From Pseudomonas baetica (GTDB lineage: Bacteria; Pseudomonadota; Gammaproteobacteria; Pseudomonadales; Pseudomonadaceae), in NCBI RefSeq assembly GCF_002813455.1, contig NZ_PHHE01000001.1:5452001-5516000 (forward strand): 64,000 bases of DNA. Reading direction: 5' to 3'. A program made the translations under genes and the position numbers. This document shows positions 1-64,000 of the stretch, one piece after another (position 1 is the stretch's first letter; each line of letters starts with the position of its first letter). The notes under the pieces are model-generated. The model had not been told where the DNA came from and made no database searches. It saw only the letters and a list, made by a program, of their open reading frames with translations.

Positions 1-2263
1 CGTCTTCCGGCAGTTGCTCTTCGTTGGTGTTCACTTCGTCTTCAGCAACGGCGGCAGCGGCCTGTTCGGCGCGCGGTTGACGCTCTTCACGCGGTGGACG
101 CGGGGCGCGCTCTTCACGTGGCTGACGGGCCGGACGCTCTTCAGTGGTTACGGCAGCAGCGGCTGCAGCAACTGGAGCGGCATCCAGAGGTTCGCGCAGT
201 TCGCGCACACGCTCTTCACGCTCGCCACGTGGCTTGCGGTCTTCACGTGGAGCACGTGGTGCACGTTCTTCACGTGGAGCGCGTGGTGCGCGCTCTTCGC
301 GGGCAACTGGCGCTTCGGTACGGGCTTCGCGCGGCTCGCGGACTTCACGGGCTTGACGCTCTTCACGCGGCTCACGTGGGGCGCGCTCTTCACGCGGTGC
401 ACGTTCTTCGCGCGGCTTGCGCTCTTCATCGCGGCGACCGTTACGGTTGCGGCTCTGCTGACGACCGTTGCGACGCTCTTCGTTGCGAGCAGGGCGTTCG
501 GTAGCCGGTTTTTCAACCACGACCGGAGCGGCAGGCTCTTCTTTAGTAGCGAACAGGCTGACCAGCGACTTCACCAGGCCTTTGAACAGGCTTGGTTCTG
601 GCAGGGCAACCGGCGCGGCAACGGGTGCCGGTGCAGCCACTTCGGCCGGGACCGGAGCATTGGCGCGGGCCGGAGCAGTCTTCACTGCGGCTTCCTGGCG
701 AACCAGAGTGCGGGTCGCGGCGGCTGGCTGAACTTCTTCAACTTCGGCAGCAGCGGCAGCAATTTCATAGCTCGACTGGCCGGTAGCAGCTTCCGGGCTG
801 TCATCACGCAGACGCTGAACTTCGAAGTGCGGCGTTTCGAGGTGATCGTTCGGCAGAATGATGATACGAGCGCGGGTGCGCAGTTCGATCTTGGTGATCG
901 AGTTGCGTTTTTCGTTGAGCAGGAACGCTGCAACCGGGATCGGCACTTGTGCGCGAACTTCGGCAGTGCGGTCTTTCAGGGCTTCTTCTTCGATCAGGCG
1001 CAGGATTGCCAGCGACAGTGATTCAACGTCACGGATGATGCCGGTGCCGTTGCAACGCGGGCAAACGATGCCGCTGCTTTCGCCCAGCGATGGGCGCAGA
1101 CGCTGACGGGACATTTCCAGCAGGCCGAAGCGCGAGATGCGGCCGATCTGCACGCGAGCGCGGTCAGCTTCCAGGCATTCGCGGACTTTCTCTTCCACGG
1201 CGCGCTGGTTCTTGGCAGGTGTCATGTCGATGAAGTCGATGACGATCAGACCGCCGATGTCGCGCAGGCGCAACTGACGGGCGATTTCTTCAGCGGCTTC
1301 AAGGTTGGTCTGCAGGGCGGTTTCTTCGATGTCGCTGCCTTTGGTGGCGCGCGCCGAGTTGATGTCGATGGACACCAGGGCTTCGGTCGGATCGATGACG
1401 ATGGAGCCGCCGGAAGGCAGTTCGACGACGCGCTGGAAAGCGGTCTCGATCTGGCTTTCGATCTGGAAACGGTTGAACAGCGGAACGCTGTCTTCGTACA
1501 GCTTGATCTTGCTGGCGTACTGCGGCATCACCTGACGGATGAACGTCAAGGCTTCGTCCTGGGCTTCAACGCTGTCGATCAGCACTTCGCCGATGTCCTG
1601 GCGCAGGTAATCGCGGATGGCGCGGATGATCACGTTGCTTTCCTGATAGATCAGGAATGGCGCGGAGCGATCCAGCGAGGCTTCTTTGATGGCGGTCCAC
1701 AGTTGCAGCAGGTAATCGAGGTCCCACTGCATTTCTTCGCTGCTGCGGCCAAGGCCGGCCGTGCGCACGATCAGACCCATGTCGGCTGGAGCAACCAGGC
1801 CGTTCAGCGCTTCACGCAGTTCATTGCGCTCTTCGCCTTCGATGCGACGGGAGATACCGCCGGCACGCGGGTTGTTCGGCATCAGCACGAGGTAACGACC
1901 GGCCAGGCTGATGAAGGTGGTCAGGGCTGCGCCCTTGTTGCCACGTTCTTCTTTTTCGACCTGAACGATGACTTCCTGGCCTTCGCTCAGGACGTCCTTG
2001 ATGTTGACGCGGCCTTCAGGGGCTTTCTTGAAGTATTCGCGGGAGATTTCTTTGAGGGGCAGGAAGCCGTGGCGCTCGGAGCCGAAATCGACAAAGGCAG
2101 CCTCAAGGCTTGGTTCGATGCGAGTGATGCGGCCTTTATAGATGTTGGCCTTCTTCTGCTCGCGTGCACCGGATTCGATGTCCAGGTCGTAGAGGCGTTG
2201 GCCATCTACCAGTGCAACACGCAACTCTTCGGGTTGAGTTGCGTTAATCAGCATTCTTTTCAT
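1..2263 (-). CDS. rne: Ribonuclease E, 3' end outside the window
   Basis: This is the endoribonuclease that starts mRNA decay and processes rRNA and tRNA; its C-terminal half scaffolds the degradosome. The protein begins [16 protein letters not shown], the standard RNase E start, followed by the S1-like RNA-binding region. The zinc-link CPRC lies near residue 401 (about position 1060). The part encoded by roughly 50-500 is low-complexity, rich in Arg, Glu, Pro and Ala, with repeated RAPREE-like units, as expected for the disordered scaffold. About 754 codons are present; Pseudomonas RNase E is usually over 1000 residues, so the C-terminus is lost at the left edge. It is divergent from rluC, as in E. 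coli. Identification is secure. Confidence 0.97.
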
Positions 2264-2962
2264 GTAGTACCGTCGGTTTCCGGGCTGCCGGAAACGGCGT
2301 TCGGCACACACGACTTCTCACGGTCGGTGTCAGGTGCGTCGGGAGTGGTTGGCCATTCCCGTGTCCAGCGATGTGCGGCCAATTGGGCCGATACCGCGAC
2401 GTACGCGTCCTGCTTGCTGTGGCTACTTAAGCACTCAGTCAGGAGGAGGAATCAACCAGCGGCTGTGGACGAGATGAAGCGTCTTGATAAAGCCTATTGC
2501 TACACAGTCCAGCGGTTGTGCATCTCCACCCTACACGTATCCCTGATAATTCGGGTGCTGCCGCGCGCAGAATCCGCAGCGGGTTGGCATTTACCGTGAG
2601 CTCCGAAAGGGGAGGTCACGCATCATGGCTAATTTAGGCGTTGTTTCCGAAGCGTTCGCTCGGGGTCATTCGCAGCTGACTGCACTTTGTGAACTGGCCT
2701 TGAATGTGTGCCTGTCAGGCGAGTAAAAACTCTGCTCGACGGTGTAATTCAGGCCTCATGTCACCTGCGCTTGTTACAACTGCAAACTCCACCGTTACGT
2801 AGCGAAAGCCCCGTAGGACGGCCTCGCGTCCTGGTGAATTGCGTTGGTCAGGGCCGGTTTTTGACCGTGGTGCCGCTGTCCAGGCCGCTTTTGGCGGCGT
2901 TCGCGACTATAGCAGCAATGATTAAGTGCTTCAATTCCATAAAAATTGTTATCATCCGCGGC
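2264..2962. promoter_or_regulatory. rne-rluC divergent control region and rne leader
   Basis: This is a 699-base stretch without a convincing gene. In E. coli rne has a long, structured 5' leader through which RNase E controls its own mRNA, and the length here fits such a leader on the minus strand. I could not place the rne transcription start. A TATCAT hexamer at about 2950-2955, just before rluC, could be a -10 element. Long reading frames here are shadows. Confidence 0.5.
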
Positions 2963-3922
2963 ATGACAACTACTGCCCCTTCGACTCCAGGCGTTCAACT
3001 GCTTGAAGTCTCGCCGGAGTATGCCGGCCAACGAATCGACAATTTTCTCCTCGCTCGGCTCAAAGGCGTGCCCAAGACCTTGATTTACCGCATTTTGCGC
3101 AAAGGCGAAGTACGGGTGAACAAAGGTCGGATCAAGCCCGAATACAAGCTGCAGGCCGGTGATATCGTGCGCGTGCCGCCGGTTCGCGTGCCTGAGCGTG
3201 ACGAGCCGGTGCCTCTGGCCCAAGGCTTGTTGCAGCGCCTGGAGGCCTCGATTGTCTTCGAAGACAAAGCCCTGATTGTGATCAACAAGCCCGCCGGCAT
3301 TGCGGTTCACGGCGGCAGCGGCTTGAATTTCGGCGTCATCGAAGCCTTTCGTCAGTTGCGTCCGGACGCCAAGGAGCTGGAGCTGGTTCATCGCCTCGAC
3401 CGTGACACCTCCGGCCTGCTGATGATCGCCAAGAAACGCAGCATGCTGCGTCACTTGCACGAAAAACTGCGTGGCGATGGCGTCGACAAGCGCTACATGG
3501 CGCTGGTTCGTGGCAACTGGGCGACCTCGATCAAGCAGGTCAGTGCGCCGTTGCTCAAGAGCAATCTGCGTTCTGGCGAACGTATGGTTGAAGTCAACGA
3601 TGAAGGCAAAGAAGCCCTGACCGTGTTCAAGGTGCTGCGTCGCTTCGGCGACTTCGCCACCATGGTCGAGGCCAAGCCTGTCACCGGGCGTACTCACCAG
3701 ATTCGCGTCCACACCTTGCACGCCGGGCATTGCATCGCTGGCGACAGCAAGTACGGCGATGACGATTTCACCAGGGAAATCCGCGATCTGGGCGGCAAGC
3801 GCCTGTTCCTGCACGCTTACATGCTTACCGTGCCGCTGCCCGACGGTGGCAAGCTGACCTTGCAGGCGCCGGTTGACGAAATGTGGGCCAAGACCGTGGA
3901 GCGATTGAGTGCGCCCATCTGA
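2963..3922 (+). CDS. rluC: 23S rRNA pseudouridine(955/2504/2580) synthase RluC
   Basis: RluC isomerises three uridines of 23S rRNA to pseudouridine. The 319-residue protein has an N-terminal S4 RNA-binding domain ([20 protein letters not shown] onward, about residues 20-80) and the synthase domain with the RluA-family catalytic motif HRLDRDTSG (about residue 142), whose first Asp is the nucleophile. The ATG at 2963 is chosen because homologues begin just before the S4 domain; the open frame upstream to 2708 lacks family similarity. The stop overlaps the start of the next gene, so the two are probably cotranscribed. Confidence 0.95.
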
Positions 3923-4571
3923 TTACAAACTGCTGATTTTCGATTGGGATGGCACGCTGGCTGACTCCATTCATCGGATCGTCGAGGCCATGCACTCGGC
4001 GTCCGGGCGCTCCGGTTTCGAGTTGCGTGATGATTTTGCCGTAAAGGGCATTATCGGTCTGGGCTTGCCCGAAGCGATTCGCACCTTGTATCCCGAAATC
4101 AGTGATGCCGAGATGACCGCGTTTCGCGAGTATTACGCCGATCACTACATCGCCGCAGAAGCCGTGCCTTCGCCGTTGTTCGAAGGTGTAGTCGAGTCGA
4201 TGGCGTCCTTTCGCGAGCAGGGTTATCACCTCGCGGTGGCTACCGGCAAGAATCGTCGCGGGCTGGATCGGGTGCTCAAGGCCAATGGCTGGGAAGAGTA
4301 TTTCGATATCACTCGCGCTGCCGATGAAACTGCGAGCAAGCCGCACCCTCTGATGCTGGAGCAGATCCTCGCTCATTGTTGTGTGCGCCCGGAGCAGGCG
4401 TTGATGGTCGGTGATTCGTCCTTTGATCTGCTGATGGCGCGTAACGCGGGAATGGATTCTGTGGCTGTCAGCTATGGTGCGCAATCGATCGAGTCGCTGC
4501 AGCAGTTCGAGCCGCGCCTGTCGATCGACCGTTTTTCCGAATTGCATGCCTGGCTGGGGAAGCAGGCTTAA
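3909..4571 (+). CDS. HAD-superfamily hydrolase, phosphoglycolate phosphatase-like
   Basis: The 220-residue protein has the HAD nucleophile motif DWDGTLADS (about residue 13), a cap domain, motif II around VATGKNRRG, and a late motif with paired acids in [11 protein letters not shown]. This is a subfamily IA phosphatase resembling Gph/YjjG-type enzymes; the substrate cannot be told. Translation starts at a GTG inside the last codons of rluC (14-base overlap). The same rluC-HAD-sppA order is found in other pseudomonads, so it is probably a housekeeping repair phosphatase. Confidence 0.85.
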
Positions 4572-4595
4572 TACGTTTTTGCTGGGGTGGATGGC

Positions 4596-5585
4596 ATGAC
4601 CGACGAATGGAAAGCACCGGCCAAGGCAAGTGCCGACGGCGGTGACGAGAAAAGCTGGAAGCTGTTGGAAAAGACCCTGCTCGCCGGTGTGCAAGAGCAG
4701 CGTCGTTCGCGGCGTTGGGGGATTTTCTTCAAGCTGCTGACGTTTGTTTATCTGTTTGTTGCGTTGATTCTGTTCACGCCGCTGATGGACATGGAAAAGA
4801 GCGCCACGCGCGGGCCCAACTACACCGCATTGATCGATGTCACTGGCGTCATTGCCGACAAAGAGCCGGCCAGTGCCGACAATATCGTCGGTAGTCTGCG
4901 TGCGGCGTTTGAAGACAAGAAGGTCAAGGGCGTGATCCTGCGGATCAACAGCCCCGGTGGCAGTCCGGTGCAGTCGGGTTATGTCTATGACGAAATCAAG
5001 CGTTTGCGTGGCCTGCACCCGGATACCAAGCTGTACGCGGTGATTTCCGATCTGGGTGCGTCCGGTGCTTACTACATCGCCAGCGCGGCGGATCAGATCT
5101 ACGCCGACAAGGCGAGTCTGGTCGGTTCCATTGGTGTGACGGCGGCCGGTTACGGTTTTGTCGGCACCATGGAAAAGCTTGGCGTCGAGCGTCGCACATA
5201 CACGTCCGGCGAGCACAAGTCGTTCCTCGATCCGTTCCAGCCGCAGAAGCCTGAAGAAACAGCGTTCTGGCAAGGTGTGCTGGATACCACGCACAAGCAG
5301 TTCATCAATAGCGTCAAGCAGGGTCGTGGCGATCGCCTGAAAGACAAAGAGCATCCGGAGCTGTTCTCCGGGCTGGTCTGGTCGGGCGAGCAGGCGCTGC
5401 CGCTGGGCTTGATCGATGGCTTGGGCAATGCCAGTTCGGTGGCGCGTGATGTGATCGGCGAGAAAGAACTGGTGGACTTCACCGTCCAGGAATCGCCGTT
5501 TGATCGTTTCTCGAAGAAGCTGGGTGCCAGCGTGGCTGAGCAGTTGGCGATGTGGATGGGTTTCCACGGGCCTTCGTTGCGTTAA
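4596..5585 (+). CDS. sppA: Inner-membrane S49 peptidase, SppA 36K type
   Basis: SppA cuts up signal peptides left in the membrane after secretion. The 329-residue protein has a cytoplasmic N-terminal tail, one transmembrane segment at about residues 43-63, and a single S49 domain. The Ser-Lys dyad is visible as Ser156 in GASGAYY and Lys208 in SGEHKS. The length fits the short 36K form, not the duplicated 67K enzyme of E. coli. An in-frame GTG at 4587 is possible, but the ATG at 4596 sits better behind the GGGGTGG ribosome site. Confidence 0.92.
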   Translation: MTDEWKAPAKASADGGDEKSWKLLEKTLLAGVQEQRRSRRWGIFFKLLTFVYLFVALILFTPLMDMEKSATRGPNYTALIDVTGVIADKEPASADNIVGSLRAAFEDKKVKGVILRINSPGGSPVQSGYVYDEIKRLRGLHPDTKLYAVISDLGASGAYYIASAADQIYADKASLVGSIGVTAAGYGFVGTMEKLGVERRTYTSGEHKSFLDPFQPQKPEETAFWQGVLDTTHKQFINSVKQGRGDRLKDKEHPELFSGLVWSGEQALPLGLIDGLGNASSVARDVIGEKELVDFTVQESPFDRFSKKLGASVAEQLAMWMGFHGPSLR

Positions 5586-5599
5586 GTCGACGGTAGATC

Positions 5600-5676
5600 A
5601 AAAGATCGCAGCCTGCGGCAGCTCCTACAGGGTTACTCATTCCCCCGTAGGAGCTGCCGAAGGCTGCGATCTTTTG
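5600..5676. repeat. Paired REP element (GATCGCAGCCTGCGGCAGCTCC type)
   Basis: Two inverted REP units, AAGATCGCAGCCTGCGGCAG and its near reverse complement, flank a short spacer between the convergent sppA and Maf genes. The structure can also end transcription from both sides. The same REP type is the target of the IS110 element near 16.5 kb. Confidence 0.85.
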
Positions 5677-5679
5677 CTT

Positions 5680-6258
5680 TTAGGGGATTGGCACGCCTTC
5701 GACGGTCAGCATGTCGATCAGGCGGATCAGCGGCAGGCCAATCAAGCTGGTGGCATCCGGGCCTTCTGTGGACTGGAACAGGCTTACGCCCAAGCCTTCA
5801 GCCTTGAGGCTGCCGGCACAGTCATAAGGTTGTTCGATGCGCAAGTAGCGCTCAATGCGCGCCTGATCGAGTTGGCGCATATGCACGGTGAATGGCACGC
5901 AGTCGACCTGGCATTGGCCGGTCTGGCTGTTGAGCAGGGCCAGGCCGGTGAGGAAGGTCACGCTGGCGCCGCTGGCAGCCATCAGCTGTTCGCGGGCCTT
6001 CTCGAAGGTGTGCGGCTTGCCGATGATCTGTTCGCCGAGGACGGCCACCTGGTCGGAGCCGATGATCAGGTGAGCGGGGTGGCTGTCGGCCAGCGCCCTG
6101 GCTTTCTGTTCTGCGAGGCGTTTGACCAGCTCGATTGCCGATTCCCCCGGGCGGTGACTTTCGTCGATGTCCGGCGAGCTGCAGGCGAACGGCAAGTGCA
6201 GGCGGGCGAGTAATTCACGGCGATAAGTCGAGCTTGAAGCGAGTAATAAAGGCAGCAT
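5680..6258 (-). CDS. Maf-family nucleoside triphosphate pyrophosphatase (YceF type)
   Basis: Maf proteins hydrolyse non-canonical or methylated nucleoside triphosphates; the E. coli neighbour YceF acts on 7-methyl-GTP. The 192-residue protein begins with the phosphate-binding motif LLLASSSTYRRELL and has the catalytic-Asp motif IIGSDQVAV at about residue 65. Position next to rluC and the yceD operon supports the YceF assignment. It is read convergently with sppA and divergently from yceD. Confidence 0.9.
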   Translation of the reverse strand: MLPLLLASSSTYRRELLARLHLPFACSSPDIDESHRPGESAIELVKRLAEQKARALADSHPAHLIIGSDQVAVLGEQIIGKPHTFEKAREQLMAASGASVTFLTGLALLNSQTGQCQVDCVPFTVHMRQLDQARIERYLRIEQPYDCAGSLKAEGLGVSLFQSTEGPDATSLIGLPLIRLIDMLTVEGVPIP

Positions 6259-6326
6259 TCGCGTCTCCTGAGGCAGGCACGAATTCTAGCGGACACACGC
6301 AAGTGACGGACAGGGCACAATTTCCT

Positions 6327-6354
6327 TTGACATGGGTGGGTGCATCCCTATAAT
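6327..6354 (+). promoter_or_regulatory. Near-consensus sigma-70 promoter of the yceD-plsX-fab operon
   Basis: A perfect TTGACA (6327-6332) and a perfect TATAAT (6349-6354) are separated by 16 bases. Transcription should begin at about 6361-6364, which coincides with the ATG of yceD at 6364. Confidence 0.85.
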
Positions 6355-6363
6355 GCTGCGCCT

Positions 6364-6891
6364 ATGTTGAATGACCCGATTCCACCTCACGTTGACCCGC
6401 GCAAATTGGCTGACCGTGGCACCACCCTTCAAGGTGAACTGCTGCTGGCCGATTTGAAGAGACTCTGCGACCCGCTTTCCGACAATGTCGGTACGGTGCA
6501 GGCGAAATTCGTTTTTGAACGAGATGAACGTAAATCTGTGGTGATCCACAGCTTTATCGACACCGAAGTCAAAATGGTTTGCCAGCGTTGTCTTGAGCTG
6601 GTCACCCTGCCGATCCACAGCGAATGCAGTTACGCTGTAGTGAAGGAGGGTGCGAATACCCAGTCGTTACCGAAAGGTTATGACGTGCTGGAACTGGGCG
6701 AAGATCCATTGGATCTGCAGTCACTGGTCGAGGAAGAGCTTTTGCTCGCTTTGCCCATTGTGCCTGCTCATCATCCGGAAGAATGCCAGCAGCCGGCGGG
6801 AGCAGATGAGCCCGAACCGAGCGAGGACGAGGTAACGCGGTCCAACCCGTTCAGTGTATTGGCGCAGTTAAAGCGTGACCCAAACGTTTAG
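6364..6891 (+). CDS. yceD: YceD / DUF177 family 23S rRNA accumulation protein
   Basis: YceD is a small conserved protein needed for normal 23S rRNA levels in E. coli and plants. The 175-residue product has the CQRCLELV metal-type motif near residue 72 and an acidic C-terminus. It is cotranscribed with rpmF, 13 bases downstream. The ATG at 6364 agrees with family length; an ATG at 6340 lies upstream of the expected transcription start and is rejected. With the promoter so close, the message may lack a leader. Confidence 0.92.
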   Translation: MLNDPIPPHVDPRKLADRGTTLQGELLLADLKRLCDPLSDNVGTVQAKFVFERDERKSVVIHSFIDTEVKMVCQRCLELVTLPIHSECSYAVVKEGANTQSLPKGYDVLELGEDPLDLQSLVEEELLLALPIVPAHHPEECQQPAGADEPEPSEDEVTRSNPFSVLAQLKRDPNV

Positions 6892-6904
6892 GAGTTAATC
6901 AATT

Positions 6905-7087
6905 ATGGCTGTTCAGCAGAACAAAAAATCCCGCTCTGCCCGTGACATGCGCCGTTCGCACGACGCTCTCGAGGCTAGCACCCTGTCTGTAGAAAAAACC
7001 ACTGGTGAAGTTCACCTGCGTCACCACGTATCGCCAGAAGGCGTATACCGTGGCCGTAAAGTGATCGACAAGGGCGCTGACGAGTAA
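6905..7087 (+). CDS. rpmF: 50S ribosomal protein L32
   Basis: A 60-residue basic protein beginning [20 protein letters not shown], diagnostic for bacterial L32. A ribosome site (TAGGAGTT) precedes the ATG. It lies in the conserved yceD-rpmF-plsX order, which couples ribosome and membrane synthesis. Confidence 0.98.
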
Positions 7088-7091
7088 TCAC

Positions 7092-8102
7092 TTGTCTGCT
7101 CAAGTCATCGCGATTGACGCAATGGGCGGGGACTTCGGTCCCCGCAGCATTGTTGAGGCCAGCCTTGCTTGCCTTTCTGCTACGCCCTCGCTGCACCTGA
7201 CCCTCGTCGGTCAACCCTCTCTTCTTGAAGAATTGATCAACGGCCAATCGGCTGCCGATCGCGCGCGCCTGACGATCGTTCCGGCGAGCGAAGTCATCAC
7301 CATGGATGAAAAACCGACTCAGGCCCTGCGTGGCAAACCTGATTCGTCGATGCGTGTCGCCCTTGAGCTGGTGCGTGATGGCAAGGCTCAGGCTTGTGTC
7401 AGTGCGGGCAATACCGGTGCGCTGATGGCGCTGTCGCGATTTGTACTGAAGACATTGCCCGGCATCGACCGGCCTGCGATGGTTGCTGCAATCCCGACAC
7501 AGAAAGGCTATTGCCAGTTACTTGATCTTGGCGCCAACGTCGATTGCAGCGCAGAACATCTGCTGCAATTTGCGGTAATGGGTTCGGTGGCGGCGCAGAC
7601 GCTGGGTATCCCCCGTCCGCGCGTGGCGCTGTTGAACATCGGTACCGAGGACATCAAGGGCAATCAGCAGGTCAAGCTGGCGGCGACGCTGTTGCAGGCT
7701 GCGCGAGGCATCAACTACATCGGCTTCATCGAAGGTGATGGCTTGTATCGCGGCGAGGCGGATGTCGTGGTGTGTGACGGCTTTGTCGGCAATATCCTGC
7801 TCAAGTCCAGCGAAGGTCTGGCGACGATGATTGCTGCGCGCATCGAAGCGCTGTTCAAGAAAAATCTTGCCTCCCGTGCCATCGGTGCCCTGGCGTTGCC
7901 ACTGATGAAGCGCTTGCAGGCTGATCTGGCGCCGGCGCGACATAATGGCGCAAGCTTCCTCGGTTTGCAGGGAATCGTAGTGAAGAGCCACGGTTCGGCT
8001 GGGGTGCAAGGCTTTCAGAGTGCGATTTCCCGTGCACTGATCGAGATTCAGGAAAATCTTCCTGAGCGCCTCCACGGTCGTCTTGAGGATTTGTTGTCTT
8101 AG
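7092..8102 (+). CDS. plsX: Phosphate acyltransferase PlsX
   Basis: PlsX makes acyl-phosphate from acyl-ACP, the first step of the PlsX/PlsY route to phosphatidic acid. The 336-residue protein begins [17 protein letters not shown], the family signature. The start is a TTG at 7092, five bases after the rpmF stop; no better ATG lies nearby. It is a peripheral membrane enzyme. In E. coli fabH follows plsX; here fabD follows directly. Confidence 0.97.
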
Positions 8103-8225
8103 GCGTTTTCGTCGGACAATGCTTAAATGTGACCGCCCGGTTCAAAGGGTCATCCAACTGTCAGTTTCTTGCGTCCCCCAGCGGGGCGTCATTTTCCGAC
8201 GACAAGATCATTAGGGGCTTGTTAC

Positions 8226-9164
8226 ATGTCTGCTTCCCTCGCATTCGTCTTTCCAGGACAGGGTTCGCAGTCCCTCGGCATGCTGGCCGAGCTGGGCGCG
8301 CAACATCCGCTGATCCTCGACACTTTCAAAGAAGCATCCGATGCTCTGGGCTATGACCTTTGGGCACTGACCCAGCAGGGTCCGGAAGAGCTGCTTAACC
8401 AGACCGACAAAACCCAACCGGCCATTCTGACCGCTTCGATCGCCCTGTGGCGTCTGTGGCTGGCTGAAGGTGGCGCGCGTCCGGCTTTCGTCGCCGGTCA
8501 CAGCCTGGGTGAATACAGCGCGCTGGTTGCTGCTGGTAGCCTGACACTGGCTGACGCGGTGAAGCTCGTCGAGCGCCGTGGCCAGTTGATGCAGGAAGCG
8601 GTTCCAGCCGGGCAGGGCGGCATGGCTGCCATTCTCGGTCTGGAAGATGCTGACGTTTTGGCTGCCTGTGCTGAAGCTGCGCAAGGCGAAGTGGTCAGCG
8701 CGGTGAACTTCAATTCGCCCGGCCAGGTCGTGATTGCCGGTGCCAAGGCTGCTGTTGAGCGCGCCATCGAAGGCTGCAAGGCCCGTGGTGCCAAACGTGC
8801 CATGCCACTGCCGGTGAGCGTGCCGTCGCACTGCGAACTGATGCGTCCGGCTGCCGAGCGCTTTGCCGAATCCATTGCCGCCATCGACTGGCAGGCGCCG
8901 CAGATCCCGGTGGTCCAGAACGTCAGCGCCCAAGTGCCGGCCGATCTGGAAACCCTCAAGCGTGATCTGCTCGAACAACTGTACAAGCCAGTTCGCTGGG
9001 TCGAGTCGGTACAGACTCTGGCCGCGAAGGGCGCGACCAATCTGGTCGAATGCGGGCCGGGCAAGGTGCTTGCCGGTCTGAACAAGCGCTGCGCCGAAGG
9101 CGTTGCGACTTCCAACCTCAATACCCCAGACGCTTTCGCTGCCGCTCGCGCAGCGCAAGCCTGA
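8226..9164 (+). CDS. fabD: Malonyl-CoA:ACP transacylase
   Basis: FabD loads malonyl groups onto ACP for chain elongation. The 312-residue protein has the oxyanion motif FPGQGSQ near the N-terminus and the nucleophile elbow GHSLGEYSA with the active Ser at about residue 92. The ATG at 8226 follows the usual MSASLAFVFPGQGSQ start; the longer frame from 8169 has no family similarity upstream. It is in the fab operon, 16 bases before fabG. Confidence 0.97.
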   Translation: MSASLAFVFPGQGSQSLGMLAELGAQHPLILDTFKEASDALGYDLWALTQQGPEELLNQTDKTQPAILTASIALWRLWLAEGGARPAFVAGHSLGEYSALVAAGSLTLADAVKLVERRGQLMQEAVPAGQGGMAAILGLEDADVLAACAEAAQGEVVSAVNFNSPGQVVIAGAKAAVERAIEGCKARGAKRAMPLPVSVPSHCELMRPAAERFAESIAAIDWQAPQIPVVQNVSAQVPADLETLKRDLLEQLYKPVRWVESVQTLAAKGATNLVECGPGKVLAGLNKRCAEGVATSNLNTPDAFAAARAAQA

Positions 9165-9180
9165 ATCAGGAGAAGCTTGC

Positions 9181-9921
9181 ATGAGTCTGCAAGGTAAAGT
9201 TGCACTGGTCACCGGTGCAAGCCGCGGTATCGGCCAGGCTATCGCACTGGAACTGGGTCGTCAGGGCGCCATCGTTATTGGCACCGCGACCTCTGCCAAG
9301 GGCGCTGAGGCGATTGCCGCTACGCTGAAAGAGCACGGTATTCAGGGTACTGGTCTGGAACTGAATGTCACCAGCGACGAATCGGTCAGCAAGGTCATCG
9401 CGAGCATTCAAGAGCAGTTCGGTGCGCCGGCGATTCTGGTGAATAATGCCGGTATCACCCGCGATAATCTGATGATGCGCATGAAAGACGATGAATGGTA
9501 CGACGTGATCGATACCAACCTGAACAGTCTGTATCGCCTGTCCAAGGGCGTTCTGCGTGGCATGACCAAGGCGCGCTGGGGTCGAATTATCAGTATTGGC
9601 TCGGTGGTGGGTGCCATGGGCAACGCAGGCCAAGTAAACTATGCAGCCGCCAAGGCCGGTCTGGAAGGTTTCAGCCGTGCAATGGCGCGTGAAGTCGGTT
9701 CGCGTTCGATTACGGTGAACTCGGTAACCCCAGGGTTTATCGACACCGATATGACTCGCGAGCTGCCGGAAGCACAGCGTGAAGCCTTGCAGACGCAGAT
9801 TCCGCTGGGTCGTCTGGGGCAAGCTCAAGAGATCGCGTCTGTGGTCGCTTTTCTTGCATCCGACGGTGCGGCATACGTCACTGGGGCTACAATCCCGGTG
9901 AACGGTGGGATGTACATGTAA
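9181..9921 (+). CDS. fabG: 3-oxoacyl-ACP reductase FabG
   Basis: FabG is the NADPH-dependent reductase of the elongation cycle. The 246-residue short-chain dehydrogenase has TGASRGIG for cofactor binding (residues 12-19), the NNAG motif, and the catalytic Ser in SIGSVVG with YAAAKAG. AGGAG lies seven bases before the ATG at 9181. The operon position between fabD and acpP separates it from the unrelated SDR genes elsewhere in the window. Confidence 0.97.
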   Translation: MSLQGKVALVTGASRGIGQAIALELGRQGAIVIGTATSAKGAEAIAATLKEHGIQGTGLELNVTSDESVSKVIASIQEQFGAPAILVNNAGITRDNLMMRMKDDEWYDVIDTNLNSLYRLSKGVLRGMTKARWGRIISIGSVVGAMGNAGQVNYAAAKAGLEGFSRAMAREVGSRSITVNSVTPGFIDTDMTRELPEAQREALQTQIPLGRLGQAQEIASVVAFLASDGAAYVTGATIPVNGGMYM

Positions 9922-10117
9922 GTAAAATGTGACGGATTGCTTCAAAAAAATGTCATACGAGCTGTCTAAAATCCGTTATAAAGCTGCAATCTATTTATAG
10001 GCAGAGGGCCGCAGGGTTTGAGGAGTGAAGCTTTCAGTTGAAAAGCTGAAAAGTCTTTCTATACACTTACCCACTGGCCAGCTGCCTGAATTTGTCCATT
10101 AGGAGTGAAAACAAGGT
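9922..10117 (+). promoter_or_regulatory. fabG-acpP spacer with probable acpP promoter
   Basis: This spacer is long for the operon and AT-rich. It holds a small inverted repeat (AGCTTTCA/TGAAAAGCT, about 10028-10046) and a TATACAC -10-like hexamer at about 10061, in line with the known separate, strong expression of acpP. A good ribosome site (TTAGGAGTG) precedes acpP. Confidence 0.45.
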
Positions 10118-10354
10118 ATGAGCACCATCGAAGAGCGCGTCAAGAAAATCGTTGCCGAGCAACTGGGTGTTAAAGAAGAAGAAGTGGTTAACACCGCTTC
10201 CTTCGTAGAAGACCTGGGTGCCGACTCCCTTGACACCGTTGAGCTGGTGATGGCTCTGGAAGAGGAATTCGAGACCGAAATCCCTGACGAAGAAGCTGAG
10301 AAGATCACTACTGTACAAGCTGCAATCGACTACGTTACTAGCCACCAGGCGTAA
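10118..10354 (+). CDS. acpP: Acyl carrier protein
   Basis: AcpP carries growing acyl chains on a phosphopantetheine arm. The 78-residue acidic protein has the attachment motif [18 protein letters not shown] with the modified Ser at about residue 37. A rho-independent terminator follows, which would raise acpP message over the downstream genes. Confidence 0.98.
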
Positions 10355-10383
10355 TAGTTTGTAATCGTTGTTTGCTGTCATGG

Positions 10384-10418
10384 AAAAACCGCACTGCCAT
10401 CATGGCGTGCGGTTTTTT
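10384..10418 (+). terminator. Rho-independent terminator after acpP
   Basis: A GC hairpin (CCGCAC ... GTGCGG with an inner GCCAT/ATGGC) is flanked by an A run and a T run, about 30 bases after the acpP stop. Confidence 0.85.
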
Positions 10419-10462
10419 CTTTAGGCCTGATGCAAAATCGTCATTTGAAAAAGGAGAGTGCT

Positions 10463-11707
10463 GTGTCGCGTAGACGCGTCGTAGTCACCGGTATGGGTAT
10501 GTTGTCGCCACTGGGCACGGATGTGCCGAGCAGTTGGCAGGGCATTCTGGCTGGCCGCAGTGGCATTGGTCTGATCGAACACACCGACCTTTCTGCCTAT
10601 TCCACCCGCTTTGGCGGCTCGGTCAAAGGCTTCAATGTCGAGGAATACCTGTCGGTCAAGGAAGCGCGCAAGCTCGACCTGTTCATTCAGTACGGTCTCG
10701 CGGCGGGTTTCCAAGCCGTGCGCAATGCCGGTCTGGAAGTCACTGACGCCAACCGTGAACGCATTGGCGTGGCCATGGGTTCGGGCATCGGCGGTCTGAC
10801 CAACATCGAAGAAACCAGCCGTACTCTGCATGAGGCGGGCCCGCGTCGAATTTCGCCCTTCTTCGTGCCAGGCTCGATCATCAATATGATTTCCGGTTTC
10901 CTGTCCATCCACTTGGGTGCCCAGGGGCCTAACTACGCTATCGCCACAGCGTGTACCACCGGTACGCACTGCATCGGCATGGCGGCGCGCAACATCATGT
11001 ACGACGAAGCCGACGTGATGATTGCCGGCGGCGCCGAAATGGCTGCGTGCGGTCTGGGCATGGGCGGCTTCGGCGCGTCCCGTGCGCTGTCGACCCGCAA
11101 CGACGAACCGACTCGCGCCAGCCGTCCGTGGGACAAGGGCCGTGACGGTTTCGTTCTGTCCGATGGTGCTGGTGCGCTGGTGCTGGAAGAGCTCGAGCAC
11201 GCCAAGGCGCGTGGTGCGACCATCTACGCCGAGCTGATCGGTTTCGGTACCAGCGGTGATGCTTTCCACATGACATCGCCACCTGCTGATGGCGCCGGTG
11301 CAGCGCGCTGCATCACCAATGCGCTGCGCGATGCAAAAATCAACGCTGATCAAGTGCAATACATCAACGCCCACGGCACTTCGACTCCGGCCGGTGACCT
11401 TGCCGAAGCCAACGCGATCAAGTCGGTGTTCGGCGATCACGCCTACAAACTGGCGGTCAGCTCCACCAAGTCCATGACCGGTCACCTGTTGGGTGCTGCG
11501 GGGGCGGTCGAGGCGATTTTCAGTGTGCTGGCGATCAACAGCCAGGTCGCACCGCCTACCATCAACCTCGAAGAGCCTGATGAGGGCTGCGATCTCGATT
11601 TTGTGCCGCACACCGCGCGCACTATGGATATCGATGTCGTGCTGTCCAACTCCTTCGGTTTTGGCGGCACCAACGGCACCCTGGCGTTCCGTCGGTTCGC
11701 AGGCTGA
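10463..11707 (+). CDS. fabF: Beta-ketoacyl-ACP synthase II
   Basis: FabF condenses malonyl-ACP with acyl-ACP and helps set unsaturated chain length. The 414-residue thiolase-fold protein shows the catalytic Cys in ATACTTGTH, His in [11 protein letters not shown], and Lys/His in [12 protein letters not shown]. The GTG at 10463 is chosen for its ribosome site (AAAGGAGAG) and because homologues begin [11 protein letters not shown]; the ATG at 10430 lacks one. The stop overlaps the pabC start (TGATG). Confidence 0.97.
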
Positions 11708-12522
11708 TGGACAGCTGGGTCGACGGTCAACCGGCTGACGCTTTGTCGCTGAAAGATCGCGGCCTGGCTTACGGCGATGGTCTGTTCGAGACCATCGCCG
11801 TGCGTGGCGGCCAACCGTTATTGCTGGATCGACACCTGACGCGACTGGCTGAGGGCTGCACGCGTCTGGCCATCGCGGCCGATATCGAACTGATTCGCCA
11901 GGAACTGCTGAGCTACGCGGCAGCGATGGGCGAGGGCGTGCTCAAGCTCATCCTCACCCGTGGCGACGGTTTGCGTGGTTATGCGCCCGATCCCGCGGCG
12001 CCGGGCCGACGTATTCTGCAAGGCAATCCTCCCGCCGCTTATCCCGCTGTGCATGCTGAACAAGGCATTCGCCTGTTCCCGTGCAGCACCCGCTTGTCCA
12101 GACAGCCTTTGCTGGCAGGACTCAAACACCTCAATCGACTGGAACAAGTGCTCGCTCGCGCCGAATGGCAAGACAGCGAACACGCCGAAGGCTTGATGCT
12201 CGATCAGGCCGGCCGGGTCATTGAAGGCGTGCTCAGCAATCTGTTTCTGGTGCGTGACGGTGTATTGGTCACCCCCGATCTGAAGCGCTGTGGTGTGGCC
12301 GGTGTGATGCGCGCGGAAATATTGTTTCAGGCCGCGTCATTGGCCATCCCCAGCCAAATCGCCGACATCAGCCTCGAACAGCTGCAATGGGCCGATGAAG
12401 TGTTTGTCTGCAACAGCGTGTATGGCGTCTGGCCGGTACGCGCCTACGCTGCACTGAGCTGGCCGGTTGGCCCGCTCACCCGTAAACTGCAAACCATTGC
12501 CCGCGCCCTACTGGATGCCTGA
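11707..12522 (+). CDS. pabC: Aminodeoxychorismate lyase
   Basis: PabC releases pyruvate from 4-amino-4-deoxychorismate to give p-aminobenzoate for folate. The 271-residue fold-type IV PLP enzyme begins [30 protein letters not shown], as in the family, and has the PLP lysine in GLKHLNRLEQV (about residue 140). It overlaps fabF and precedes mltG by three bases, so it is translationally coupled. Confidence 0.95.
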   Translation: MDSWVDGQPADALSLKDRGLAYGDGLFETIAVRGGQPLLLDRHLTRLAEGCTRLAIAADIELIRQELLSYAAAMGEGVLKLILTRGDGLRGYAPDPAAPGRRILQGNPPAAYPAVHAEQGIRLFPCSTRLSRQPLLAGLKHLNRLEQVLARAEWQDSEHAEGLMLDQAGRVIEGVLSNLFLVRDGVLVTPDLKRCGVAGVMRAEILFQAASLAIPSQIADISLEQLQWADEVFVCNSVYGVWPVRAYAALSWPVGPLTRKLQTIARALLDA

Positions 12523-12525
12523 TTT

Positions 12526-13701
12526 GTGAGACGTAAATTTTTGCTGCTGCTGGAAACCGGACTGGTTCTGGCAGGGCTGCTGTTGGGCGCCAGCGCCTGG
12601 AAGATTCACTGCGCACTGGAACAGCCCCTGAACATCACGCAGGAAGAACTGCTGGATGTGCCCAAAGGCTCCACGCCGACCCGTACCTTCCTTGGACTCG
12701 AAAGCGATGGCGTCATCAAGGACGCTTTCTGGCTGCGGATCTATTGGCGTTTCAATCTCGCCGGTACGCCCATTCACACCGGTGAATACCGCATGCAGCC
12801 AGGCATGACCGTCAATGGTCTGATTGACTCGTGGAAGCGTGGCGACGTGGTTCAGTACAGCCTGACCCTGGTCGAAGGCTGGAATTTCCATCAGGTACGC
12901 GCTGCTTTGGCGAAAGACGAAAAAATCGAACAGACCCTCAACGGTTTGAGCGACAGCGACGTCATGGCGAAGCTTGGCCATAAGGGCCTGTTCCCGGAAG
13001 GCCGCTTCTTCCCGGATACCTATCGCTTCGTGCGCGGTGTGTCCGATACCGAACTGCTGAAAAAGGCTTTTGACCGTCTCGACGAAGTGCTCGCCAAGGA
13101 ATGGGAAAAGCGCTCCGTCGATGCGCCTTACAAGGAACCTTATCAAGCGCTGATCATGGCTTCGCTGGTTGAAAAGGAAACCGGCGTGCCACAGGAACGT
13201 GGTGAGATTGCCGGCGTCTTTGTGCGTCGGATGGCGCTGGGCATGCAGCTGCAGACCGACCCGACGGTGATCTATGGTTTGGGTGATCGCTACACCGGCA
13301 AGCTGACCCGCGCTCATCTCAAGGAGCCGACGCCGTATAACACCTACGTGATTCCTGGTTTGCCGCCAACGCCGATTGCGATGGTCGGGCGTGAAGCCAT
13401 TCATGCGGCGCTGAATCCGGTGGAAGGTACCAGCCTCTACTTTGTGGCCCGTGGCGATGGCAGCCATGTGTTCTCCGACGACCTCGATGCACACAACAGT
13501 GCAGTGCGTGAATTCCAGCTCAAGCGCCGCGCGGATTACCGCTCGAGCCCCGCGCCAGTGGCCACGCCCGAAGCCGCTCCGGCAGGCGAAGACTCGATCC
13601 CGGCGGCATCACCGGATACCACGCCGGGGTCGTTACCGCCGGTTGCGCCTCAGGAATCCGCGCCGACCCCGGATGCCACCGCACCACAAAACACGCAATG
13701 A
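12526..13701 (+). CDS. mltG: Endolytic murein transglycosylase MltG
   Basis: MltG cuts nascent glycan strands at the inner membrane and probably sets strand length. The 391-residue protein has one N-terminal membrane segment (about residues 5-22), LysM-like and YceG domains, and the catalytic Glu in ASLVEKETG (about residue 218). The last 50 or so residues are a Pro/Ala-rich tail beyond the normal YceG end, probably disordered. It starts at GTG. Confidence 0.93.
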   Translation: MRRKFLLLLETGLVLAGLLLGASAWKIHCALEQPLNITQEELLDVPKGSTPTRTFLGLESDGVIKDAFWLRIYWRFNLAGTPIHTGEYRMQPGMTVNGLIDSWKRGDVVQYSLTLVEGWNFHQVRAALAKDEKIEQTLNGLSDSDVMAKLGHKGLFPEGRFFPDTYRFVRGVSDTELLKKAFDRLDEVLAKEWEKRSVDAPYKEPYQALIMASLVEKETGVPQERGEIAGVFVRRMALGMQLQTDPTVIYGLGDRYTGKLTRAHLKEPTPYNTYVIPGLPPTPIAMVGREAIHAALNPVEGTSLYFVARGDGSHVFSDDLDAHNSAVREFQLKRRADYRSSPAPVATPEAAPAGEDSIPAASPDTTPGSLPPVAPQESAPTPDATAPQNTQ

Positions 13702-13711
13702 CTTTGATTAA

Positions 13712-15329
<1,618 letters not shown>

Positions 15330-15371
15330 GAATGTGTACCTAGACTCTGAACATCAGCAGTGGAGGTCAAC

Positions 15372-15728
15372 ATGAATGAACCGATAAGCCCGGGGCCGCG
15401 CAACGGCATCCTGTCCCTGACCATCAAGGACAAGTCGGTGCTTTACGCCGCCTACATGCCGTTTATCAAAAACGGTGGCCTGTTCATCCCGACCAACAAG
15501 AGCTACAAGTTGGGCGACGAGGTGTTCATGCTGCTCAACCTGATGGATGAAGCAGAGAAGATTCCGGTGGCCGGCAAAGTTACCTGGATCACCCCCAAAG
15601 GTGCGCAAGGCAACCGCGCGGCGGGTGTCGGCGTGCAGTTCAACGATGGCGACAACACCGCCCGCAGTCGCATCGAAACCCATCTGGCCGGAGCCCTCAA
15701 GTCCGACCGTCCCACTCATACGATGTAA
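15372..15728 (+). CDS. pilZ: PilZ-domain protein of type IV pilus assembly
   Basis: PilZ is required for type IV pilus assembly and works with the PilB motor and FimX. The 118-residue protein has the fold (LSLTIKDKSVLYAAYMPFIKNGGLFIP) but, like the founding PilZ, lacks the RxxxR motif for cyclic-di-GMP. A ribosome site (GTGGAGG) precedes the ATG at 15372. The holB-pilZ-tatD order is typical of Pseudomonas. Confidence 0.93.
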   Translation: MNEPISPGPRNGILSLTIKDKSVLYAAYMPFIKNGGLFIPTNKSYKLGDEVFMLLNLMDEAEKIPVAGKVTWITPKGAQGNRAAGVGVQFNDGDNTARSRIETHLAGALKSDRPTHTM

Positions 15729-15743
15729 GTTGCAGTCTTTTTT

Positions 15744-16535
15744 ATGCTCGTAGATTCCCATTGTCACCTTGATCGCCTCGACCTTGCCGCCCACGACGGC
15801 TCGCTGGATGCCGCACTCGATGCTGCCCGGCAGCGCGGAGTAGGGCACTTTCTGTGCATCGGCGTCAGCGCCGACAACGCCGCCGACGTCAAAGCCCTGG
15901 CTGAGCGTTATGACGACGTTGATTGCTCAGTTGGCGTGCATCCGCTGGACGTGCAACCGGGCGCAGCCCCGGCACTGGACTGGCTGTTGCATGAACTCAA
16001 TCATCCAAAAGTGGTGGCGATCGGTGAAACCGGTCTGGACTATCACTACGAGCCGGAAGCCGCCGAGCTGCAACAGGAGTCGTTCCGCCTGCACCTGCAA
16101 GCCGCGCAGCAGACAGGCAAACCCGTAATCATCCATACCCGCGGCGCCCGCGCCGATACCCTTGAGCTGCTGCGTGCAGCAGCATTGCCCCAGGCCGGAG
16201 TGCTGCATTGCTTTACCGAAGACTGGGAGATGGCCAAAGCGGCGCTGGACATGGGTTATTACATCTCCCTGTCGGGGATTGTCACCTTTCGCAATGCCGA
16301 TGCGCTGCGCGATGTCGCGAGCAAGGTCCCGGCCGATCGACTGCTGGTGGAAACCGATTCGCCGTATCTGGCGCCGATCCCTTATCGCGGCAAACCGAAC
16401 CTGCCGCAGTATGTGCGCGAAGTGGCGGAGTTTTTGGCGATGCTGCGTGGCGAAAACTATGAGCGATTTGCCGAGCAGACCACCGAGAACTTCAAGCGCC
16501 TGTTCCCGCTGGCCTCCGTCAAATCTGCCCTGTAG
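15744..16535 (+). CDS. TatD-family metal-dependent hydrolase (YcfH type)
   Basis: TatD-family enzymes are metal-dependent nucleases or deacylases. The 263-residue TIM barrel has HCHLD metal ligands (residues 6-10), a Glu in GETGLDYHYE, His in HTRGA and HCFTEDW, and the final Asp in ETDSPYLAP. The TAG stop lies in the first bases of a REP (TGTAGGAG), which the IS110 element has entered, so the coding end is intact. Confidence 0.93.
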   Translation: MLVDSHCHLDRLDLAAHDGSLDAALDAARQRGVGHFLCIGVSADNAADVKALAERYDDVDCSVGVHPLDVQPGAAPALDWLLHELNHPKVVAIGETGLDYHYEPEAAELQQESFRLHLQAAQQTGKPVIIHTRGARADTLELLRAAALPQAGVLHCFTEDWEMAKAALDMGYYISLSGIVTFRNADALRDVASKVPADRLLVETDSPYLAPIPYRGKPNLPQYVREVAEFLAMLRGENYERFAEQTTENFKRLFPLASVKSAL

Positions 16536-16537
16536 GA

Positions 16538-16778
16538 GGGGCCGCCCCGTCTTCGACGCCGCGCTGTCGCGCAGCAAACTGGGGCTAGAGTAGAAGAGCG
16601 CGCGCGGGGCAGAGACCGTCATTAGCACTGGTGTGACAGCACCCGAGTAGGAGAGTGGTCCGCACGGTATCGGCGTGGAGTCGCTGAAGGCACGGCATGC
16701 CGTGACCTCGTATAAGAGAGTGAACCCCTTCGCCACCGTGTACCCCGCGCGCGCTTTTCAATCCTGCGAGGAATTGTC
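16538..16778 (+). ncRNA. Candidate bridge RNA in the left end of the first IS110 element
   Basis: A perfect 12-bp stem (16598-16609 with 16743-16754) encloses two sub-hairpins, GGTG/CACC at 16630-16643 and the palindrome CACGGCATGCCGTG at 16691-16704. On the 3' side of the first is GTAGGAG (16647-16653), identical to the left REP arm. On the 3' side of the second is ATAAGAG (16712-16718), identical to the right element end plus overlap (18147-18153). Both are followed by AGTG. GGCAG (16608-16612) can pair with the right REP arm CTGCC. The guide for the left element end is weak. Transcription is inferred. Confidence 0.6.
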
Positions 16779-18110
16779 ATGGCGCGCAAGAACCAAAAAC
16801 GCTTTGAGATTGTTCATCACGACTGCGCCGGCATCGATGTGGGTAGTCGTGAGCATTGGGTCGCGGTCAATCCTGATCGATCCGATCCGCCTGTTCGTAA
16901 ATTTTTGACCTTCACCGATGACCTGATCGCGCTGGCCGACTGGCTTGAGTCGTTGAAGATCAAAGTGGTGGCCATGGAGGCGACCGGCGTTTATTGGATT
17001 CCTCTTTTCGAAGTGCTCGATGCCCGGGGATTCGAGGTTTATCTGGTCAACTCGCGGGCGACGCGACAGACCTCCGGCCGCAAATCCGATGTTCTGGATT
17101 GCCAGTGGATCTGGCAACTGATGACGCACGGCCTGTTGAGCGGGGCTTTTCGTCCAGCCGATGAAATTTGCTCGATGCGCTCGCTGGTACGGCAACGTGC
17201 CAATAAAGTCGCCGATCAAGCCAAAACCATCAACCGCATGCAGAAAGCCCTGAGCCAGATGAACATCCAGCTGGCCAATGTTATCAGCGACATTAGCGGC
17301 GTGACCGGGATGAAAATCCTCCAGGCAATAAATCAGGGTGAGCGCGATCCTCACGCTCTAGCCGCCTTGCGAGATCGGCGTATCAAGGCAGACCACGCCA
17401 CCATCGCCCGCAGCCTGCACGGCAATTGGCGCATGGAGCACCTGCATGCACTACGTCAGGAACTGGCGTGCTACGACTTTCTGGAAACACAAATCGCCGA
17501 GTGCGACAGGGCCATCGCACAAGCGCTTGAACGACTGCCCGTGCGTCAGGAAGAAGTCCCAGCGGCGTGTAAAGCGCTTCGCAACACTCATCGCTCGGCT
17601 GCGCAACAGACGGCCCTGCATCAGGCATTGGGCCAGGTGATGGGCGTGGATTTAACCGCCATCCCCACGATCGGGGTGGATACCGCGCTGGTGCTGGCCA
17701 GCGAGTTGGGCCCGGACTTGTCACGCTTCCCGACCTCACAACACTTTTGCTCATGGTTGGGTGTCGCGCCGCCAACCCGAATATCGGGCGGCAAACCTCT
17801 TCCGGGCAGAGCACCGAAGGTCATCAATCGAGCGGCTCAAGCGCTCAAGCAATCGGCTTCTAACGCCCGAAACGACAAAAGTTTTATCGGTGCCAGCCAC
17901 CGGGCACGCTTAAGCAGAATGGATACGGGCTGCGCCATCAAAGCAACCGCCCATCAACTGGCTCGGCTGATTTACGCCATGCTGACCAAGGGACAGCCGT
18001 ATGTTGAGCAAGGTTTGGAAGCTTACGAAGAAAAAAGCCGCAGCCGGCAACTGCGCGCCTTGGAACGCAAGGCACGCAAGCTGGGGATGCAGTTGGTGAT
18101 GGCTGGATAG
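16779..18110 (+). CDS. IS110-family transposase
   Basis: This 443-residue recombinase has the N-terminal RuvC-like DEDD domain (CAGIDVGSREHW, VAMEATGVYW, DVLDCQWIWQL) and a C-terminal Transposase_20 domain with the conserved Ser in APPTRISGGK. The family moves DNA through a DEDD/Ser chemistry guided by a bridge RNA from the element's own end. GAGGAA lies eight bases before the ATG. The frame is intact, so the element may be active. Its closest relatives cannot be named without a search. Confidence 0.93.
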   Translation: MARKNQKRFEIVHHDCAGIDVGSREHWVAVNPDRSDPPVRKFLTFTDDLIALADWLESLKIKVVAMEATGVYWIPLFEVLDARGFEVYLVNSRATRQTSGRKSDVLDCQWIWQLMTHGLLSGAFRPADEICSMRSLVRQRANKVADQAKTINRMQKALSQMNIQLANVISDISGVTGMKILQAINQGERDPHALAALRDRRIKADHATIARSLHGNWRMEHLHALRQELACYDFLETQIAECDRAIAQALERLPVRQEEVPAACKALRNTHRSAAQQTALHQALGQVMGVDLTAIPTIGVDTALVLASELGPDLSRFPTSQHFCSWLGVAPPTRISGGKPLPGRAPKVINRAAQALKQSASNARNDKSFIGASHRARLSRMDTGCAIKATAHQLARLIYAMLTKGQPYVEQGLEAYEEKSRSRQLRALERKARKLGMQLVMAG

Positions 18111-18150
18111 AATTTAGAGCAAAAACAATGCGTTATTTTTTGTTTGATAA

Positions 18151-18232
18151 GAGCTGCCGCAGGCTGCGATCTTTTGATCTTGTTTTTGACAGGCAAGATC
18201 AAAGGATCGCAGCCTGCGGCAGCTCCTACAGG
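18151..18232. repeat. Remaining part of the REP pair interrupted by the IS110 element
   Basis: GAGCTGCCGCAGGCTGCGATC is followed by an inverted copy ending GCAGCTCCTACAGG. The outermost TGTAG of the first unit is now left of the element at 16531. Confidence 0.85.
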
Positions 18233-18273
18233 TTTGATATCCAGGTGGCTCGGATAAAGGTCAAAACGCAGGC

Positions 18274-18388
18274 AAAAAAAACCCGGGTTCTGGGGGGGGA
18301 ATCCGGGTTAAGACCATTAGGAGTAAAACAAAGGCACGCGGTCCCTTGGTACCTTTATCGGCGCGGCACTTGGGGGAGATGCCGCCCG
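18274..18388 (-). ncRNA. rgsA: Probable small RNA RgsA
   Basis: In P. aeruginosa the RpoS- and Gac-influenced sRNA RgsA (about 120 nt) lies beside the homologue of the TetR gene that follows here (PA2957). On the minus strand there is a sigma-S-like -10 CAATACTT (18396-18403), a GC-rich body without a reading frame, and a strong terminator (AACCCGG ... CCGGGTT, then eight T, 18274-18308). The implied length is about 115 nt. The call rests on position, size and signals; sequence identity to RgsA was not checked. Confidence 0.65.
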
Positions 18389-18604
18389 ACAGTTCAAGTA
18401 TTGATCAGTCTGGCGTGCAGTCCAGTGAGCCGGTCGGGGTTTTTAAACAAATTTGGAATACGTTCGCTTCAGTTGAGTTCTCATTGCGCCCAAAACGTTC
18501 TCAAAACGAACAAGAAACACAGATATGGTCGGATGATCCGTGCATTTTTGCGCAAGTTAGGCATAATACGCGGCTTCGAATTTTGACCCTTCAGACCTTT
18601 TCTT

Positions 18605-19243
18605 ATGCACAAAGAACCTCGTAAGGTCCGTGAGTTTCGTCGCCGCGAGCAAGAAATTCTCGATACCGCGCTCAAGCTGTTCCTCGACCAAGGTGAAGAC
18701 AGTGTCACCGTCGAGATGATTGCTGATGCCGTGGGTATCGGCAAAGGCACGATCTACAAACACTTCAAGTCCAAGGCCGAGATCTATCTGCGCCTGATGC
18801 TCGACTACGAGCGCGATTTGAACGAGCTGCTGCATTCGGCCGATGTCGACAAGGACAAGGAAGCACTGTCCCGCGCCTACTTCGAATTCCGCATGCGCGA
18901 CCCGCAGCGCTATCGCCTGTTCGATCGCCTCGAAGAGAAGGTGGTCAAGGGCAATCAGGTGCCGGAAATGGTCGAGGAGCTGCACAAGATCCGTGCCTCG
19001 AACTTCGAACGCCTGACCCTGCTGATCAAGGGCCGCATCAGCGAAGGCAAGCTCGAAGATGTGCCGCCGTACTTCCACTACTGCGCATCCTGGGCGCTGG
19101 TGCATGGCGCGGTAGCGCTGTATCACTCGCCGTTCTGGAGCAATGTGCTGGAAGATCAGGAAGGTTTCTTCCAGTTCCTGATGGATATCGGCGTGCGCAT
19201 GGGCAACAAGCGCAAGCGCGACCCGGAAACGCCGAGCAGCTGA
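18605..19243 (+). CDS. TetR/AcrR-family regulator (PA2957-like)
   Basis: The 212-residue protein has an N-terminal TetR helix-turn-helix (ILDTALKLFLDQGEDSVTVEMIADAVGIGKGTIYKHF, residues 18-52) and a conserved C-terminal ligand domain. Homologues are widely conserved in Pseudomonas beside rgsA and the pilZ-tatD genes. The ligand and targets are not evident from the sequence. A perfect 9-bp hairpin (TGCGCCATG/CATGGCGCA, 19262-19288) follows the stop and may end its message. Confidence 0.88.
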   Translation: MHKEPRKVREFRRREQEILDTALKLFLDQGEDSVTVEMIADAVGIGKGTIYKHFKSKAEIYLRLMLDYERDLNELLHSADVDKDKEALSRAYFEFRMRDPQRYRLFDRLEEKVVKGNQVPEMVEELHKIRASNFERLTLLIKGRISEGKLEDVPPYFHYCASWALVHGAVALYHSPFWSNVLEDQEGFFQFLMDIGVRMGNKRKRDPETPSS

Positions 19244-19320
19244 GCCATTCACCTCCCTTATTGCGCCATGATTTCGCTACATGGCGCAGTACCGCAGGAA
19301 TATACTCAGGCATAGGGCTT

Positions 19321-19352
19321 GCTAAAACTTGATTTGTGAGTCAAGTTTTAGC
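19321..19352. promoter_or_regulatory. Perfect inverted repeat before moaA
   Basis: GCTAAAACTTGA (19321-19332) and TCAAGTTTTAGC (19341-19352) are exact reverse complements around an eight-base spacer, 28 bases before the moaA ATG. It has no following T run, so an operator or an mRNA hairpin is likelier than a terminator. Confidence 0.6.
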
Positions 19353-19380
19353 GGCTCGATTTTCTATCGCCGGAGTGATC

Positions 19381-20349
19381 ATGATCGTTGACCGTCAAGG
19401 CAGGCGCTTTCGCAATTTGCGGATCAGCCTGACCTCAGCCTGCAATTACGCTTGTACCTACTGCGTGCCCAATGGCAAGCGGCTGGTGGCTGCGCAGGAT
19501 GAACTGTCGGCCGAAGCCATGGCGCGGGGCGTTGAATACCTGATCGAAGCCGCCGGCATCGAGCGTCTGCGGATTACCGGTGGCGAGCCACTGGTCAGCC
19601 CCAAACTCGAATCGTTCATGACCGCCGTCGGCAAGATGGGCCTGGACGACATCAGCCTGACCACCAATGGTCAACTGCTCGCGAAAAAACTTCCGCTGCT
19701 GGTGGACGCCGGTTTGCGCCGGATCAACGTATCCCTCGATACCCTCGATGCCGCCGCGTTCCGCAGCATCGCCCGTGGCGGCGATCTGGCCACCGTGCTT
19801 GATGGCATGGATCAGGCAGCCGCCGCCGGGATGAAAATCAAGGTCAACATGGTGCCGTTGCGTGGGCAGAACCTCGATCAGGTGATGCCGCTGCTTGATT
19901 ACTGCCTGGACCGTGGTTTCGAACTGCGCTTCATCGAATTGATGCGCATGGGCCATCTGGCCAAAGACTCCAATGCCTTTTTGCAACAGTTCGTCAGCCT
20001 GCAACAATTGCTGGAGCTGATCGGTGAGCGCCACGAATACGCTCAAACTGACGCACCGGTCGATGCCACGGCCGTGCGGTACGCGATTGCGGGGCGGGGC
20101 AACTTTGGCGTGATTGCCAACGAAAGCGTGCCGTTCTGCCGAACCTGCTCGCGCTTGCGCCTGTCGTCCACCGGTTGGTTGCATGGCTGCCTGTCGTCGA
20201 GCAACCGTCATTACGTCGGTGATCTGCTCGACAAACCACGTCATCAGGCGTTGCCGGCCTTGCAACGGCTCTTGGTCAAAGCCTTGGGTGACAAGCAGGA
20301 AGTGGCATTCTCCGGTGGCGCGACCATCATGAAAATCATCGGCGGTTGA
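19381..20349 (+). CDS. moaA: GTP 3',8-cyclase MoaA
   Basis: MoaA is the radical-SAM enzyme that rearranges GTP in the first step of molybdenum-cofactor synthesis. The 322-residue protein has CNYACTYC (CxxxCxxC) for the SAM cluster, the second cluster CRTCSRLRLSSTGWLHGC (CxxC-x13-C), and the C-terminal GG essential in MoaA. The ATG at 19381 fits the usual MIVDRQGRRFRNLRIS start; the upstream frame runs through the inverted repeat and is not coding. Pseudomonads often have more than one moaA. Confidence 0.92.
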   Translation: MIVDRQGRRFRNLRISLTSACNYACTYCVPNGKRLVAAQDELSAEAMARGVEYLIEAAGIERLRITGGEPLVSPKLESFMTAVGKMGLDDISLTTNGQLLAKKLPLLVDAGLRRINVSLDTLDAAAFRSIARGGDLATVLDGMDQAAAAGMKIKVNMVPLRGQNLDQVMPLLDYCLDRGFELRFIELMRMGHLAKDSNAFLQQFVSLQQLLELIGERHEYAQTDAPVDATAVRYAIAGRGNFGVIANESVPFCRTCSRLRLSSTGWLHGCLSSSNRHYVGDLLDKPRHQALPALQRLLVKALGDKQEVAFSGGATIMKIIGG

Positions 20350-20354
20350 TATTC

Positions 20355-20427
20355 CCATTCGCGAGCAGGCTCGCTCCCACATCTGGAATGCTTTCCACTT
20401 GTGGGAGCGAGCCTGCTCGCGAAAGCG
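20355..20427. repeat. Paired REP element (GCGAGCAGGCTCGCTCCCAC type)
   Basis: Two inverted units GCGAGCAGGCTCGCTCCCAC and GTGGGAGCGAGCCTGCTCGC with a 24-base spacer directly follow moaA. This is the REP type entered by the second IS110 element. Confidence 0.9.
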
Positions 20428-20519
20428 TCCTGTAGATCGACGAAGTTCCCGAGCTGGCGCAAAAGCTGCATCCAACGGCCATTCGCCGGTTTTCCGTCAC
20501 CGGCCTCTGGAGGAATAGG

Positions 20520-21125
20520 ATGCGTAGCCTGGTTTTGCTGCTGGCCGTTTTGGCGCTTGGCGGCTGTATGACTGTCAGCGATATGGCCGAAGGCACTCGC
20601 TATCAGATGAGCGACGCGGGGCTGTTGGATCACAGCGACAGCCGCCGCGTGAACAACCTCCGCATTCAGCCGGACTCGTTCATCTACATCGCCCAAGGTG
20701 CGTTTGCGCCGCCGGGTGGCTCATCTCCGCGGCCCAACGTGGTGGCTGAAGAAGCCTTCAAGGGCTTCGTCGAATACTTCCCGATGGTGCGCCGTGCCCG
20801 TGCGCCGGAAGGCCTCGATCAGGCGATGGGTGAAGCCCGCGATGCCGGTGCCCATTACCTGCTCTATACGCGTTTCGCCAAGGCTGACGACCGCATCGGC
20901 AATTCCGATGAGTGGCTCGATCAGGAATACGTGGATCGCCTGGGCATTGATGGCGGCGTGATTCAGATCATGTTGATCGAGACCAACACCCAGTATTTGA
21001 TTGATACTGCACGGATCAAGAGTCGTGGCGGTTTACTGACGTTCCACGACAACAAACCCGAAGACCTGATCGGCCCACCGCTTGCTCAATATGCACGCAG
21101 CCTGCTGGGGATCGGCGACCAATAA
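20520..21125 (+). CDS. DUF4823 lipoprotein
   Basis: The 201-residue protein has a lipoprotein signal with lipobox LGGC (Cys at about residue 16) and a globular domain of the DUF4823 type. It is expected to be anchored in the envelope; its role is unknown. A good ribosome site (TGGAGGAAT) precedes the ATG, and the DUF1285 gene starts 16 bases after the stop, so they form an operon. Confidence 0.82.
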   Translation: MRSLVLLLAVLALGGCMTVSDMAEGTRYQMSDAGLLDHSDSRRVNNLRIQPDSFIYIAQGAFAPPGGSSPRPNVVAEEAFKGFVEYFPMVRRARAPEGLDQAMGEARDAGAHYLLYTRFAKADDRIGNSDEWLDQEYVDRLGIDGGVIQIMLIETNTQYLIDTARIKSRGGLLTFHDNKPEDLIGPPLAQYARSLLGIGDQ

Positions 21126-21140
21126 GCCAAGGAGTACGCC

Positions 21141-21701
21141 ATGAGTGGCCCGCAAAAAGCCAATGACCTGCTGGGGCAAATCCCCAAAACCAAAGGCCTG
21201 CCGCCGGTGCACTTGTGGAACCCGGACTTCTGCGGCGACATCGATATGCGCATCGCCCGCGACGGCACCTGGTATTACCTGGGCACGCCGATCGGGCGCA
21301 AGCCGATGGTCAAGCTGTTCTCCACGATCATTCGCCGCGATGGCGATGATTACTTCCTGATTACTCCGGTGGAGAAGGTCGGGATCAAGGTCGACGATGC
21401 GCCGTTCGTGGCGATTGCCGTCGAGGTCGAAGGTGAGGGCGAGGCACAAGTGCTGCGCTTTACCACCAATGTCGACGAGACCGCAGAGGCCGGACCGGAG
21501 CATCCGATTCGTGTCGAGATCGATCCGGCGACTCAAGAGCCCGCCCCGTATGTGCATGTACGCACCAACCTTGAAGCGCTGATCCACCGCAATGTGTTCT
21601 ATCAACTTGTGGAGCTGGCGGTCAGTCGCGAAATCGATGGGCAGCGCTGGCTCGGCGTGTGGAGTGGCGGCGAGTTCTTCCGCATCGGCCTCGAACCGTA
21701 A
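21141..21701 (+). CDS. DUF1285 protein
   Basis: The 186-residue protein belongs to a small conserved proteobacterial family of unknown function. Motifs such as [33 protein letters not shown] and the closing [12 protein letters not shown] are typical. There is no signal peptide or membrane segment, so it is probably cytoplasmic. Confidence 0.85.
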
Positions 21702-21713
21702 TATCAAACCAAA

Positions 21714-21805
21714 TGTGGGAGGGGGCTTGCTCCCGAATGCGGTGCATCAGTCGATACATAAGGCGACTGTCACACCGACTTCGGGAGCAAGCCCCCTCCC
21801 ACATT
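21714..21805. repeat. Paired REP element (GTGGGAGGGGGCTTGCTCCC type)
   Basis: Two inverted arms GTGGGAGGGGGCTTGCTCCC and GGGAGCAAGCCCCCTCCCAC flank about 50 bases between the DUF1285 gene and the FadR-type regulator. A copy of the same type lies at 42487-42574. Confidence 0.9.
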
Positions 21806-21844
21806 TTGATTTTTGGAATGCCTGGAAAATCCCGATTGACTCTT

Positions 21845-21859
21845 AATCGTATGATGATT
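21845..21859. promoter_or_regulatory. Likely operator of the FadR-type regulator
   Basis: AATCGTATGATGATT has AATC/GATT arms and fits the FadR-subfamily pattern TNGTNNNACNA with one mismatch. It lies 37 bases before the regulator's ATG. Its reverse complement recurs (14 of 15 bases) before araF at 24748-24762. Confidence 0.6.
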
Positions 21860-21896
21860 AGCGTGATCACCCATCGCGATCCGCTTTGAGGTGTTC

Positions 21897-22613
21897 ATGT
21901 CCAGCAGCTTTCACGCATCAACGGTCGACTGGCTCGGCAGCTGGATCGCCGCCGGCCAGGTGAAACCGGGGCAGACCATCAAGGTCGAGGCTGATCTGGG
22001 CGAACAGCTCGGGGTCAGCCGTACGGTCATCCGCGAAGCCATCAAGACCCTCGTCGCCAAAGGCATGCTAGAAGTCGGGCCGAAAGTCGGTACCCGCGTG
22101 CTGCCGGTGCGGCGCTGGAACCTGTTCGATCCGCAAGTCGTCGGTTGGCTGTCACGCAACGGCTTGCCGGAAAATTTCGTCGATGACTTGCTCGACCTGC
22201 GCCGCACCATCGAACCGATGGCTGTGCGCTGGGCCTGCGAGCGAGCGACCCTGGAACAGATTGAAGCCGTGCAACTGGCCTATAACGCGCTGGAGCGGGC
22301 GGTCGACAGCAGCACCGATTACAACCGCGCCGACCAGACGTTCCACGAATGCATTCTCGCTGCCAGCCACAATCAGTTCATCGAACAAATGGTCCCGGCC
22401 CTCGGCGCATTGCTCGCGGTGTCGTTCGAAGTCTCTGCCGCCGACCCTGATGAACTGCGCCGCACCTTGCCGATTCACAAAGACATGGCCGACGCCATCG
22501 CCGCCCGGGATTCGGCGCGAGGGGTGTGGGCCTGCATGACGCTGATCGACAATGCGGACCTGGCGATCAAACGGTTTTATCCGAAAGTCATGACCGACAA
22601 AAAAGCCAGTTAA
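21897..22613 (+). CDS. FadR/GntR-family regulator of the sugar cluster
   Basis: The 238-residue protein has an N-terminal winged helix (LGEQLGVSRTVIREAIKTLVAKGMLEVGPKVGTRV) and a C-terminal FCD ligand domain with metal-binding His residues. It resembles DgoR-type repressors of sugar-acid genes. The start is the ATG at 21897 behind GAGGTG; a GTG at 21891 is less likely. It stands before the lactonase gene. Sites at 21845 and 24748 suggest it controls itself and araFGH. The effector may be a sugar acid, by inference. Confidence 0.85.
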   Translation: MSSSFHASTVDWLGSWIAAGQVKPGQTIKVEADLGEQLGVSRTVIREAIKTLVAKGMLEVGPKVGTRVLPVRRWNLFDPQVVGWLSRNGLPENFVDDLLDLRRTIEPMAVRWACERATLEQIEAVQLAYNALERAVDSSTDYNRADQTFHECILAASHNQFIEQMVPALGALLAVSFEVSAADPDELRRTLPIHKDMADAIAARDSARGVWACMTLIDNADLAIKRFYPKVMTDKKAS

Positions 22614-22624
22614 TCCAATTTTCC

Positions 22625-22714
22625 TGTGGGAGCGAGCCTGCTCGCGAAAGCTGTGTATCAGGCAACTCATGCAATGACTGACACGACGCTTTCGCGAGCA
22701 GGCTCGTTCCCACA
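22625..22714. repeat. Paired REP element between regulator and lactonase
   Basis: GTGGGAGCGAGCCTGCTCGC and its inverted partner, the latter with a T for C in GGCTCGTTCCCAC, flank about 45 bases. Confidence 0.88.
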
Positions 22715-22744
22715 TTAATTAACAACAAGATCCGAGGAGTTGAT

Positions 22745-23620
22745 ATGCCGTGGACCGCCCTGACCCAACACCGCGCTCAACTCGGCGAAGGGCCATTCTG
22801 GGATGCACCGAATCAGGCACTGTACTGGGTGGATATCGCCGGCAAACAGGCTTTGCGCCTGATCGGTCAGAACGTGCAGATCTGGCAGATGCCCGAGCAC
22901 ATCTCGGCATTCATCCCCTGCGCCAGCGGCGATGCGCTGGTAACGCTGAGCACTGGCGTCTATCGACTGGATCTTGATTCTCCCGGCCTCGAACCACGCC
23001 TGACCCTGTTCTGCGTCGCCGATCCGCAACCTGGTAACCGTCCAAACGAAGCGCGCTGCGACGCTCAGGGCCGACTGTGGCTCGGCACCATGCAAAACAA
23101 CATCGGCGAGCAGGGTGAAGACTTGCCGATCATCCGCCGTTCCGGTGGCCTGTTCCGTATCGATCCGGATAAACGCGTGACGCCATTGCTGCGCGGATTG
23201 GGCATTCCCAACACTTTGCTGTGGAGCGACGACGGCACCACGCTGCTGTTCGGTGACAGCTTTGATAGCACGCTGTATCGCTATTTCATTCACGCCGACG
23301 GCAACCTGGACGCCGCTCAAACCTGGTATGGCCCCGATCAACAGGGTGGCCCGGACGGGTCGGCGATGGATGCCGAAGGCTATGTGTGGAACGCCCGTTG
23401 GGACGGCAGCTGTCTGTTACGACTGACGCCGGATGGCGAGGTTGATCGCAAGATCGATCTGCCGGTCAGCCGCCCGACCAGTTGCGTGTTCGGTGGTGAA
23501 GACCTGAAAACCCTGTACATCACCAGTGCCCATAGTCCGCATAACCATCCTTTGGATGGTGCTGTGCTGTCGTTGCGGGTGGATGTCGCAGGAAAGCTCT
23601 GTACACGGTTCGCGGGCTAA
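22745..23620 (+). CDS. SMP-30/gluconolactonase-family sugar lactonase
   Basis: SMP-30 enzymes open aldonolactones using a divalent metal in a six-bladed propeller. The 291-residue protein begins with the metal-ligand Glu motif LGEGPFWDAPNQALYWVDI and has NRPNEARCDAQGRLWLGTM and the late GGPDGSAMDAEGYVWNARWDG. In this cluster it would hydrolyse the lactone made by the dehydrogenase at 23.9 kb, giving galactonate or arabonate. AGGAG precedes the ATG. Confidence 0.9.
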   Translation: MPWTALTQHRAQLGEGPFWDAPNQALYWVDIAGKQALRLIGQNVQIWQMPEHISAFIPCASGDALVTLSTGVYRLDLDSPGLEPRLTLFCVADPQPGNRPNEARCDAQGRLWLGTMQNNIGEQGEDLPIIRRSGGLFRIDPDKRVTPLLRGLGIPNTLLWSDDGTTLLFGDSFDSTLYRYFIHADGNLDAAQTWYGPDQQGGPDGSAMDAEGYVWNARWDGSCLLRLTPDGEVDRKIDLPVSRPTSCVFGGEDLKTLYITSAHSPHNHPLDGAVLSLRVDVAGKLCTRFAG

Positions 23621-23637
23621 ATCCCAAAATATGGGAT
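23621..23637. promoter_or_regulatory. Palindromic operator upstream of the SDR gene
   Basis: ATCCCAAAATATGGGAT has perfect six-base arms around five bases. It lies just upstream of the -35 box and is repeated at the dgoK promoter (14 of 17 identical). Confidence 0.7.
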
Positions 23638-23644
23638 GCAAAAT

Positions 23645-23681
23645 TATATATTGAGATTATTTGGCGGTCGGGTTTATAGTC
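23645..23681 (+). promoter_or_regulatory. Promoter of the SDR-araFGH block, duplicated at dgoK
   Basis: TATATATTGAGAT (23645-23657), 12 variable bases, then GGGTTTATAGTC (23670-23681). These give a -35 TTGAGA and a -10 TATAGT with 18-base spacing. The same module with the same spacing stands before dgoK at 39560-39596. Confidence 0.75.
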
Positions 23682-23734
23682 GGCTCCAGCAGTAACACGC
23701 ACTCACACTTAAAAAGAACAAAACAGGTGAAGTG

Positions 23735-23887
23735 ATGCAGCGAATGTCTATCGCACTCCCCAATGGAGTCCGCGTCTTGCAACAGCTCAATGCTGTCATC
23801 GGCGCCTGCCTGTTTTGTATCAAACGCCTTTCGGACCGGACATCGTCAGATGCCCGGTTTTTTTGCGCTTGCGAACAGGAGTCCTGA
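23735..23887 (+). CDS. Small open frame in the SDR leader
   Basis: A 50-codon frame has a good ribosome site (AACAGGTGAAG) and ends three bases before the SDR start, so translation may be coupled. The first codons resemble the dgoK start (MQRMSIALPNG against MLAQLIALDWG), and the promoter and ribosome site are also shared with dgoK, so it could be a relic of a duplicated dgoK 5' end rather than a working peptide. The rest, with four Cys residues, matches nothing I recognise. Confidence 0.35.
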   Translation: MQRMSIALPNGVRVLQQLNAVIGACLFCIKRLSDRTSSDARFFCACEQES

Positions 23888-23890
23888 GCC

Positions 23891-24709
23891 ATGGCTGAAC
23901 CTCTTTCCCTGCCGCCGGTGCCCGCACCGCCGAAGGGTGAGCGCCTGAAAAACAAAGTCGTGCTGTTGACTGGCGCCGCCCAGGGCATCGGTGAAGCCAT
24001 CGTCGCCGCATTCGCCTCCCAGCAAGCCAGACTGCTGATCAGCGATATTCAGGCCGAGAAGGTCGAGCAGGTCGCCGCCCATTGGCGCGAGCAGGGTTTT
24101 GACGTGCAGGCGCTCAAGGCAGATGTGTCGCGTCAGCAGGATCTTCACGCCATGGCCAGACGCGCTGTGGAGTTGCACGGCCGCATCGACGTGCTGGTCA
24201 ACTGCGCCGGAGTCAACGTGTTCCGTGATCCACTGGAAATGAACGAGCAGGACTGGCATCGCTGCTTCGCCATTGATCTGGACGGCGCCTGGTATGGCTG
24301 CAAAGCGGTGCTGCCGCAGATGATCGAGCAGGGCGTCGGCAGCATCATCAACATTGCCTCGACCCATTCCTCACACATCATTCCCGGCTGCTTTCCGTAC
24401 CCGGTGGCCAAGCACGGCTTGCTTGGCCTGACCCGTGCGCTGGGTATCGAATATGCGCCGAAGGGCATTCGCGTCAACGCCATCGCCCCGGGCTATATCG
24501 AAACGCAGCTCAACGTTGATTACTGGAACGGTTTCGCCGACCCGCACGCCGAGCGTCAGCGCGCCTTCGATCTGCATCCGCCAAAACGCATCGGGCAGCC
24601 GCTGGAAGTGGCGATGACGGCCGTGTTTCTGGCCAGCGACGAGGCGCCGTTCATCAATGCTTCATGTATCACCATCGATGGTGGCCGCTCGGTGATGTAC
24701 CACGACTGA
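23891..24709 (+). CDS. Short-chain dehydrogenase, likely sugar 1-dehydrogenase
   Basis: This 272-residue SDR has TGAAQGIG for cofactor binding (about residues 27-34), NCAGVN, and the catalytic Ser in IASTHSSH with YPVAK. The context (lactonase, sugar ABC importer, dgo genes under a matching promoter) suggests oxidation of D-galactose or L-arabinose to the lactone in the cytoplasm. The substrate is inferred. It begins with a Pro-rich 18-residue extension before the Rossmann fold. Confidence 0.82.
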   Translation: MAEPLSLPPVPAPPKGERLKNKVVLLTGAAQGIGEAIVAAFASQQARLLISDIQAEKVEQVAAHWREQGFDVQALKADVSRQQDLHAMARRAVELHGRIDVLVNCAGVNVFRDPLEMNEQDWHRCFAIDLDGAWYGCKAVLPQMIEQGVGSIINIASTHSSHIIPGCFPYPVAKHGLLGLTRALGIEYAPKGIRVNAIAPGYIETQLNVDYWNGFADPHAERQRAFDLHPPKRIGQPLEVAMTAVFLASDEAPFINASCITIDGGRSVMYHD

Positions 24710-24747
24710 GCGAACGGGTTTCATGCGGATAAGTCCGCTTGAAACCC

Positions 24748-24762
24748 AATCATCATACGATA
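24748..24762. promoter_or_regulatory. Second copy of the FadR-type operator, before araF
   Basis: AATCATCATACGATA is the reverse complement of the site at 21845-21859 at 14 of 15 positions, 92 bases upstream of the araF ATG. Confidence 0.6.
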
Positions 24763-24853
24763 TGACTATTTTCGACAGGCTTTGCAGTAACACGCTTCGA
24801 ACGCTTTAACGCTTTTCAAATATTGCTCAAAAAAAATAACAAGGAGTCAGCTT

Positions 24854-25858
24854 ATGAAACGTCGTTTCGGGATTCGTACCCTGTGCACTACCGCGCTGGC
24901 GGTCAGCGCCTTCAGCCTGAGCAGTGCGCTGCTCGCTGCCGATGCCGTGAAAATCGGTTTTCTGGTCAAGCAGGCCGAAGAGCCGTGGTTCCAGACCGAA
25001 TGGGCATTCGCCGAGAAAGCCGCCAAGGACAAGGGTTTTGAACTGATCAAAATCGCCGTGCCGGATGGCGAGAAGACCCTGTCGGCCATCGACAGCCTGG
25101 CGGCCAACGGCGCCAAGGGCTTTGTGATCTGCCCGCCGGACGTGTCCCTCGGCCCGGCGATCATGGCCAAAGCCAAACTCAATGACCTCAAAGTGATTGC
25201 CGTCGACGATCGTTTCGTCGACGCCAACGGCAAGTTCATGGAGGACGTGCCGTACCTCGGCATGGCCGCGTTCGAAGTCGGCCAGAAGCAGGGCGCCGCC
25301 ATGGCCGCTGAGGCGAAAAAGCGCAACTGGGACTGGAAAGACACCTTTGCTGTGGTCAACACCTACAACGAACTCGACACCGGCAAGAAACGCACCGACG
25401 GCTCGGTCAAAGCCCTGGAAGAGGCCGGCATGCCGAAAGACCACATTCTGTTCGCCGCGCTGAAAACCCTCGACGTGCCGGGCAGCATGGACGCCACCAA
25501 CTCGGCGTTGGTGAAACTGCCGAGTGCGGCGAAGAACCTGATCATCGGCGGCATGAACGACAACACCGTACTTGGCGGCGTGCGCGCCACCGAAGCTGCC
25601 GGGTTTGCTGCCGCCAACGTGATTGGTATCGGCATCAACGGCACCGATGCGATCGGCGAGCTGAAAAAGCCCAACAGCGGCTTCTTCGGGTCGATGCTGC
25701 CAAGTCCGCACATCGAAGGCTACAAAACCGCCGAGATGATGTACGAGTGGGTCACCACCGGCAAAGAACCACCGAAATACACGGCGATGGACGACGTCAC
25801 CCTGATCACCCGCGAGAACTTCAAGCAAGAGCTGGAAAAAATCGGCTTGTGGAACTGA
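24854..25858 (+). CDS. araF: Periplasmic sugar-binding protein AraF
   Basis: AraF binds L-arabinose (and often D-galactose) for ABC import. The 334-residue protein has a signal peptide cut after about LLAADA (residues 1-29) and a type I periplasmic fold beginning VKIGFLVKQAEEPWFQTEWAFAEKAA, close to E. coli AraF, including MNDNTVLGGVRA. AAGGAG precedes the ATG. It leads araFGH, with araG 48 bases downstream. Confidence 0.93.
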   Translation: MKRRFGIRTLCTTALAVSAFSLSSALLAADAVKIGFLVKQAEEPWFQTEWAFAEKAAKDKGFELIKIAVPDGEKTLSAIDSLAANGAKGFVICPPDVSLGPAIMAKAKLNDLKVIAVDDRFVDANGKFMEDVPYLGMAAFEVGQKQGAAMAAEAKKRNWDWKDTFAVVNTYNELDTGKKRTDGSVKALEEAGMPKDHILFAALKTLDVPGSMDATNSALVKLPSAAKNLIIGGMNDNTVLGGVRATEAAGFAAANVIGIGINGTDAIGELKKPNSGFFGSMLPSPHIEGYKTAEMMYEWVTTGKEPPKYTAMDDVTLITRENFKQELEKIGLWN

Positions 25859-25906
25859 CGGCAACGCCGGCCCGGGCAACCGGGCCGTTTGATTGAGGTG
25901 GCTTAA

Positions 25907-27451
25907 ATGCACGCGCAAGTACAGACAACACAACACAACGCTGGCGGCAGCCTGCGCTTCAACGGGATCGGCAAAACCTTTCCTGGCGTGAAAGCGCTGG
26001 ACGGCATCAGCTTCGTCGCCCATCCCGGCCAGGTTCATGCCTTGATGGGCGAGAACGGCGCCGGTAAGTCGACCCTGCTAAAAATCCTCGGCGGCGCTTA
26101 CATCCCGAGCAGCGGCGAGTTGCAGATCGGCGAGCAGACGATGGCGTTCAAATCCACTGCCGACAGCATTGGCTGCGGCGTGGCGGTGATTCACCAGGAA
26201 CTGCATCTGGTGCCGGAAATGACCGTGGCCGAGAACCTGTTTCTTGGTCACCTGCCCGCCAGTTTTGGCCTGATCAATCGAGGTGCGCTGCGTCAGCAAG
26301 CGTTGAGCTGCCTCAAAGGTCTGGCCGATGAAATCGATCCGCAGACCAAGGTCGGACGCTTGTCGCTGGGCCAACGGCAATTGGTGGAAATCGCCAAGGC
26401 GCTGTCGCGTGGCGCCCATGTGATCGCCTTCGACGAGCCGACCAGCAGCCTCTCGGCCCGCGAGATCGATCGTTTGATGGCGATCATCGGTCGCCTGCGT
26501 GACGAGGGCAAAGTCGTGCTCTACGTCTCGCATCGCATGGAAGAAGTGTTCCGCATCTGCGACGCGGTGACCGTGTTCAAGGACGGTCGCTACGTGCGCA
26601 CGTTCGAGGACATGAGCCAGTTGACCCACGATCAACTGGTGACCTGCATGGTCGGACGCGACATTCAGGACATCTACGATTACCGCAACCGTCCGCGCGG
26701 CGCAGTGGCGCTGAAAGTCGACGGCTTGCTTGGCCCGGGGCTGCGCGAGCCGATCAGTTTCGAGGCGCACAAAGGCGAGATTCTCGGGCTGTTCGGCCTG
26801 GTCGGGGCAGGGCGTACTGAATTGTTCCGCTTGCTCAGTGGTCTTGAGCGCAACACGGCCGGCCGTCTCGAACTGCGTGGCCATGAACTGAAATTGCGTT
26901 CACCCCGTGATGCGATTGCTGCCGGGATTCTGCTGTGCCCGGAGGATCGTAAAAAGGAAGGGATCATTCCGCTGGCCAGTGTCGCCGAGAACATCAATAT
27001 CAGCGCCCGTGGCGCGCATTCCGGTCTCGGTTGCCTGTTGCGCGGCCTCTGGGAAAAGACCAACGCCGACAAGCAGATCAAGGCGTTGAAAGTGAAAACG
27101 CCGCACGCCGGTCAGCAGATCAAATTTCTCTCGGGCGGCAATCAGCAGAAAGCCATTCTCGGCCGCTGGTTGTCGATGCCGATGAAAGTCCTGCTGCTGG
27201 ACGAACCGACCCGTGGCATCGACATCGGTGCCAAAGCCGAGATCTACCAGATCATCCATAACCTCGCCGCCGACGGCATTTCGGTAATCGTGGTGTCCAG
27301 CGACCTGATGGAAGTGATGGGCATCTCCGACCGCATCCTGGTGCTGTGCGAGGGCGCCCTGCGCGGCGAAGTCAGCCGTGACCAGGCCAATGAATCCAAC
27401 TTGCTGCAACTGGCTTTGCCGCGCCACCGCGCTGACGGCGTGGCGAACTGA
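25907..27451 (+). CDS. araG: Sugar ABC transporter ATPase AraG
   Basis: The 514-residue protein has two ABC domains. The first has Walker A GENGAGKST, signature LSLGQRQ and Walker B VIAFDEPTSS. The second has the degenerate Walker A GLVGAGRTEL and signature LSGGNQQKAIL, as usual in the sugar-importing CUT2 class. It powers AraFH import at the inner membrane. The stop is 9 bases before the chosen araH start. Confidence 0.95.
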   Translation: MHAQVQTTQHNAGGSLRFNGIGKTFPGVKALDGISFVAHPGQVHALMGENGAGKSTLLKILGGAYIPSSGELQIGEQTMAFKSTADSIGCGVAVIHQELHLVPEMTVAENLFLGHLPASFGLINRGALRQQALSCLKGLADEIDPQTKVGRLSLGQRQLVEIAKALSRGAHVIAFDEPTSSLSAREIDRLMAIIGRLRDEGKVVLYVSHRMEEVFRICDAVTVFKDGRYVRTFEDMSQLTHDQLVTCMVGRDIQDIYDYRNRPRGAVALKVDGLLGPGLREPISFEAHKGEILGLFGLVGAGRTELFRLLSGLERNTAGRLELRGHELKLRSPRDAIAAGILLCPEDRKKEGIIPLASVAENINISARGAHSGLGCLLRGLWEKTNADKQIKALKVKTPHAGQQIKFLSGGNQQKAILGRWLSMPMKVLLLDEPTRGIDIGAKAEIYQIIHNLAADGISVIVVSSDLMEVMGISDRILVLCEGALRGEVSRDQANESNLLQLALPRHRADGVAN

Positions 27452-27460
27452 GAGGTGACT

Positions 27461-28432
27461 ATGATGACAACCCAGAAAGAAACCCTGCCGACCCAGCGCA
27501 AACCTTTGGATATGCGGCGCTTCCTCGATGATTGGGTCATGCTGTTGGCGGCCGTCGGTATCTTCGTGGCCTGCACGCTGCTGATCGACAACTTCCTCTC
27601 GCCGCTGAACATGCGGGGTCTGGGCCTGGCGATTTCCACCACCGGGATTGCGGCGTGCACCATGTTGTATTGCTTGGCGTCGGGGCACTTTGACTTGTCG
27701 GTGGGTTCGGTGATTGCTTGCGCCGGCGTGGTCGCGGCGGTGGTGATGCGTGACACCAACAGCGTCTTCCTCGGCGTCAGTGCGGCGCTGGTGATGGGCC
27801 TGATCGTGGGTTTGATCAACGGCATCGTGATTGCCAAGCTTCGGGTCAACGCGTTGATTACCACGTTGGCCACCATGCAGATCGTCCGAGGCCTGGCCTA
27901 CATTTTTGCCAATGGCAAAGCGGTGGGCGTCTCGCAGGAATCGTTCTTTGTCTTCGGCAATGGCCAGTTGTTCGGCGTACCGGTGCCGATTCTGATCACC
28001 ATCGTCTGCTTCCTGTTTTTCGGCTGGCTGCTGAACTACACCACCTACGGGCGCAACACCATGGCCATCGGTGGCAACCAGGAAGCGGCGTTGCTCGCCG
28101 GGGTTAACGTTGATCGGACCAAGATCATCATCTTCGCCGTGCATGGCGTGATTGGTGCGCTGGCCGGGGTGATTCTGGCATCGCGCATGACTTCCGGGCA
28201 GCCGATGATCGGCCAGGGTTTTGAGCTCACGGTGATTTCCGCTTGCGTGTTGGGCGGGGTTTCGCTGAGTGGCGGGATCGGCATGATTCGGCATGTGATT
28301 GCCGGGGTGTTGATTCTGGCGATCATCGAGAATGCGATGAACCTGAAGAACATCGATACGTTTTATCAGTATGTGATTCGCGGTTCGATTTTGCTGTTGG
28401 CTGTGGTGATCGATCGCCTCAAACAACGCTGA
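27461..28432 (+). CDS. araH: Sugar ABC transporter permease AraH
   Basis: The 323-residue protein has about eight to ten hydrophobic segments and the CUT2 permease regions LASGHFDLSVGSVIACAGV and GGNQEAALLAGVNV. Of the GTG at 27455 and the ATGs at 27461 and 27464, the ATG at 27461 is chosen for its spacing from GAGAGG. It ends the araFGH operon; a long REP array follows. Confidence 0.92.
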   Translation: MMTTQKETLPTQRKPLDMRRFLDDWVMLLAAVGIFVACTLLIDNFLSPLNMRGLGLAISTTGIAACTMLYCLASGHFDLSVGSVIACAGVVAAVVMRDTNSVFLGVSAALVMGLIVGLINGIVIAKLRVNALITTLATMQIVRGLAYIFANGKAVGVSQESFFVFGNGQLFGVPVPILITIVCFLFFGWLLNYTTYGRNTMAIGGNQEAALLAGVNVDRTKIIIFAVHGVIGALAGVILASRMTSGQPMIGQGFELTVISACVLGGVSLSGGIGMIRHVIAGVLILAIIENAMNLKNIDTFYQYVIRGSILLLAVVIDRLKQR

Positions 28433-28467
28433 TCCGATTCTCCTCAGGACTGGATTTCAACACGCGA

Positions 28468-28952
28468 ATCTATGGGAGCTGGCCAGCGATTGCGTCAGAT
28501 CATTCAACAGCAACTTTGAATGTTCCGCCGCCATCGCTGGCAAGCCAGCTCCCACAGGGATTCGCGGTCAGCACTAAACGTCGGTTCACCGCAAAAATTG
28601 TGGGAGCGGGCTTGCTCGCGAAGGCGGTGTATCAGTCGACGAAAATGTTCACTGACACTCCGCCACCGCTGGCAGCCGGCTCCCACAGGGATTCGCGGTC
28701 AGCACTGAACGTCGGTTCACCGCAAAAACTGTGGGAGCGGGCTTGCCAGCGAAGGCGGTGTATCAGTCGACGAAAATGTTCACTGACACTCCGCCTTCGC
28801 TGGCAAGCCAGCTCCCACAGGGATTCGCGGTCAGCACTGAACGCCGGTTCACCGCAAAAACTGTGGGAGCGGGCTTGCTCGCGAAGGCGGTGTATCAGTC
28901 GACGAAAATGTTCACTGACACCCCGCCTTCGCGAGCGAGCCCGCTCCCACAA
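28468..28952. repeat. REP array with three tandem copies of a ~131-base unit
   Basis: GTGGGAGCGGGCTTG recurs at about 28601, 28731 and 28863, giving periods of about 130 and 132 bases. Each unit holds a REP arm, GGCGGTGTATCAGTCGACG, GAAAATGTTCACTGACA, an opposite arm, then ATTCGCGGTCAGCACTGAAC and TTCACCGCAAAAA. The arms are mosaic: some carry the TCGCGAAGG version and others the CCAGCGAAGG version. The 604 bases between araH and the next gene hold nothing else I recognise. Confidence 0.88.
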
Positions 28953-29036
28953 TGGACTGCGTCATTCCCCCGCCTTCTGTCTGACCCCTGAAATTTCCCT
29001 TGCCCGCCCGCACCCGTTTCGGTTATCACTTTGTAC

Positions 29037-29750
29037 ATGATTAGACAGGTACGATTTGACAAGAAACAACGGGTGGTCGACGAACTCGTCCGACGCATCG
29101 AGAGCGGCCTCATGGAGGACGGCTTTCTGTTGCCCGGCGAGCATCAGTTGGCTCAAGAATTCAAGGTCAGCCGTGGCACGTTGCGCGAAGCGCTGGCCGA
29201 ATTGAAGCGGCGTAAATACATCGCCACGCAAAGCGGAGTCGGCTCGATCGTCACGTTTGACGGTGTCGCGCTCGACCAGCGCAGCGGCTGGGCGCAGACG
29301 CTCGCCGACAGCGGGGCGTTGGTCAACACCGAAGTGTTGCGCCTGGAGGCCGTGACCCGACCCGATCTGCTTTCGCGGTTCGGCACTGACCAATTCATCA
29401 CCCTCGACCGTCGTCGCCGCTCCAACGACGGCACGCTGGTGTCCCTCGAACGCTCTTTGATGCCAGCGACTGGCGGCCTGGAAAGCTTGCCGCGCGTGGG
29501 GCTGATCGACAATTCCCTGACCATTACCTTGGCCGCCTACGGCTACATCGGCGAACGCGGCGATCAGTGGATCGGCGCCGAACCGCTGAATGCCGAAGAT
29601 GCCGAACTGCTTGGCCGCCCGGTCGGCACCGTATTCCTCAAAGCCTTGCGCACCACCTACGACCGGCAAAACCGCTTCATGGAACAGGTCGAAAGCCTGC
29701 TCGACCCGGTGCATTTCCGTATGCACCTGCAATTTGGAGAATCGAAATGA
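29037..29750 (+). CDS. GntR/HutC-family regulator (YegW-like)
   Basis: The 237-residue protein has a GntR winged helix (LAQEFKVSRGTLREALAELKRRKYIATQSGVGSIV) and a UTRA ligand domain. It leads a set in which the E. coli yegW-yegU-yegV partners recur, so it is probably the local repressor. The ATG at 29037 is preferred to a TTG at 29031. Its stop overlaps the next ATG (ATGA), so the two are coupled. Confidence 0.85.
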   Translation: MIRQVRFDKKQRVVDELVRRIESGLMEDGFLLPGEHQLAQEFKVSRGTLREALAELKRRKYIATQSGVGSIVTFDGVALDQRSGWAQTLADSGALVNTEVLRLEAVTRPDLLSRFGTDQFITLDRRRRSNDGTLVSLERSLMPATGGLESLPRVGLIDNSLTITLAAYGYIGERGDQWIGAEPLNAEDAELLGRPVGTVFLKALRTTYDRQNRFMEQVESLLDPVHFRMHLQFGESK

Positions 29751-30745
29751 CCACGCTCAACCGTGCCCTGGGCGCTTTCTATGGCTTGGCCCTCGGTGAT
29801 GCGCTGGGCATGCCGACGCAATCGCTGAACCGCGAAACGATCAAGACCCGCTTCGGCCAGATCATCGATCTGCAAGACGCAGGTCCCTTGCAACCGATTG
29901 CCGCGAACATGCCCAAAGGCTCGATCACCGATGACACCGAACAGGCGATTCTGGTCGGCGAGTTGTTGATCGAAGGCAAGGGCCGGATCGAACCGGCAGT
30001 GCTGGCGCAACGGCTGATCGAATGGGAAGCCGAAATGCAGGCCAAGGGCTCGCAGGACTTGCTCGGCCCGTCGACCAAACGCGCTATCGAAATGATCCTC
30101 GCCGGCCATTCGCCGGAAGAGGCCGGGCGCTATGGCACCACCAATGGCGCGGCGATGCGGATTACCCCGGTGGGGATCGCCGCGGATGTCGCCGACCCCG
30201 AGCGCTTTATCGCGGCGGTGGTGCAGGCCTGTCAGGTGACGCATAACACCACGCTGGGAATTTCCAGCGCGGCGGCGGTGGCGGCAGTGGTCTCGGCCGG
30301 GATCAATGGCATGGATCTGGGCGAGGCGTTGAACCTCGGTCAGCAGATTGCTCAGCAAGCAGAATCCCACGGCCATTGGGTTGCCGGTGGCCGCATCGCT
30401 TCGCGTATCAGTTGGGCACGCACCATCAGTGTCGATAGCGACAAGGCGTTGCTGGCGGATCTGCTGTACGACGTGATTGGTACTTCGGTGGCGTCGCAGG
30501 AGTCGGTGGTGGTGTCGTTCGCGCTGGCGCAGCAAGTGGCGGTCGGTGAGATGAGCGCATTTGATGGGTTATGCATGGCGGCGAGCCTCGGTGGCGACAC
30601 CGACACCATCGCCGCGATACTCGGGGCAATGCTTGGGGCCTGCCTGGGCCTTGAGAGTTGGCCTGCTGAGATGGTTGCAACGGTGAAAGCCGTCAATGAT
30701 CTTGAGCTGGAACCGTTGGTGCAAGGACTGTTGGCCTTGCGCTGA
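29747..30745 (+). CDS. ADP-ribosylglycohydrolase-family hydrolase (YegU-like)
   Basis: The 332-residue all-helical protein has the two-magnesium motifs GLALGDALGMPTQ, SITDDTEQAI and GGDTDTIAAILGAMLGA. The family cleaves N- or O-glycosidic bonds of ADP-ribose and related compounds. Beside a nucleobase/nucleoside-type permease and a PfkB sugar kinase, a role in splitting an imported riboside is likely; this is inference from context. Confidence 0.85.
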   Translation: MTTLNRALGAFYGLALGDALGMPTQSLNRETIKTRFGQIIDLQDAGPLQPIAANMPKGSITDDTEQAILVGELLIEGKGRIEPAVLAQRLIEWEAEMQAKGSQDLLGPSTKRAIEMILAGHSPEEAGRYGTTNGAAMRITPVGIAADVADPERFIAAVVQACQVTHNTTLGISSAAAVAAVVSAGINGMDLGEALNLGQQIAQQAESHGHWVAGGRIASRISWARTISVDSDKALLADLLYDVIGTSVASQESVVVSFALAQQVAVGEMSAFDGLCMAASLGGDTDTIAAILGAMLGACLGLESWPAEMVATVKAVNDLELEPLVQGLLALR

Positions 30746-30756
30746 CTAGTCTGGCG

Positions 30757-30823
30757 CCTTCGCGAGCAGGCTCGCTCCCACAAGGATCACGCTGTATCTG
30801 TGGGAGCGAGCCTGCTCGCGAAG
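30757..30823. repeat. Paired REP element between the hydrolase and permease genes
   Basis: CGCGAGCAGGCTCGCTCCCA and TGGGAGCGAGCCTGCTCGCG form an inverted pair around about 25 bases. The rest of 30746-30947 holds only the permease ribosome site (CAACAGGAGC). Confidence 0.88.
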
Positions 30824-30947
30824 GGCGCGCTGCAATTGTTGAATCATTCACCCGCAATGGATCGCACAGACAGGCCCAGGATGGCCGGGATGTCTTGTCG
30901 TTTTGCGTCATTGCCACAACCACAAAAAAGGCAACAGGAGCACTTTC

Positions 30948-32414
30948 ATGAGTTCATCAAACGCCGGGCCAAGCGCCGGGCAACTGGAAACCCGCGGCAT
31001 CGAACCGGTGCCGGAAGCCGAGTGCAACGGTCATCCGCTGCAACTGTTCTGGGTCTGGTTCGCCGCAAACATTTCCATTCTCGGCCTGCCGCTGGGCGCC
31101 ACGCTGGTCGCGTTTCGCGGCCTGGCGATCTGGCAGGCCATCATCGTTGCGATCATCGGCGCTGCCGGTTCGTTTGCAGTCGTCGGGATCATCTCGATTG
31201 CCGGCCGTCGTGGCCGCGCGCCGAGCCTGACCCTGTCGCGAGCGATCTTTGGTGTGCGCGGCAATATCGGCCCGACGCTGGTCTCGCTGATGTCGCGCCT
31301 GGGCTGGGAAACCGTCAACACCACCACCGCCGCGTTCGTCTTGCTGTCGCTGTGCTCGATCCTGTTCGGCTCGCCAGTGGAAGCGAAGAGCGCACCGGTG
31401 CTGACGCTGATCTTCATCGCGATTTTCGTGCTGCTGACCCTGTCCGTCTCCGGCCTCGGCCACGCCACGTTGCTGGTGATTCAGAAGTGGGCGACTTATG
31501 TGTTCGGTGCGCTGAACATTTTGGTCGGCGGCTTCCTTTGCGCGACCATCGACTGGACAGCGGTGTTCAACGCCACGCCGGCGCCGATGAGTGCAATGAT
31601 CATCGGCATCGGCACCATGGCCGCCGGCACCGGGATTGGCTGGGCCAACGCTGGCGCCGACATGTCGCGCTATCAACATCGCAGCGTGAAGGCTGTGCGC
31701 CTGGTCGCTTCGGCGGCGTTCGGCGCCGGCATTCCGCTGGTGCTGCTGATCACCCTCGGTGGTTTGCTCTCGGTGGGCAACAATGACCTTGCCTCGGCGA
31801 CTGACCCGATCGTGGCGATCCGCGACATGCTGCCGACCTGGATGGCCGTGCCGTACCTGATCACCGCGTTTGGTGGCCTGCTGCTGTCGAATAACCTGTC
31901 GGTGTACTCCGCCGGTTTGACCACGCTGACCCTGGGCCTGAAGGTCAAACGCGTCTACGCCGTGGTGGTCGACATCGTTGCGATCTTCGCCGGTTCGATC
32001 TACTTCATGTTGATCGCCGACAGTTTCTACGGCCCGTTCATCACTTTCATTTCCCTGCTCGCGGTACCGATCACCGCGTGGGTCGGGATCTTCGTCGTCG
32101 ACCTGATTCACCGTCATTACTACAGCCCGAAAGACTTGCTGGATGTCAGCCCGAGCAGCGCTTATTGGTATCACGGCGGTATCGAGTGGCGTGCGTTCGG
32201 CGCATGGGCGATTGCCATCGTTCTTGGCTTCAGCTTCACCACCATCGGCACCACCGCGGAAAATGTCTGGTTCAAAGGCTTCCTGTCCGACTCGTGGCTG
32301 GGCCACAACGGTCTCGGCTGGATCGTGACGTTCGTGGTCGCCGGTGGCATTTACTGGGTACTCGGTGGGGCGAAAGATCGCCGCGCCGCGCAAGTCGAGA
32401 ATGCTCATGCCTAA
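30948..32414 (+). CDS. NCS1-family permease, cytosine-permease-like
   Basis: The 488-residue membrane protein has about twelve hydrophobic segments. Features of the NCS1 nucleobase transporters include WAGANISILGLPLG-like N-terminal sequence, RAIFGVRGNIGPTLVSLMSRLGWETVNTT, and GWANAGADMSRYQ. It would import a pyrimidine, purine or riboside with a cation. E. coli has the unrelated nucleoside carrier YegT at this place in the set. The ATG at 30948 follows CAGGAGC. Confidence 0.87.
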   Translation: MSSSNAGPSAGQLETRGIEPVPEAECNGHPLQLFWVWFAANISILGLPLGATLVAFRGLAIWQAIIVAIIGAAGSFAVVGIISIAGRRGRAPSLTLSRAIFGVRGNIGPTLVSLMSRLGWETVNTTTAAFVLLSLCSILFGSPVEAKSAPVLTLIFIAIFVLLTLSVSGLGHATLLVIQKWATYVFGALNILVGGFLCATIDWTAVFNATPAPMSAMIIGIGTMAAGTGIGWANAGADMSRYQHRSVKAVRLVASAAFGAGIPLVLLITLGGLLSVGNNDLASATDPIVAIRDMLPTWMAVPYLITAFGGLLLSNNLSVYSAGLTTLTLGLKVKRVYAVVVDIVAIFAGSIYFMLIADSFYGPFITFISLLAVPITAWVGIFVVDLIHRHYYSPKDLLDVSPSSAYWYHGGIEWRAFGAWAIAIVLGFSFTTIGTTAENVWFKGFLSDSWLGHNGLGWIVTFVVAGGIYWVLGGAKDRRAAQVENAHA

Positions 32415-33336
32415 GATGTTGCACACCGGCCAGGTGATCATCGACCTGGTCATGGCCGTGGAAAAACTGCCGCAAATCGGCGGTGATGTGCTGGCGCAGT
32501 CTGCCGGTTTCGAAGCAGGTGGCGGCTTCAACGTGATGGCGGCGGCAGTGCGTAACGGTCTGCCGGTGGTCTATCTCGGTCGCCATGGCACCGGTCGCTT
32601 CGGTGATCTGGCGCGCGAGGCGATGAACGCGGAAGGCATTCACATCGGCATCAACACACCCGCGCAAAGCGACACCGGTTTGTGTGTGGCGCTGACCGAT
32701 GCTTCGGCCGAGCGCAGTTTCATTTCCTACATCGGCGCCGAAGGTGAAGTGACGATCGAGGATTTGAACAGCGTCGCCGCCGAGGCCGGGGATTATGTCT
32801 ACGTCAGCGGTTACAGCCTGTTGCATGAAGGCAAGGCGCAGGCGTTGCTCGACTGGACACTGGCCTTGCCCGCCAGCATCTACGTGGTGTTCGATCCGGG
32901 GCCGTTGGTGGAATCGCCGGATTCGCCGTTGATGCAGGCATTGCTGCCGCGCATTGATGTGTGGACCAGCAACAGTGTCGAAGCGCTGTGCTTTACCGCA
33001 GCTGAGAATATTGGCGATGCGCTGGATCGTCTTGCCGAACATCTGCCAGCGGATGTGCTGATGGTGGTGCGCGACGGGCCGCAAGGTTGCTGGATTCATC
33101 AGCGTGGCGAGCGTCGGCATGTGCCTGGGTTTGCCGTCAAAGCGGTGGACAGCAATGGTGCCGGTGATGCCCATGCCGGGGTGTTTGTCGCCGGGTTGGC
33201 GCAAGGGTTGAACGCGCATGAAGCAGCGCGGCGGGCGAATGCGGCGGCGGCACTGGCAGTGACACGCTGGGGGCCGGCCACTTCGCCGGGGAGTGCTGAG
33301 GTTGATGCGTTGATCAGCCAGACTCTCGGCGACTGA
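32407..33336 (+). CDS. PfkB-family carbohydrate kinase (YegV-like)
   Basis: This 309-residue ribokinase-like enzyme has the N-terminal GGGFNVMAAAVRNGLPV and the C-terminal PfkB signature DSNGAGDAHAGVF, whose Asp is the catalytic base. It overlaps the permease by eight bases. In this operon it could phosphorylate the ribose or riboside freed by the hydrolase. The substrate is not determinable by reading. Confidence 0.87.
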   Translation: MPKMLHTGQVIIDLVMAVEKLPQIGGDVLAQSAGFEAGGGFNVMAAAVRNGLPVVYLGRHGTGRFGDLAREAMNAEGIHIGINTPAQSDTGLCVALTDASAERSFISYIGAEGEVTIEDLNSVAAEAGDYVYVSGYSLLHEGKAQALLDWTLALPASIYVVFDPGPLVESPDSPLMQALLPRIDVWTSNSVEALCFTAAENIGDALDRLAEHLPADVLMVVRDGPQGCWIHQRGERRHVPGFAVKAVDSNGAGDAHAGVFVAGLAQGLNAHEAARRANAAAALAVTRWGPATSPGSAEVDALISQTLGD

Positions 33337-33344
33337 ACTGCCGC

Positions 33345-33512
33345 TATCGCTGGCAAGCCAGCTCCCACATTGGAGCTGTGCCAAGCACAAACCCCTTTAG
33401 GAGCTAACGCAGGCTGCGATCTGATCGTTCCCACGCTCTGCGTGGGAATGCAGCCGGGGACGCTCTGCGCCCCACAGCTAAAAGATCGCAGCCTGCGGCA
33501 GCTCTTACAGGG
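33345..33512. repeat. REP remnants with a nested second repeat
   Basis: A CTGGCAAGCCAGCTCCCACA arm is followed by a GCAGGCTGCGATC / GATCGCAGCCTGCGGCAG pair. Inside that pair, at about 33425-33475, lies CGTTCCCACGCTCTGCGTGG and CCGGGGACGCTCTGCGCCCC, a different Pseudomonas repeat. Confidence 0.75.
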
Positions 33513-33522
33513 GCAGACGTTG

Positions 33523-33777
33523 TCAGCTATCGAGCTTGCGCGCCGCTTCAACCCCAGCCGCACTGAGCTTGATCGGCAGGTTCAGCGAATGTTCGCCGGC
33601 CTCGTTGCAGGTCACATGACCATGGTGGATCAGTCCGCGATCCTGTAAGGCGGCGAGGGCGCTGGCGACGACTTTCTCGCCCCGATAATTGTCCAGCACC
33701 TCCTTGCCCAAGCCGCTCGGGTGGGCGTGCAGCAGGCGGGTGAGGACTTCTTTTTCCAGGTTTTTATCGACGTTCAT
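33523..33777 (-). CDS. Conserved small protein, winged-helix-like
   Basis: The 84-residue protein (MNVDKNLEKEVLTRLLHAHP) contains a helix-turn pattern (EKVVASALAALQDRGLIHHGHVTCNEAG) like a small winged-helix repressor. I do not recognise a named family. There is no signal peptide. A ribosome site (GAGGTAACC) precedes the start. Function unknown. Confidence 0.65.
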   Translation of the reverse strand: MNVDKNLEKEVLTRLLHAHPSGLGKEVLDNYRGEKVVASALAALQDRGLIHHGHVTCNEAGEHSLNLPIKLSAAGVEAARKLDS

Positions 33778-33824
33778 GGTTACCTCTTCATTGGATTGAA
33801 TAGGACGCTCGCGTCGGCGAACTG

Positions 33825-34160
33825 CTACTGACCGGACCCTTCGGAACCCGAGCCACCGGTGGTGGTTTTCGAGCCGACGCCGGGGCCGGCATTATCTGGC
33901 GATGCCGGGGAGTCGGGGGTGTTCATGCCGCCCTGGCGACCGGGGTCACTGCCTTGCGTGCGCGGGTCGGTGCCGGTGGCCGGTGGCTGATTGATCAATG
34001 GCACACCGGAACCATCGGTGTTCATGCCCGGAGCGCTATTGATGGCCGGCGCACGCGGTGGGGTCGGGTCGGTAGGGCCGGTGCCTGCAGCGGTTGCAGC
34101 GAAGGCTGCGGGGCAGAGCAGGGCGGTGAAGACAAGAGCGGTCAACCTTGACGGAATCAT
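33825..34160 (-). CDS. Secreted low-complexity Pro/Gly/Thr protein
   Basis: The 111-residue protein has a clear signal peptide (about residues 1-21, cut after AFA) and a mature part with little order: repeated P, G, T, N and S with motifs such as INSAPGMNTDGSGVP and GGMNTPDSPASPDNAG. It is probably a small exported protein, common in fluorescent pseudomonads, with no known role. Base bias and the signal peptide make it likely to be real. Confidence 0.6.
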   Translation of the reverse strand: MIPSRLTALVFTALLCPAAFAATAAGTGPTDPTPPRAPAINSAPGMNTDGSGVPLINQPPATGTDPRTQGSDPGRQGGMNTPDSPASPDNAGPGVGSKTTTGGSGSEGSGQ

Positions 34161-34242
34161 AGGGCTTCTCCAGTGATTGGAATCCTTACCCTTTGTTGGT
34201 CTGCCCGCAAACCGGATTGGTGCCTGAGGAACGACGAACGGT

Positions 34243-35439
34243 CTAAATCACCTGCGCGGTTTTGATGTTGATCCGGCGCCAGAGCAGTCGGCCGAGGGTG
34301 ATCAACCAGTTCACCAGCGCGACCGCCAACACCGTGAGCAGCAGCGTTGCCATATCGTGTTCAACGATGATTTTCCCGGCCAGTAACGGAAAGCCGAAAA
34401 CGCCGATGAAGTAGGCAAGACTGAACAGCAGCAGTGCCTGCGACGTCGTGCCATTCGGTGCTTCGTTGGCGGCCAGGCCGTTGATCACCGAATAAGTCAG
34501 GCCGTAACCGACACCGAGCATCACCGCCGCCAGCAGATAAGTGAAACCGCTGTGGACGCCGAACGTGAACAGCACAATCGAGCCGAGCATCAACCCCGAC
34601 AGCAGACAAGACGCACGCAGCGGATCACGCTTGACCACGAAGCCTGCGATCAGCATCCGGCTACTGATCGCCGCACCCATGAAACCGAGAAAGAACAGCG
34701 AGTAATCCAGCGAGCGGGCCGCGGCATAACTGGTCTGGAAACTCGACAGGCCACCGAACACACAACCGCCAAGGCCGACCATGATGATCGGAAACAGAGC
34801 GCGGGAGCCGAGCACTTGGGTGGTCGCTTGCCAGGTGATTTTCGCCGCTGAGGTGGCTTGGGTACTTTGCAGGCGAGCACCGAGACGCCAGAACAGCAGC
34901 ACGCCGATCAGGCTCGCCAGTGCCGCCAGATAGAACGCCGACGTCACCGGCAAGCCCAGCGCACTGGCCGCGCGCCCGAGCAGCGGGCCGCTGCCGATCC
35001 CGGTCATCATGCTCCCAGACAGCAAGGCAAAATATTTCGCCCGCTGCGCCGGGGTCACCAGAGTGGCGACGATAATCGGCCCCAAGGTGTAAAACATCCC
35101 CCAGCCCAACCCCAGCAACAGACCGAAACACAGCAACAGGTGACCGACCCCCGGCGTCATCGCAAAACCGAGGCTGGCCACCACCAACATCAGGCCAAAC
35201 AACGCGATCGAACGCGCCGCGCCGAGCAGATCGGACAGGTGCCCGGACACCAGCACCGCCGCAAACGTGCTGAGCATCGCCGCCGAAATCACGCTGCCGG
35301 CATCGTGTTCGTTGCCGCCGCGCGAGCCAATCAACAACGCCAGCAGAAACGTCGAGCCGTAGGACAGCGACAGCAGATAACTGGCGAGGCAGAACAGGCC
35401 GAACAGCTTGCCCGACACCTTGGGTGTGGCTTGAGACAT
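34243..35439 (-). CDS. Major facilitator superfamily transporter
   Basis: The 398-residue protein has about twelve membrane segments and an MFS loop between segments 2 and 3 (GHLSDLLGAARSIAL). Substrate unknown; the size fits 12-TM efflux or sugar-type carriers. It is a single gene on the minus strand. Confidence 0.82.
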   Translation of the reverse strand: MSQATPKVSGKLFGLFCLASYLLSLSYGSTFLLALLIGSRGGNEHDAGSVISAAMLSTFAAVLVSGHLSDLLGAARSIALFGLMLVVASLGFAMTPGVGHLLLCFGLLLGLGWGMFYTLGPIIVATLVTPAQRAKYFALLSGSMMTGIGSGPLLGRAASALGLPVTSAFYLAALASLIGVLLFWRLGARLQSTQATSAAKITWQATTQVLGSRALFPIIMVGLGGCVFGGLSSFQTSYAAARSLDYSLFFLGFMGAAISSRMLIAGFVVKRDPLRASCLLSGLMLGSIVLFTFGVHSGFTYLLAAVMLGVGYGLTYSVINGLAANEAPNGTTSQALLLFSLAYFIGVFGFPLLAGKIIVEHDMATLLLTVLAVALVNWLITLGRLLWRRINIKTAQVI

Positions 35440-35550
35440 GACGCGGTTCCTTGACCGGATACATTGGCTGCCCTCTATCTAACACGCCCGACGCCAGGCT
35501 TAGATCTGAGCTTGGTGAAGTCAGGATCGTTGCGGGCCGGAGTAATGCGT

Positions 35551-36204
35551 TCAGACGATGCCAATCTCTTCCTTGAATTGCTCCATGAAACCTTTCAGAC
35601 GTTGATGACGGATCTGCGCCAGACGCTGGCCGGCGGCGGTCTGGAAACCGTCGGCAAGGTGCAGCAGTTTGGTCTGGAAGTGATCCAGACAGAAGCGTGT
35701 GTCGTTGTAATCGCGATGTTTTGCCTCCGGATCCTGCGGGTCGTACAACGCCGAGCCCATGCGTCCGGCGACGTAGAAAGTGCGGGCGACACCGAGCATG
35801 CCCAGCGAGTCGAGACGGTCGGCGTCCTGGACGATTTTAGCTTCCAGGGCGACGGGCGTGATGTTGGCGGAAAAGCTGTGGGCTTCGATGGCGTGGGCGA
35901 CAGTCTTGATTTTGGCTTCGGGCCACCTCAGGTCGGTCAACACGGCCGACGCTTTTTCCGCTGCCAGACGCGAGGCTTGCGCGCGCAGCGGCGAGTTTTT
36001 CTCGACAGCCACGCAATCGTGCAGCAGCACCGCCGCGAGCAATACTTCAAGATTTCCGCCTTCCTCGGCCTGCAAGGTGCGCGCGTTGTGCCACACCCGT
36101 TGCAGGTGCGCGAGGTCGTGGGCACCGTCGTCTGAGGGTTCGAGGGCGTGAGGAAGCAGTTCTTCAGCAAGGGGCATCAGAGGAATAAAAGCGCTGGCAG
36201 ACAT
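35551..36204 (-). CDS. HD-domain phosphohydrolase (YedJ-like)
   Basis: The 217-residue protein has metal-binding HD motifs in order: HDLAHLQRVWHNA, LLHDCVAV, HSFSA and QDADRLDSLG. These define a small HD hydrolase similar to E. coli YedJ. The substrate is probably a nucleotide, by family. The start is set at ATG 36204; an upstream extension to 36261 runs into a repeat. Confidence 0.82.
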   Translation of the reverse strand: MSASAFIPLMPLAEELLPHALEPSDDGAHDLAHLQRVWHNARTLQAEEGGNLEVLLAAVLLHDCVAVEKNSPLRAQASRLAAEKASAVLTDLRWPEAKIKTVAHAIEAHSFSANITPVALEAKIVQDADRLDSLGMLGVARTFYVAGRMGSALYDPQDPEAKHRDYNDTRFCLDHFQTKLLHLADGFQTAAGQRLAQIRHQRLKGFMEQFKEEIGIV

Positions 36205-36232
36205 AAACATTCTTTCAGTTGAGGTGGGTGTC

Positions 36233-36260
36233 GGTGGCGAGGGAGCAAGCTCTCTCGCCA
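36233..36260. repeat. Short REP-like hairpin (GTGGCGAGGGAGC type)
   Basis: GTGGCGAGGGAGC and GCTCTCTCGCCAC form an imperfect inverted repeat between the divergent HD and GNAT genes. Confidence 0.7.
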
Positions 36261-36314
36261 CAAAAGCATTGGCGCCTTAGTATGGCGCTTTCCATTTTCC
36301 AACAAGGCCCGTCC

Positions 36315-36794
36315 ATGTCGATCGAGATCCGCCCGGCGACCCCTAGCGATGCACCGCAAATCCTCGCGTTCATCACCGAACTGGCAGATTTCGAAAAGGC
36401 CCGCCACGAAGTGATTGCCAGTGTCGCCGACATCGAGCGCAGCCTGTTCGGCGAAGGCGCCACCGCTCACGGCCTGATCTGCCTGCGCGATGGTCTGCCC
36501 ATCGGTTTCGCGGTGTTCTTCTTCAGCTATTCGACCTGGCTCGGCAGCAACTGCCTGTACCTCGAAGACCTCTACATCACCCCCGAACAACGCGGTGGTG
36601 GCGCCGGCAAAACCCTGCTGCGGCATCTGGCAAAAATCGCCTGCGACAACGACTGTGGCCGTTTCGAGTGGAGTGTCCTGGAGTGGAATACCCCGGCCAT
36701 CGACTTCTACAAATCCCTCGGTGCCCAACCGCAGGAAGAGTGGGTGAGGTATCGCATGGATGGCAAGGTGTTGCGCGAGTTCGCCGAAGGTTGA
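36315..36794 (+). CDS. GNAT-family acetyltransferase
   Basis: The 159-residue protein begins IEIRPATPSDAPQILAFI and has the acetyl-CoA motif A region LEDLYITPEQRGGGAGKTLL, then WNTPAIDFYKSLGAQ. It resembles diamine or amino-acid N-acetyltransferases. The ATG at 36315 is the family start; upstream codons to 36219 cross the REP-like hairpin. Confidence 0.85.
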   Translation: MSIEIRPATPSDAPQILAFITELADFEKARHEVIASVADIERSLFGEGATAHGLICLRDGLPIGFAVFFFSYSTWLGSNCLYLEDLYITPEQRGGGAGKTLLRHLAKIACDNDCGRFEWSVLEWNTPAIDFYKSLGAQPQEEWVRYRMDGKVLREFAEG

Positions 36795-36954
36795 TCAGCA
36801 ATGGTGGCAATCCAATGCTAATTCGATTGTCGCCAGCCCTCTAGTCCGGCATTCTACGCGCCATTTTTGCGCGCTCACGGACGACACCTGCAATGCCTCT
36901 GGCACTCTTTCTCCACGCTCGTGGAGCTTTAGTTGCGTCACCGAGTGATCGGCG

Positions 36955-37617
36955 ATGAGCGGACTACGGGCGTCAATGTGTCTGTATGGCCTGGTGAAAA
37001 ACTCGGGCTCGACCGACAACCCCCAGCGTCAACCAGTCGATATTCTCTGCATGACAAATCGTGCGGGCGGCAGCGCCATTCGTGCGTTCGTGTCACGCCT
37101 CGATGCCGAGTTGATGACGCGCAGTGCCGGGCTCGCCGACTACCGCGTGATACCGCTACGCACCTTCGATCCGACGGCGTTTATCGACGCTCATCAAGGT
37201 TGGCTGACGCTGCACGTCTGTTGCGGTTTCGTCGCCCCTGCCGGGCATTCGCTGCTCAAGGACGGCGGGTTGATGCCGATGGGCTGGTACGTCTATTCCG
37301 AGATCGGCCAGTGGACGGCCCAGCATCATCTCGACCTCGGCGCACAAATGGCCGAACTGCTGCAATCGACTTACGAGCGTAATCACCTGCGCAACTACAA
37401 CGTCTGGCTCAACGAACTCGACAATGCGACGCCGGCCGAACTGGCCTGGCAAACCGACGAAGCCTGGCGGCACCTGCAAACCACCGCATCACCCGACAGC
37501 CGAGAGCATTGCCACGCCCTGTTCGACCCCGTCGACAACCGCTGGCGCTTCGCCGCGACCGACATCGATATTCATCCGCCGCACCCGGAACCCCTGAAGC
37601 AAGGAGCTTTGAATTGA
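36955..37617 (+). CDS. Unrecognised protein, first gene of a PAAR-lipase module
   Basis: The 220-residue frame matches no family I know. It has no signal peptide and no membrane segment. The true start is uncertain: ATG 36955, 36976 or 37051 (MTNRAGGS) are all possible. Its stop overlaps the TTG start of the PAAR gene by three bases, so translation is coupled. In type VI effector modules a gene in this place often encodes an adaptor or chaperone that loads the effector on its spike. That role is inference only. Confidence 0.6.
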   Translation: MSGLRASMCLYGLVKNSGSTDNPQRQPVDILCMTNRAGGSAIRAFVSRLDAELMTRSAGLADYRVIPLRTFDPTAFIDAHQGWLTLHVCCGFVAPAGHSLLKDGGLMPMGWYVYSEIGQWTAQHHLDLGAQMAELLQSTYERNHLRNYNVWLNELDNATPAELAWQTDEAWRHLQTTASPDSREHCHALFDPVDNRWRFAATDIDIHPPHPEPLKQGALN

Positions 37618-38108
37618 GTGGTAAACCCGCTGCACGCGTCACCGACCCGACCGCCTGCCCATTGCCAGGCCATGGCACCAACCCGATTGCCTCCGGCTCG
37701 CCGAACGTCTTCTTCGACGGCCTCGCCGCCGCGCGCATGACCGATAAATCGGCGTGCGGCAGTCCGATCACCGGGGCAGTTTCCGGCACGGTATTCATCA
37801 ATGGCCTGAATGCCGCAACGCTGGACAGCACCGGAGGCCACGGCAATGTCGTGGTTGGTGGTTCGGGCACTGTGATTATCGGCCAGAGCGGCGGTGGGGC
37901 GGCGTTTAGCGGGTTGTTGCCGATGCCGGTGCATTTCAATGATCGGATGCAGGTAGTCAACGAGATAACGGGAGAACCCATGCCCAATCATCCTTACGCA
38001 ATTCAACGCGGCGACGGACGTGTCGAGCACGGCATTACAAATGATGCGGGTTTCACCCATACGGTGAGCTCGCACATACCCGAATCCATCAAGTTGTTCG
38101 TGGAGTAG
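37614..38108 (+). CDS. PAAR-domain spike protein
   Basis: PAAR proteins sharpen the VgrG spike tip of type VI secretion systems and carry effectors. The 164-residue protein begins SGKPAARVTDPTACPLPGHG and continues IASGSPNVFFDGLAAARMTD and GGHGNVVVGGSGTV, the repeated beta-hairpin and metal-ligand His pattern of PAAR. A C-terminal tail of about 60 residues (from MPVHFNDRMQVVNEITGEP) probably docks the cargo. The TTG start at 37614 is set by AAGGAGC and the overlap with the previous stop. Confidence 0.85.
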   Translation: MSGKPAARVTDPTACPLPGHGTNPIASGSPNVFFDGLAAARMTDKSACGSPITGAVSGTVFINGLNAATLDSTGGHGNVVVGGSGTVIIGQSGGGAAFSGLLPMPVHFNDRMQVVNEITGEPMPNHPYAIQRGDGRVEHGITNDAGFTHTVSSHIPESIKLFVE

Positions 38109-38113
38109 GTTCG

Positions 38114-38854
38114 ATGACTGCTGAAAACCCTGATTTGAAAGGATGCCAAAGGCTGGTCGTGACCCATGACTTGACCTGTAAAACCGATGGAACGGTTAAG
38201 CAGGCTACGGTTACTCCGAAAAAGATTGTGCTGTTTTTTGTGGGTGGAGCGGGCGATAAAGAAAGTTATTACGGAACCGGGCCTAACAATAACGTTGCCG
38301 AAGCACTGAAAATCTTTGTGAAGAATATGGATGCGGAGGGACTCTGCGCGGATACGTACGACGCACACCATATTGGCTATAACGCGTTCATCAGTGAAGA
38401 CGGGCTCAAGGCAAGCGTATTGGATAAAATTTCAGACCTTACGACACCGGTCTACATTATCGGACACAGTCTGGGAGGGTGGAACGGGGCTCACTTGTCA
38501 AAAGTCCTGGCCGACAAGGGGTACCGAATTCCGGTACTGGTAACTCTTGATCCGGTCGGAGAAGGACAGATTGTATGGGGTATTTCCAATATCTATCAGA
38601 AAGAACCTACGCCTAAAACTGAATATTGGGTGAATGCAAGAGCCGACGCCAAGGACTGGAATTTTTCTGACCTTGTGGCAGATTTCGGAGAGCAGTGGGA
38701 TATGAAAAGCGGTCCGAACATGAATGGCAGAGTTGACGTGAACCATGCGGATGCCTGGGCAATTTATATTGCCGATCTTGGGACGGGGATGTCAGCCAGA
38801 GATGTTTTGATGGAGTCGGTGGTGTTGCATTTTAAAGGGAGGAAATGTGCGTAA
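38114..38854 (+). CDS. Putative T6SS lipase effector with GxSxG motif
   Basis: The 246-residue protein has an alpha/beta-hydrolase core: strand KIVLFFVGGAG, nucleophile elbow GHSLGG with Ser119, then LVTLDPVG with Asp146, and His211 in VNHADAW, a plausible triad. There is no signal peptide, as expected for cargo injected by a type VI system. The gene starts five bases after the PAAR stop and overlaps the lipoprotein gene. It is visibly more AT-rich than its neighbours, which suggests transfer. Lipase or phospholipase action is inferred from motifs. Confidence 0.75.
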   Translation: MTAENPDLKGCQRLVVTHDLTCKTDGTVKQATVTPKKIVLFFVGGAGDKESYYGTGPNNNVAEALKIFVKNMDAEGLCADTYDAHHIGYNAFISEDGLKASVLDKISDLTTPVYIIGHSLGGWNGAHLSKVLADKGYRIPVLVTLDPVGEGQIVWGISNIYQKEPTPKTEYWVNARADAKDWNFSDLVADFGEQWDMKSGPNMNGRVDVNHADAWAIYIADLGTGMSARDVLMESVVLHFKGRKCA

Positions 38855-39341
38855 TTTAATTTTGTTTTTGATGTTTTCGCTGTGTGCTTCATGTGCGATC
38901 AGCCACGGAAAACCTACTGCCAAAATCGAATATCTGGGCGTCGAGCGATACCTGGACCGAAATATCTATCAAGTCAGATTTTCATCCGATGTCGATGTCG
39001 ACAAACTATTCAAGTCAAAAATAAGCCAGTCTTTGCTCTGCTCTTTGGGTGAGGGGATGGATTTCTCGCAACCGCGCAATCTGAATCAGTATGGTGAGGG
39101 CTGGATTGAAACCGTTGCGCCTGCTGACGGAACAGCCTTCAAAGCGGATCTGATGTTTCGCAGAGTGAAAGACTCATCGAGTGACACGCTGATGAGCAGC
39201 GAGGATTTACGCACTGTGTTAGCGGGCCGACAGTCAATCGCATGCAAAGTCAGAATCAACTCCTACTCTTACAAAATTTACTATTCAGACGTGATGAACA
39301 TTCCTGTTGCTGATCTGTTAAAGGAAATCAACAAGTACTGA
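38847..39341 (+). CDS. Putative periplasmic immunity lipoprotein
   Basis: The 164-residue protein begins with a short hydrophobic signal and a lipobox-like CASC (Cys16), so it should be anchored in the periplasm. The rest matches no family I know. It overlaps the lipase gene by eight bases and is AT-rich like it. Immunity to a periplasm-acting lipase would need just this location, so the call follows from context. The GTG start has AGGGAGGAA before it. Confidence 0.65.
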   Translation: MRNLILFLMFSLCASCAISHGKPTAKIEYLGVERYLDRNIYQVRFSSDVDVDKLFKSKISQSLLCSLGEGMDFSQPRNLNQYGEGWIETVAPADGTAFKADLMFRRVKDSSSDTLMSSEDLRTVLAGRQSIACKVRINSYSYKIYYSDVMNIPVADLLKEINKY

Positions 39342-39346
39342 GAAGG

Positions 39347-39372
39347 GGCTTCCTGCCTGATCGCAGGAAGCC
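39347..39372. terminator. Hairpin after the effector-immunity module
   Basis: GGCTTCCTGC and GCAGGAAGCC pair around a six-base loop just after the immunity gene. No T run follows on the plus strand, so ending by this hairpin alone is uncertain. Confidence 0.6.
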
Positions 39373-39540
39373 TTGATCCGGTTTAACACGCCTCTGTCGT
39401 TCCCAGTTGCCACTGAGCAACCCATCAAGCGCCTTTCGCACGGAAACCTTGAAAGCTCCGGCCTTCTTTTTATCGAAGGCCGCTTTCCAGTAGGCGTAAC
39501 CCTGACTGAAATCCGCAGCCTGCTCGCTCTTGTTTATCTC
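39373..39540 (-). pseudogene. Possible remnant of a small gene
   Basis: The minus strand reads about 55 codons with protein-like content (NKSEQAADFSQGYAYWKAAF, then KVSVRKALDGLLSGNWER) but lacks an ATG, GTG or TTG where the frame begins; ATA stands there. It may be a decayed accessory gene. No family recognised. Confidence 0.3.
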
Positions 39541-39552
39541 ATAATGTGGGAT
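39536..39552. promoter_or_regulatory. Operator-like palindrome before dgoK
   Basis: ATCTCATAATGTGGGAT matches the palindrome at 23621-23637 at 14 of 17 positions and holds the same distance to its promoter. Confidence 0.6.
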
Positions 39553-39559
39553 TGATATT

Positions 39560-39596
39560 TATATATTGAGATATGACAGCTCGTGGGTTTATAGTC
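39560..39596 (+). promoter_or_regulatory. dgoK promoter, twin of the SDR promoter
   Basis: TATATATTGAGAT, 12 variable bases and GGGTTTATAGTC give -35 TTGAGA and -10 TATAGT, as at 23645-23681. The ribosome-site region AAAACAGGTGAAG is also the same. Confidence 0.75.
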
Positions 39597-39633
39597 CGTC
39601 GCACTCACTGCCAAAAACAAAACAGGTGAAGCG

Positions 39634-40623
39634 ATGCTGGCGCAATTGATCGCGCTCGATTGGGGGACGACCTCATTACGTGCTTACAAACTCGCGGCGG
39701 GCGGTGTGGTGCTGGAGCAGCGCGCGCTGTCGTCCGGGATCATGCAGTTGCCCAAGACCCCGCGAATCATCAACGGTCGCGAATGCGCCGACGGTTTTGA
39801 ACTGGCCTTTGATGAGGTGTGTGGCGACTGGCTCGATGCGCAACCGGATCTGCCGGTGATCGCTTGCGGCATGGTCGGCAGCGCGCAGGGCTGGCGTGAA
39901 GCGGCCTACTGCGAGACGCCGGCAAACGTCGCCAATCTCGGGAACTCCTTACAAACATTGATCAGCCTTCGCGGCACACCAGTGCATATCGTGCCGGGCG
40001 TGATTCAACGTTCGCGTCTGCCGAATGTGATGCGTGGCGAAGAGACTCAAGTCCTCGGTGTGCTGCAGAATCTTCCGGCCGAAGCGGGCAGCGACTTGTT
40101 GATCGGCCTGCCGGGCAGCCATTCGAAATGGGTGGAAGTGGTCGATGGCCGCATCACCCATTTCGATACCTTCATGACTGGCGAAGTATTCGCCGTGCTC
40201 AGCGAACACAGCATCCTCGGCCGTACCCAACTGCAGGGCGCGACGTTCGACGGTCAGGCGTTTGACCGGGGCGTGCAGGTGGCGCTGTCGGCGGACGGTG
40301 AACTCGGCGTGCTCTCGAATTTATTCAGTGCGCGAACGCTGGGCCTGACCGGTGAACTCAGCCCGACGGCGCAAGCGGATTACCTGTCCGGCCTGATGAT
40401 GGGTCATGAACTGGCGGCACTCGCCACGGTTCAGCGGCATCGACGCAACAGCGTGCATCTTCCTTCGATCATCCTCATCGGTAACGCGCAACTCTGCGCG
40501 CGCTATAGCCGTGCCCTCGATGCTTGCGGTTTCGCCAAGGTCACGCTTGCCGAACAGGCCACCGAGCGTGGCTTGTGGCAACTGGCGCTGGCCGCCGGAC
40601 TGATCGATTCCTCATCCCGTTAA
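39634..40623 (+). CDS. dgoK: 2-dehydro-3-deoxygalactonokinase
   Basis: DgoK phosphorylates 2-keto-3-deoxygalactonate. The 329-residue protein begins LIALDWGTTSLRAYKL, the family's actin-like ATPase start, and has IGLPGSHSKWVEV and the closing ILIGNAQLCARYSRAL. It is followed by dgoA and dgoD, which settles the assignment. It is the first gene of the block behind the shared promoter. Confidence 0.95.
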   Translation: MLAQLIALDWGTTSLRAYKLAAGGVVLEQRALSSGIMQLPKTPRIINGRECADGFELAFDEVCGDWLDAQPDLPVIACGMVGSAQGWREAAYCETPANVANLGNSLQTLISLRGTPVHIVPGVIQRSRLPNVMRGEETQVLGVLQNLPAEAGSDLLIGLPGSHSKWVEVVDGRITHFDTFMTGEVFAVLSEHSILGRTQLQGATFDGQAFDRGVQVALSADGELGVLSNLFSARTLGLTGELSPTAQADYLSGLMMGHELAALATVQRHRRNSVHLPSIILIGNAQLCARYSRALDACGFAKVTLAEQATERGLWQLALAAGLIDSSSR

Positions 40624-40642
40624 CCCTGACTGGAGGCCTGAC

Positions 40643-41263
40643 ATGCTCAAGCAAGCATTGGCACAAAACGGTCTGATCGCGATCCTGCGCGGCCTGCATC
40701 CGCAGGAAGCCGCCGCTGTCGGAGAAGTCCTGTATGCGGCCGGATTTCGCGTCATCGAAGTACCGCTCAATTCCCCTTTGCCGTACGAAAGTATCCGCAT
40801 CCTGCGCAAGACCTTGCCCGCCGATTGCCTGATCGGTGCCGGTACGGTGTTGACGCCGGAACAGGTCGAGCAAGTGAAAGAAGCAGGCGGCCAAGTGATT
40901 GTCATGCCGCACAGCGATGCCAAGGTCTTGCGCGCAGCCAAAGCGGCGGGGCTGTTGCTGTCGCCGGGTGTCGCCACGCCGACCGAAGCGTTCGCGGCGC
41001 TGGCGGAGGGCGCGGACATTCTCAAGCTGTTCCCGGCTGAGCAGATGGGCCCGGCGGTCGTCAAAGCCTGGCTGGCGGTATTGCCGGCCGGGACGATTCT
41101 GGCGCCGGTCGGTGGCATCACCCCGGACAATATGCAGGCGTTCATTGATGCTGGGGTGAAAGGCTTCGGCCTTGGTTCCGGCCTGTTCAAACCGGGCATG
41201 ACGCCGGAGCAAGTGGCGGTCAATGCCAAGGCCTACGTGGCAGCGTGGAAGGCACTTCGTTAA
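40643..41263 (+). CDS. dgoA: 2-dehydro-3-deoxy-6-phosphogalactonate aldolase
   Basis: DgoA splits KDPGal into pyruvate and glyceraldehyde 3-phosphate. The 206-residue class I aldolase has [12 protein letters not shown], the catalytic Glu in VIEVPLNSP, and the Schiff-base Lys in [12 protein letters not shown] (about residue 130). The gene lies 19 bases after dgoK behind TGGAGG. Confidence 0.95.
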
Positions 41264-41310
41264 GACTTTTTAGCGCTGCGTGCGCTGCATCTAATAAGAG
41301 AGACAAAAAG

Positions 41311-42459
41311 ATGAAAATCACCAAACTCACCACCTTCATCGTCCCGCCGCGCTGGTGTTTCCTCAAGATCGAAACCGATGAGGGCGTCACCGGTTGGGGC
41401 GAGCCCGTAGTCGAGGGTCGTGCCCACACCGTTGCCGCTGCCGTTGAAGAATTGTCCGACTACCTGATCGGCAAAGACCCACGCAACATCGAGGATATCT
41501 GGACGGTGTTGTACCGCGGCGGCTTCTATCGTGGCGGCGCAATTCACATGAGTGCACTGGCCGGTATCGATCAGGCGCTGTGGGACATCAAGGGCAAGGC
41601 CCTCGGTGTGTCGGTCAGCGATCTGCTCGGTGGCCAGGTGCGCGACAAGATCCGCGTGTATTCGTGGATCGGCGGCGACCGTCCGGCCGACACCGCACGC
41701 GCGGCGAAAGAGGCGGTGAGCCGTGGTTTTACCGCAGTGAAAATGAACGGCACCGAAGAACTGCAATTTCTCGATACCTTCGAAAAAGTCGACCTCGCCT
41801 TGGCCAACGTGGCCGCCGTGCGTGACGCGGTCGGGCCGAATGTCGGCATTGGCGTCGACTTCCATGGTCGGGTGCACAAGCCGATGGCCAAGGTGCTGAT
41901 GAAGGAGCTCGACCCGTACAAACTGATGTTTATCGAAGAGCCGGTGCTCAGCGAAAACTACGAAGCGCTGAAGGAGCTGGCGCCGTTGACCAGCACGCCG
42001 ATTGCGCTCGGTGAGCGGCTGTTCTCGCGCTGGGACTTTAAACGGGTGTTGAGCGAAGGTTACGTCGACATCATCCAGCCGGATGCGTCCCATGCCGGCG
42101 GCATCACCGAAACCCGCAAGATCGCCAACATGGCCGAAGCCTACGACGTGGCCCTGGCGTTGCATTGCCCGTTGGGGCCGATTGCGCTGGCGGCGTGTTT
42201 GCAACTCGACGCGGTTTGTTACAACGCGTTTATCCAGGAGCAAAGCCTGGGCATCCATTACAACGAGAGCAATGACTTGCTCGACTACGTGAAGGACCCG
42301 CGGGTGTTCGATTACGACAAGGGCTTCGTGAAGATCCCGAACGGGCCGGGGCTGGGCATCGAGATCAACGAGGAATACGTGATCGAGCGTGCGGCCGTCG
42401 GCCACCGCTGGCGCAACCCGATCTGGCGCCATGCCGATGGCAGTTTTGCCGAGTGGTGA
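41311..42459 (+). CDS. dgoD: D-galactonate dehydratase
   Basis: DgoD removes water from D-galactonate to give KDGal. The 382-residue enolase-superfamily protein shows metal and catalytic residues in [11 protein letters not shown] (Asp, His), FIEEPVL (Glu), [11 protein letters not shown] (Glu), [10 protein letters not shown] (Asp) and LHCPLGP (His). The ATG at 41311 gives the normal [20 protein letters not shown] start. It is 47 bases after dgoA. Confidence 0.96.
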
Positions 42460-42486
42460 GTCCCTTCTGACTCCCCACCATTCTTC

Positions 42487-42574
42487 TGTGGGAGGGGGCT
42501 TGCTCCCGAATGCGGCGTGTCAGCTAAATGAATGTCGACTGATACCCCCTCTTCGGGAGCAAGCCCCCTCCCAC
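42487..42574. repeat. Paired REP element between dgoD and the transporter
   Basis: GTGGGAGGGGGCTTGCTCCC and GGGAGCAAGCCCCCTCCCAC flank about 48 bases. Same type as 21714-21805. Confidence 0.9.
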
Positions 42575-42641
42575 CGTGTTGATCTCCATGGATGGGAGAT
42601 TTGCGTCATGACCTCAATAAACATAAGAAGAGGCATCTCTC

Positions 42642-43952
42642 ATGCAACCGCAAACCCTCACCGGGCAGGCGTCTTTAGTCACGCCTAGCCGCAAGCGGTT
42701 TTTCATCATGGTGTTGCTGTTTATCACCGTGGTCATCAACTACCTCGACCGCAGCAACCTGTCGATTGCCGCGCCGGCCCTGACCACTGAACTGGGCATC
42801 GACCCGATTCACGTCGGGCTGATTTTCTCCGCCTTCGGCTGGACCTACGCCGCCATGCAGATCCCCGGCGGCTGGCTGGTGGATCGGGTGCCGCCGCGCA
42901 TTCTGTATAGCGTTGCACTGTTGCTATGGTCGCTGGCCACGGTGATGCTCGGTTTCGCCGCCAGTTTCATTGCGCTATTCGTGCTGCGCATGGCGGTCGG
43001 TGCGTTGGAAGCACCGGCCTATCCGATCAACAGCCGCGTGGTCACCACTTGGTTTCCCGAGCGTGAACGCGCCACGGCGATTGGTTTCTACACGTCCGGG
43101 CAGTTCGTTGGATTGGCTTTCCTCACCCCGGTACTGGCTTGGCTGCAACACGAATTCGGCTGGCACATGGTGTTCGTCGCGACCGGTGCAGTGGGCATCA
43201 TTTGGGCGGCGATCTGGTACGCGGTGTATCGCGAGCCGCGGGATTTCAAAGGCGCCAATGCTGCAGAAATCGATCTGATCCGCGAGGGTGGCGGGTTGGT
43301 GGATATTCAGGCCGAGAGCGCCAAGGTCAAAGCCAGATTCAGTTGGGCCGATCTCGGCATCGTCCTGACTAAGCGCAAGTTGTGGGGTATCTACCTCGGC
43401 CAGTTCTGCCTCAACTCGACGCTGTGGTTTTTCCTGACGTGGTTCCCGACCTACCTGGTGAAATATCGCGGCATGGACTTCATCAAATCCGGCCTGTTGG
43501 CGTCGCTGCCGTTTCTCGCAGCGTTCGTCGGCGTGTTGTGTTCGGGGTTCTTTTCCGACTTTTTGATCCGTCGTGGTTACACCGTCGGTTTCGCGCGCAA
43601 GTTGCCGATCATTGGCGGGCTGCTGATTTCCACTTCGATCATTGGCGCCAACTTCGTTGAGTCAACGCCGCTGGTGATTGCATTTCTGGCGCTGGCGTTT
43701 TTCGGCAACGGTCTGGCGTCGATCACCTGGTCGCTGGTGTCGACGCTGGCGCCGGCGCGTCTGCTCGGCTTGACCGGTGGGGTGTTTAATTTCATCGGCA
43801 ACCTGTCGGCGATTGCCACGCCGATCGTGATCGGTTTCCTCGCCAGTGGTGATTCCTTTGCCCCGGCGATCACCTACATCGCGGTTCTCGCACTGATTGG
43901 CGCGTTGTCCTACGTGCTGCTGGTGGGCAAGGTCGAACGTATCGAGTTGTAG
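42642..43952 (+). CDS. dgoT: Galactonate-type MFS transporter (DgoT-like)
   Basis: The 436-residue protein has about twelve membrane segments and anion:cation symporter family features: VVINYLDRSNLSIAAPAL, FGWTYAAMQIPGGWLVDRVPPR, and YLVKYRGMDFIKSG. It closes the dgoKAD block, so proton-coupled galactonate uptake is likely. Related hexuronate or glucarate carriers cannot be excluded by reading. Confidence 0.87.
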   Translation: MQPQTLTGQASLVTPSRKRFFIMVLLFITVVINYLDRSNLSIAAPALTTELGIDPIHVGLIFSAFGWTYAAMQIPGGWLVDRVPPRILYSVALLLWSLATVMLGFAASFIALFVLRMAVGALEAPAYPINSRVVTTWFPERERATAIGFYTSGQFVGLAFLTPVLAWLQHEFGWHMVFVATGAVGIIWAAIWYAVYREPRDFKGANAAEIDLIREGGGLVDIQAESAKVKARFSWADLGIVLTKRKLWGIYLGQFCLNSTLWFFLTWFPTYLVKYRGMDFIKSGLLASLPFLAAFVGVLCSGFFSDFLIRRGYTVGFARKLPIIGGLLISTSIIGANFVESTPLVIAFLALAFFGNGLASITWSLVSTLAPARLLGLTGGVFNFIGNLSAIATPIVIGFLASGDSFAPAITYIAVLALIGALSYVLLVGKVERIEL

Positions 43953-44012
43953 TGCTCTGCGTCGGGCGACCATAATGCCGCCCGTTCCCTCGCTTAACGG
44001 TAAAGGCTGGAT

Positions 44013-44816
44013 ATGCAGGAAGACGCCCCGGAAAAAACCAAGGACGCCGCGCCCACCGGCACTCAGACGCTACTGCGCGGATTGGGTGTGGTGCAGGCCG
44101 TGGCCAGTGGCGCCCGTGATCTCAAGGAGATTGCCCGGCTGATCGGCACCACGCGTAGCACCACCCATCGGCTGGCCAGTTGTCTGGTGGATGAGCGCTA
44201 CCTGCGCGTGGTGCCGCAAATCGGTTATCTGTTGGGGCCGAAGTTGATCGAGCTGGGTTTCCAGGCACGTGAAGAGTTGCCGCTGGTGACGTTGGCCGGA
44301 CCTTATCTGGATGAGTTGTCGGCACTGACCGGTGACACCGTTCACTTGGGCATTCGTGAAGGCGATGAAGTGCTTTATCTGCTGAAAAATCCGGGGCGCA
44401 ACGGCCCGGAAATGCGCTCGCGGGTCGGCCATCGCATGCCGCTGGCGCGGACCGGGATCGGCAAGGCGTTGATGCTCGATGACGCGCCACAAGACTGGCA
44501 GAGGCTGTACGACATCAGCCTGCCGGCGGGTGGGAAAAGTCAGTTCTGGCCGCAGCATCCCCAGCAGTCGTGGGAACAGCTTGAGCAGCGGATGACCGAA
44601 TACGTGGCCGGTGGCTATGCGTTCGATCTGGAAGACAACGAACCGTCGATCCGCTGCGTGGCGGCGCCGATTCGTGATGCGAGCAAGGGCATTGTGGCGG
44701 CTATCAGCATTGCCAGCACCGTGCCATACATGCCGCTGGAGAAGATGGCCGAGCTGATTCCCCTGATCAAAGGGGTCACAGCCCGGCTCTCGGCGGAGCT
44801 TGGCTTGAAGGTCTGA
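44013..44816 (+). CDS. IclR-family regulator
   Basis: The 267-residue protein has an N-terminal winged helix (GLGVVQAVASGARDLKEIARLIGTTRSTTHRLASCL) and the IclR ligand domain, with GKALMLDD and DNEPSIRCVAAPIRD. It follows the DgoT-like gene by 60 bases and is a candidate regulator of the dgo block, alongside the FadR-type regulator at 21.9 kb. Confidence 0.87.
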   Translation: MQEDAPEKTKDAAPTGTQTLLRGLGVVQAVASGARDLKEIARLIGTTRSTTHRLASCLVDERYLRVVPQIGYLLGPKLIELGFQAREELPLVTLAGPYLDELSALTGDTVHLGIREGDEVLYLLKNPGRNGPEMRSRVGHRMPLARTGIGKALMLDDAPQDWQRLYDISLPAGGKSQFWPQHPQQSWEQLEQRMTEYVAGGYAFDLEDNEPSIRCVAAPIRDASKGIVAAISIASTVPYMPLEKMAELIPLIKGVTARLSAELGLKV

Positions 44817-44819
44817 GGG

Positions 44820-45872
44820 TCAGACTTTCAGGGTCGCCATGTCGATCACGAAGCGATACTTCACGTCACCGGCGATCATGCGGGCATAAGCCTCGTTGAT
44901 CTGGCGGATGTCGAGCATTTCGATGTCGCAGGTGATGTTGTGCTCGGCGCAGAAATCCAGCACTTCCTGGGTTTCGGCGATGCCGCCGATCAACGAACCC
45001 GCCAGCACGCGGCGGCTCATCACCAGTTTGCCGGCGTGTACCGGTGGATCAACCGGCTCGATCAGACCGACCAGAATGTGTACGCCGTCGAAACGCAGGG
45101 TGTCGAGGTACGGGTTCAGGTCGTGCTGCACCGGAATGGTGTCGAGCAGGAAGTCGAAGTAACCGGCGGCCGCTTTCATCTGCTCGGCGTCGGTGGACAC
45201 GATCACATGATCGGCGCCCTGACGACGGCCTTCTTCAGCCTTGCTCGCCGAACGGGTGAACAGCGTCACTTCGGCGCCCATCGCTTTGGCGAACTTGATG
45301 CCCATGTGGCCGAGGCCGCCCATGCCCAAAATACCAACCTTGTCGCCAGCCTTGACGCCGTAGTGCTTGAGCGGCGAATACGTGGTGATGCCGGCGCAGA
45401 GAATCGGCGCGGCGCTGGCCAGTGCCAGTTTTTCCGGGATGCGTACCACGAAGTGCTCGCTGACGACGATGCTGTCAGAGTAGCCGCCCATGGTGTTGCT
45501 GCCGTCGACCCGGTCCGGGGTGGCATAGGTCATGGTCGGGCCTTCGAGGCAATACTGCTCAAGGTTCGATTGGCAGGCTTCGCAGGTGCGGCAAGAGTCG
45601 ACCATGCAGCCAACGCCGACCAGATCGCCTACTTTGTGTTTGGTGACATTCGCACCGACGGCGGTGACTTTTCCGACGATCTCATGGCCAGGCATCAACG
45701 GGTAAACGGCGATGCCCCATTCGTTGCGAGCCTGGTGGATATCGGAGTGGCAGACGCCGCAGTACAGGATCTCGATCGCCACGTCGTCGGCCCGGGGGCT
45801 GCGGCGTTCGAATTTCATCGGGGCGAGGGGAGTGGTGGCCGATTGGGCGGCATAGCCGATCGCGGTATACAT
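44820..45872 (-). CDS. Zinc-dependent NAD(P) alcohol dehydrogenase (YahK/CAD type)
   Basis: The 350-residue medium-chain dehydrogenase has the catalytic-zinc motif GVCHSDIHQARNEW, PGHEIVG, the four-Cys structural zinc (DSCRTCEACQSNLEQYC), and Rossmann motif LGMGGLGHMGIK. It resembles E. coli YahK, an NADPH aldehyde reductase. The ATG at 45872 starts MYTAIGYAAQSATTPL; longer frames enter the intergenic region. It is divergent from an AraC-type regulator. Confidence 0.92.
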   Translation of the reverse strand: MYTAIGYAAQSATTPLAPMKFERRSPRADDVAIEILYCGVCHSDIHQARNEWGIAVYPLMPGHEIVGKVTAVGANVTKHKVGDLVGVGCMVDSCRTCEACQSNLEQYCLEGPTMTYATPDRVDGSNTMGGYSDSIVVSEHFVVRIPEKLALASAAPILCAGITTYSPLKHYGVKAGDKVGILGMGGLGHMGIKFAKAMGAEVTLFTRSASKAEEGRRQGADHVIVSTDAEQMKAAAGYFDFLLDTIPVQHDLNPYLDTLRFDGVHILVGLIEPVDPPVHAGKLVMSRRVLAGSLIGGIAETQEVLDFCAEHNITCDIEMLDIRQINEAYARMIAGDVKYRFVIDMATLKV

Positions 45873-46056
45873 GTGAAACCTCGCAAAAGCAGTGACAAGT
45901 GAGGCGGCGCATTCTGGGCGCCGTGCGCCTGTCCGGCCATGACGATTCCTCCGGGTCTCATGCCTAATCCTCCGGCATGCGGCTTTGATCGGTCGCATTG
46001 GCAAAAGGATCTGCGATGATGCTTTCATCCCTTTTTCCGTGATTTTTGTGAAGAAC

Positions 46057-46953
46057 ATGTCGATGCAATTGACCCGTCACCTTGATGCCAATGCCACGCT
46101 GGTTTCGCTGATCGAACCGCTGGCGCTGCGCGATGGTTACAGCCAGACCGGGTTACCCGGTGTGCAGGTGTTGCGCGCCAGTTGCGATGTCGCCCGTGGC
46201 CCGCATATTTATGAGCCGAGCCTGATGATCATCGCCCAGGGCAGCAAACTGGCGTTCCTCGGACCGCGCACCCTGGAGTACGGCGCGGGGCATTATCTGA
46301 TCCAGGCACTGCCGGTGCCTTTCGAGTGCGAAACCTTTGCCTTGCCGGATGCGCCGTTGCTGGGGATTTCGGTGGCGATCGACCGCGTCTTGCTTGGCGA
46401 ATTAGTGCTGGCCATGGGGCTGGCGCCAGGGCGGCACATTCCGGCGCAGACCCCGGAGTCGATGACCTCGGTGGTGCTTGACGATGACATGCGCGGTTGT
46501 GTCGAGCGGCTGCTGCAATGTCTGCACGATCCGCTGGAGTGTCAGATTCTCGGGCCGGCGCGAATTCGCGAATTGCTCTTCGTCGCCTTGCGCGGGCCGC
46601 AGGCTGATGTGTTGCGGGCGCTGGTCGAGCAGCAGGGGCAGTTTGCCCGGGTGGCGGCATCGATCAGCCATCTGCATGCGCACTACACCGAGCCGTTGAA
46701 CGTCGAGACATTGGCCGGTTGCGCGAACATGAGCGTTTCAACGTTTCATGAGCATTTCAAACGCAGCACGTTGTTGTCGCCGGTGCAGTATCTGAAGCGT
46801 TTACGGTTGTTGAAAGCGCAGACGTTGTTGGTGGCGGAGGGGCTGGGTGTGGCGCAGGTGGCGCATCGGGTCGGGTATCAGAGTACGTCGCAGTTCAGTC
46901 GCGAATATAAGCGCTACTTTGAGCGCAGCCCGGGCGATGAACGCGCGGCTTGA
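46057..46953 (+). CDS. AraC-family regulator of the alcohol dehydrogenase
   Basis: The 298-residue protein has an AraC_N-type cupin (YSQTGLPGVQVLRASCDVARGPHIYEPSL) and a C-terminal double helix-turn-helix (NMSVSTFHEHFKRSTLLSPVQYLKRLRL and VGYQSTSQFSREYKRYF). AraC_N regulators commonly control a neighbouring oxidoreductase, so it likely activates the divergent dehydrogenase. The start may be ATG 46057 or 46063. Confidence 0.87.
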   Translation: MSMQLTRHLDANATLVSLIEPLALRDGYSQTGLPGVQVLRASCDVARGPHIYEPSLMIIAQGSKLAFLGPRTLEYGAGHYLIQALPVPFECETFALPDAPLLGISVAIDRVLLGELVLAMGLAPGRHIPAQTPESMTSVVLDDDMRGCVERLLQCLHDPLECQILGPARIRELLFVALRGPQADVLRALVEQQGQFARVAASISHLHAHYTEPLNVETLAGCANMSVSTFHEHFKRSTLLSPVQYLKRLRLLKAQTLLVAEGLGVAQVAHRVGYQSTSQFSREYKRYFERSPGDERAA

Positions 46954-46999
46954 TCAATACAAATCCCTTGTGGGAGATTCTATGGTTGAGGGGAAGCCC

Positions 47000-47941
47000 T
47001 CAACTGACTTTTGTCTGATATTCGCTTTGCCCTTTCAGCAAGGCGAATACCACCCGAGCAAGTTTGCGAGCCAGCATCACCAACGCCTGCGTGGTGCTGA
47101 AACCCCGTGCTCTCTGGGCTTCGTAAAACCCTTTCCAGGCTATCGTACGGCTAGCCGACATCGCTGCGTTGTGCAAAAGTCGGCGGGCCTCGGGGTCTCC
47201 GCGCTTGGTCAAGCTGCGGCGACCGTCCTTTTGCCCTGATTTCGATACCCGTAAATCCATGCCCAGGAAGGCGATAAACGCATCCGCGTTGCTAAATTCT
47301 CCCCGCTGAAACGCCGTGAGCAGGCGCGCTCCGGTCAGAAATCCAATGCCCTCAACTTTCAGGCAACGCTTCAATTGGCCGAGCAAACCGGCTTGTTTGA
47401 GCTGATCGTTGATCGTCTTTTCGATCATCGTTTCAAGCCGCTGCATGGATTTTATTTGTTCAGCAAAAGCTGCCTTCAACAGCGGCTCATTCGACCAGCT
47501 CTGCACTAGGCCGACCCTTGCCTGGACCAAAGCCGCGCGGCGGCGGAAAAGGCTCAGGAGCTGGCGGTACAGCGGTGATGGCGGGGTCCAGGGGTGCAAC
47601 TCCTCGGCTTCGTTCTTCAGGTAACGGGCCAGCAGCTTGGCGTCCAAGGCGTCGGTTTTGGCGCGGATCTTCACGCCTTCGCGGTAGTGTTTGAGTTCAT
47701 AGCCGCCCACCATGTAAATCGTGCAACCGGCCGCATAGGCCAAATCAGCGAATTCCAGGTGGTAGATGTTGGTTGCCTCAATGGCAATAGACACGGGGAC
47801 GAGCAAGGCCTTCAGCCACTGCTTGATGGATGTTTTGGTATTGGGAATCGCTTCAAGCAGATCGCTATCGGCCTGATAAATCACCAGTTCATTTTTGGCG
47901 ACATCCACGCCAACGATCGGATTTGATAGAGCGACTGGCAT
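47000..47941 (-). CDS. IS110-family transposase (IS621-like layout)
   Basis: The 313-residue protein has the DEDD RuvC-like domain (IVGVDVAKNELVIY, IAIEATNIYH, DALDAKLLARYL) and the C-terminal domain with Ser in RVSKSGQKDGRRSLTKRGD. Length and layout are close to IS621. The start is ATG 47941 behind CGGAGGA; the GTG at 47977 would extend into the non-coding end. The frame is intact. Confidence 0.92.
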   Translation of the reverse strand: MPVALSNPIVGVDVAKNELVIYQADSDLLEAIPNTKTSIKQWLKALLVPVSIAIEATNIYHLEFADLAYAAGCTIYMVGGYELKHYREGVKIRAKTDALDAKLLARYLKNEAEELHPWTPPSPLYRQLLSLFRRRAALVQARVGLVQSWSNEPLLKAAFAEQIKSMQRLETMIEKTINDQLKQAGLLGQLKRCLKVEGIGFLTGARLLTAFQRGEFSNADAFIAFLGMDLRVSKSGQKDGRRSLTKRGDPEARRLLHNAAMSASRTIAWKGFYEAQRARGFSTTQALVMLARKLARVVFALLKGQSEYQTKVS

Positions 47942-47974
47942 TGCCACAGGATTTCCTCCGGGATAAGGTTTGAG

Positions 47975-48149
47975 CACTTGAAGGGCTCACCCAGAGGCGC
48001 AGGCTTGTTCCTATCGTCGGTCTAGCCAGATGCATTCTTTATCGGCGCTTGGGTGAAAGGAGGAGGGGCGAAATCTCCCACGGTCTGTGCTGCGTCAACA
48101 GTCAGAATCGAGCCTTGTCCCTCCTCCTCCCTTCAAGTCCTACCATACA
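47975..48149 (-). ncRNA. Bridge RNA of the second IS110 element, guides readable
   Basis: Read on the minus strand, a first stem (10 bp, 48119-48128 with 48058-48067) closes a loop whose 5' side holds GGCTCG (48109-48114) and 3' side GTGGGAG (48075-48081). On this strand the REP target reads GGCTCG-CT-CCCAC: the first guide equals the left arm and the second is the complement of CT plus the right arm. A second stem (48050-48056 with 47987-47993) closes a loop with AGAAT (48034-48038), equal to the far element end, and ACAAG (48004-48008), complement of CTTGT at the near end. Expression is inferred. Confidence 0.82.
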
Positions 48150-48151
48150 AG

Positions 48152-48234
48152 CGAGCCTGCTCGCGAAAGCGGTGTATCCGTCGACGTCATCGTTGTATGA
48201 CACATTGCTTTCGCGAGCAGGCTCGCTCCCACCG
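48152..48234. repeat. Right part of the REP pair split by the IS110 element
   Basis: CGAGCCTGCTCGCGAAAGCG, a spacer with GTCGACG, then GCTTTCGCGAGCAGGCTCGC and TCCCAC. The outer TGTGGGAG of the first unit is at 46969-46976. Confidence 0.88.
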
Positions 48235-48332
48235 TTGTTTTGTGATGTTACTGGAATCGAGGGCAACAAAAAGGCCCCCAATTCGGGTAATGCTGTTCAC
48301 TTAAGCATTTGAATCCTCGCCGGGCTTCTTCG

Positions 48333-48366
48333 AAAATCCGATGTCAGATCTCTGGCATCGGATTTT
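48333..48366 (+). promoter_or_regulatory. Hairpin at the IS4 transposase start
   Basis: AAAATCCGATG and CATCGGATTTT pair and end two bases before the ATG, where a ribosome site would stand. The sister element at 61.4 kb has the same stem. It could block read-in translation. Confidence 0.65.
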
Positions 48367-48368
48367 TT

Positions 48369-49700
48369 ATGTCTGTTCAACAGGACTTGCTCGACCTCGG
48401 CGACCTTTTCAACTTCTGTGACTTGAGCACATTCACTCAAAATATTCCCATCGAGTGGGTCGCGTCTGCGCTGGATCTGTCCAGCCAAGCCACTATCCGA
48501 CGGCGTCGCTTGCCTGCCGACCAAGTGCTCTGGCTGGTGCTCGGCATGGCATTGTTTCGCGACGAGCCGGTTCATGAGGTCGCCCGACGTTTGAACATCT
48601 GCGCCCAAGGTCTGGCTTCTGACCATCTGTTGGCCCGTAGCGGTGTGACCGAGGCCCGCAAGCGGCTGGGGGCCGACCCGGTTGAGTGGTTGTTTCGCAA
48701 AACGGGTACTCAATGGGGCGCGCAGCGCTATCCCGATGATGCCTGGCAGGATCTGCAAGTATTTGCAGTCGATGGTGCGCTTCTGCGCACGCCGGATACG
48801 CCGGAGTTGCGAGACCATTTCGGTTCTGGAAACACCTCGACCGACCGCCAGACTCCCTTTCCCATGCTGCGCCTGGTGGCGCTGATGAATGTGCGTTCAC
48901 ACCTGATCCTGGATGCACAGCTTAGCCCTTACCGACGCAGCGAAATGCGTCTGGCCGATGAGTTTTTGCAGCAGATCCCCGACCACTCCGTGACGTTGTT
49001 CGATAAAGGGTTCTGGAGCGCCGATCTCATGCTCAGCCTGAGCGGCGACGGCAGTCACCGTCATTGGCTGATTCCGGCAAAAAAGGGATTGGTTTGCGAG
49101 GAGGTAGCCCGTTACAACGAGCATGATCGTTTGGTGCGTATGAAAGTGTCGCCGCAAGCCAGAAAGCGAAATCCGACTCTTCCTACACACTGGGAGGCGC
49201 GTGAAGTCAGTTATGAAATTCAAGGCAAAGTAAAAACAGTCATGACGTCGTTGCCGGCCAAGATCTACAGCACCAAGTCTGTTGCCAAGCTTTATCAGGA
49301 GCGCTGGGAAATCGAATTGGGCTTCAGGGATATCAAAAGCTCAATGCAGCAAAACGCAATGACCTTGCGCAGCAAAAAGGTCGATCTGATCTACCAGGAA
49401 GTGTGGGGGTTGTTGCTGGCTTACAACGTGATTCGTCGGGAGGCAAGTCAGGCAGCAGTCGCGTTTGGTCGAGCGCCGTCGGACATCCGTTTCAAGCCGG
49501 CTTGCCAGTACATCGCCGTGCAGTTGATCGTGATGGCAGCGGCCAATCCTGTTTCAGCGACGGGTAGACGGTTGGCGGAACTTAGAAAAGGCGTTGGCGG
49601 GCTGTTTCTGGATCACCGCCCAAGGCCTTCGAGGCCAAGGACGGTGAAGATTTCAAAAACCCGGTTTCCGGTGGACCGTAAGGCTGCTCCGCTTAAGTGA
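48369..49700 (+). CDS. IS4-family transposase
   Basis: The 443-residue DDE transposase has the first Asp in FAVDGALLRTPDTPE, the second in VTLFDKGFWS, and the YREK signature [15 protein letters not shown] containing the catalytic Glu. The ATG at 48369 lies directly behind the hairpin. The stop lies within the right inverted repeat. The frame is intact. Confidence 0.95.
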   Translation: MSVQQDLLDLGDLFNFCDLSTFTQNIPIEWVASALDLSSQATIRRRRLPADQVLWLVLGMALFRDEPVHEVARRLNICAQGLASDHLLARSGVTEARKRLGADPVEWLFRKTGTQWGAQRYPDDAWQDLQVFAVDGALLRTPDTPELRDHFGSGNTSTDRQTPFPMLRLVALMNVRSHLILDAQLSPYRRSEMRLADEFLQQIPDHSVTLFDKGFWSADLMLSLSGDGSHRHWLIPAKKGLVCEEVARYNEHDRLVRMKVSPQARKRNPTLPTHWEAREVSYEIQGKVKTVMTSLPAKIYSTKSVAKLYQERWEIELGFRDIKSSMQQNAMTLRSKKVDLIYQEVWGLLLAYNVIRREASQAAVAFGRAPSDIRFKPACQYIAVQLIVMAAANPVSATGRRLAELRKGVGGLFLDHRPRPSRPRTVKISKTRFPVDRKAAPLK

Positions 49701-49744
49701 ACAGCATTACCCAATTCGGGAGCCTTGTTGTTCAGCGGTTCAGC

Positions 49745-51409
49745 TTACATGTTCGGGTAAGTCGGGCCGCCAGCGCCTTCCGGCGTGACCCAGGTGATGT
49801 TCTGCGAAGGATCCTTGATGTCACAGGTCTTGCAGTGCACGCAGTTCTGGGCGTTGATCTGGAAGCGCTTCTCGCCGTCTTCCTTGGTGATCACCTCGTA
49901 CACGCCGGCCGGGCAGTAGCGCTGCGCCGGCTCGTCGTACAGCGGCAGGTTTTTGCTGATCGGAATGCTCGGGTCGGTGAGCTTGAGATGGCACGGCTGT
50001 TCTTCTTCGTGGTTGGTACCAGAGATGAACACCGAGCTCAATTTGTCGAAGCTGAGTTTGCCGTCCGGCTTCGGATAGTCGATCTTCTTGCAGTCGGCCG
50101 CCAGCTTCAGGCAGGCGTAGTCCGGCTTGGTGTCATGCAGGGTGAACGGCAGTTTGCCGCCGAAGATGTTCTGATCCAGCCAGTTGAAACCGCCGCCGAC
50201 GATGGCGCCGAACTTGTGGATCGCCGGGCCGAAGTTACGGCTGGCGAACAGTTCGTCGTAGAGCCAGCTCTTCTTGAAGGCGTCGACGTAAGTGGTCAGT
50301 TCTTCAGTGCCATCCTTCTCGGCGAACAGCGCGTCAGCCACCGATTCAGCGGCGAGCATGCCGGACTTCATCGCGGTGTGGCTGCCTTTGATCTTGGCGA
50401 AGTTCAGGGTGCCGAGGTCGCAACCGATCAGCGCGCCGCCCTTGAAGACCATTTTCGGCAGCGAGTTCAGACCACCTTTGCAGATGGCGCGAGCGCCGTA
50501 GCTGACGCGTTTGCCGCCTTCCAGGTACTGCGCCAGCACCGGGTGATGTTTGAGGCGCTGGAACTCGTCGAACGGCGACAGGTAAGTGTTGCTGTAGGAC
50601 AGGTCAACGATCAGACCGACCACCACCTGATTGTTTTCCAGGTGATAGAGGAACGAGCCGCCAGTGTTCTCGGTGCCCATGATGTCCAGCGGCCAGCCGG
50701 CGGTGTGTACGACCAGGCCAGGCTGGTGTTTGGCCGGATCGATTTCCCAGATTTCTTTCAGACCGATGCCGTAGTGTTGGGCGTCGGCATCGCTGTCGAG
50801 GTTGAAGCGCTTGATCAGTTGCTTGCCGATGTGACCACGGCAGCCCTCGGCGAACAGCGTGTATTTGCCACGCAATTCCATGCCCGGGGTGTACAGGCCT
50901 TCTTTCGGGTTGCCTTCGCGGTCGACGCCCAGATCACCGGTGATGATCCCGCGCACGATGCCGTTTTCGTCGATCAATGCTTCCTGAGCGGCGAAGCCCG
51001 GGTAAATTTCTACGCCCAGGTTTTCGGCCTGCTGGGCCAGCCAGCGGCAGAGGTTACCCAGCGAGATAATGTAGTTGCCTTCGTTGTGCATGGTCTTGGG
51101 CACAAAGAAGTCAGGAATTTTCTGCGCGCTGTCGGCGTTTTTCAGCACGAAAATGTCGTCGCGGGTGACCGGCGTATTCAGCGGAGCGCCGAGTTCTTTC
51201 CAGTCCGGGAACAATTCGTTCAGAGCGCGTGGTTCGAATACGGCACCGGAAAGGATGTGTGCGCCGACTTCGGAGCCTTTTTCGACCACGCAGACGCTGA
51301 TTTCCTTACCGGCTTCGGCGGCCTTCTGCTTCAGACGGCAGGCGGCGGACAGGCCAGCGGGGCCGGCACCGACGATGACCACGTCGAATTCCATGTATTC
51401 GCGTTCCAC
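49745..51409 (-). CDS. Electron transfer flavoprotein-ubiquinone oxidoreductase
   Basis: This inner-membrane enzyme passes electrons from reduced ETF (fatty-acid and amino-acid oxidation) to ubiquinone. The 554-residue protein has an N-terminal FAD site (VVIVGAGPAGLSAACRL) and a C-terminal 4Fe-4S ligand set in NCVHCKTCDIKDPSQNI. The GTG at 51409 has GGAGA seven bases upstream and gives the usual MEREYMEFDVV start. It is divergent from etfBA. Confidence 0.96.
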   Translation of the reverse strand: MEREYMEFDVVIVGAGPAGLSAACRLKQKAAEAGKEISVCVVEKGSEVGAHILSGAVFEPRALNELFPDWKELGAPLNTPVTRDDIFVLKNADSAQKIPDFFVPKTMHNEGNYIISLGNLCRWLAQQAENLGVEIYPGFAAQEALIDENGIVRGIITGDLGVDREGNPKEGLYTPGMELRGKYTLFAEGCRGHIGKQLIKRFNLDSDADAQHYGIGLKEIWEIDPAKHQPGLVVHTAGWPLDIMGTENTGGSFLYHLENNQVVVGLIVDLSYSNTYLSPFDEFQRLKHHPVLAQYLEGGKRVSYGARAICKGGLNSLPKMVFKGGALIGCDLGTLNFAKIKGSHTAMKSGMLAAESVADALFAEKDGTEELTTYVDAFKKSWLYDELFASRNFGPAIHKFGAIVGGGFNWLDQNIFGGKLPFTLHDTKPDYACLKLAADCKKIDYPKPDGKLSFDKLSSVFISGTNHEEEQPCHLKLTDPSIPISKNLPLYDEPAQRYCPAGVYEVITKEDGEKRFQINAQNCVHCKTCDIKDPSQNITWVTPEGAGGPTYPNM

Positions 51410-51480
51410 AGGCTATCTCCTACTCAAGGCTCAACAGTTTTTTTTCTATTTTGGAGGTTTGGTGTCGCATCCAAATTGCC

Positions 51481-51496
51481 TTTACGTTAACGTCAA
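51481..51496. promoter_or_regulatory. LiuR-like MerR-family operator
   Basis: TTTACGTTAACGTCAA is a near-perfect palindrome of the form known for LiuR, the MerR-type regulator of branched-chain amino-acid catabolism and etf genes. It lies 72 bases before the ETF dehydrogenase start. Confidence 0.6.
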
Positions 51497-51567
51497 GGGC
51501 AGTAATGGAGAACCCACCTTTCTCTCTAGGGGGCGCATTATATCTACACCACTCTGAGCGTCCAATA

Positions 51568-51581
51568 CAAACGTTTGTTTG
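51568..51581. promoter_or_regulatory. PsrA-like operator
   Basis: CAAACGTTTGTTTG fits the PsrA pattern (G/C)AAAC-N4-GTTT(G/C). In P. aeruginosa PsrA, the fatty-acid-responsive TetR regulator, is known to act on etf genes. Confidence 0.6.
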
Positions 51582-51639
51582 AATCGGCTCCAGCCCAGAG
51601 AAATCAAAGAAGCGCGGCTTATGAGTGACCATTTTGCCG

Positions 51640-51669
51640 TATTGACCGGAATAGGCGTTCCGGTCAATA
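51640..51669. promoter_or_regulatory. Large palindrome in the etf leader
   Basis: TATTGACCGGAA and TTCCGGTCAATA are exact reverse complements around six bases. It could be an operator or an mRNA hairpin of the etfB leader. Confidence 0.6.
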
Positions 51670-51960
51670 TACGGGCGGTTTTGCGCTCGCCGTAGGCAGA
51701 CTGGCGGTTTCAAGAGCACCTCTAAAGACAGGGCGTAGGCAGTACAAGGTGAAGCGCAGCGCAGGTCTGGCGCGCAGTTTACACACCGTGAAGATCAATG
51801 ACTTGTCGGTCACCACTGACGAACGGTCATCGGATTTCGCAGCGTGGAATCACCCCGCACACAAGCCGGCGTTTTTAGAGGTGCCCTTGCAACCCGATGA
51901 GCATCAACCGCCAGGTTCGCCTAGGCGACTTTCTTTTCACCGGAGAGTAACGAGGAATCC

Positions 51961-52710
51961 ATGAAGGTTCTTGTAGCTGTCAAACGCGTTGTGGATTACA
52001 ACGTCAAGGTTCGCGTCAAGGCGGACAATTCCGGCGTAGACCTCGCCAACGTCAAGATGTCGATGAACCCGTTCTGCGAAATCGCAGTGGAAGAAGCCGT
52101 ACGCCTGAAAGAAAAAGGTGTTGCGACTGAAATCGTCGTCGTCTCCATCGGCCCGACCACCGCTCAGGAGCAACTGCGTACCGCACTGGCTCTGGGTGCC
52201 GACCGTGCCATCCTCGTCGAATCCGCTGAAGATCTGACTTCGCTCGCCGTGGCCAAGCTGCTCAAGGCTGTGGTCGACAAGGAACAGCCTCAGCTGGTGA
52301 TCCTGGGCAAACAGGCGATCGACAGCGACAACAACCAGACCGGCCAGATGCTCGCTGCACTGAGCGGCTACGGTCAGGGCACTTTCGCCTCGAAAGTCGA
52401 AGTGTCCGGCGACAGCGTTGCCGTGACTCGCGAAATCGACGGCGGCGCGCAGACCGTTTCCCTGAAACTGCCGGCCATCGTCACCACCGACCTGCGTTTG
52501 AACGAGCCGCGCTACGCGTCCCTGCCAAACATCATGAAAGCCAAGAAGAAGCCTCTCGAAGTGCTGACTCCGGACGCTTTGGGCGTTTCCACCGCCTCCA
52601 CCAACAAGACCCTGAAAGTCGAAGCGCCGGCTGCACGCAGCGCGGGCATCAAGGTCAAGTCGGTGGCTGAACTGGTCGAGAAACTGAAAAACGAAGCGAA
52701 GGTAATCTGA
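51961..52710 (+). CDS. etfB: Electron transfer flavoprotein beta subunit
   Basis: EtfB, with EtfA, accepts electrons from acyl-CoA and other dehydrogenases. The 249-residue protein begins [19 protein letters not shown] and has the AMP-binding and family pattern [20 protein letters not shown]. Two bases separate it from etfA. The start has ACGAGGAA before it. Confidence 0.97.
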
Positions 52711-52712
52711 CC

Positions 52713-53642
52713 ATGACTATCTTGGTAATCGCTGAACACGACAATAAAGTGCTGGCCCCGGCCACGCTGAACACCGTGGCTGCTGCTGCCAAAATTGGCG
52801 GCGATATCCACGTACTGGTAGCAGGTCAGGGCGCTGGCGCCGTGGCTGAAGCCGCTGCGAAAATCGCTGGCGTGAGCAAAGTCCTCAACGCTGACAACGC
52901 CGCTTACGCGCATCAGCTGCCGGAAAACGTTGCTCCATTGGTTGCAGAGCTGGGCAAGGGTTACAGCCACATCCTGGCTGCCGCCACTTCCAACGGCAAA
53001 AACATCCTGCCGCGCGTTGCTGCTGCGCTGGACGTTGACCAGATCTCCGAGATCATCTCGGTCGAAAGCGCCGACACGTTCAAGCGCCCGATCTACGCCG
53101 GTAACGCCATCGCTACCGTGCAATCGACCGCTGCGATCAAAGTGATCACCGTGCGTGCTACCGGTTTCGACCCGGTGGCTGCTGAAGGTGGTTCGGCTGC
53201 CGTTGAAGCAGTCGCTGCTGCTCACGACGCTGGCATCTCCAGCTTCGTCGGCGAAGAGCTGGCCAAGTCCGATCGTCCAGAGCTGACCGCTGCCAAGATC
53301 GTCGTTTCCGGCGGCCGTGGCATGCAGAACGGCGACAACTTCAAACACCTGTACGCTCTGGCTGACAAGCTGGGCGCTGCCGTGGGTGCTTCGCGCGCCG
53401 CGGTCGATGCAGGTTTCGTCCCGAACGACATGCAGGTCGGTCAGACCGGCAAGATCGTTGCGCCACAGCTGTACATCGCCGTCGGTATCTCCGGCGCGAT
53501 CCAGCATCTGGCCGGCATGAAAGACTCCAAAGTGATCGTTGCGATCAACAAGGACGAAGAAGCGCCGATCTTCCAGGTAGCTGATTACGGTCTGGTAGCG
53601 GATCTGTTTGAAGCAATCCCTGAGCTGGAGAAGCTGGTCTAA
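52713..53642 (+). CDS. etfA: Electron transfer flavoprotein alpha subunit
   Basis: The 309-residue FAD-binding subunit has the C-terminal signature [43 protein letters not shown]. It forms the soluble ETF dimer with EtfB. A terminator follows. Confidence 0.97.
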
Positions 53643-53662
53643 TCCAGCCGCTTCACTTATAA

Positions 53663-53693
53663 AGAGCCCGACCTTTTGGTCGGGCTTTTTTTT
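53663..53693 (+). terminator. Rho-independent terminator after etfA
   Basis: AGCCCGACC and GGTCGGGCT form a perfect stem with a four-base loop and a run of eight T. Confidence 0.93.
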
Positions 53694-53722
53694 GACTCGG
53701 ATTTGAGTGGGAGCGTTTAGCC

Positions 53723-54544
53723 ATGGATCTGCGCCGCAGGTTGTTATTAGGATTGATCCTCTTGCCGGGAATGGCTACGGCCGCCGGCAAGTGCGAGCGC
53801 CTCGTCGTCACCGGCAGCCCGGATGCGCCGCCGTACCTGTGGCAAGACCCGCAGAATCCCAAGCACTTGATCGGTGCCAGTGCCGATCTGTTGCAGCAAG
53901 TCGCCAAAGACCTGGGCATCAAGGTCGAGTTGCTCTACGCCGGCAAACGCTCGCAGGCACTTGATGAAGTGCGCAGTGGGCGCATGGACATGCTGGCCGA
54001 TGCGCCGCTGACCTTCAATGAGCTGGAGAACCTCGACTACATTTACCCGCCAATCCTGCAGAACGACTATCTGGTGTGGACCCGCAAAGGCTCGACACTG
54101 GCATACAGCGAAGCCAAAGACCTGCTTGGCCATACCGGTGGTTTGTCGGAAAAGTCTCGAATGACCCAGGCATTCGGCTCTTTCGCCGATCAGCAATTGA
54201 CCCTTACCCGGTCAGCCAACCTCACCCAGGCCTTTCAGAAACTTCTGCTGGGCGAGGTGGAATATGTACTCGCCGGTCGCTACTCGGGCATGGCTGCCGC
54301 GCAGGCGTTGGGCATGGCCAATGATTTGCTGGCCTTCGAGCAACCCATTGATCGACCGGGGCTGTTTCTGGCGGTTTCGCATAACTCGGCATGCAACGAT
54401 CCGTGGTTGCGCGGACAGTTGGCCAAAAAGATGACAGAATTGCCCGCGTCCGGACTGACGGAAGCTGCGCTGCAACGCAATATCAAGCGCTGGAAGGCGC
54501 AACAGCAACAGCCGCAACAACCCGTCAGTGCCCCAAAACAGTAG
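53723..54544 (+). CDS. Periplasmic solute-binding protein, family 3
   Basis: The 273-residue protein has a signal peptide (about residues 1-21, cut after ATAA) and a type II periplasmic fold with GASADLLQQVAKDLGIKVELL and GRMDMLADAPLTFNE. No transporter genes adjoin, so it may be an orphan receptor or sensor. The C-terminus is Gln/Pro-rich. Ligand unknown, though the family binds polar amino acids. It may be cotranscribed with the two lipoproteins downstream. Confidence 0.82.
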   Translation: MDLRRRLLLGLILLPGMATAAGKCERLVVTGSPDAPPYLWQDPQNPKHLIGASADLLQQVAKDLGIKVELLYAGKRSQALDEVRSGRMDMLADAPLTFNELENLDYIYPPILQNDYLVWTRKGSTLAYSEAKDLLGHTGGLSEKSRMTQAFGSFADQQLTLTRSANLTQAFQKLLLGEVEYVLAGRYSGMAAAQALGMANDLLAFEQPIDRPGLFLAVSHNSACNDPWLRGQLAKKMTELPASGLTEAALQRNIKRWKAQQQQPQQPVSAPKQ

Positions 54545-54553
54545 GGATTCTTA

Positions 54554-54910
54554 GTGAGTATTCGACCTCTTTTCGCGGCTGTGGCCGTTCTGGCCATGGC
54601 CGGTTGCGCAACCGATCCGGCACCCAATGAACAAATGCGCCTGACCGAGCAAACCATCGCTCAGGCCAAAGCCGTCGGCGCCACCGCCGATGACGTGCCG
54701 GAAATGAAACTGGCCGAAACCAAGTACAACCGGGCCAAGGGCAACATGGCCGACGAGTCCTATCGGAATGCGCGTATGCGTGCCGAACAGGCAGAGCTGG
54801 ACGCCCGTCTGGCCGAAGCCAAAGTGCTGACGCAAAAAAGCGAAGAGCAGGTCAATGTACTGAACACGCGTATTGCTCGTTTGCGCAAGCAACTGGGAGA
54901 TGCCAAATGA
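54554..54910 (+). CDS. DUF4398 lipoprotein
   Basis: The 118-residue protein has a lipobox AMAGC and a helical, charged body (EMKLAETKYNRAKGNMADESYRNARMRAEQAELDARLAEAKV) likely to form a coiled coil. DUF4398 proteins are commonly paired with an OmpA-like lipoprotein, as here: the stop overlaps the next ATG (ATGA). The start is GTG. Confidence 0.85.
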   Translation: MSIRPLFAAVAVLAMAGCATDPAPNEQMRLTEQTIAQAKAVGATADDVPEMKLAETKYNRAKGNMADESYRNARMRAEQAELDARLAEAKVLTQKSEEQVNVLNTRIARLRKQLGDAK

Positions 54911-55719
54911 GCCTCAAGTCCAAAGTGCTCGGTGGTCTGCTTCTCGCCGGTTGCGTCAGCTTCTACGGCTGCGCCGGTCAACACAGTGAATCCGCTCTGC
55001 AAGAGGCCAGCGCCGACTTTCAGAAGGTCAAGGAAGACTCCAATGTGCTGCGTATCGCGCCGAAAGACGTGATCCGTGCCGGTGAATCCCTGGCCCGCGC
55101 TGATCGCCTGTCAACTTATTGGGGGAGCGGTTCGGACGTGGTGCATTACGCCTACCTAAGCCAGCGCTACAGCGAGATCGCTCGCGAGCACACCAATAAG
55201 GCGCTCAACGAAGAGCGCGCAGCCAAGCTCGAACTGGAGCGTCAGCGCCTGCAATTGGCCCTGCGCGAATCGAAACTGTTGAGCGTGCAGCAGCAGGGCA
55301 AATGGCTCGAAGAACAGATTGTCGCGTTGGCCACCACGCAGACCGATCGTGGCCTGGTGATGACCCTCGGCGACGTGTTGTTCGACACCGGTGAAGCGGA
55401 GCTGAAAAACTCGGCCAACCGCGTCGTTCTGAAGATCGTGCAGTTCCTGCAATTGAATCCCAAGCGCGTAGTGCGTATTGAGGGTTACACCGACAGCACC
55501 GGTGGCAAACAGGAAAACCTCAAACTGTCTCGCGACCGCGCGCAGTCAGTCGCCGACGTGCTGATGGACCTGGGCATTGAGGACAAGCGCATTCAGGTTG
55601 AAGGCTACGGCGATGAGTACCCGGTGGACGCCAACGCTTCCGAGCGTGGACGTGCACAGAATCGCCGGGTGGAAATTGTGTTCTCCGACGAAAAAGGCCA
55701 GCTCGGCGCCGCCCGTTGA
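54907..55719 (+). CDS. OmpA-family lipoprotein with DUF4398-like N-terminal half
   Basis: The 270-residue protein has a lipoprotein signal (LLLAGC, with a second Cys after it), a coiled-coil half, and an OmpA_C peptidoglycan-binding domain (from TLGDVLFDTGEAELK to SERGRAQNRRVEIVF, including GYTDSTGG and RAQSVADVL). It would link the outer membrane to the cell wall. Confidence 0.9.
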   Translation: MSLKSKVLGGLLLAGCVSFYGCAGQHSESALQEASADFQKVKEDSNVLRIAPKDVIRAGESLARADRLSTYWGSGSDVVHYAYLSQRYSEIAREHTNKALNEERAAKLELERQRLQLALRESKLLSVQQQGKWLEEQIVALATTQTDRGLVMTLGDVLFDTGEAELKNSANRVVLKIVQFLQLNPKRVVRIEGYTDSTGGKQENLKLSRDRAQSVADVLMDLGIEDKRIQVEGYGDEYPVDANASERGRAQNRRVEIVFSDEKGQLGAAR

Positions 55720-55734
55720 GGGCAGCGTCTCTGG

Positions 55735-55769
55735 AAAGCCCGGGCTGTCATGCAGCACCGGGCTTTTTT
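55735..55769 (+). terminator. Rho-independent terminator after the OmpA gene
   Basis: AAAGCCCGG and CCGGGCTTT pair around a 14-base loop and end in a run of T. Confidence 0.88.
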
Positions 55770-55920
55770 ATGCCTGTCGATTGGCTCGCACATCAATACA
55801 GTTGCAGCTGACACAGCGCTGTATGGTCGACTAGAGTGACAACTGTCCCAGTACACTTCTAAACTGTTCCGGTATTGTTTCACACAAGAATAAAATGCCC
55901 GTGAAATCGAGTGCTGCGTC

Positions 55921-57360
55921 ATGACCAATCTCTTGCTCTATCAACGTATTGCTCAGCAACTGGCCGAAGACATCCGCCGTGGTGTCTATCAACCGGGGGA
56001 GCGCGTGCCTTCGGTGCGCAAGATGAGTTCGCAGCTCAACGTCAGCCATGCGACGGTGTTGCAGGCCTACGCCAACCTCGAGGATCAGGGGCTGATCCGC
56101 GCGCGGCCGCAGTCTGGTTATTACGTACACCAGACGCCGGCGCTGACAGCACCGACGCCTGACATTGCCCGAGTTGAACGGCCAGGTCTGGTCACCCGCA
56201 GCAGCATCATTCAACAAGTGCTGGTCGAGTCGCGCCGCGAAGGTGTCTTCCCGTTGGGTGCCGCGGTACCGAGCGTTGACTATTTGCCGGTGCGGGCACT
56301 GCACCAGCAACTGGCCAAAGTCACTCGCTTCCACAGCCCGCGCGCATTCAGCTATATGTTCAGCCCGGGCTTCGAGCCACTACGCCGGCAAGTGGCGATC
56401 CGCATGCGCGATGCCGGTGTGGTAGTTGATCCCTCGGAAGTGGTGATCACCCACGGTTGTGTCGATGCCTTGCAGATGTCGCTGCGAGTGCTGACCCGGC
56501 CGGGCGATCTGATCGCCGCCGAGTCGCCGACCTATTACGGTCTGCTGCAACTGGCCGACCTGCTGGGCCTGAAAGTCATCGAGATCCCCAGTGATCCGGC
56601 CACCGGCATGAGCCTCGAAGCCCTGCAACTGGCGGCCAACCAATGGTCGATCAAGGCGCTGGTGCTGACCACGCGCCTGAGCAATCCACTGGGCGGTACC
56701 ATGCCGGAGGAGCGGCAGAAACAGTTGCTGCGCCTGGCCTCTGATTTCGATATTCAGATCGTCGAAGACGACATCTATGGCGAGTTGATGTTCGAGCAGG
56801 GCCGTACCAAAGCGCTCAAGGCGTATGACCGGCTTGATCGGGTGATCTACTGCTCCAGCTTCTCCAAAACCCTGTCGCCTGGTGTCCGCATCGGCTGGAT
56901 GATTGCTGGCAAGTACCAACAGGAAATCCAGCGCTTGCAGACCTTCAGCACACATTCGGCGTGTAGCGTCACGCAAATGGGGATTGCCGCCTATCTGGAA
57001 AACGGCGGTTATGACCGGCATTTACGGTACATCCGCCAGGAATACCGAAAAAACCTCAGTGCGTTCCAGTTGGCGGTGCAGCAGTACTTCCCCGAAGGCA
57101 CGCAAATGACCCGGCCCACGGGCGGTTTCATTCTGTGGGTGAGTCTGCCGGGCAGGGTCAATACTCAGGAATTGCATGTCCGTGCGTTGCAGCAAGGCAT
57201 CAGCATCGCACCGGGGCTGATCTTCAGTAATACCGAGCAATTCAACCACTGTATCCGCCTGAACTGCGGCATTCCGTGGAACCGCGAAGCGGAGCGGGCG
57301 TTGATGACGCTGGGGCTGTTGGCGACCCAACTGTGTCAGGAAGCGGCTGGCGGATTCTGA
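55921..57360 (+). CDS. MocR-type regulator (GntR helix fused to aminotransferase fold)
   Basis: The 479-residue protein has an N-terminal GntR winged helix (LAEDIRRGVYQPGERVPSVRKMSSQLNVSHATVLQAYANLEDQGLI) and a fold-type I aminotransferase domain with VEDDIYGEL and the PLP Lys in SSFSKTLSPGVRIG. MocR proteins sense PLP or amines and usually control neighbouring genes, but none is obvious here. Confidence 0.9.
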   Translation: MTNLLLYQRIAQQLAEDIRRGVYQPGERVPSVRKMSSQLNVSHATVLQAYANLEDQGLIRARPQSGYYVHQTPALTAPTPDIARVERPGLVTRSSIIQQVLVESRREGVFPLGAAVPSVDYLPVRALHQQLAKVTRFHSPRAFSYMFSPGFEPLRRQVAIRMRDAGVVVDPSEVVITHGCVDALQMSLRVLTRPGDLIAAESPTYYGLLQLADLLGLKVIEIPSDPATGMSLEALQLAANQWSIKALVLTTRLSNPLGGTMPEERQKQLLRLASDFDIQIVEDDIYGELMFEQGRTKALKAYDRLDRVIYCSSFSKTLSPGVRIGWMIAGKYQQEIQRLQTFSTHSACSVTQMGIAAYLENGGYDRHLRYIRQEYRKNLSAFQLAVQQYFPEGTQMTRPTGGFILWVSLPGRVNTQELHVRALQQGISIAPGLIFSNTEQFNHCIRLNCGIPWNREAERALMTLGLLATQLCQEAAGGF

Positions 57361-57438
57361 ACGAGCGGTCGGTCATGCTTGTCTTGTGGCGCTCAACAAG
57401 CGAGCATATGGCCCTCTGCCGTTAGTATCGTTGGGTCC

Positions 57439-57918
57439 ATGAAAGCGATTTTTTCTGCCGCCGGGGTTGTGCTTTTTTCGCTGATGATCAGTCATGCGCC
57501 GCAGGTGCTGGCGGCTGCGGTTCAGGATAAACCGGCAGCGACGAGCCAAGCGCAGAAGCCGGCGGCGAGTAAAAAAACCGTCCCGGTAAAAAAAGCCCAG
57601 CCAAAGAAAGCTGCTCCGGTGAAGAAGCGTCCGCCGGTGGCCTCCAAATCGAAAGCCGCCAGGGAAATAGCAAAGTCCAAACTGCCGTCAGCGAAGCTGG
57701 ATCTGAGTTTGCCCAAGGACATGGTTGAAGAATTGAAGCCGCCTGGCACTGTCATTTCGCCTAAGCGCGAGCCGATTCTGCCGAAGATGTTTGGGGAAAA
57801 AGACAGCGGATTCCAGCTCAATGGGCGTTTGCTCAAAAACGAAATGGACTTGCAACTGCGCAACGAGGAGCGTCGGGATGTTGAAGGCGCAGCGCTTGAT
57901 TTCGAGTTCAAGCAGTAA
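57439..57918 (+). CDS. Exported Lys/Ala/Pro-rich protein
   Basis: The 159-residue protein has a signal peptide (about residues 1-28, cut near VLAAA), then a basic low-complexity stretch with repeated KKA/KKP units that automated tools may liken to IF-2, and a more ordered C-terminus (GFQLNGRLLKNEMDLQLRNEE). No family recognised. The ATG at 57439 puts the hydrophobic signal at the N-terminus. Confidence 0.65.
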   Translation: MKAIFSAAGVVLFSLMISHAPQVLAAAVQDKPAATSQAQKPAASKKTVPVKKAQPKKAAPVKKRPPVASKSKAAREIAKSKLPSAKLDLSLPKDMVEELKPPGTVISPKREPILPKMFGEKDSGFQLNGRLLKNEMDLQLRNEERRDVEGAALDFEFKQ

Positions 57919-58084
57919 ATACCACCCATCTGTGACCCGCGAAGCAGACGCTTTGTCGGAGACTGGTCAGTCACATTCACTTATCCGTAAAAACCCCGGT
58001 ACAGGGAATTTGAAACAGCCGTTTTAGCGGTTACTCTGTTCGGCGTCCCTTTTACACATTGCCCGTCGCGAGGACTTGTTCGTC

Positions 58085-58339
58085 ATGAAATGCCGTGAAG
58101 GCTGTGGCGCTTGCTGCATTGCCCCTTCCATCAGTTCGGCGATACCCGGCATGCCTGATGGCAAACCTGCCGGCGAACGTTGCGTGCAACTTTCGGTCGA
58201 TAACCTGTGCAGCATTTTCGGTCGCCCGGAGCGTCCGGCTGTCTGTTCGGGCTTCGCCGCCGATATCGAGGTGTGTGGCAGCAGTTCGCAAGAAGCGATC
58301 AGATTGATCGGCTGGTGGGAGCAAATGACGGCGGCGTGA
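58085..58339 (+). CDS. YkgJ-family cysteine cluster protein
   Basis: The 84-residue protein has the zinc- or iron-type cluster motif CREGCGACCIAPS at its start and later C residues in LCSIFGRPERPAVC. Function is unknown. The ATG at 58085 is better placed than 58076, since the motif starts the family. Confidence 0.82.
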   Translation: MKCREGCGACCIAPSISSAIPGMPDGKPAGERCVQLSVDNLCSIFGRPERPAVCSGFAADIEVCGSSSQEAIRLIGWWEQMTAA

Positions 58340-58380
58340 TGTGTCAAACGAACGGAACTTCAACAATAAGGAATAAGACT

Positions 58381-58986
58381 ATGGGTTCGCTGCATCGTAT
58401 CGCTGTGTTGTGTGGTTTGACCGCCGTGCTGGCCACTTCCGCCGCTCAGGCTGAAGACTGGAAAGTCGCCAAGAACGAGGACGGCATCAAGGTCTCCCTA
58501 AGCGAAGTGCCGGGTTCGGACTACAAGTCCTATCAGGGCGTCGCCCTGATGAAGACCACCGTCGCCAAGCTGCGCGCACTGCAGGAAGACGTCGCCGGCG
58601 CCTGCGCCTGGATTCACGAGTGCAAGACCCAGAAACTGCTCAAGCATGAGGGCGACAAGAGCTGGACCTATAGTCAGTTCAATACGCCTTGGCCGGTAAC
58701 TCCGCGTGACTCGGTGATTGAAGTCACCACCGTCGAAGGTGCCGACGGCAGCCTGACCCGCAACCTCAAAGGTCTGCCGACGTACGTTCCTGAAGAAAAA
58801 GGCTTTGTCCGCGTGCAGCAGGTCATAGGCTTCTGGAAGTTCGTACCGAAGGGCGACCAGGTTGAAGTCACTTATCAAGTGCACACCGAACCAGGTGGCA
58901 GCGTGCCGGCGATGGTTGCCAACAAGTTTGTTGTTGATGCTCCGTTCAAAACCCTTAAAGCCTTGAAAGAGCGCGCCGAGAAGTAA
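58381..58986 (+). CDS. START-domain protein, exported
   Basis: The 201-residue protein has a signal peptide (about residues 1-23, cut after AQA) and a START/SRPBCC-like lipid-binding domain (EDWKVAKNEDGIKVSLSEVPGSDYKSYQGVA, SQFNTPWPVTPRDSVI). It should act in the periplasm. The ATG at 58381 follows AATAAGGAATA; the longer frame upstream lies over the YkgJ gene. Confidence 0.85.
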   Translation: MGSLHRIAVLCGLTAVLATSAAQAEDWKVAKNEDGIKVSLSEVPGSDYKSYQGVALMKTTVAKLRALQEDVAGACAWIHECKTQKLLKHEGDKSWTYSQFNTPWPVTPRDSVIEVTTVEGADGSLTRNLKGLPTYVPEEKGFVRVQQVIGFWKFVPKGDQVEVTYQVHTEPGGSVPAMVANKFVVDAPFKTLKALKERAEK

Positions 58987-59002
58987 TCGCCGCCCATTCA
59001 GC

Positions 59003-59034
59003 AAAACGCCCCGATCAATTCGGGGCGTTTTGTT
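59003..59034 (+). terminator. Rho-independent terminator after the START gene
   Basis: AAAACGCCCCGA and TCGGGGCGTTTT form a long stem around a short loop, and T-rich DNA follows. Confidence 0.9.
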
Positions 59035-59301
59035 TTGTAGCTTTATTGTGTTTCCAGATATGCGTTGAACGAAATTTTCACAATGCGTTCAAGACAATTC
59101 GCCCGCGCTGTTTGCACCCTGTCCCTGTCTGCCGTGGCTTTAAATGAAAGTGTCTGGTAGCGGGTCAGTAATCAATGGCAATGGTGCGGATGATCGTGCA
59201 ACATTTGCGCACCGCGCACGCCCCGGGGCCTGGAATGGCCAATAGAGGGCATGGCGCCGCTGTATTTTGCAACTTCAACTTCCAATGGGTCCTAAAACGA
59301 C
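59035..59301. other. Spacer with no supported gene
   Basis: A 25-codon frame at 59083-59160 resembles the start of a signal peptide but has no good ribosome site and no homologue I know. The promoter of the next gene must lie in this spacer; none is plain. Confidence 0.35.
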
Positions 59302-61395
59302 ATGGCAAACCCGGACGCCCTGAATCAGCAGCGATCTTCCACTCGCCTGCTGCAACCGACCGTCAAATCGCATCTGGCTTACACGCTGCTTTGCGCGCTG
59401 GTCATGATGGTGATGTTTTCCGTGCTGCGCCTCGCGCTGCTGGTCTACAACCGCGAGATGATCCTCGACACCCCGGCCTCGACTTTCCTCGAAGCCTTCG
59501 CCAACGGCCTGCGTTTCGACTTGCGCCTGGTGGTCTACGTCTGCATTCCGCTGGTGCTGGCACTGTTCAGTGCCCGCGCCATGGCGGCGCGTGGCTTCTT
59601 CCGTCTGTGGCTGACCGTCGCCTCAAGCATCCCGCTGTTTCTCGGCCTGATGGAGATGGACTTCTACCGCGAGTTTCACCAGCGCCTCAACGGCCTGGTG
59701 TTTCAGTACGTGAAGGAAGATCCGAAAACCGTGATGAGCATGCTCTGGTACGGCTTTCCGGTGGTGCGCTATCTGCTGGCCTGGGTGATCGGCACCGTAA
59801 TCCTGACCCTGGCGTTCAAGGGCGCCGACCGTGCCACGCGGCCGCGCGGGCCGTTCAGCGGTGGCAGCGTCAGCACTCGCCAGGTGGCTCCGTGGTACAT
59901 GCGCCTTGCAGTGTTCGTGGTTTGCCTGCTGATCTGCGTAGTCGCGGCCCGTGGCACCCTGCGCCAAGGCCCGCCGATGCGCTGGGGTGATGTCTACACC
60001 ACCGATTCGAACTTCGCCAACCAGCTCGGCCTTAACGCCACGCTGTCGCTGATCGAGGCCGCCAAGTCCCGCATGGGCGAGGATCGCGACAACATCTGGA
60101 AAGCCACGCTGCCGCAGGAGCAGGCGCAGAAAGTCGTGCGTGACATGCTGCTGATGCCTGACGACAAACTGGTCGATGCCGATATTGCCGCCGTGCGCCG
60201 TGATTACACGCCGCCGGCCGATAAGACCCTGCCGATCAAGAACGTCGTCGTGATCCTGATGGAAAGCATGGCCGGTCATTCGGTTGGCGCCTTGGGCGCA
60301 CCGGGTAACATCACGCCTTACCTGGACAAACTGGCCAAGGAAGGTCTGCTGTTCGACCGTTTCTTCTCCAACGGTACGCATACCCACCAGGGCATGTTCG
60401 CGACCATGGCCTGCTTCCCGAACCTGCCAGGCTTCGAATACCTGATGCAGACGCCGGAAGGCAGCCACAAGCTGTCCGGCCTGCCGCAGGTGCTCAGCGC
60501 CCGTGACTACGACGACGTCTACGTCTACAACGGCGACTTCGCCTGGGACAACCAGTCGGGCTTCTTCAGCAACCAGGGCATGACCAACTTTGTTGGCCGT
60601 AACGACTTCGTCAACCCGGTGTTCTCCGATCCGACGTGGGGCGTGTCCGACCAGGACATGTTCGACCGTGGTCTGCAGGAGCTCAAGGCGCGGGAAAACG
60701 GCAAGCCGTTCTACGCGTTGCTGCAAACCCTGTCCAACCACACGCCGTACGCTTTGCCGACACCATTGCCGGTCGAGCGTGTGACCGATCGCGGTTCGCT
60801 CAACGAGCATTTGACCGCGATGCGTTACTCGGACTGGGCGCTGGGTCAGTTCTTCGAGAAGGCGCGCAAAGAGCCTTACTTCAAGGAAACCCTGTTCGTG
60901 ATCGTCGGCGACCACGGTTTCGGTAACGAACGCCAGATCACCGAAATGGATCTGGGCCGCTTCAACGTGCCGATGCTGATGATCGCACCGGGCATCCAGG
61001 AGAAGTTCGGTACCCGCGACCACACCGTGGGCACGCAGATCGATATCGTGCCGACCATCATGGGGCGTCTGGGTGGCGAAGTACGTCATCAGTGCTGGGG
61101 TCGCGACTTGCTCAACCTGCCGCAAGGCGACACCGGTTTCGGTGTGATCAAGCCATCGGGCAGCGAGCAGACTACTGCCATCGTTACCGCTGACGAGATC
61201 CTCGTACTGCCGAAAGAGAAAGAGATGGCACCGAAGATCTGGAAGTATCAGTTGGGCGCAAATCCGAGTGCCGAGGTTGTTCCGGATGCACCGCGCACCG
61301 CCGAGTTGAAACTCAAACTCGAAGCGTTCCTGCAAACGGCGACCAAGAGCTTGATGGACAACACCGCCGGTGTGGTCCACGGCACGCCGGACTGA
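59302..61395 (+). CDS. LTA-synthase-family membrane sulfatase/phosphoglycerol transferase
   Basis: The 697-residue protein has about five N-terminal membrane segments (to about residue 220) and a periplasmic alkaline-phosphatase-fold domain: VVVILMESMAGHSVGALG, NGTHTHQGMF with the catalytic Thr region, GDFAWDNQSGFF and VIVGDHGFG. Gram-negative members transfer phosphoglycerol or phosphoethanolamine to periplasmic glycans or lipids rather than making LTA. The acceptor is unknown. The terminator after it carries an IS4 element. Confidence 0.87.
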   Translation: MANPDALNQQRSSTRLLQPTVKSHLAYTLLCALVMMVMFSVLRLALLVYNREMILDTPASTFLEAFANGLRFDLRLVVYVCIPLVLALFSARAMAARGFFRLWLTVASSIPLFLGLMEMDFYREFHQRLNGLVFQYVKEDPKTVMSMLWYGFPVVRYLLAWVIGTVILTLAFKGADRATRPRGPFSGGSVSTRQVAPWYMRLAVFVVCLLICVVAARGTLRQGPPMRWGDVYTTDSNFANQLGLNATLSLIEAAKSRMGEDRDNIWKATLPQEQAQKVVRDMLLMPDDKLVDADIAAVRRDYTPPADKTLPIKNVVVILMESMAGHSVGALGAPGNITPYLDKLAKEGLLFDRFFSNGTHTHQGMFATMACFPNLPGFEYLMQTPEGSHKLSGLPQVLSARDYDDVYVYNGDFAWDNQSGFFSNQGMTNFVGRNDFVNPVFSDPTWGVSDQDMFDRGLQELKARENGKPFYALLQTLSNHTPYALPTPLPVERVTDRGSLNEHLTAMRYSDWALGQFFEKARKEPYFKETLFVIVGDHGFGNERQITEMDLGRFNVPMLMIAPGIQEKFGTRDHTVGTQIDIVPTIMGRLGGEVRHQCWGRDLLNLPQGDTGFGVIKPSGSEQTTAIVTADEILVLPKEKEMAPKIWKYQLGANPSAEVVPDAPRTAELKLKLEAFLQTATKSLMDNTAGVVHGTPD

Positions 61396-61455
61396 TCGAT
61401 CTGTAAAAGAAAGCTTCGCGCAATAAAAAAGAGGCCCTGAAAAGGGTAATGCCAG

Positions 61456-62787
61456 TCAGTTAAGCTGACTGGCATTTTTGTTTTTGATCGGATACTTCGG
61501 CGATTTGAGCCTGATTGCCCGAGGATAAATGCGCTCCTCGCGTCGATGTGGCAGGACATAATGCGGGGCTGAGGCATGCAACTCTGCGAGATATTTGGGG
61601 ATGTTCCCCGAACGATCCGCAGAAACGCCGTTGATAAACCCCAAGATCGCCCAAGTGCACGCGGTGAAGCTCAGTTCGCATGGATGGATGCCTGGACAAT
61701 GGCGGCTCATCTCCACCATCTGATAACGCAACAGGTTGTAGCCCAACAACACGCCCCACAGTTCCTGCTCAATCATTTCGGGCGTCTTGCTGCGCAGCGT
61801 ATAGCTGCTGTTCAGCAGGGTCTGCTTCATTTCTCTAAACCCTAACTCGATCTCCCATCGCTGGCTGTAGAGATCGACGATTTCGTCGGACGGGAAGCGT
61901 AATGAGTCGGCCATCGACGTCAGTATCTGACAAACCTTGCCCTTGACGGTTTTGCTCAGAAGCCGCGCAGTCAGGCGCTCCGGCAATCCAGGCCATTGCT
62001 TGCGGGCCTGCGGCGAAGTACTCAACGAGACCACAGCATCGTGGCGCCCCAAACGCTGAAGCACTTCGTACTGCGAGCCTTTTTTCAGCGGCATCAACCA
62101 ATGTCGCTCGATGCCTGCTTGCTGCCATTGATGCAGCAACCCCAAGGAATAAAAGCCGCGATCGAACAGCGTCAGCGAGTGATCGGGGGTGGTTTCGATC
62201 AGTTGCTCCGCCAGTTTCATCTCGTTGCTGCGATAGCCGTCAAACGCGCTGCCAATCAGTAAGTGACTGGTCAATTCCATTTGGCAAACCATGCGCACCT
62301 GAGGAAAACCAGTATCGCCATGCTGGTTGCTGGCGGAGTCGTAACGCGCACGGTTTTCCGGTGTATCGGGCGTACGCCAGACGACGCCGTCGACACCCAG
62401 CAAGCGCAACCCGGCCCAGGTCGGATGACTGGCCGCTTCATGCCAGCTTTTCTGAGTCAGATCGAAGACTTGTCGTACGGCCTCGCTGCCCAGCCGCTGA
62501 CGGGCTTGGACTACGGCGCTGGGCGCGACCAGCGGACGTTGCCCAGGCAGCATGATGTTCATGCGACTGACCACATCCCACGCCGACATGCGTCGAAAAA
62601 ACGCCATGGAGATGACGCACCAAAGCATCATTTCCAAAGGTAAGCGTCGCCTGCGCAAAGTGGCTACACCGGCCTGCTCCAATGCCTGTTCGACCAGAGA
62701 TGGATCAAGCAACGAGTCCAACCCTTCGAGGGAGTTGGGAGTCGAGACGAAGTTGTGGGTGAGTTCCAGTGCCCGAGCCAGACGCAT
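61456..62787 (-). CDS. IS4-family transposase, sister of the 48 kb copy
   Basis: The 443-residue DDE transposase has the first Asp in [15 protein letters not shown], the second in [10 protein letters not shown], and the YREK signature [15 protein letters not shown]. It has the same length and the same motif layout as the protein at 48.4 kb but differs along its length, so the two are related elements, not copies. The frame is intact. Confidence 0.95.
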
Positions 62788-62790
62788 AAA

Positions 62791-62822
62791 AAAATCCGAT
62801 GCCTATTCAGGCATCGGATTTT
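62791..62822 (-). promoter_or_regulatory. Hairpin at the second IS4 transposase start
   Basis: AAAATCCGATGCC and GGCATCGGATTTT pair around six bases, three bases before the transposase ATG; the stem is that of the first IS4 element. Confidence 0.65.
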
Positions 62823-62908
62823 GATTTCTTGCGGCCAAAGGTCAAGCAAAAGGGCTTAACTGATCGGCATTACCCTGAGAAGGGCCTCTTTTTTTTACGT
62901 TTGAGTCG

Positions 62909-63061
62909 TTATATCCGACCGAGTAACAACAGCACCAGCAGCACGACCAACACCACGCCGATAATGCCCGATGGACCGTAACCCCAACTTCTGGAGTGCG
63001 GGAAGACTGGCAGACCACCGATCAGCAACAGGATCAGGATAATGATAAGAATTGTGCCCAT
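62909..63061 (-). CDS. DUF3309 membrane miniprotein
   Basis: The 50-residue protein (MGTILIIILILLLIGGLPVF, then PHSRSWGYGPSG and a second hydrophobic segment) has the two-segment layout and PxxPxSxxWGYGPSG core of DUF3309. It should sit in the inner membrane. Function unknown; relatives are often stress-linked. A ribosome site (AACAAGGAAA) precedes the ATG. Confidence 0.85.
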   Translation of the reverse strand: MGTILIIILILLLIGGLPVFPHSRSWGYGPSGIIGVVLVVLLVLLLLGRI

Positions 63062-63367
63062 GTCTATTTCCTTGTTGAAAGTGTTCGAGAAGTCTTGGTG
63101 TTCAAGGGCGACTGGAGACTAAGTATTTCCAGACGGCTTATAAATTCCGACTGGTGCGCGTGACAGAAAATTCAATGTTTTTTTAATGTATTTGGATCGC
63201 GCTCTTATTTCCTTTTCCACTGCTGCAAGTTCAGAACTTAGTCCCTCTCAACGGATCAAACGCGCCACGGTTTGCCCCCACCATTCAGCAATCTGATGGA
63301 GCGAGGCTGGCGGCTGATCCTTCGCTACACTCGGCGCATCTTCCCAAGAACAACAAGGCTGTCCGCT
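63062..63367. other. Spacer with no supported gene
   Basis: These 306 bases between divergent genes show no reading frame, repeat or terminator I can support. The AT-rich part (63170-63210) may hold promoters. Confidence 0.4.
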
Positions 63368-64000
63368 ATGCAAAATCGCATGATGATCACTGGTGCAGGC
63401 TCGGGCCTGGGTCGCGAAATCGCGCTGCGCTGGGCGCGTGAAGGCTGGCAACTGGCCTTGTCCGATGTCAGCGAACCCGGCCTGCAGGAAACCCTGAAAA
63501 TGGTCCGTGAGGCCGGTGGTGACGGCTTTGTTCAACGCTGCGATGTGCGTGATTACAGCCAGCTCACCGCGTTCGCCCAGGCCTGTGAAGAGAAACTCGG
63601 TGGCATCGACATCATCGTCAATAATGCTGGCGTGGCGTCTGGCGGGTTCTTCAGCGAACTGTCGCTGGAAGACTGGGACTGGCAGATCGCGATCAACCTG
63701 ATGGGCGTGGTCAAGGGCTGCAAGGCGTTTTTGCCGCTGCTTGAGCAAAGCAAGGGCAAGATCATCAACATCGCCTCCATGGCCGCGTTGATGCAAGGCC
63801 CGGCGATGAGCAACTACAACGTTGCCAAAGCGGGCGTAGTGGCCTTGTCAGAAAGCCTGTTGATCGAACTGGCACAGCAGGAAGTCGGCGTGCATGTGGT
63901 GTGTCCGTCGTTCTTCCAGACCAATCTGCTCGATTCTTTCCGTGGTCCGACCCCGGCGATGAAGGCGCAGGTTGGCAAGTTGCTGGAGAGTTCGCCAATC
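63368..64000 (+). CDS. Short-chain dehydrogenase, cut by the right edge
   Basis: The first 211 residues are present. They begin MQNRMMITGAGSGLGREIALRW with TGAGSGLG for cofactor binding, then NNAGVASGG, and the catalytic Ser in IASMAALMQG with YNVAKAG. It resembles SDR family oxidoreductases acting on alcohols or fatty compounds. The rest of the gene is outside the window. Confidence 0.9.
   Translation, partial: MQNRMMITGAGSGLGREIALRWAREGWQLALSDVSEPGLQETLKMVREAGGDGFVQRCDVRDYSQLTAFAQACEEKLGGIDIIVNNAGVASGGFFSELSLEDWDWQIAINLMGVVKGCKAFLPLLEQSKGKIINIASMAALMQGPAMSNYNVAKAGVVALSESLLIELAQQEVGVHVVCPSFFQTNLLDSFRGPTPAMKAQVGKLLESSPI

Follow-up and report, generated by a model that had tools for sequence, protein, structure and literature searches.

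A minus-strand IS110-type element (46977-48151) splits a Pseudomonas REP in the 64,000-nt stretch of P. baetica DNA analysed here (the window), and it is very probably an IS110-group insertion sequence with a bridge RNA encoded in its left end. This assignment is supported by sequence matches, a predicted RNA fold, covariation, allele choice and conserved catalytic positions. The first-pass annotation had proposed a bridge RNA for this REP-targeting Pseudomonas element from a single copy, and covariation between guides and flanks in its relatives now supports that proposal.

Read on the minus strand, the left arm of the REP (..GCAGGCTCG) is followed by the core CT (48151-48150), a 208-nt non-coding left end, the recombinase gene, a short right end (..ACCATAGAAT), a second core CT (46976-46975) and the REP end CCCAC (Table 1); the element measures 1,175 bp including one core. 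A CT core at both junctions is a feature of the IS110 group. The earlier description of the element as splitting a REP, with core AG/CT at both junctions, was confirmed in the sequence in all its positions and strings. Near the split and intact REPs lies an IS4-family transposase gene (48309-49700, plus strand). A scan of the whole window at Rfam gathering thresholds returned three families, none at the element: rne-II (2273-2540, minus), RgsA (18283-18475, minus) and P10 (37637-37708, plus). In a scan of 45500-49500 the single match was sub-threshold (48143-48366, 27.8 bits against a gathering cut-off of 97). No PLSDB plasmid matched at E 1e-30, in a search from which near relatives of the window's genome were possibly left out.

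Table 1. Features of the element and its split REP (window positions; nc, numbering along the non-coding RNA)
Feature	Position	Strand	Basis or remark
Left target arm (LT) AGGCTCG, part of split REP	48152..48158	-	sequence; identical in 7/7 own-genome copies
Core CT, left junction	48150..48151	-	sequence
Core CT, right junction	46975..46976	-	sequence
Right target arm (RT) CCCAC, last five bases of the REP	46970..46974	-	identical in 7/7 own-genome copies
Sub-terminal inverted repeat TATGGT (partner ACCATA at 48142-48147)	46981..46986		sequence
Intact REP, same allele as the split one, inverted, adjoining the element	48210..48232	+	sequence ttcgcgagcaggctcgctcccac
Predicted bridge RNA body, outer stem and two hairpins, ends approximate	47977..48139	-	fold, RNAalifold
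Putative left target guide AGGCTCG, nc37-43	48109..48115	-	identical to LT; agrees with LT-6, -5, -3, -2 beyond shuffles
Putative right target guide GTGGGAG, nc71-77	48075..48081	-	complementary to core CT and RT CCCAC; RT+3/nc73
Putative target-hairpin handshake ATT, nc78-80	48072..48074	-	complementary to left-donor AAT
Putative left donor guide AGAAT, nc114-118	48034..48038	-	identical to left donor (LD) 46977-46981
Putative right donor guide ACAAG, nc144-148	48004..48008	-	complementary to CTTGT
Putative donor-hairpin handshake C, nc149	48003..48003	-	complementary to LT-1 G, last base of left target
IS110-type recombinase gene, 313 aa	47000..47941	-	ATG 47941, stop 47002-47000

The recombinase, searched with 47003-47977, contains the Pfam domains DEDD_Tnp_IS110 (3.5e-20) and Transposase_20 (4.6e-17), a predicted RuvC-like DEDD plus Transposase_20 architecture that places it in the IS110 group. 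It passes the NCBIfam model NF033542, 'IS110 family RNA-guided transposase', with 171.9 bits against a cut-off of 140. The ISCro4 recombinase, for which a structure has been solved (9t56), is a detectable relative (E 5e-19); ISCro4 has a host and a target other than those of the present element. The structure of IS621 (8wt6) was matched over residues 10-305 (E 7.5e-20, 74.8 bits), and the IS621 catalytic residues D, E, D, D and S, whose roles are described in PMC11208158, have identical counterparts in an alignment read by eye with the chain numbering taken as offset by two. A second, distantly related IS110-family gene is present in the window at 16779-18110 (plus strand, 443 aa, DEDD_Tnp_IS110).

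The non-coding end had been described as two stem-loops. Folding of 48151-47965 indeed gave two hairpins, enclosed by an outer stem, with a minimum free energy of -71.2 kcal/mol (z -2.83; 3 of 200 dinucleotide shuffles folded at least as well), and RNAalifold kept 30 pairs, 3 of them with a compensatory change, in an alignment of 24 sequences. RNA positions are numbered so that nc n corresponds to window position 48152-n. Within these hairpins, each of the four segments proposed as guides was found in the sequence as described: GGCTCG, identical to the left target arm; GTGGGAG (48075-48081), complementary to the core CT plus CCCAC; AGAAT (48034-48038), identical to the far element end at 46977-46981; and ACAAG (48004-48008), complementary to CTTGT at the near end. 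Two details required correction. The first match is 7 nt long (AGGCTCG) rather than 6, and the left segments stop at the core, such that the core is read by the two right guides only (AG in each) and the RNA continues after the left guides with AT in the target hairpin and GC in the donor hairpin, without core letters. The further idea that the guides are carried in loops holds in that all four lie inside the two hairpins; in the predicted free fold, however, the two target guides pair with each other in part (CTC of the left one with GAG of the right one), the left donor guide is locally paired at AGA, and pairing also takes in the end of the right donor guide, so the guides are not simply open loops. 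The handshake positions are assigned as described for IS621 (PMC11208158). By arithmetic, a given 5-mer is expected about 0.18 times per orientation in 185 nt, and the 5-nt donor matches alone are therefore not significant, being near chance expectation; each of the two 7-mer target matches is expected about 0.01 times.

The P. baetica genome contains seven copies of the element, five whole and two split by another insertion sequence, and LT AGGCTCG and RT CCCAC flank all seven. Three further copies (L003, L004 and L005) differ from that of the window at 2, 2 and 3 positions, respectively. The string GCTCGCTCCCAC was counted 882 times in this genome and the reversed control 3 times. In the two split copies (L006/L009 and L007/L008) the donor hairpin is interrupted, at points about 10 nt apart, by elements with common ends, and the recombinase gene is left open; the interrupting element in the L006 copy carries two IS3-type genes (HTH_Tnp_1 and rve).

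Because one copy could not prove the guide matches, relatives were tested. A match at E 1e-20 was present in 36 of 199 congeneric genomes, the element's own included; a named scan found 277 relatives, the best 80 of which were kept, and among the matches listed the closest relative is in P. neuropathica P155 (100%). Copies of relatives were picked by choice and are mostly full length, shorter matches (G125, G039, G052 and others) being left out. From 154 loci, a set that stands apart from the two split own-genome copies and from 11 loci of a far clade, 131 distinct insertions were kept; 19 loci were dropped as the same place held twice and 4 for want of a readable left end. Copies whose flanks do not follow the loops had been named as evidence that would count against the proposal, and mostly the opposite was found: in addition to the seven own-genome copies, the 6-nt left target guide agrees exactly with its flank in 90 of the 131 insertions and is one base off in 36, where an N accounts for one case; the other five insertions have two mismatches (2 cases), three (2) or four (1). 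Counted by the commonest pair per host label, with one genome (P. kilonensis, G039) standing under two labels, 31 of 46 pairs are exact. When targets were shuffled among hosts 100,000 times, the mean was 9.4 exact pairs and the maximum 20.

The remaining 15 host labels are mostly one base off. Guide and target read GACTCG and GGCTCG in G011/TH15 (5/5 insertions), AGCTCG and GGCTCG in G128 (4/4) and likewise in P. laurylsulfativorans (7/9, with 1/9 exact), and G004/G139 is one base off its guide in 5/5; for G128 and P. laurylsulfativorans the register had been shifted by hand after inspection, and most of their insertions were still one base off. So a single mismatch may be tolerated in these hosts, or the register may differ there. 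A few individual loci are noted separately. L045 (6/6 guide bases) and L071, L074 and L165 (5/6) match without an ordinary REP arm beyond, which suggests that the footprint may be enough without the whole hairpin. L048, in which both flanks read CCCACATTTGGTAG, the left flank is non-REP and the guide is mismatched at 4/6, is probably a rearranged copy; L077, a shorter element (1,093 bp) that has kept the target hairpin and has no donor hairpin, may be defective; and at L076, in G066, two relatives stand in tandem about 1.35 kb apart.

On the right side, guide and arm agree in 121 of 129 readable cases (115 GTGGGAG/CCCAC and 6 GTAGGAG/CCTAC). The eight exceptions comprise six G080 copies, one CTCAC, in which a G-U pair is possible, and one CCTAC. 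Covariation of the right guide rests on one variant, G094, and G080 is a counter-case, in that its right guide GTGAGAG predicts the right arm CTCAC and RT was CCCAC. The donor-hairpin handshake base nc149 is complementary to LT-1 in 124 of 129 readable cases. The first handshake base of the target hairpin is A in 131/131 and therefore cannot covary.

In a blind scan, covariation was also assessed at 3,069 pairings of a flank position with an RNA position, scored for identity or complementarity over 52 host/RNA groups, with up to 12 left and 5 right flank positions (invariant ones skipped) and every variable RNA position. The two largest excesses over shuffles both fell on the predicted register of the left target guide, at LT-6/nc38 (0.90 against 0.49, excess 0.41) and LT-3/nc41 (0.88 against 0.52, excess 0.36). 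LT-5/nc39 (0.90/0.77) and LT-2/nc42 (0.88/0.75) ranked fifth and sixth, with an excess of 0.13 each; LT-1/nc149 (0.94/0.84) ranked thirteenth and RT+3/nc73 (1.00/0.90) eighteenth, both by complement and both with an excess of 0.10. The third-ranking pair, LT-10/nc41 (0.18), and the ninth, LT-11/nc42, also by complement, are interpreted through the REP palindrome, in which LT-10 and LT-11 would be the partners of LT-3 and LT-2. Among the top 30 pairs by z, 6 are on the predicted register; the 24 others have an excess of at most 0.07, often from rare states, a pattern such as shared ancestry would give. Ancestry was controlled for by comparing pairs on non-overlapping branches of a transposase tree that held 51 of the 52 groups. 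For nc38/LT-6, guide and target changed in the same direction in 5.7 of 6 pairs and in the opposite direction in 0 (median p 0.031), and for nc41/LT-3 in 5.5 of 7 and 0.3, respectively (median p 0.0625); for nc39 and nc42 there were too few events, and the median p was above 0.05, as for nc41. Flank positions LT-8, -9, -10 and -12, outside the footprint, had no trend with nc38 in this test. At nc149/LT-1 the tree holds only two independent changes, both agreeing in most pairings. Repeated guide changes are thus seen along the transposase tree, and the target follows them. Covariation of the loop guides with the flanks, the check that had been proposed at the outset, is strong for the left target guide across the 131 insertions. 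Chance matching of the guides was rejected in view of the host-label shuffles and the scan excesses on the left guide.

The donor guides match the element ends, but within the home clade there is little donor variation, and the donor hairpin is therefore best supported by the far clade, 11 loci in 5 genomes with 24-28% identity, which have another donor, GACGGTAT, and other targets. LT plus core has a 9-10 nt match to the locus's own RNA in all 11, and that match begins at RNA position 62-65; none of 88 mismatched pairings exceeds 7 nt. The left donor is read as ACGGTAT in 11/11, and with the core in 7/11, so that the left donor follows between clades. Right-side matches in the far clade are only 3-5 nt. 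After the left target guide, CT is read in G094 and in the far clade, unlike in the window's element. These observations bear on the possibility that the target guides are real and AGAAT and ACAAG are chance 5-mers, the donor being read in some other way. The expected frequency of such 5-mers, the near-invariance of the donor ends in the home clade and a second complementary match to CTTGT in the RNA of L001 (position 34) would be compatible with it. We nevertheless consider it unlikely, because each segment is on the side of the second hairpin where it would be expected, the far-clade left donor finds its ACGGTAT at every locus and the base directly beside ACAAG follows the target.

Whether REPs of like shape are distinguished within one genome was assessed by counting four REP alleles in 13 genomes, with other alleles uncounted and all sites taken as equally open. 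In G000 (GGCTCG 854, AGCCCG 601, AGCTCG 20) the guide is GGCTCG and 7/7 insertions are in the guided allele; similarly, in G183 (AGCCCG 514, GGCTCG 358) the guide is AGCCCG, with 6/6. The guided allele need not be the commonest. The guide of G039 is AGCTCG (AGCCCG 639, AGCTCG 350, GGCTCG 300), with 4/4 insertions in that allele, and in G125 the same guide spells the rarest of three (GGCTCG 798, AGCCCG 194, AGCTCG 112), which received 3/4. Together, these four mixed genomes have 20/21 insertions in the guided allele against 8.95 expected, a count reached in 0 of a million simulations. A fifth mixed genome, G128 (GGCTCG 162, AGCCCG 146, AGCTCG 114), is adverse: its guide, with the register shifted by one base, is AGCTCG, and 0/4 insertions are in AGCTCG and 4/4 in GGCTCG. 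With G128 included, 20/25 insertions are in the guided allele against an expectation of 10.0, a count that 10 of a million simulations attained; addition of the near-single-allele genomes G111, G052 and G070 gives 28/34 against 18.5 (59 of a million). Of the 13 genomes counted, 7 entered the first simulation set and 8 the set with G128. G094, G018 and G080 fall outside the test because their allele is not among the four; the alleles spelled by their guides are scarce or missing among the twelve other genomes searched. G139 and G011 are also outside it, since the allele used differs from the guide's own, which counts against the reading. Based on these results we lean towards regarding the left target guide as a naturally re-programmed module that tracks host REP alleles, in which 1-3 RNA bases change and the recombinase and donor hairpin stay nearly fixed, and by which the element would move between alleles and distinguish them within one genome, even when the guided allele is not the commonest; the behaviour of G128 weakens this reading.

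Site selection by the recombinase protein or by the shape of the REP hairpin, with the RNA matches as passengers, is very unlikely. In its favour, REPs are palindromic, and the association was earlier treated as one in which transposases recognise the target (PMC1525189); transposases differ between hosts, so that protein and guide divergence are partly confounded, and the G128 insertions lie in an allele that its guide does not spell. However, agreement peaks at the matched RNA positions and is absent at the four flank positions outside the footprint, and one allele is preferred among like-shaped REPs in 4/5 mixed genomes. Furthermore, the transposases of L142 (P. sp. RIT288) and L153 (P. sp. 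DTU12.3) are 91% identical and their RNAs differ at 6/150 positions, 3 of them within the 6-nt guide, and each guide matches its own target. Protein-only or hairpin-only targeting was accordingly rejected as the main explanation on the strength of allele choice, this guide swap, and the scan and tree together. It is scarcely credible that the matches are DNA-level remnants recording ancestry, whether REP fragments picked up or gene conversion with flanking REPs, for although guide and REP have 7 nt in common in the commonest alleles and both are multicopy within one genome, the two matches differ in sense as they do in IS621, one being direct and the other complementary. In addition, the handshake base following LT-1 sits in the other hairpin, and the 9-10 nt matches of the far-clade loci, which have other targets, lie at almost the same position of the RNA in 11/11.

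The favoured reading is a bridge RNA that would select the REP target. From IS621 we infer transcription of the RNA, circle formation, pairing and strand exchange. The first hairpin would pair with the REP target, the left guide with the bottom strand and the right guide with the top strand plus the core, and the second hairpin would pair with the ends of the element itself, once joined. Strand exchange at the CT core by the DEDD/serine recombinase would then place the element, as a circle, at a single fixed position within REPs, with the left target guide as the variable part that would follow the REP allele used in each host. A sigma-70 scan of 46900-48300 found no promoter. In IS621 a promoter forms anew at the circle junction, from a -35 in the right end and a -10 in the left end; at the modelled junction of the present element, TTCCCC and TATGGT stand 17 nt apart, with 3 and 4 of 6 consensus letters, respectively, and over 128 insertions the -35 score is 3.2 in the joined and 1.7 in the integrated form, as scored with no shuffle control.

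The bridge-RNA mechanism was discovered in 2024. The present element resembles IS621 of E. coli, as described in PMC11208160 and PMC11208158, in its upstream two-loop RNA, CT core and REP target, in having guides on the same sides of the loops, and in its handshake pairs and DEDD plus serine catalytic residues. It differs in that the proteins are only distantly related and in that all four guides of IS621 read the core, whereas the left guides here continue with AT and GC, not CT. It is also like the seekRNA of IS1111/IS110 elements, an RNA from a non-coding region that is described as selecting the target (PMC11187229); in ISPa11, an IS1111-type element with a REP target in P. aeruginosa, the RNA is described as lying downstream of the gene, whereas here it lies upstream. 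REP insertion by Pseudomonas IS110 elements has been in print since 2006, with ISPpu10 reported to insert into P. putida REPs in 7/7 copies (PMC1525189), and in Durrant et al. 2024 (PMC11208160) the legend to Extended Data Fig. 10 lists ISPpu10 as one of six ISfinder elements with predicted LTG, RTG, LDG and RDG. The likeness to ISPpu10, a Pseudomonas IS110 element that inserts in REPs and has predicted guides, is by description only. The present element is therefore not the first of its kind, and the novelty claimed for its decoding in the first-pass annotation was overstated. New here are the element itself and guide/REP-allele matching within genomes; on the latter, no paper turned up in a literature search over titles and abstract openings, with most subscription papers and all preprints outside its scope.

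Together, the element and its relatives supply naturally occurring bridge RNAs whose differences lie mainly in the target guide and whose genomic outcomes are known, so that guide length, mismatch tolerance and handshake pairing could be read from nature. That one REP allele is preferred where a single genome offers hundreds of nearly identical repeats is a strong statement about specificity in living cells.
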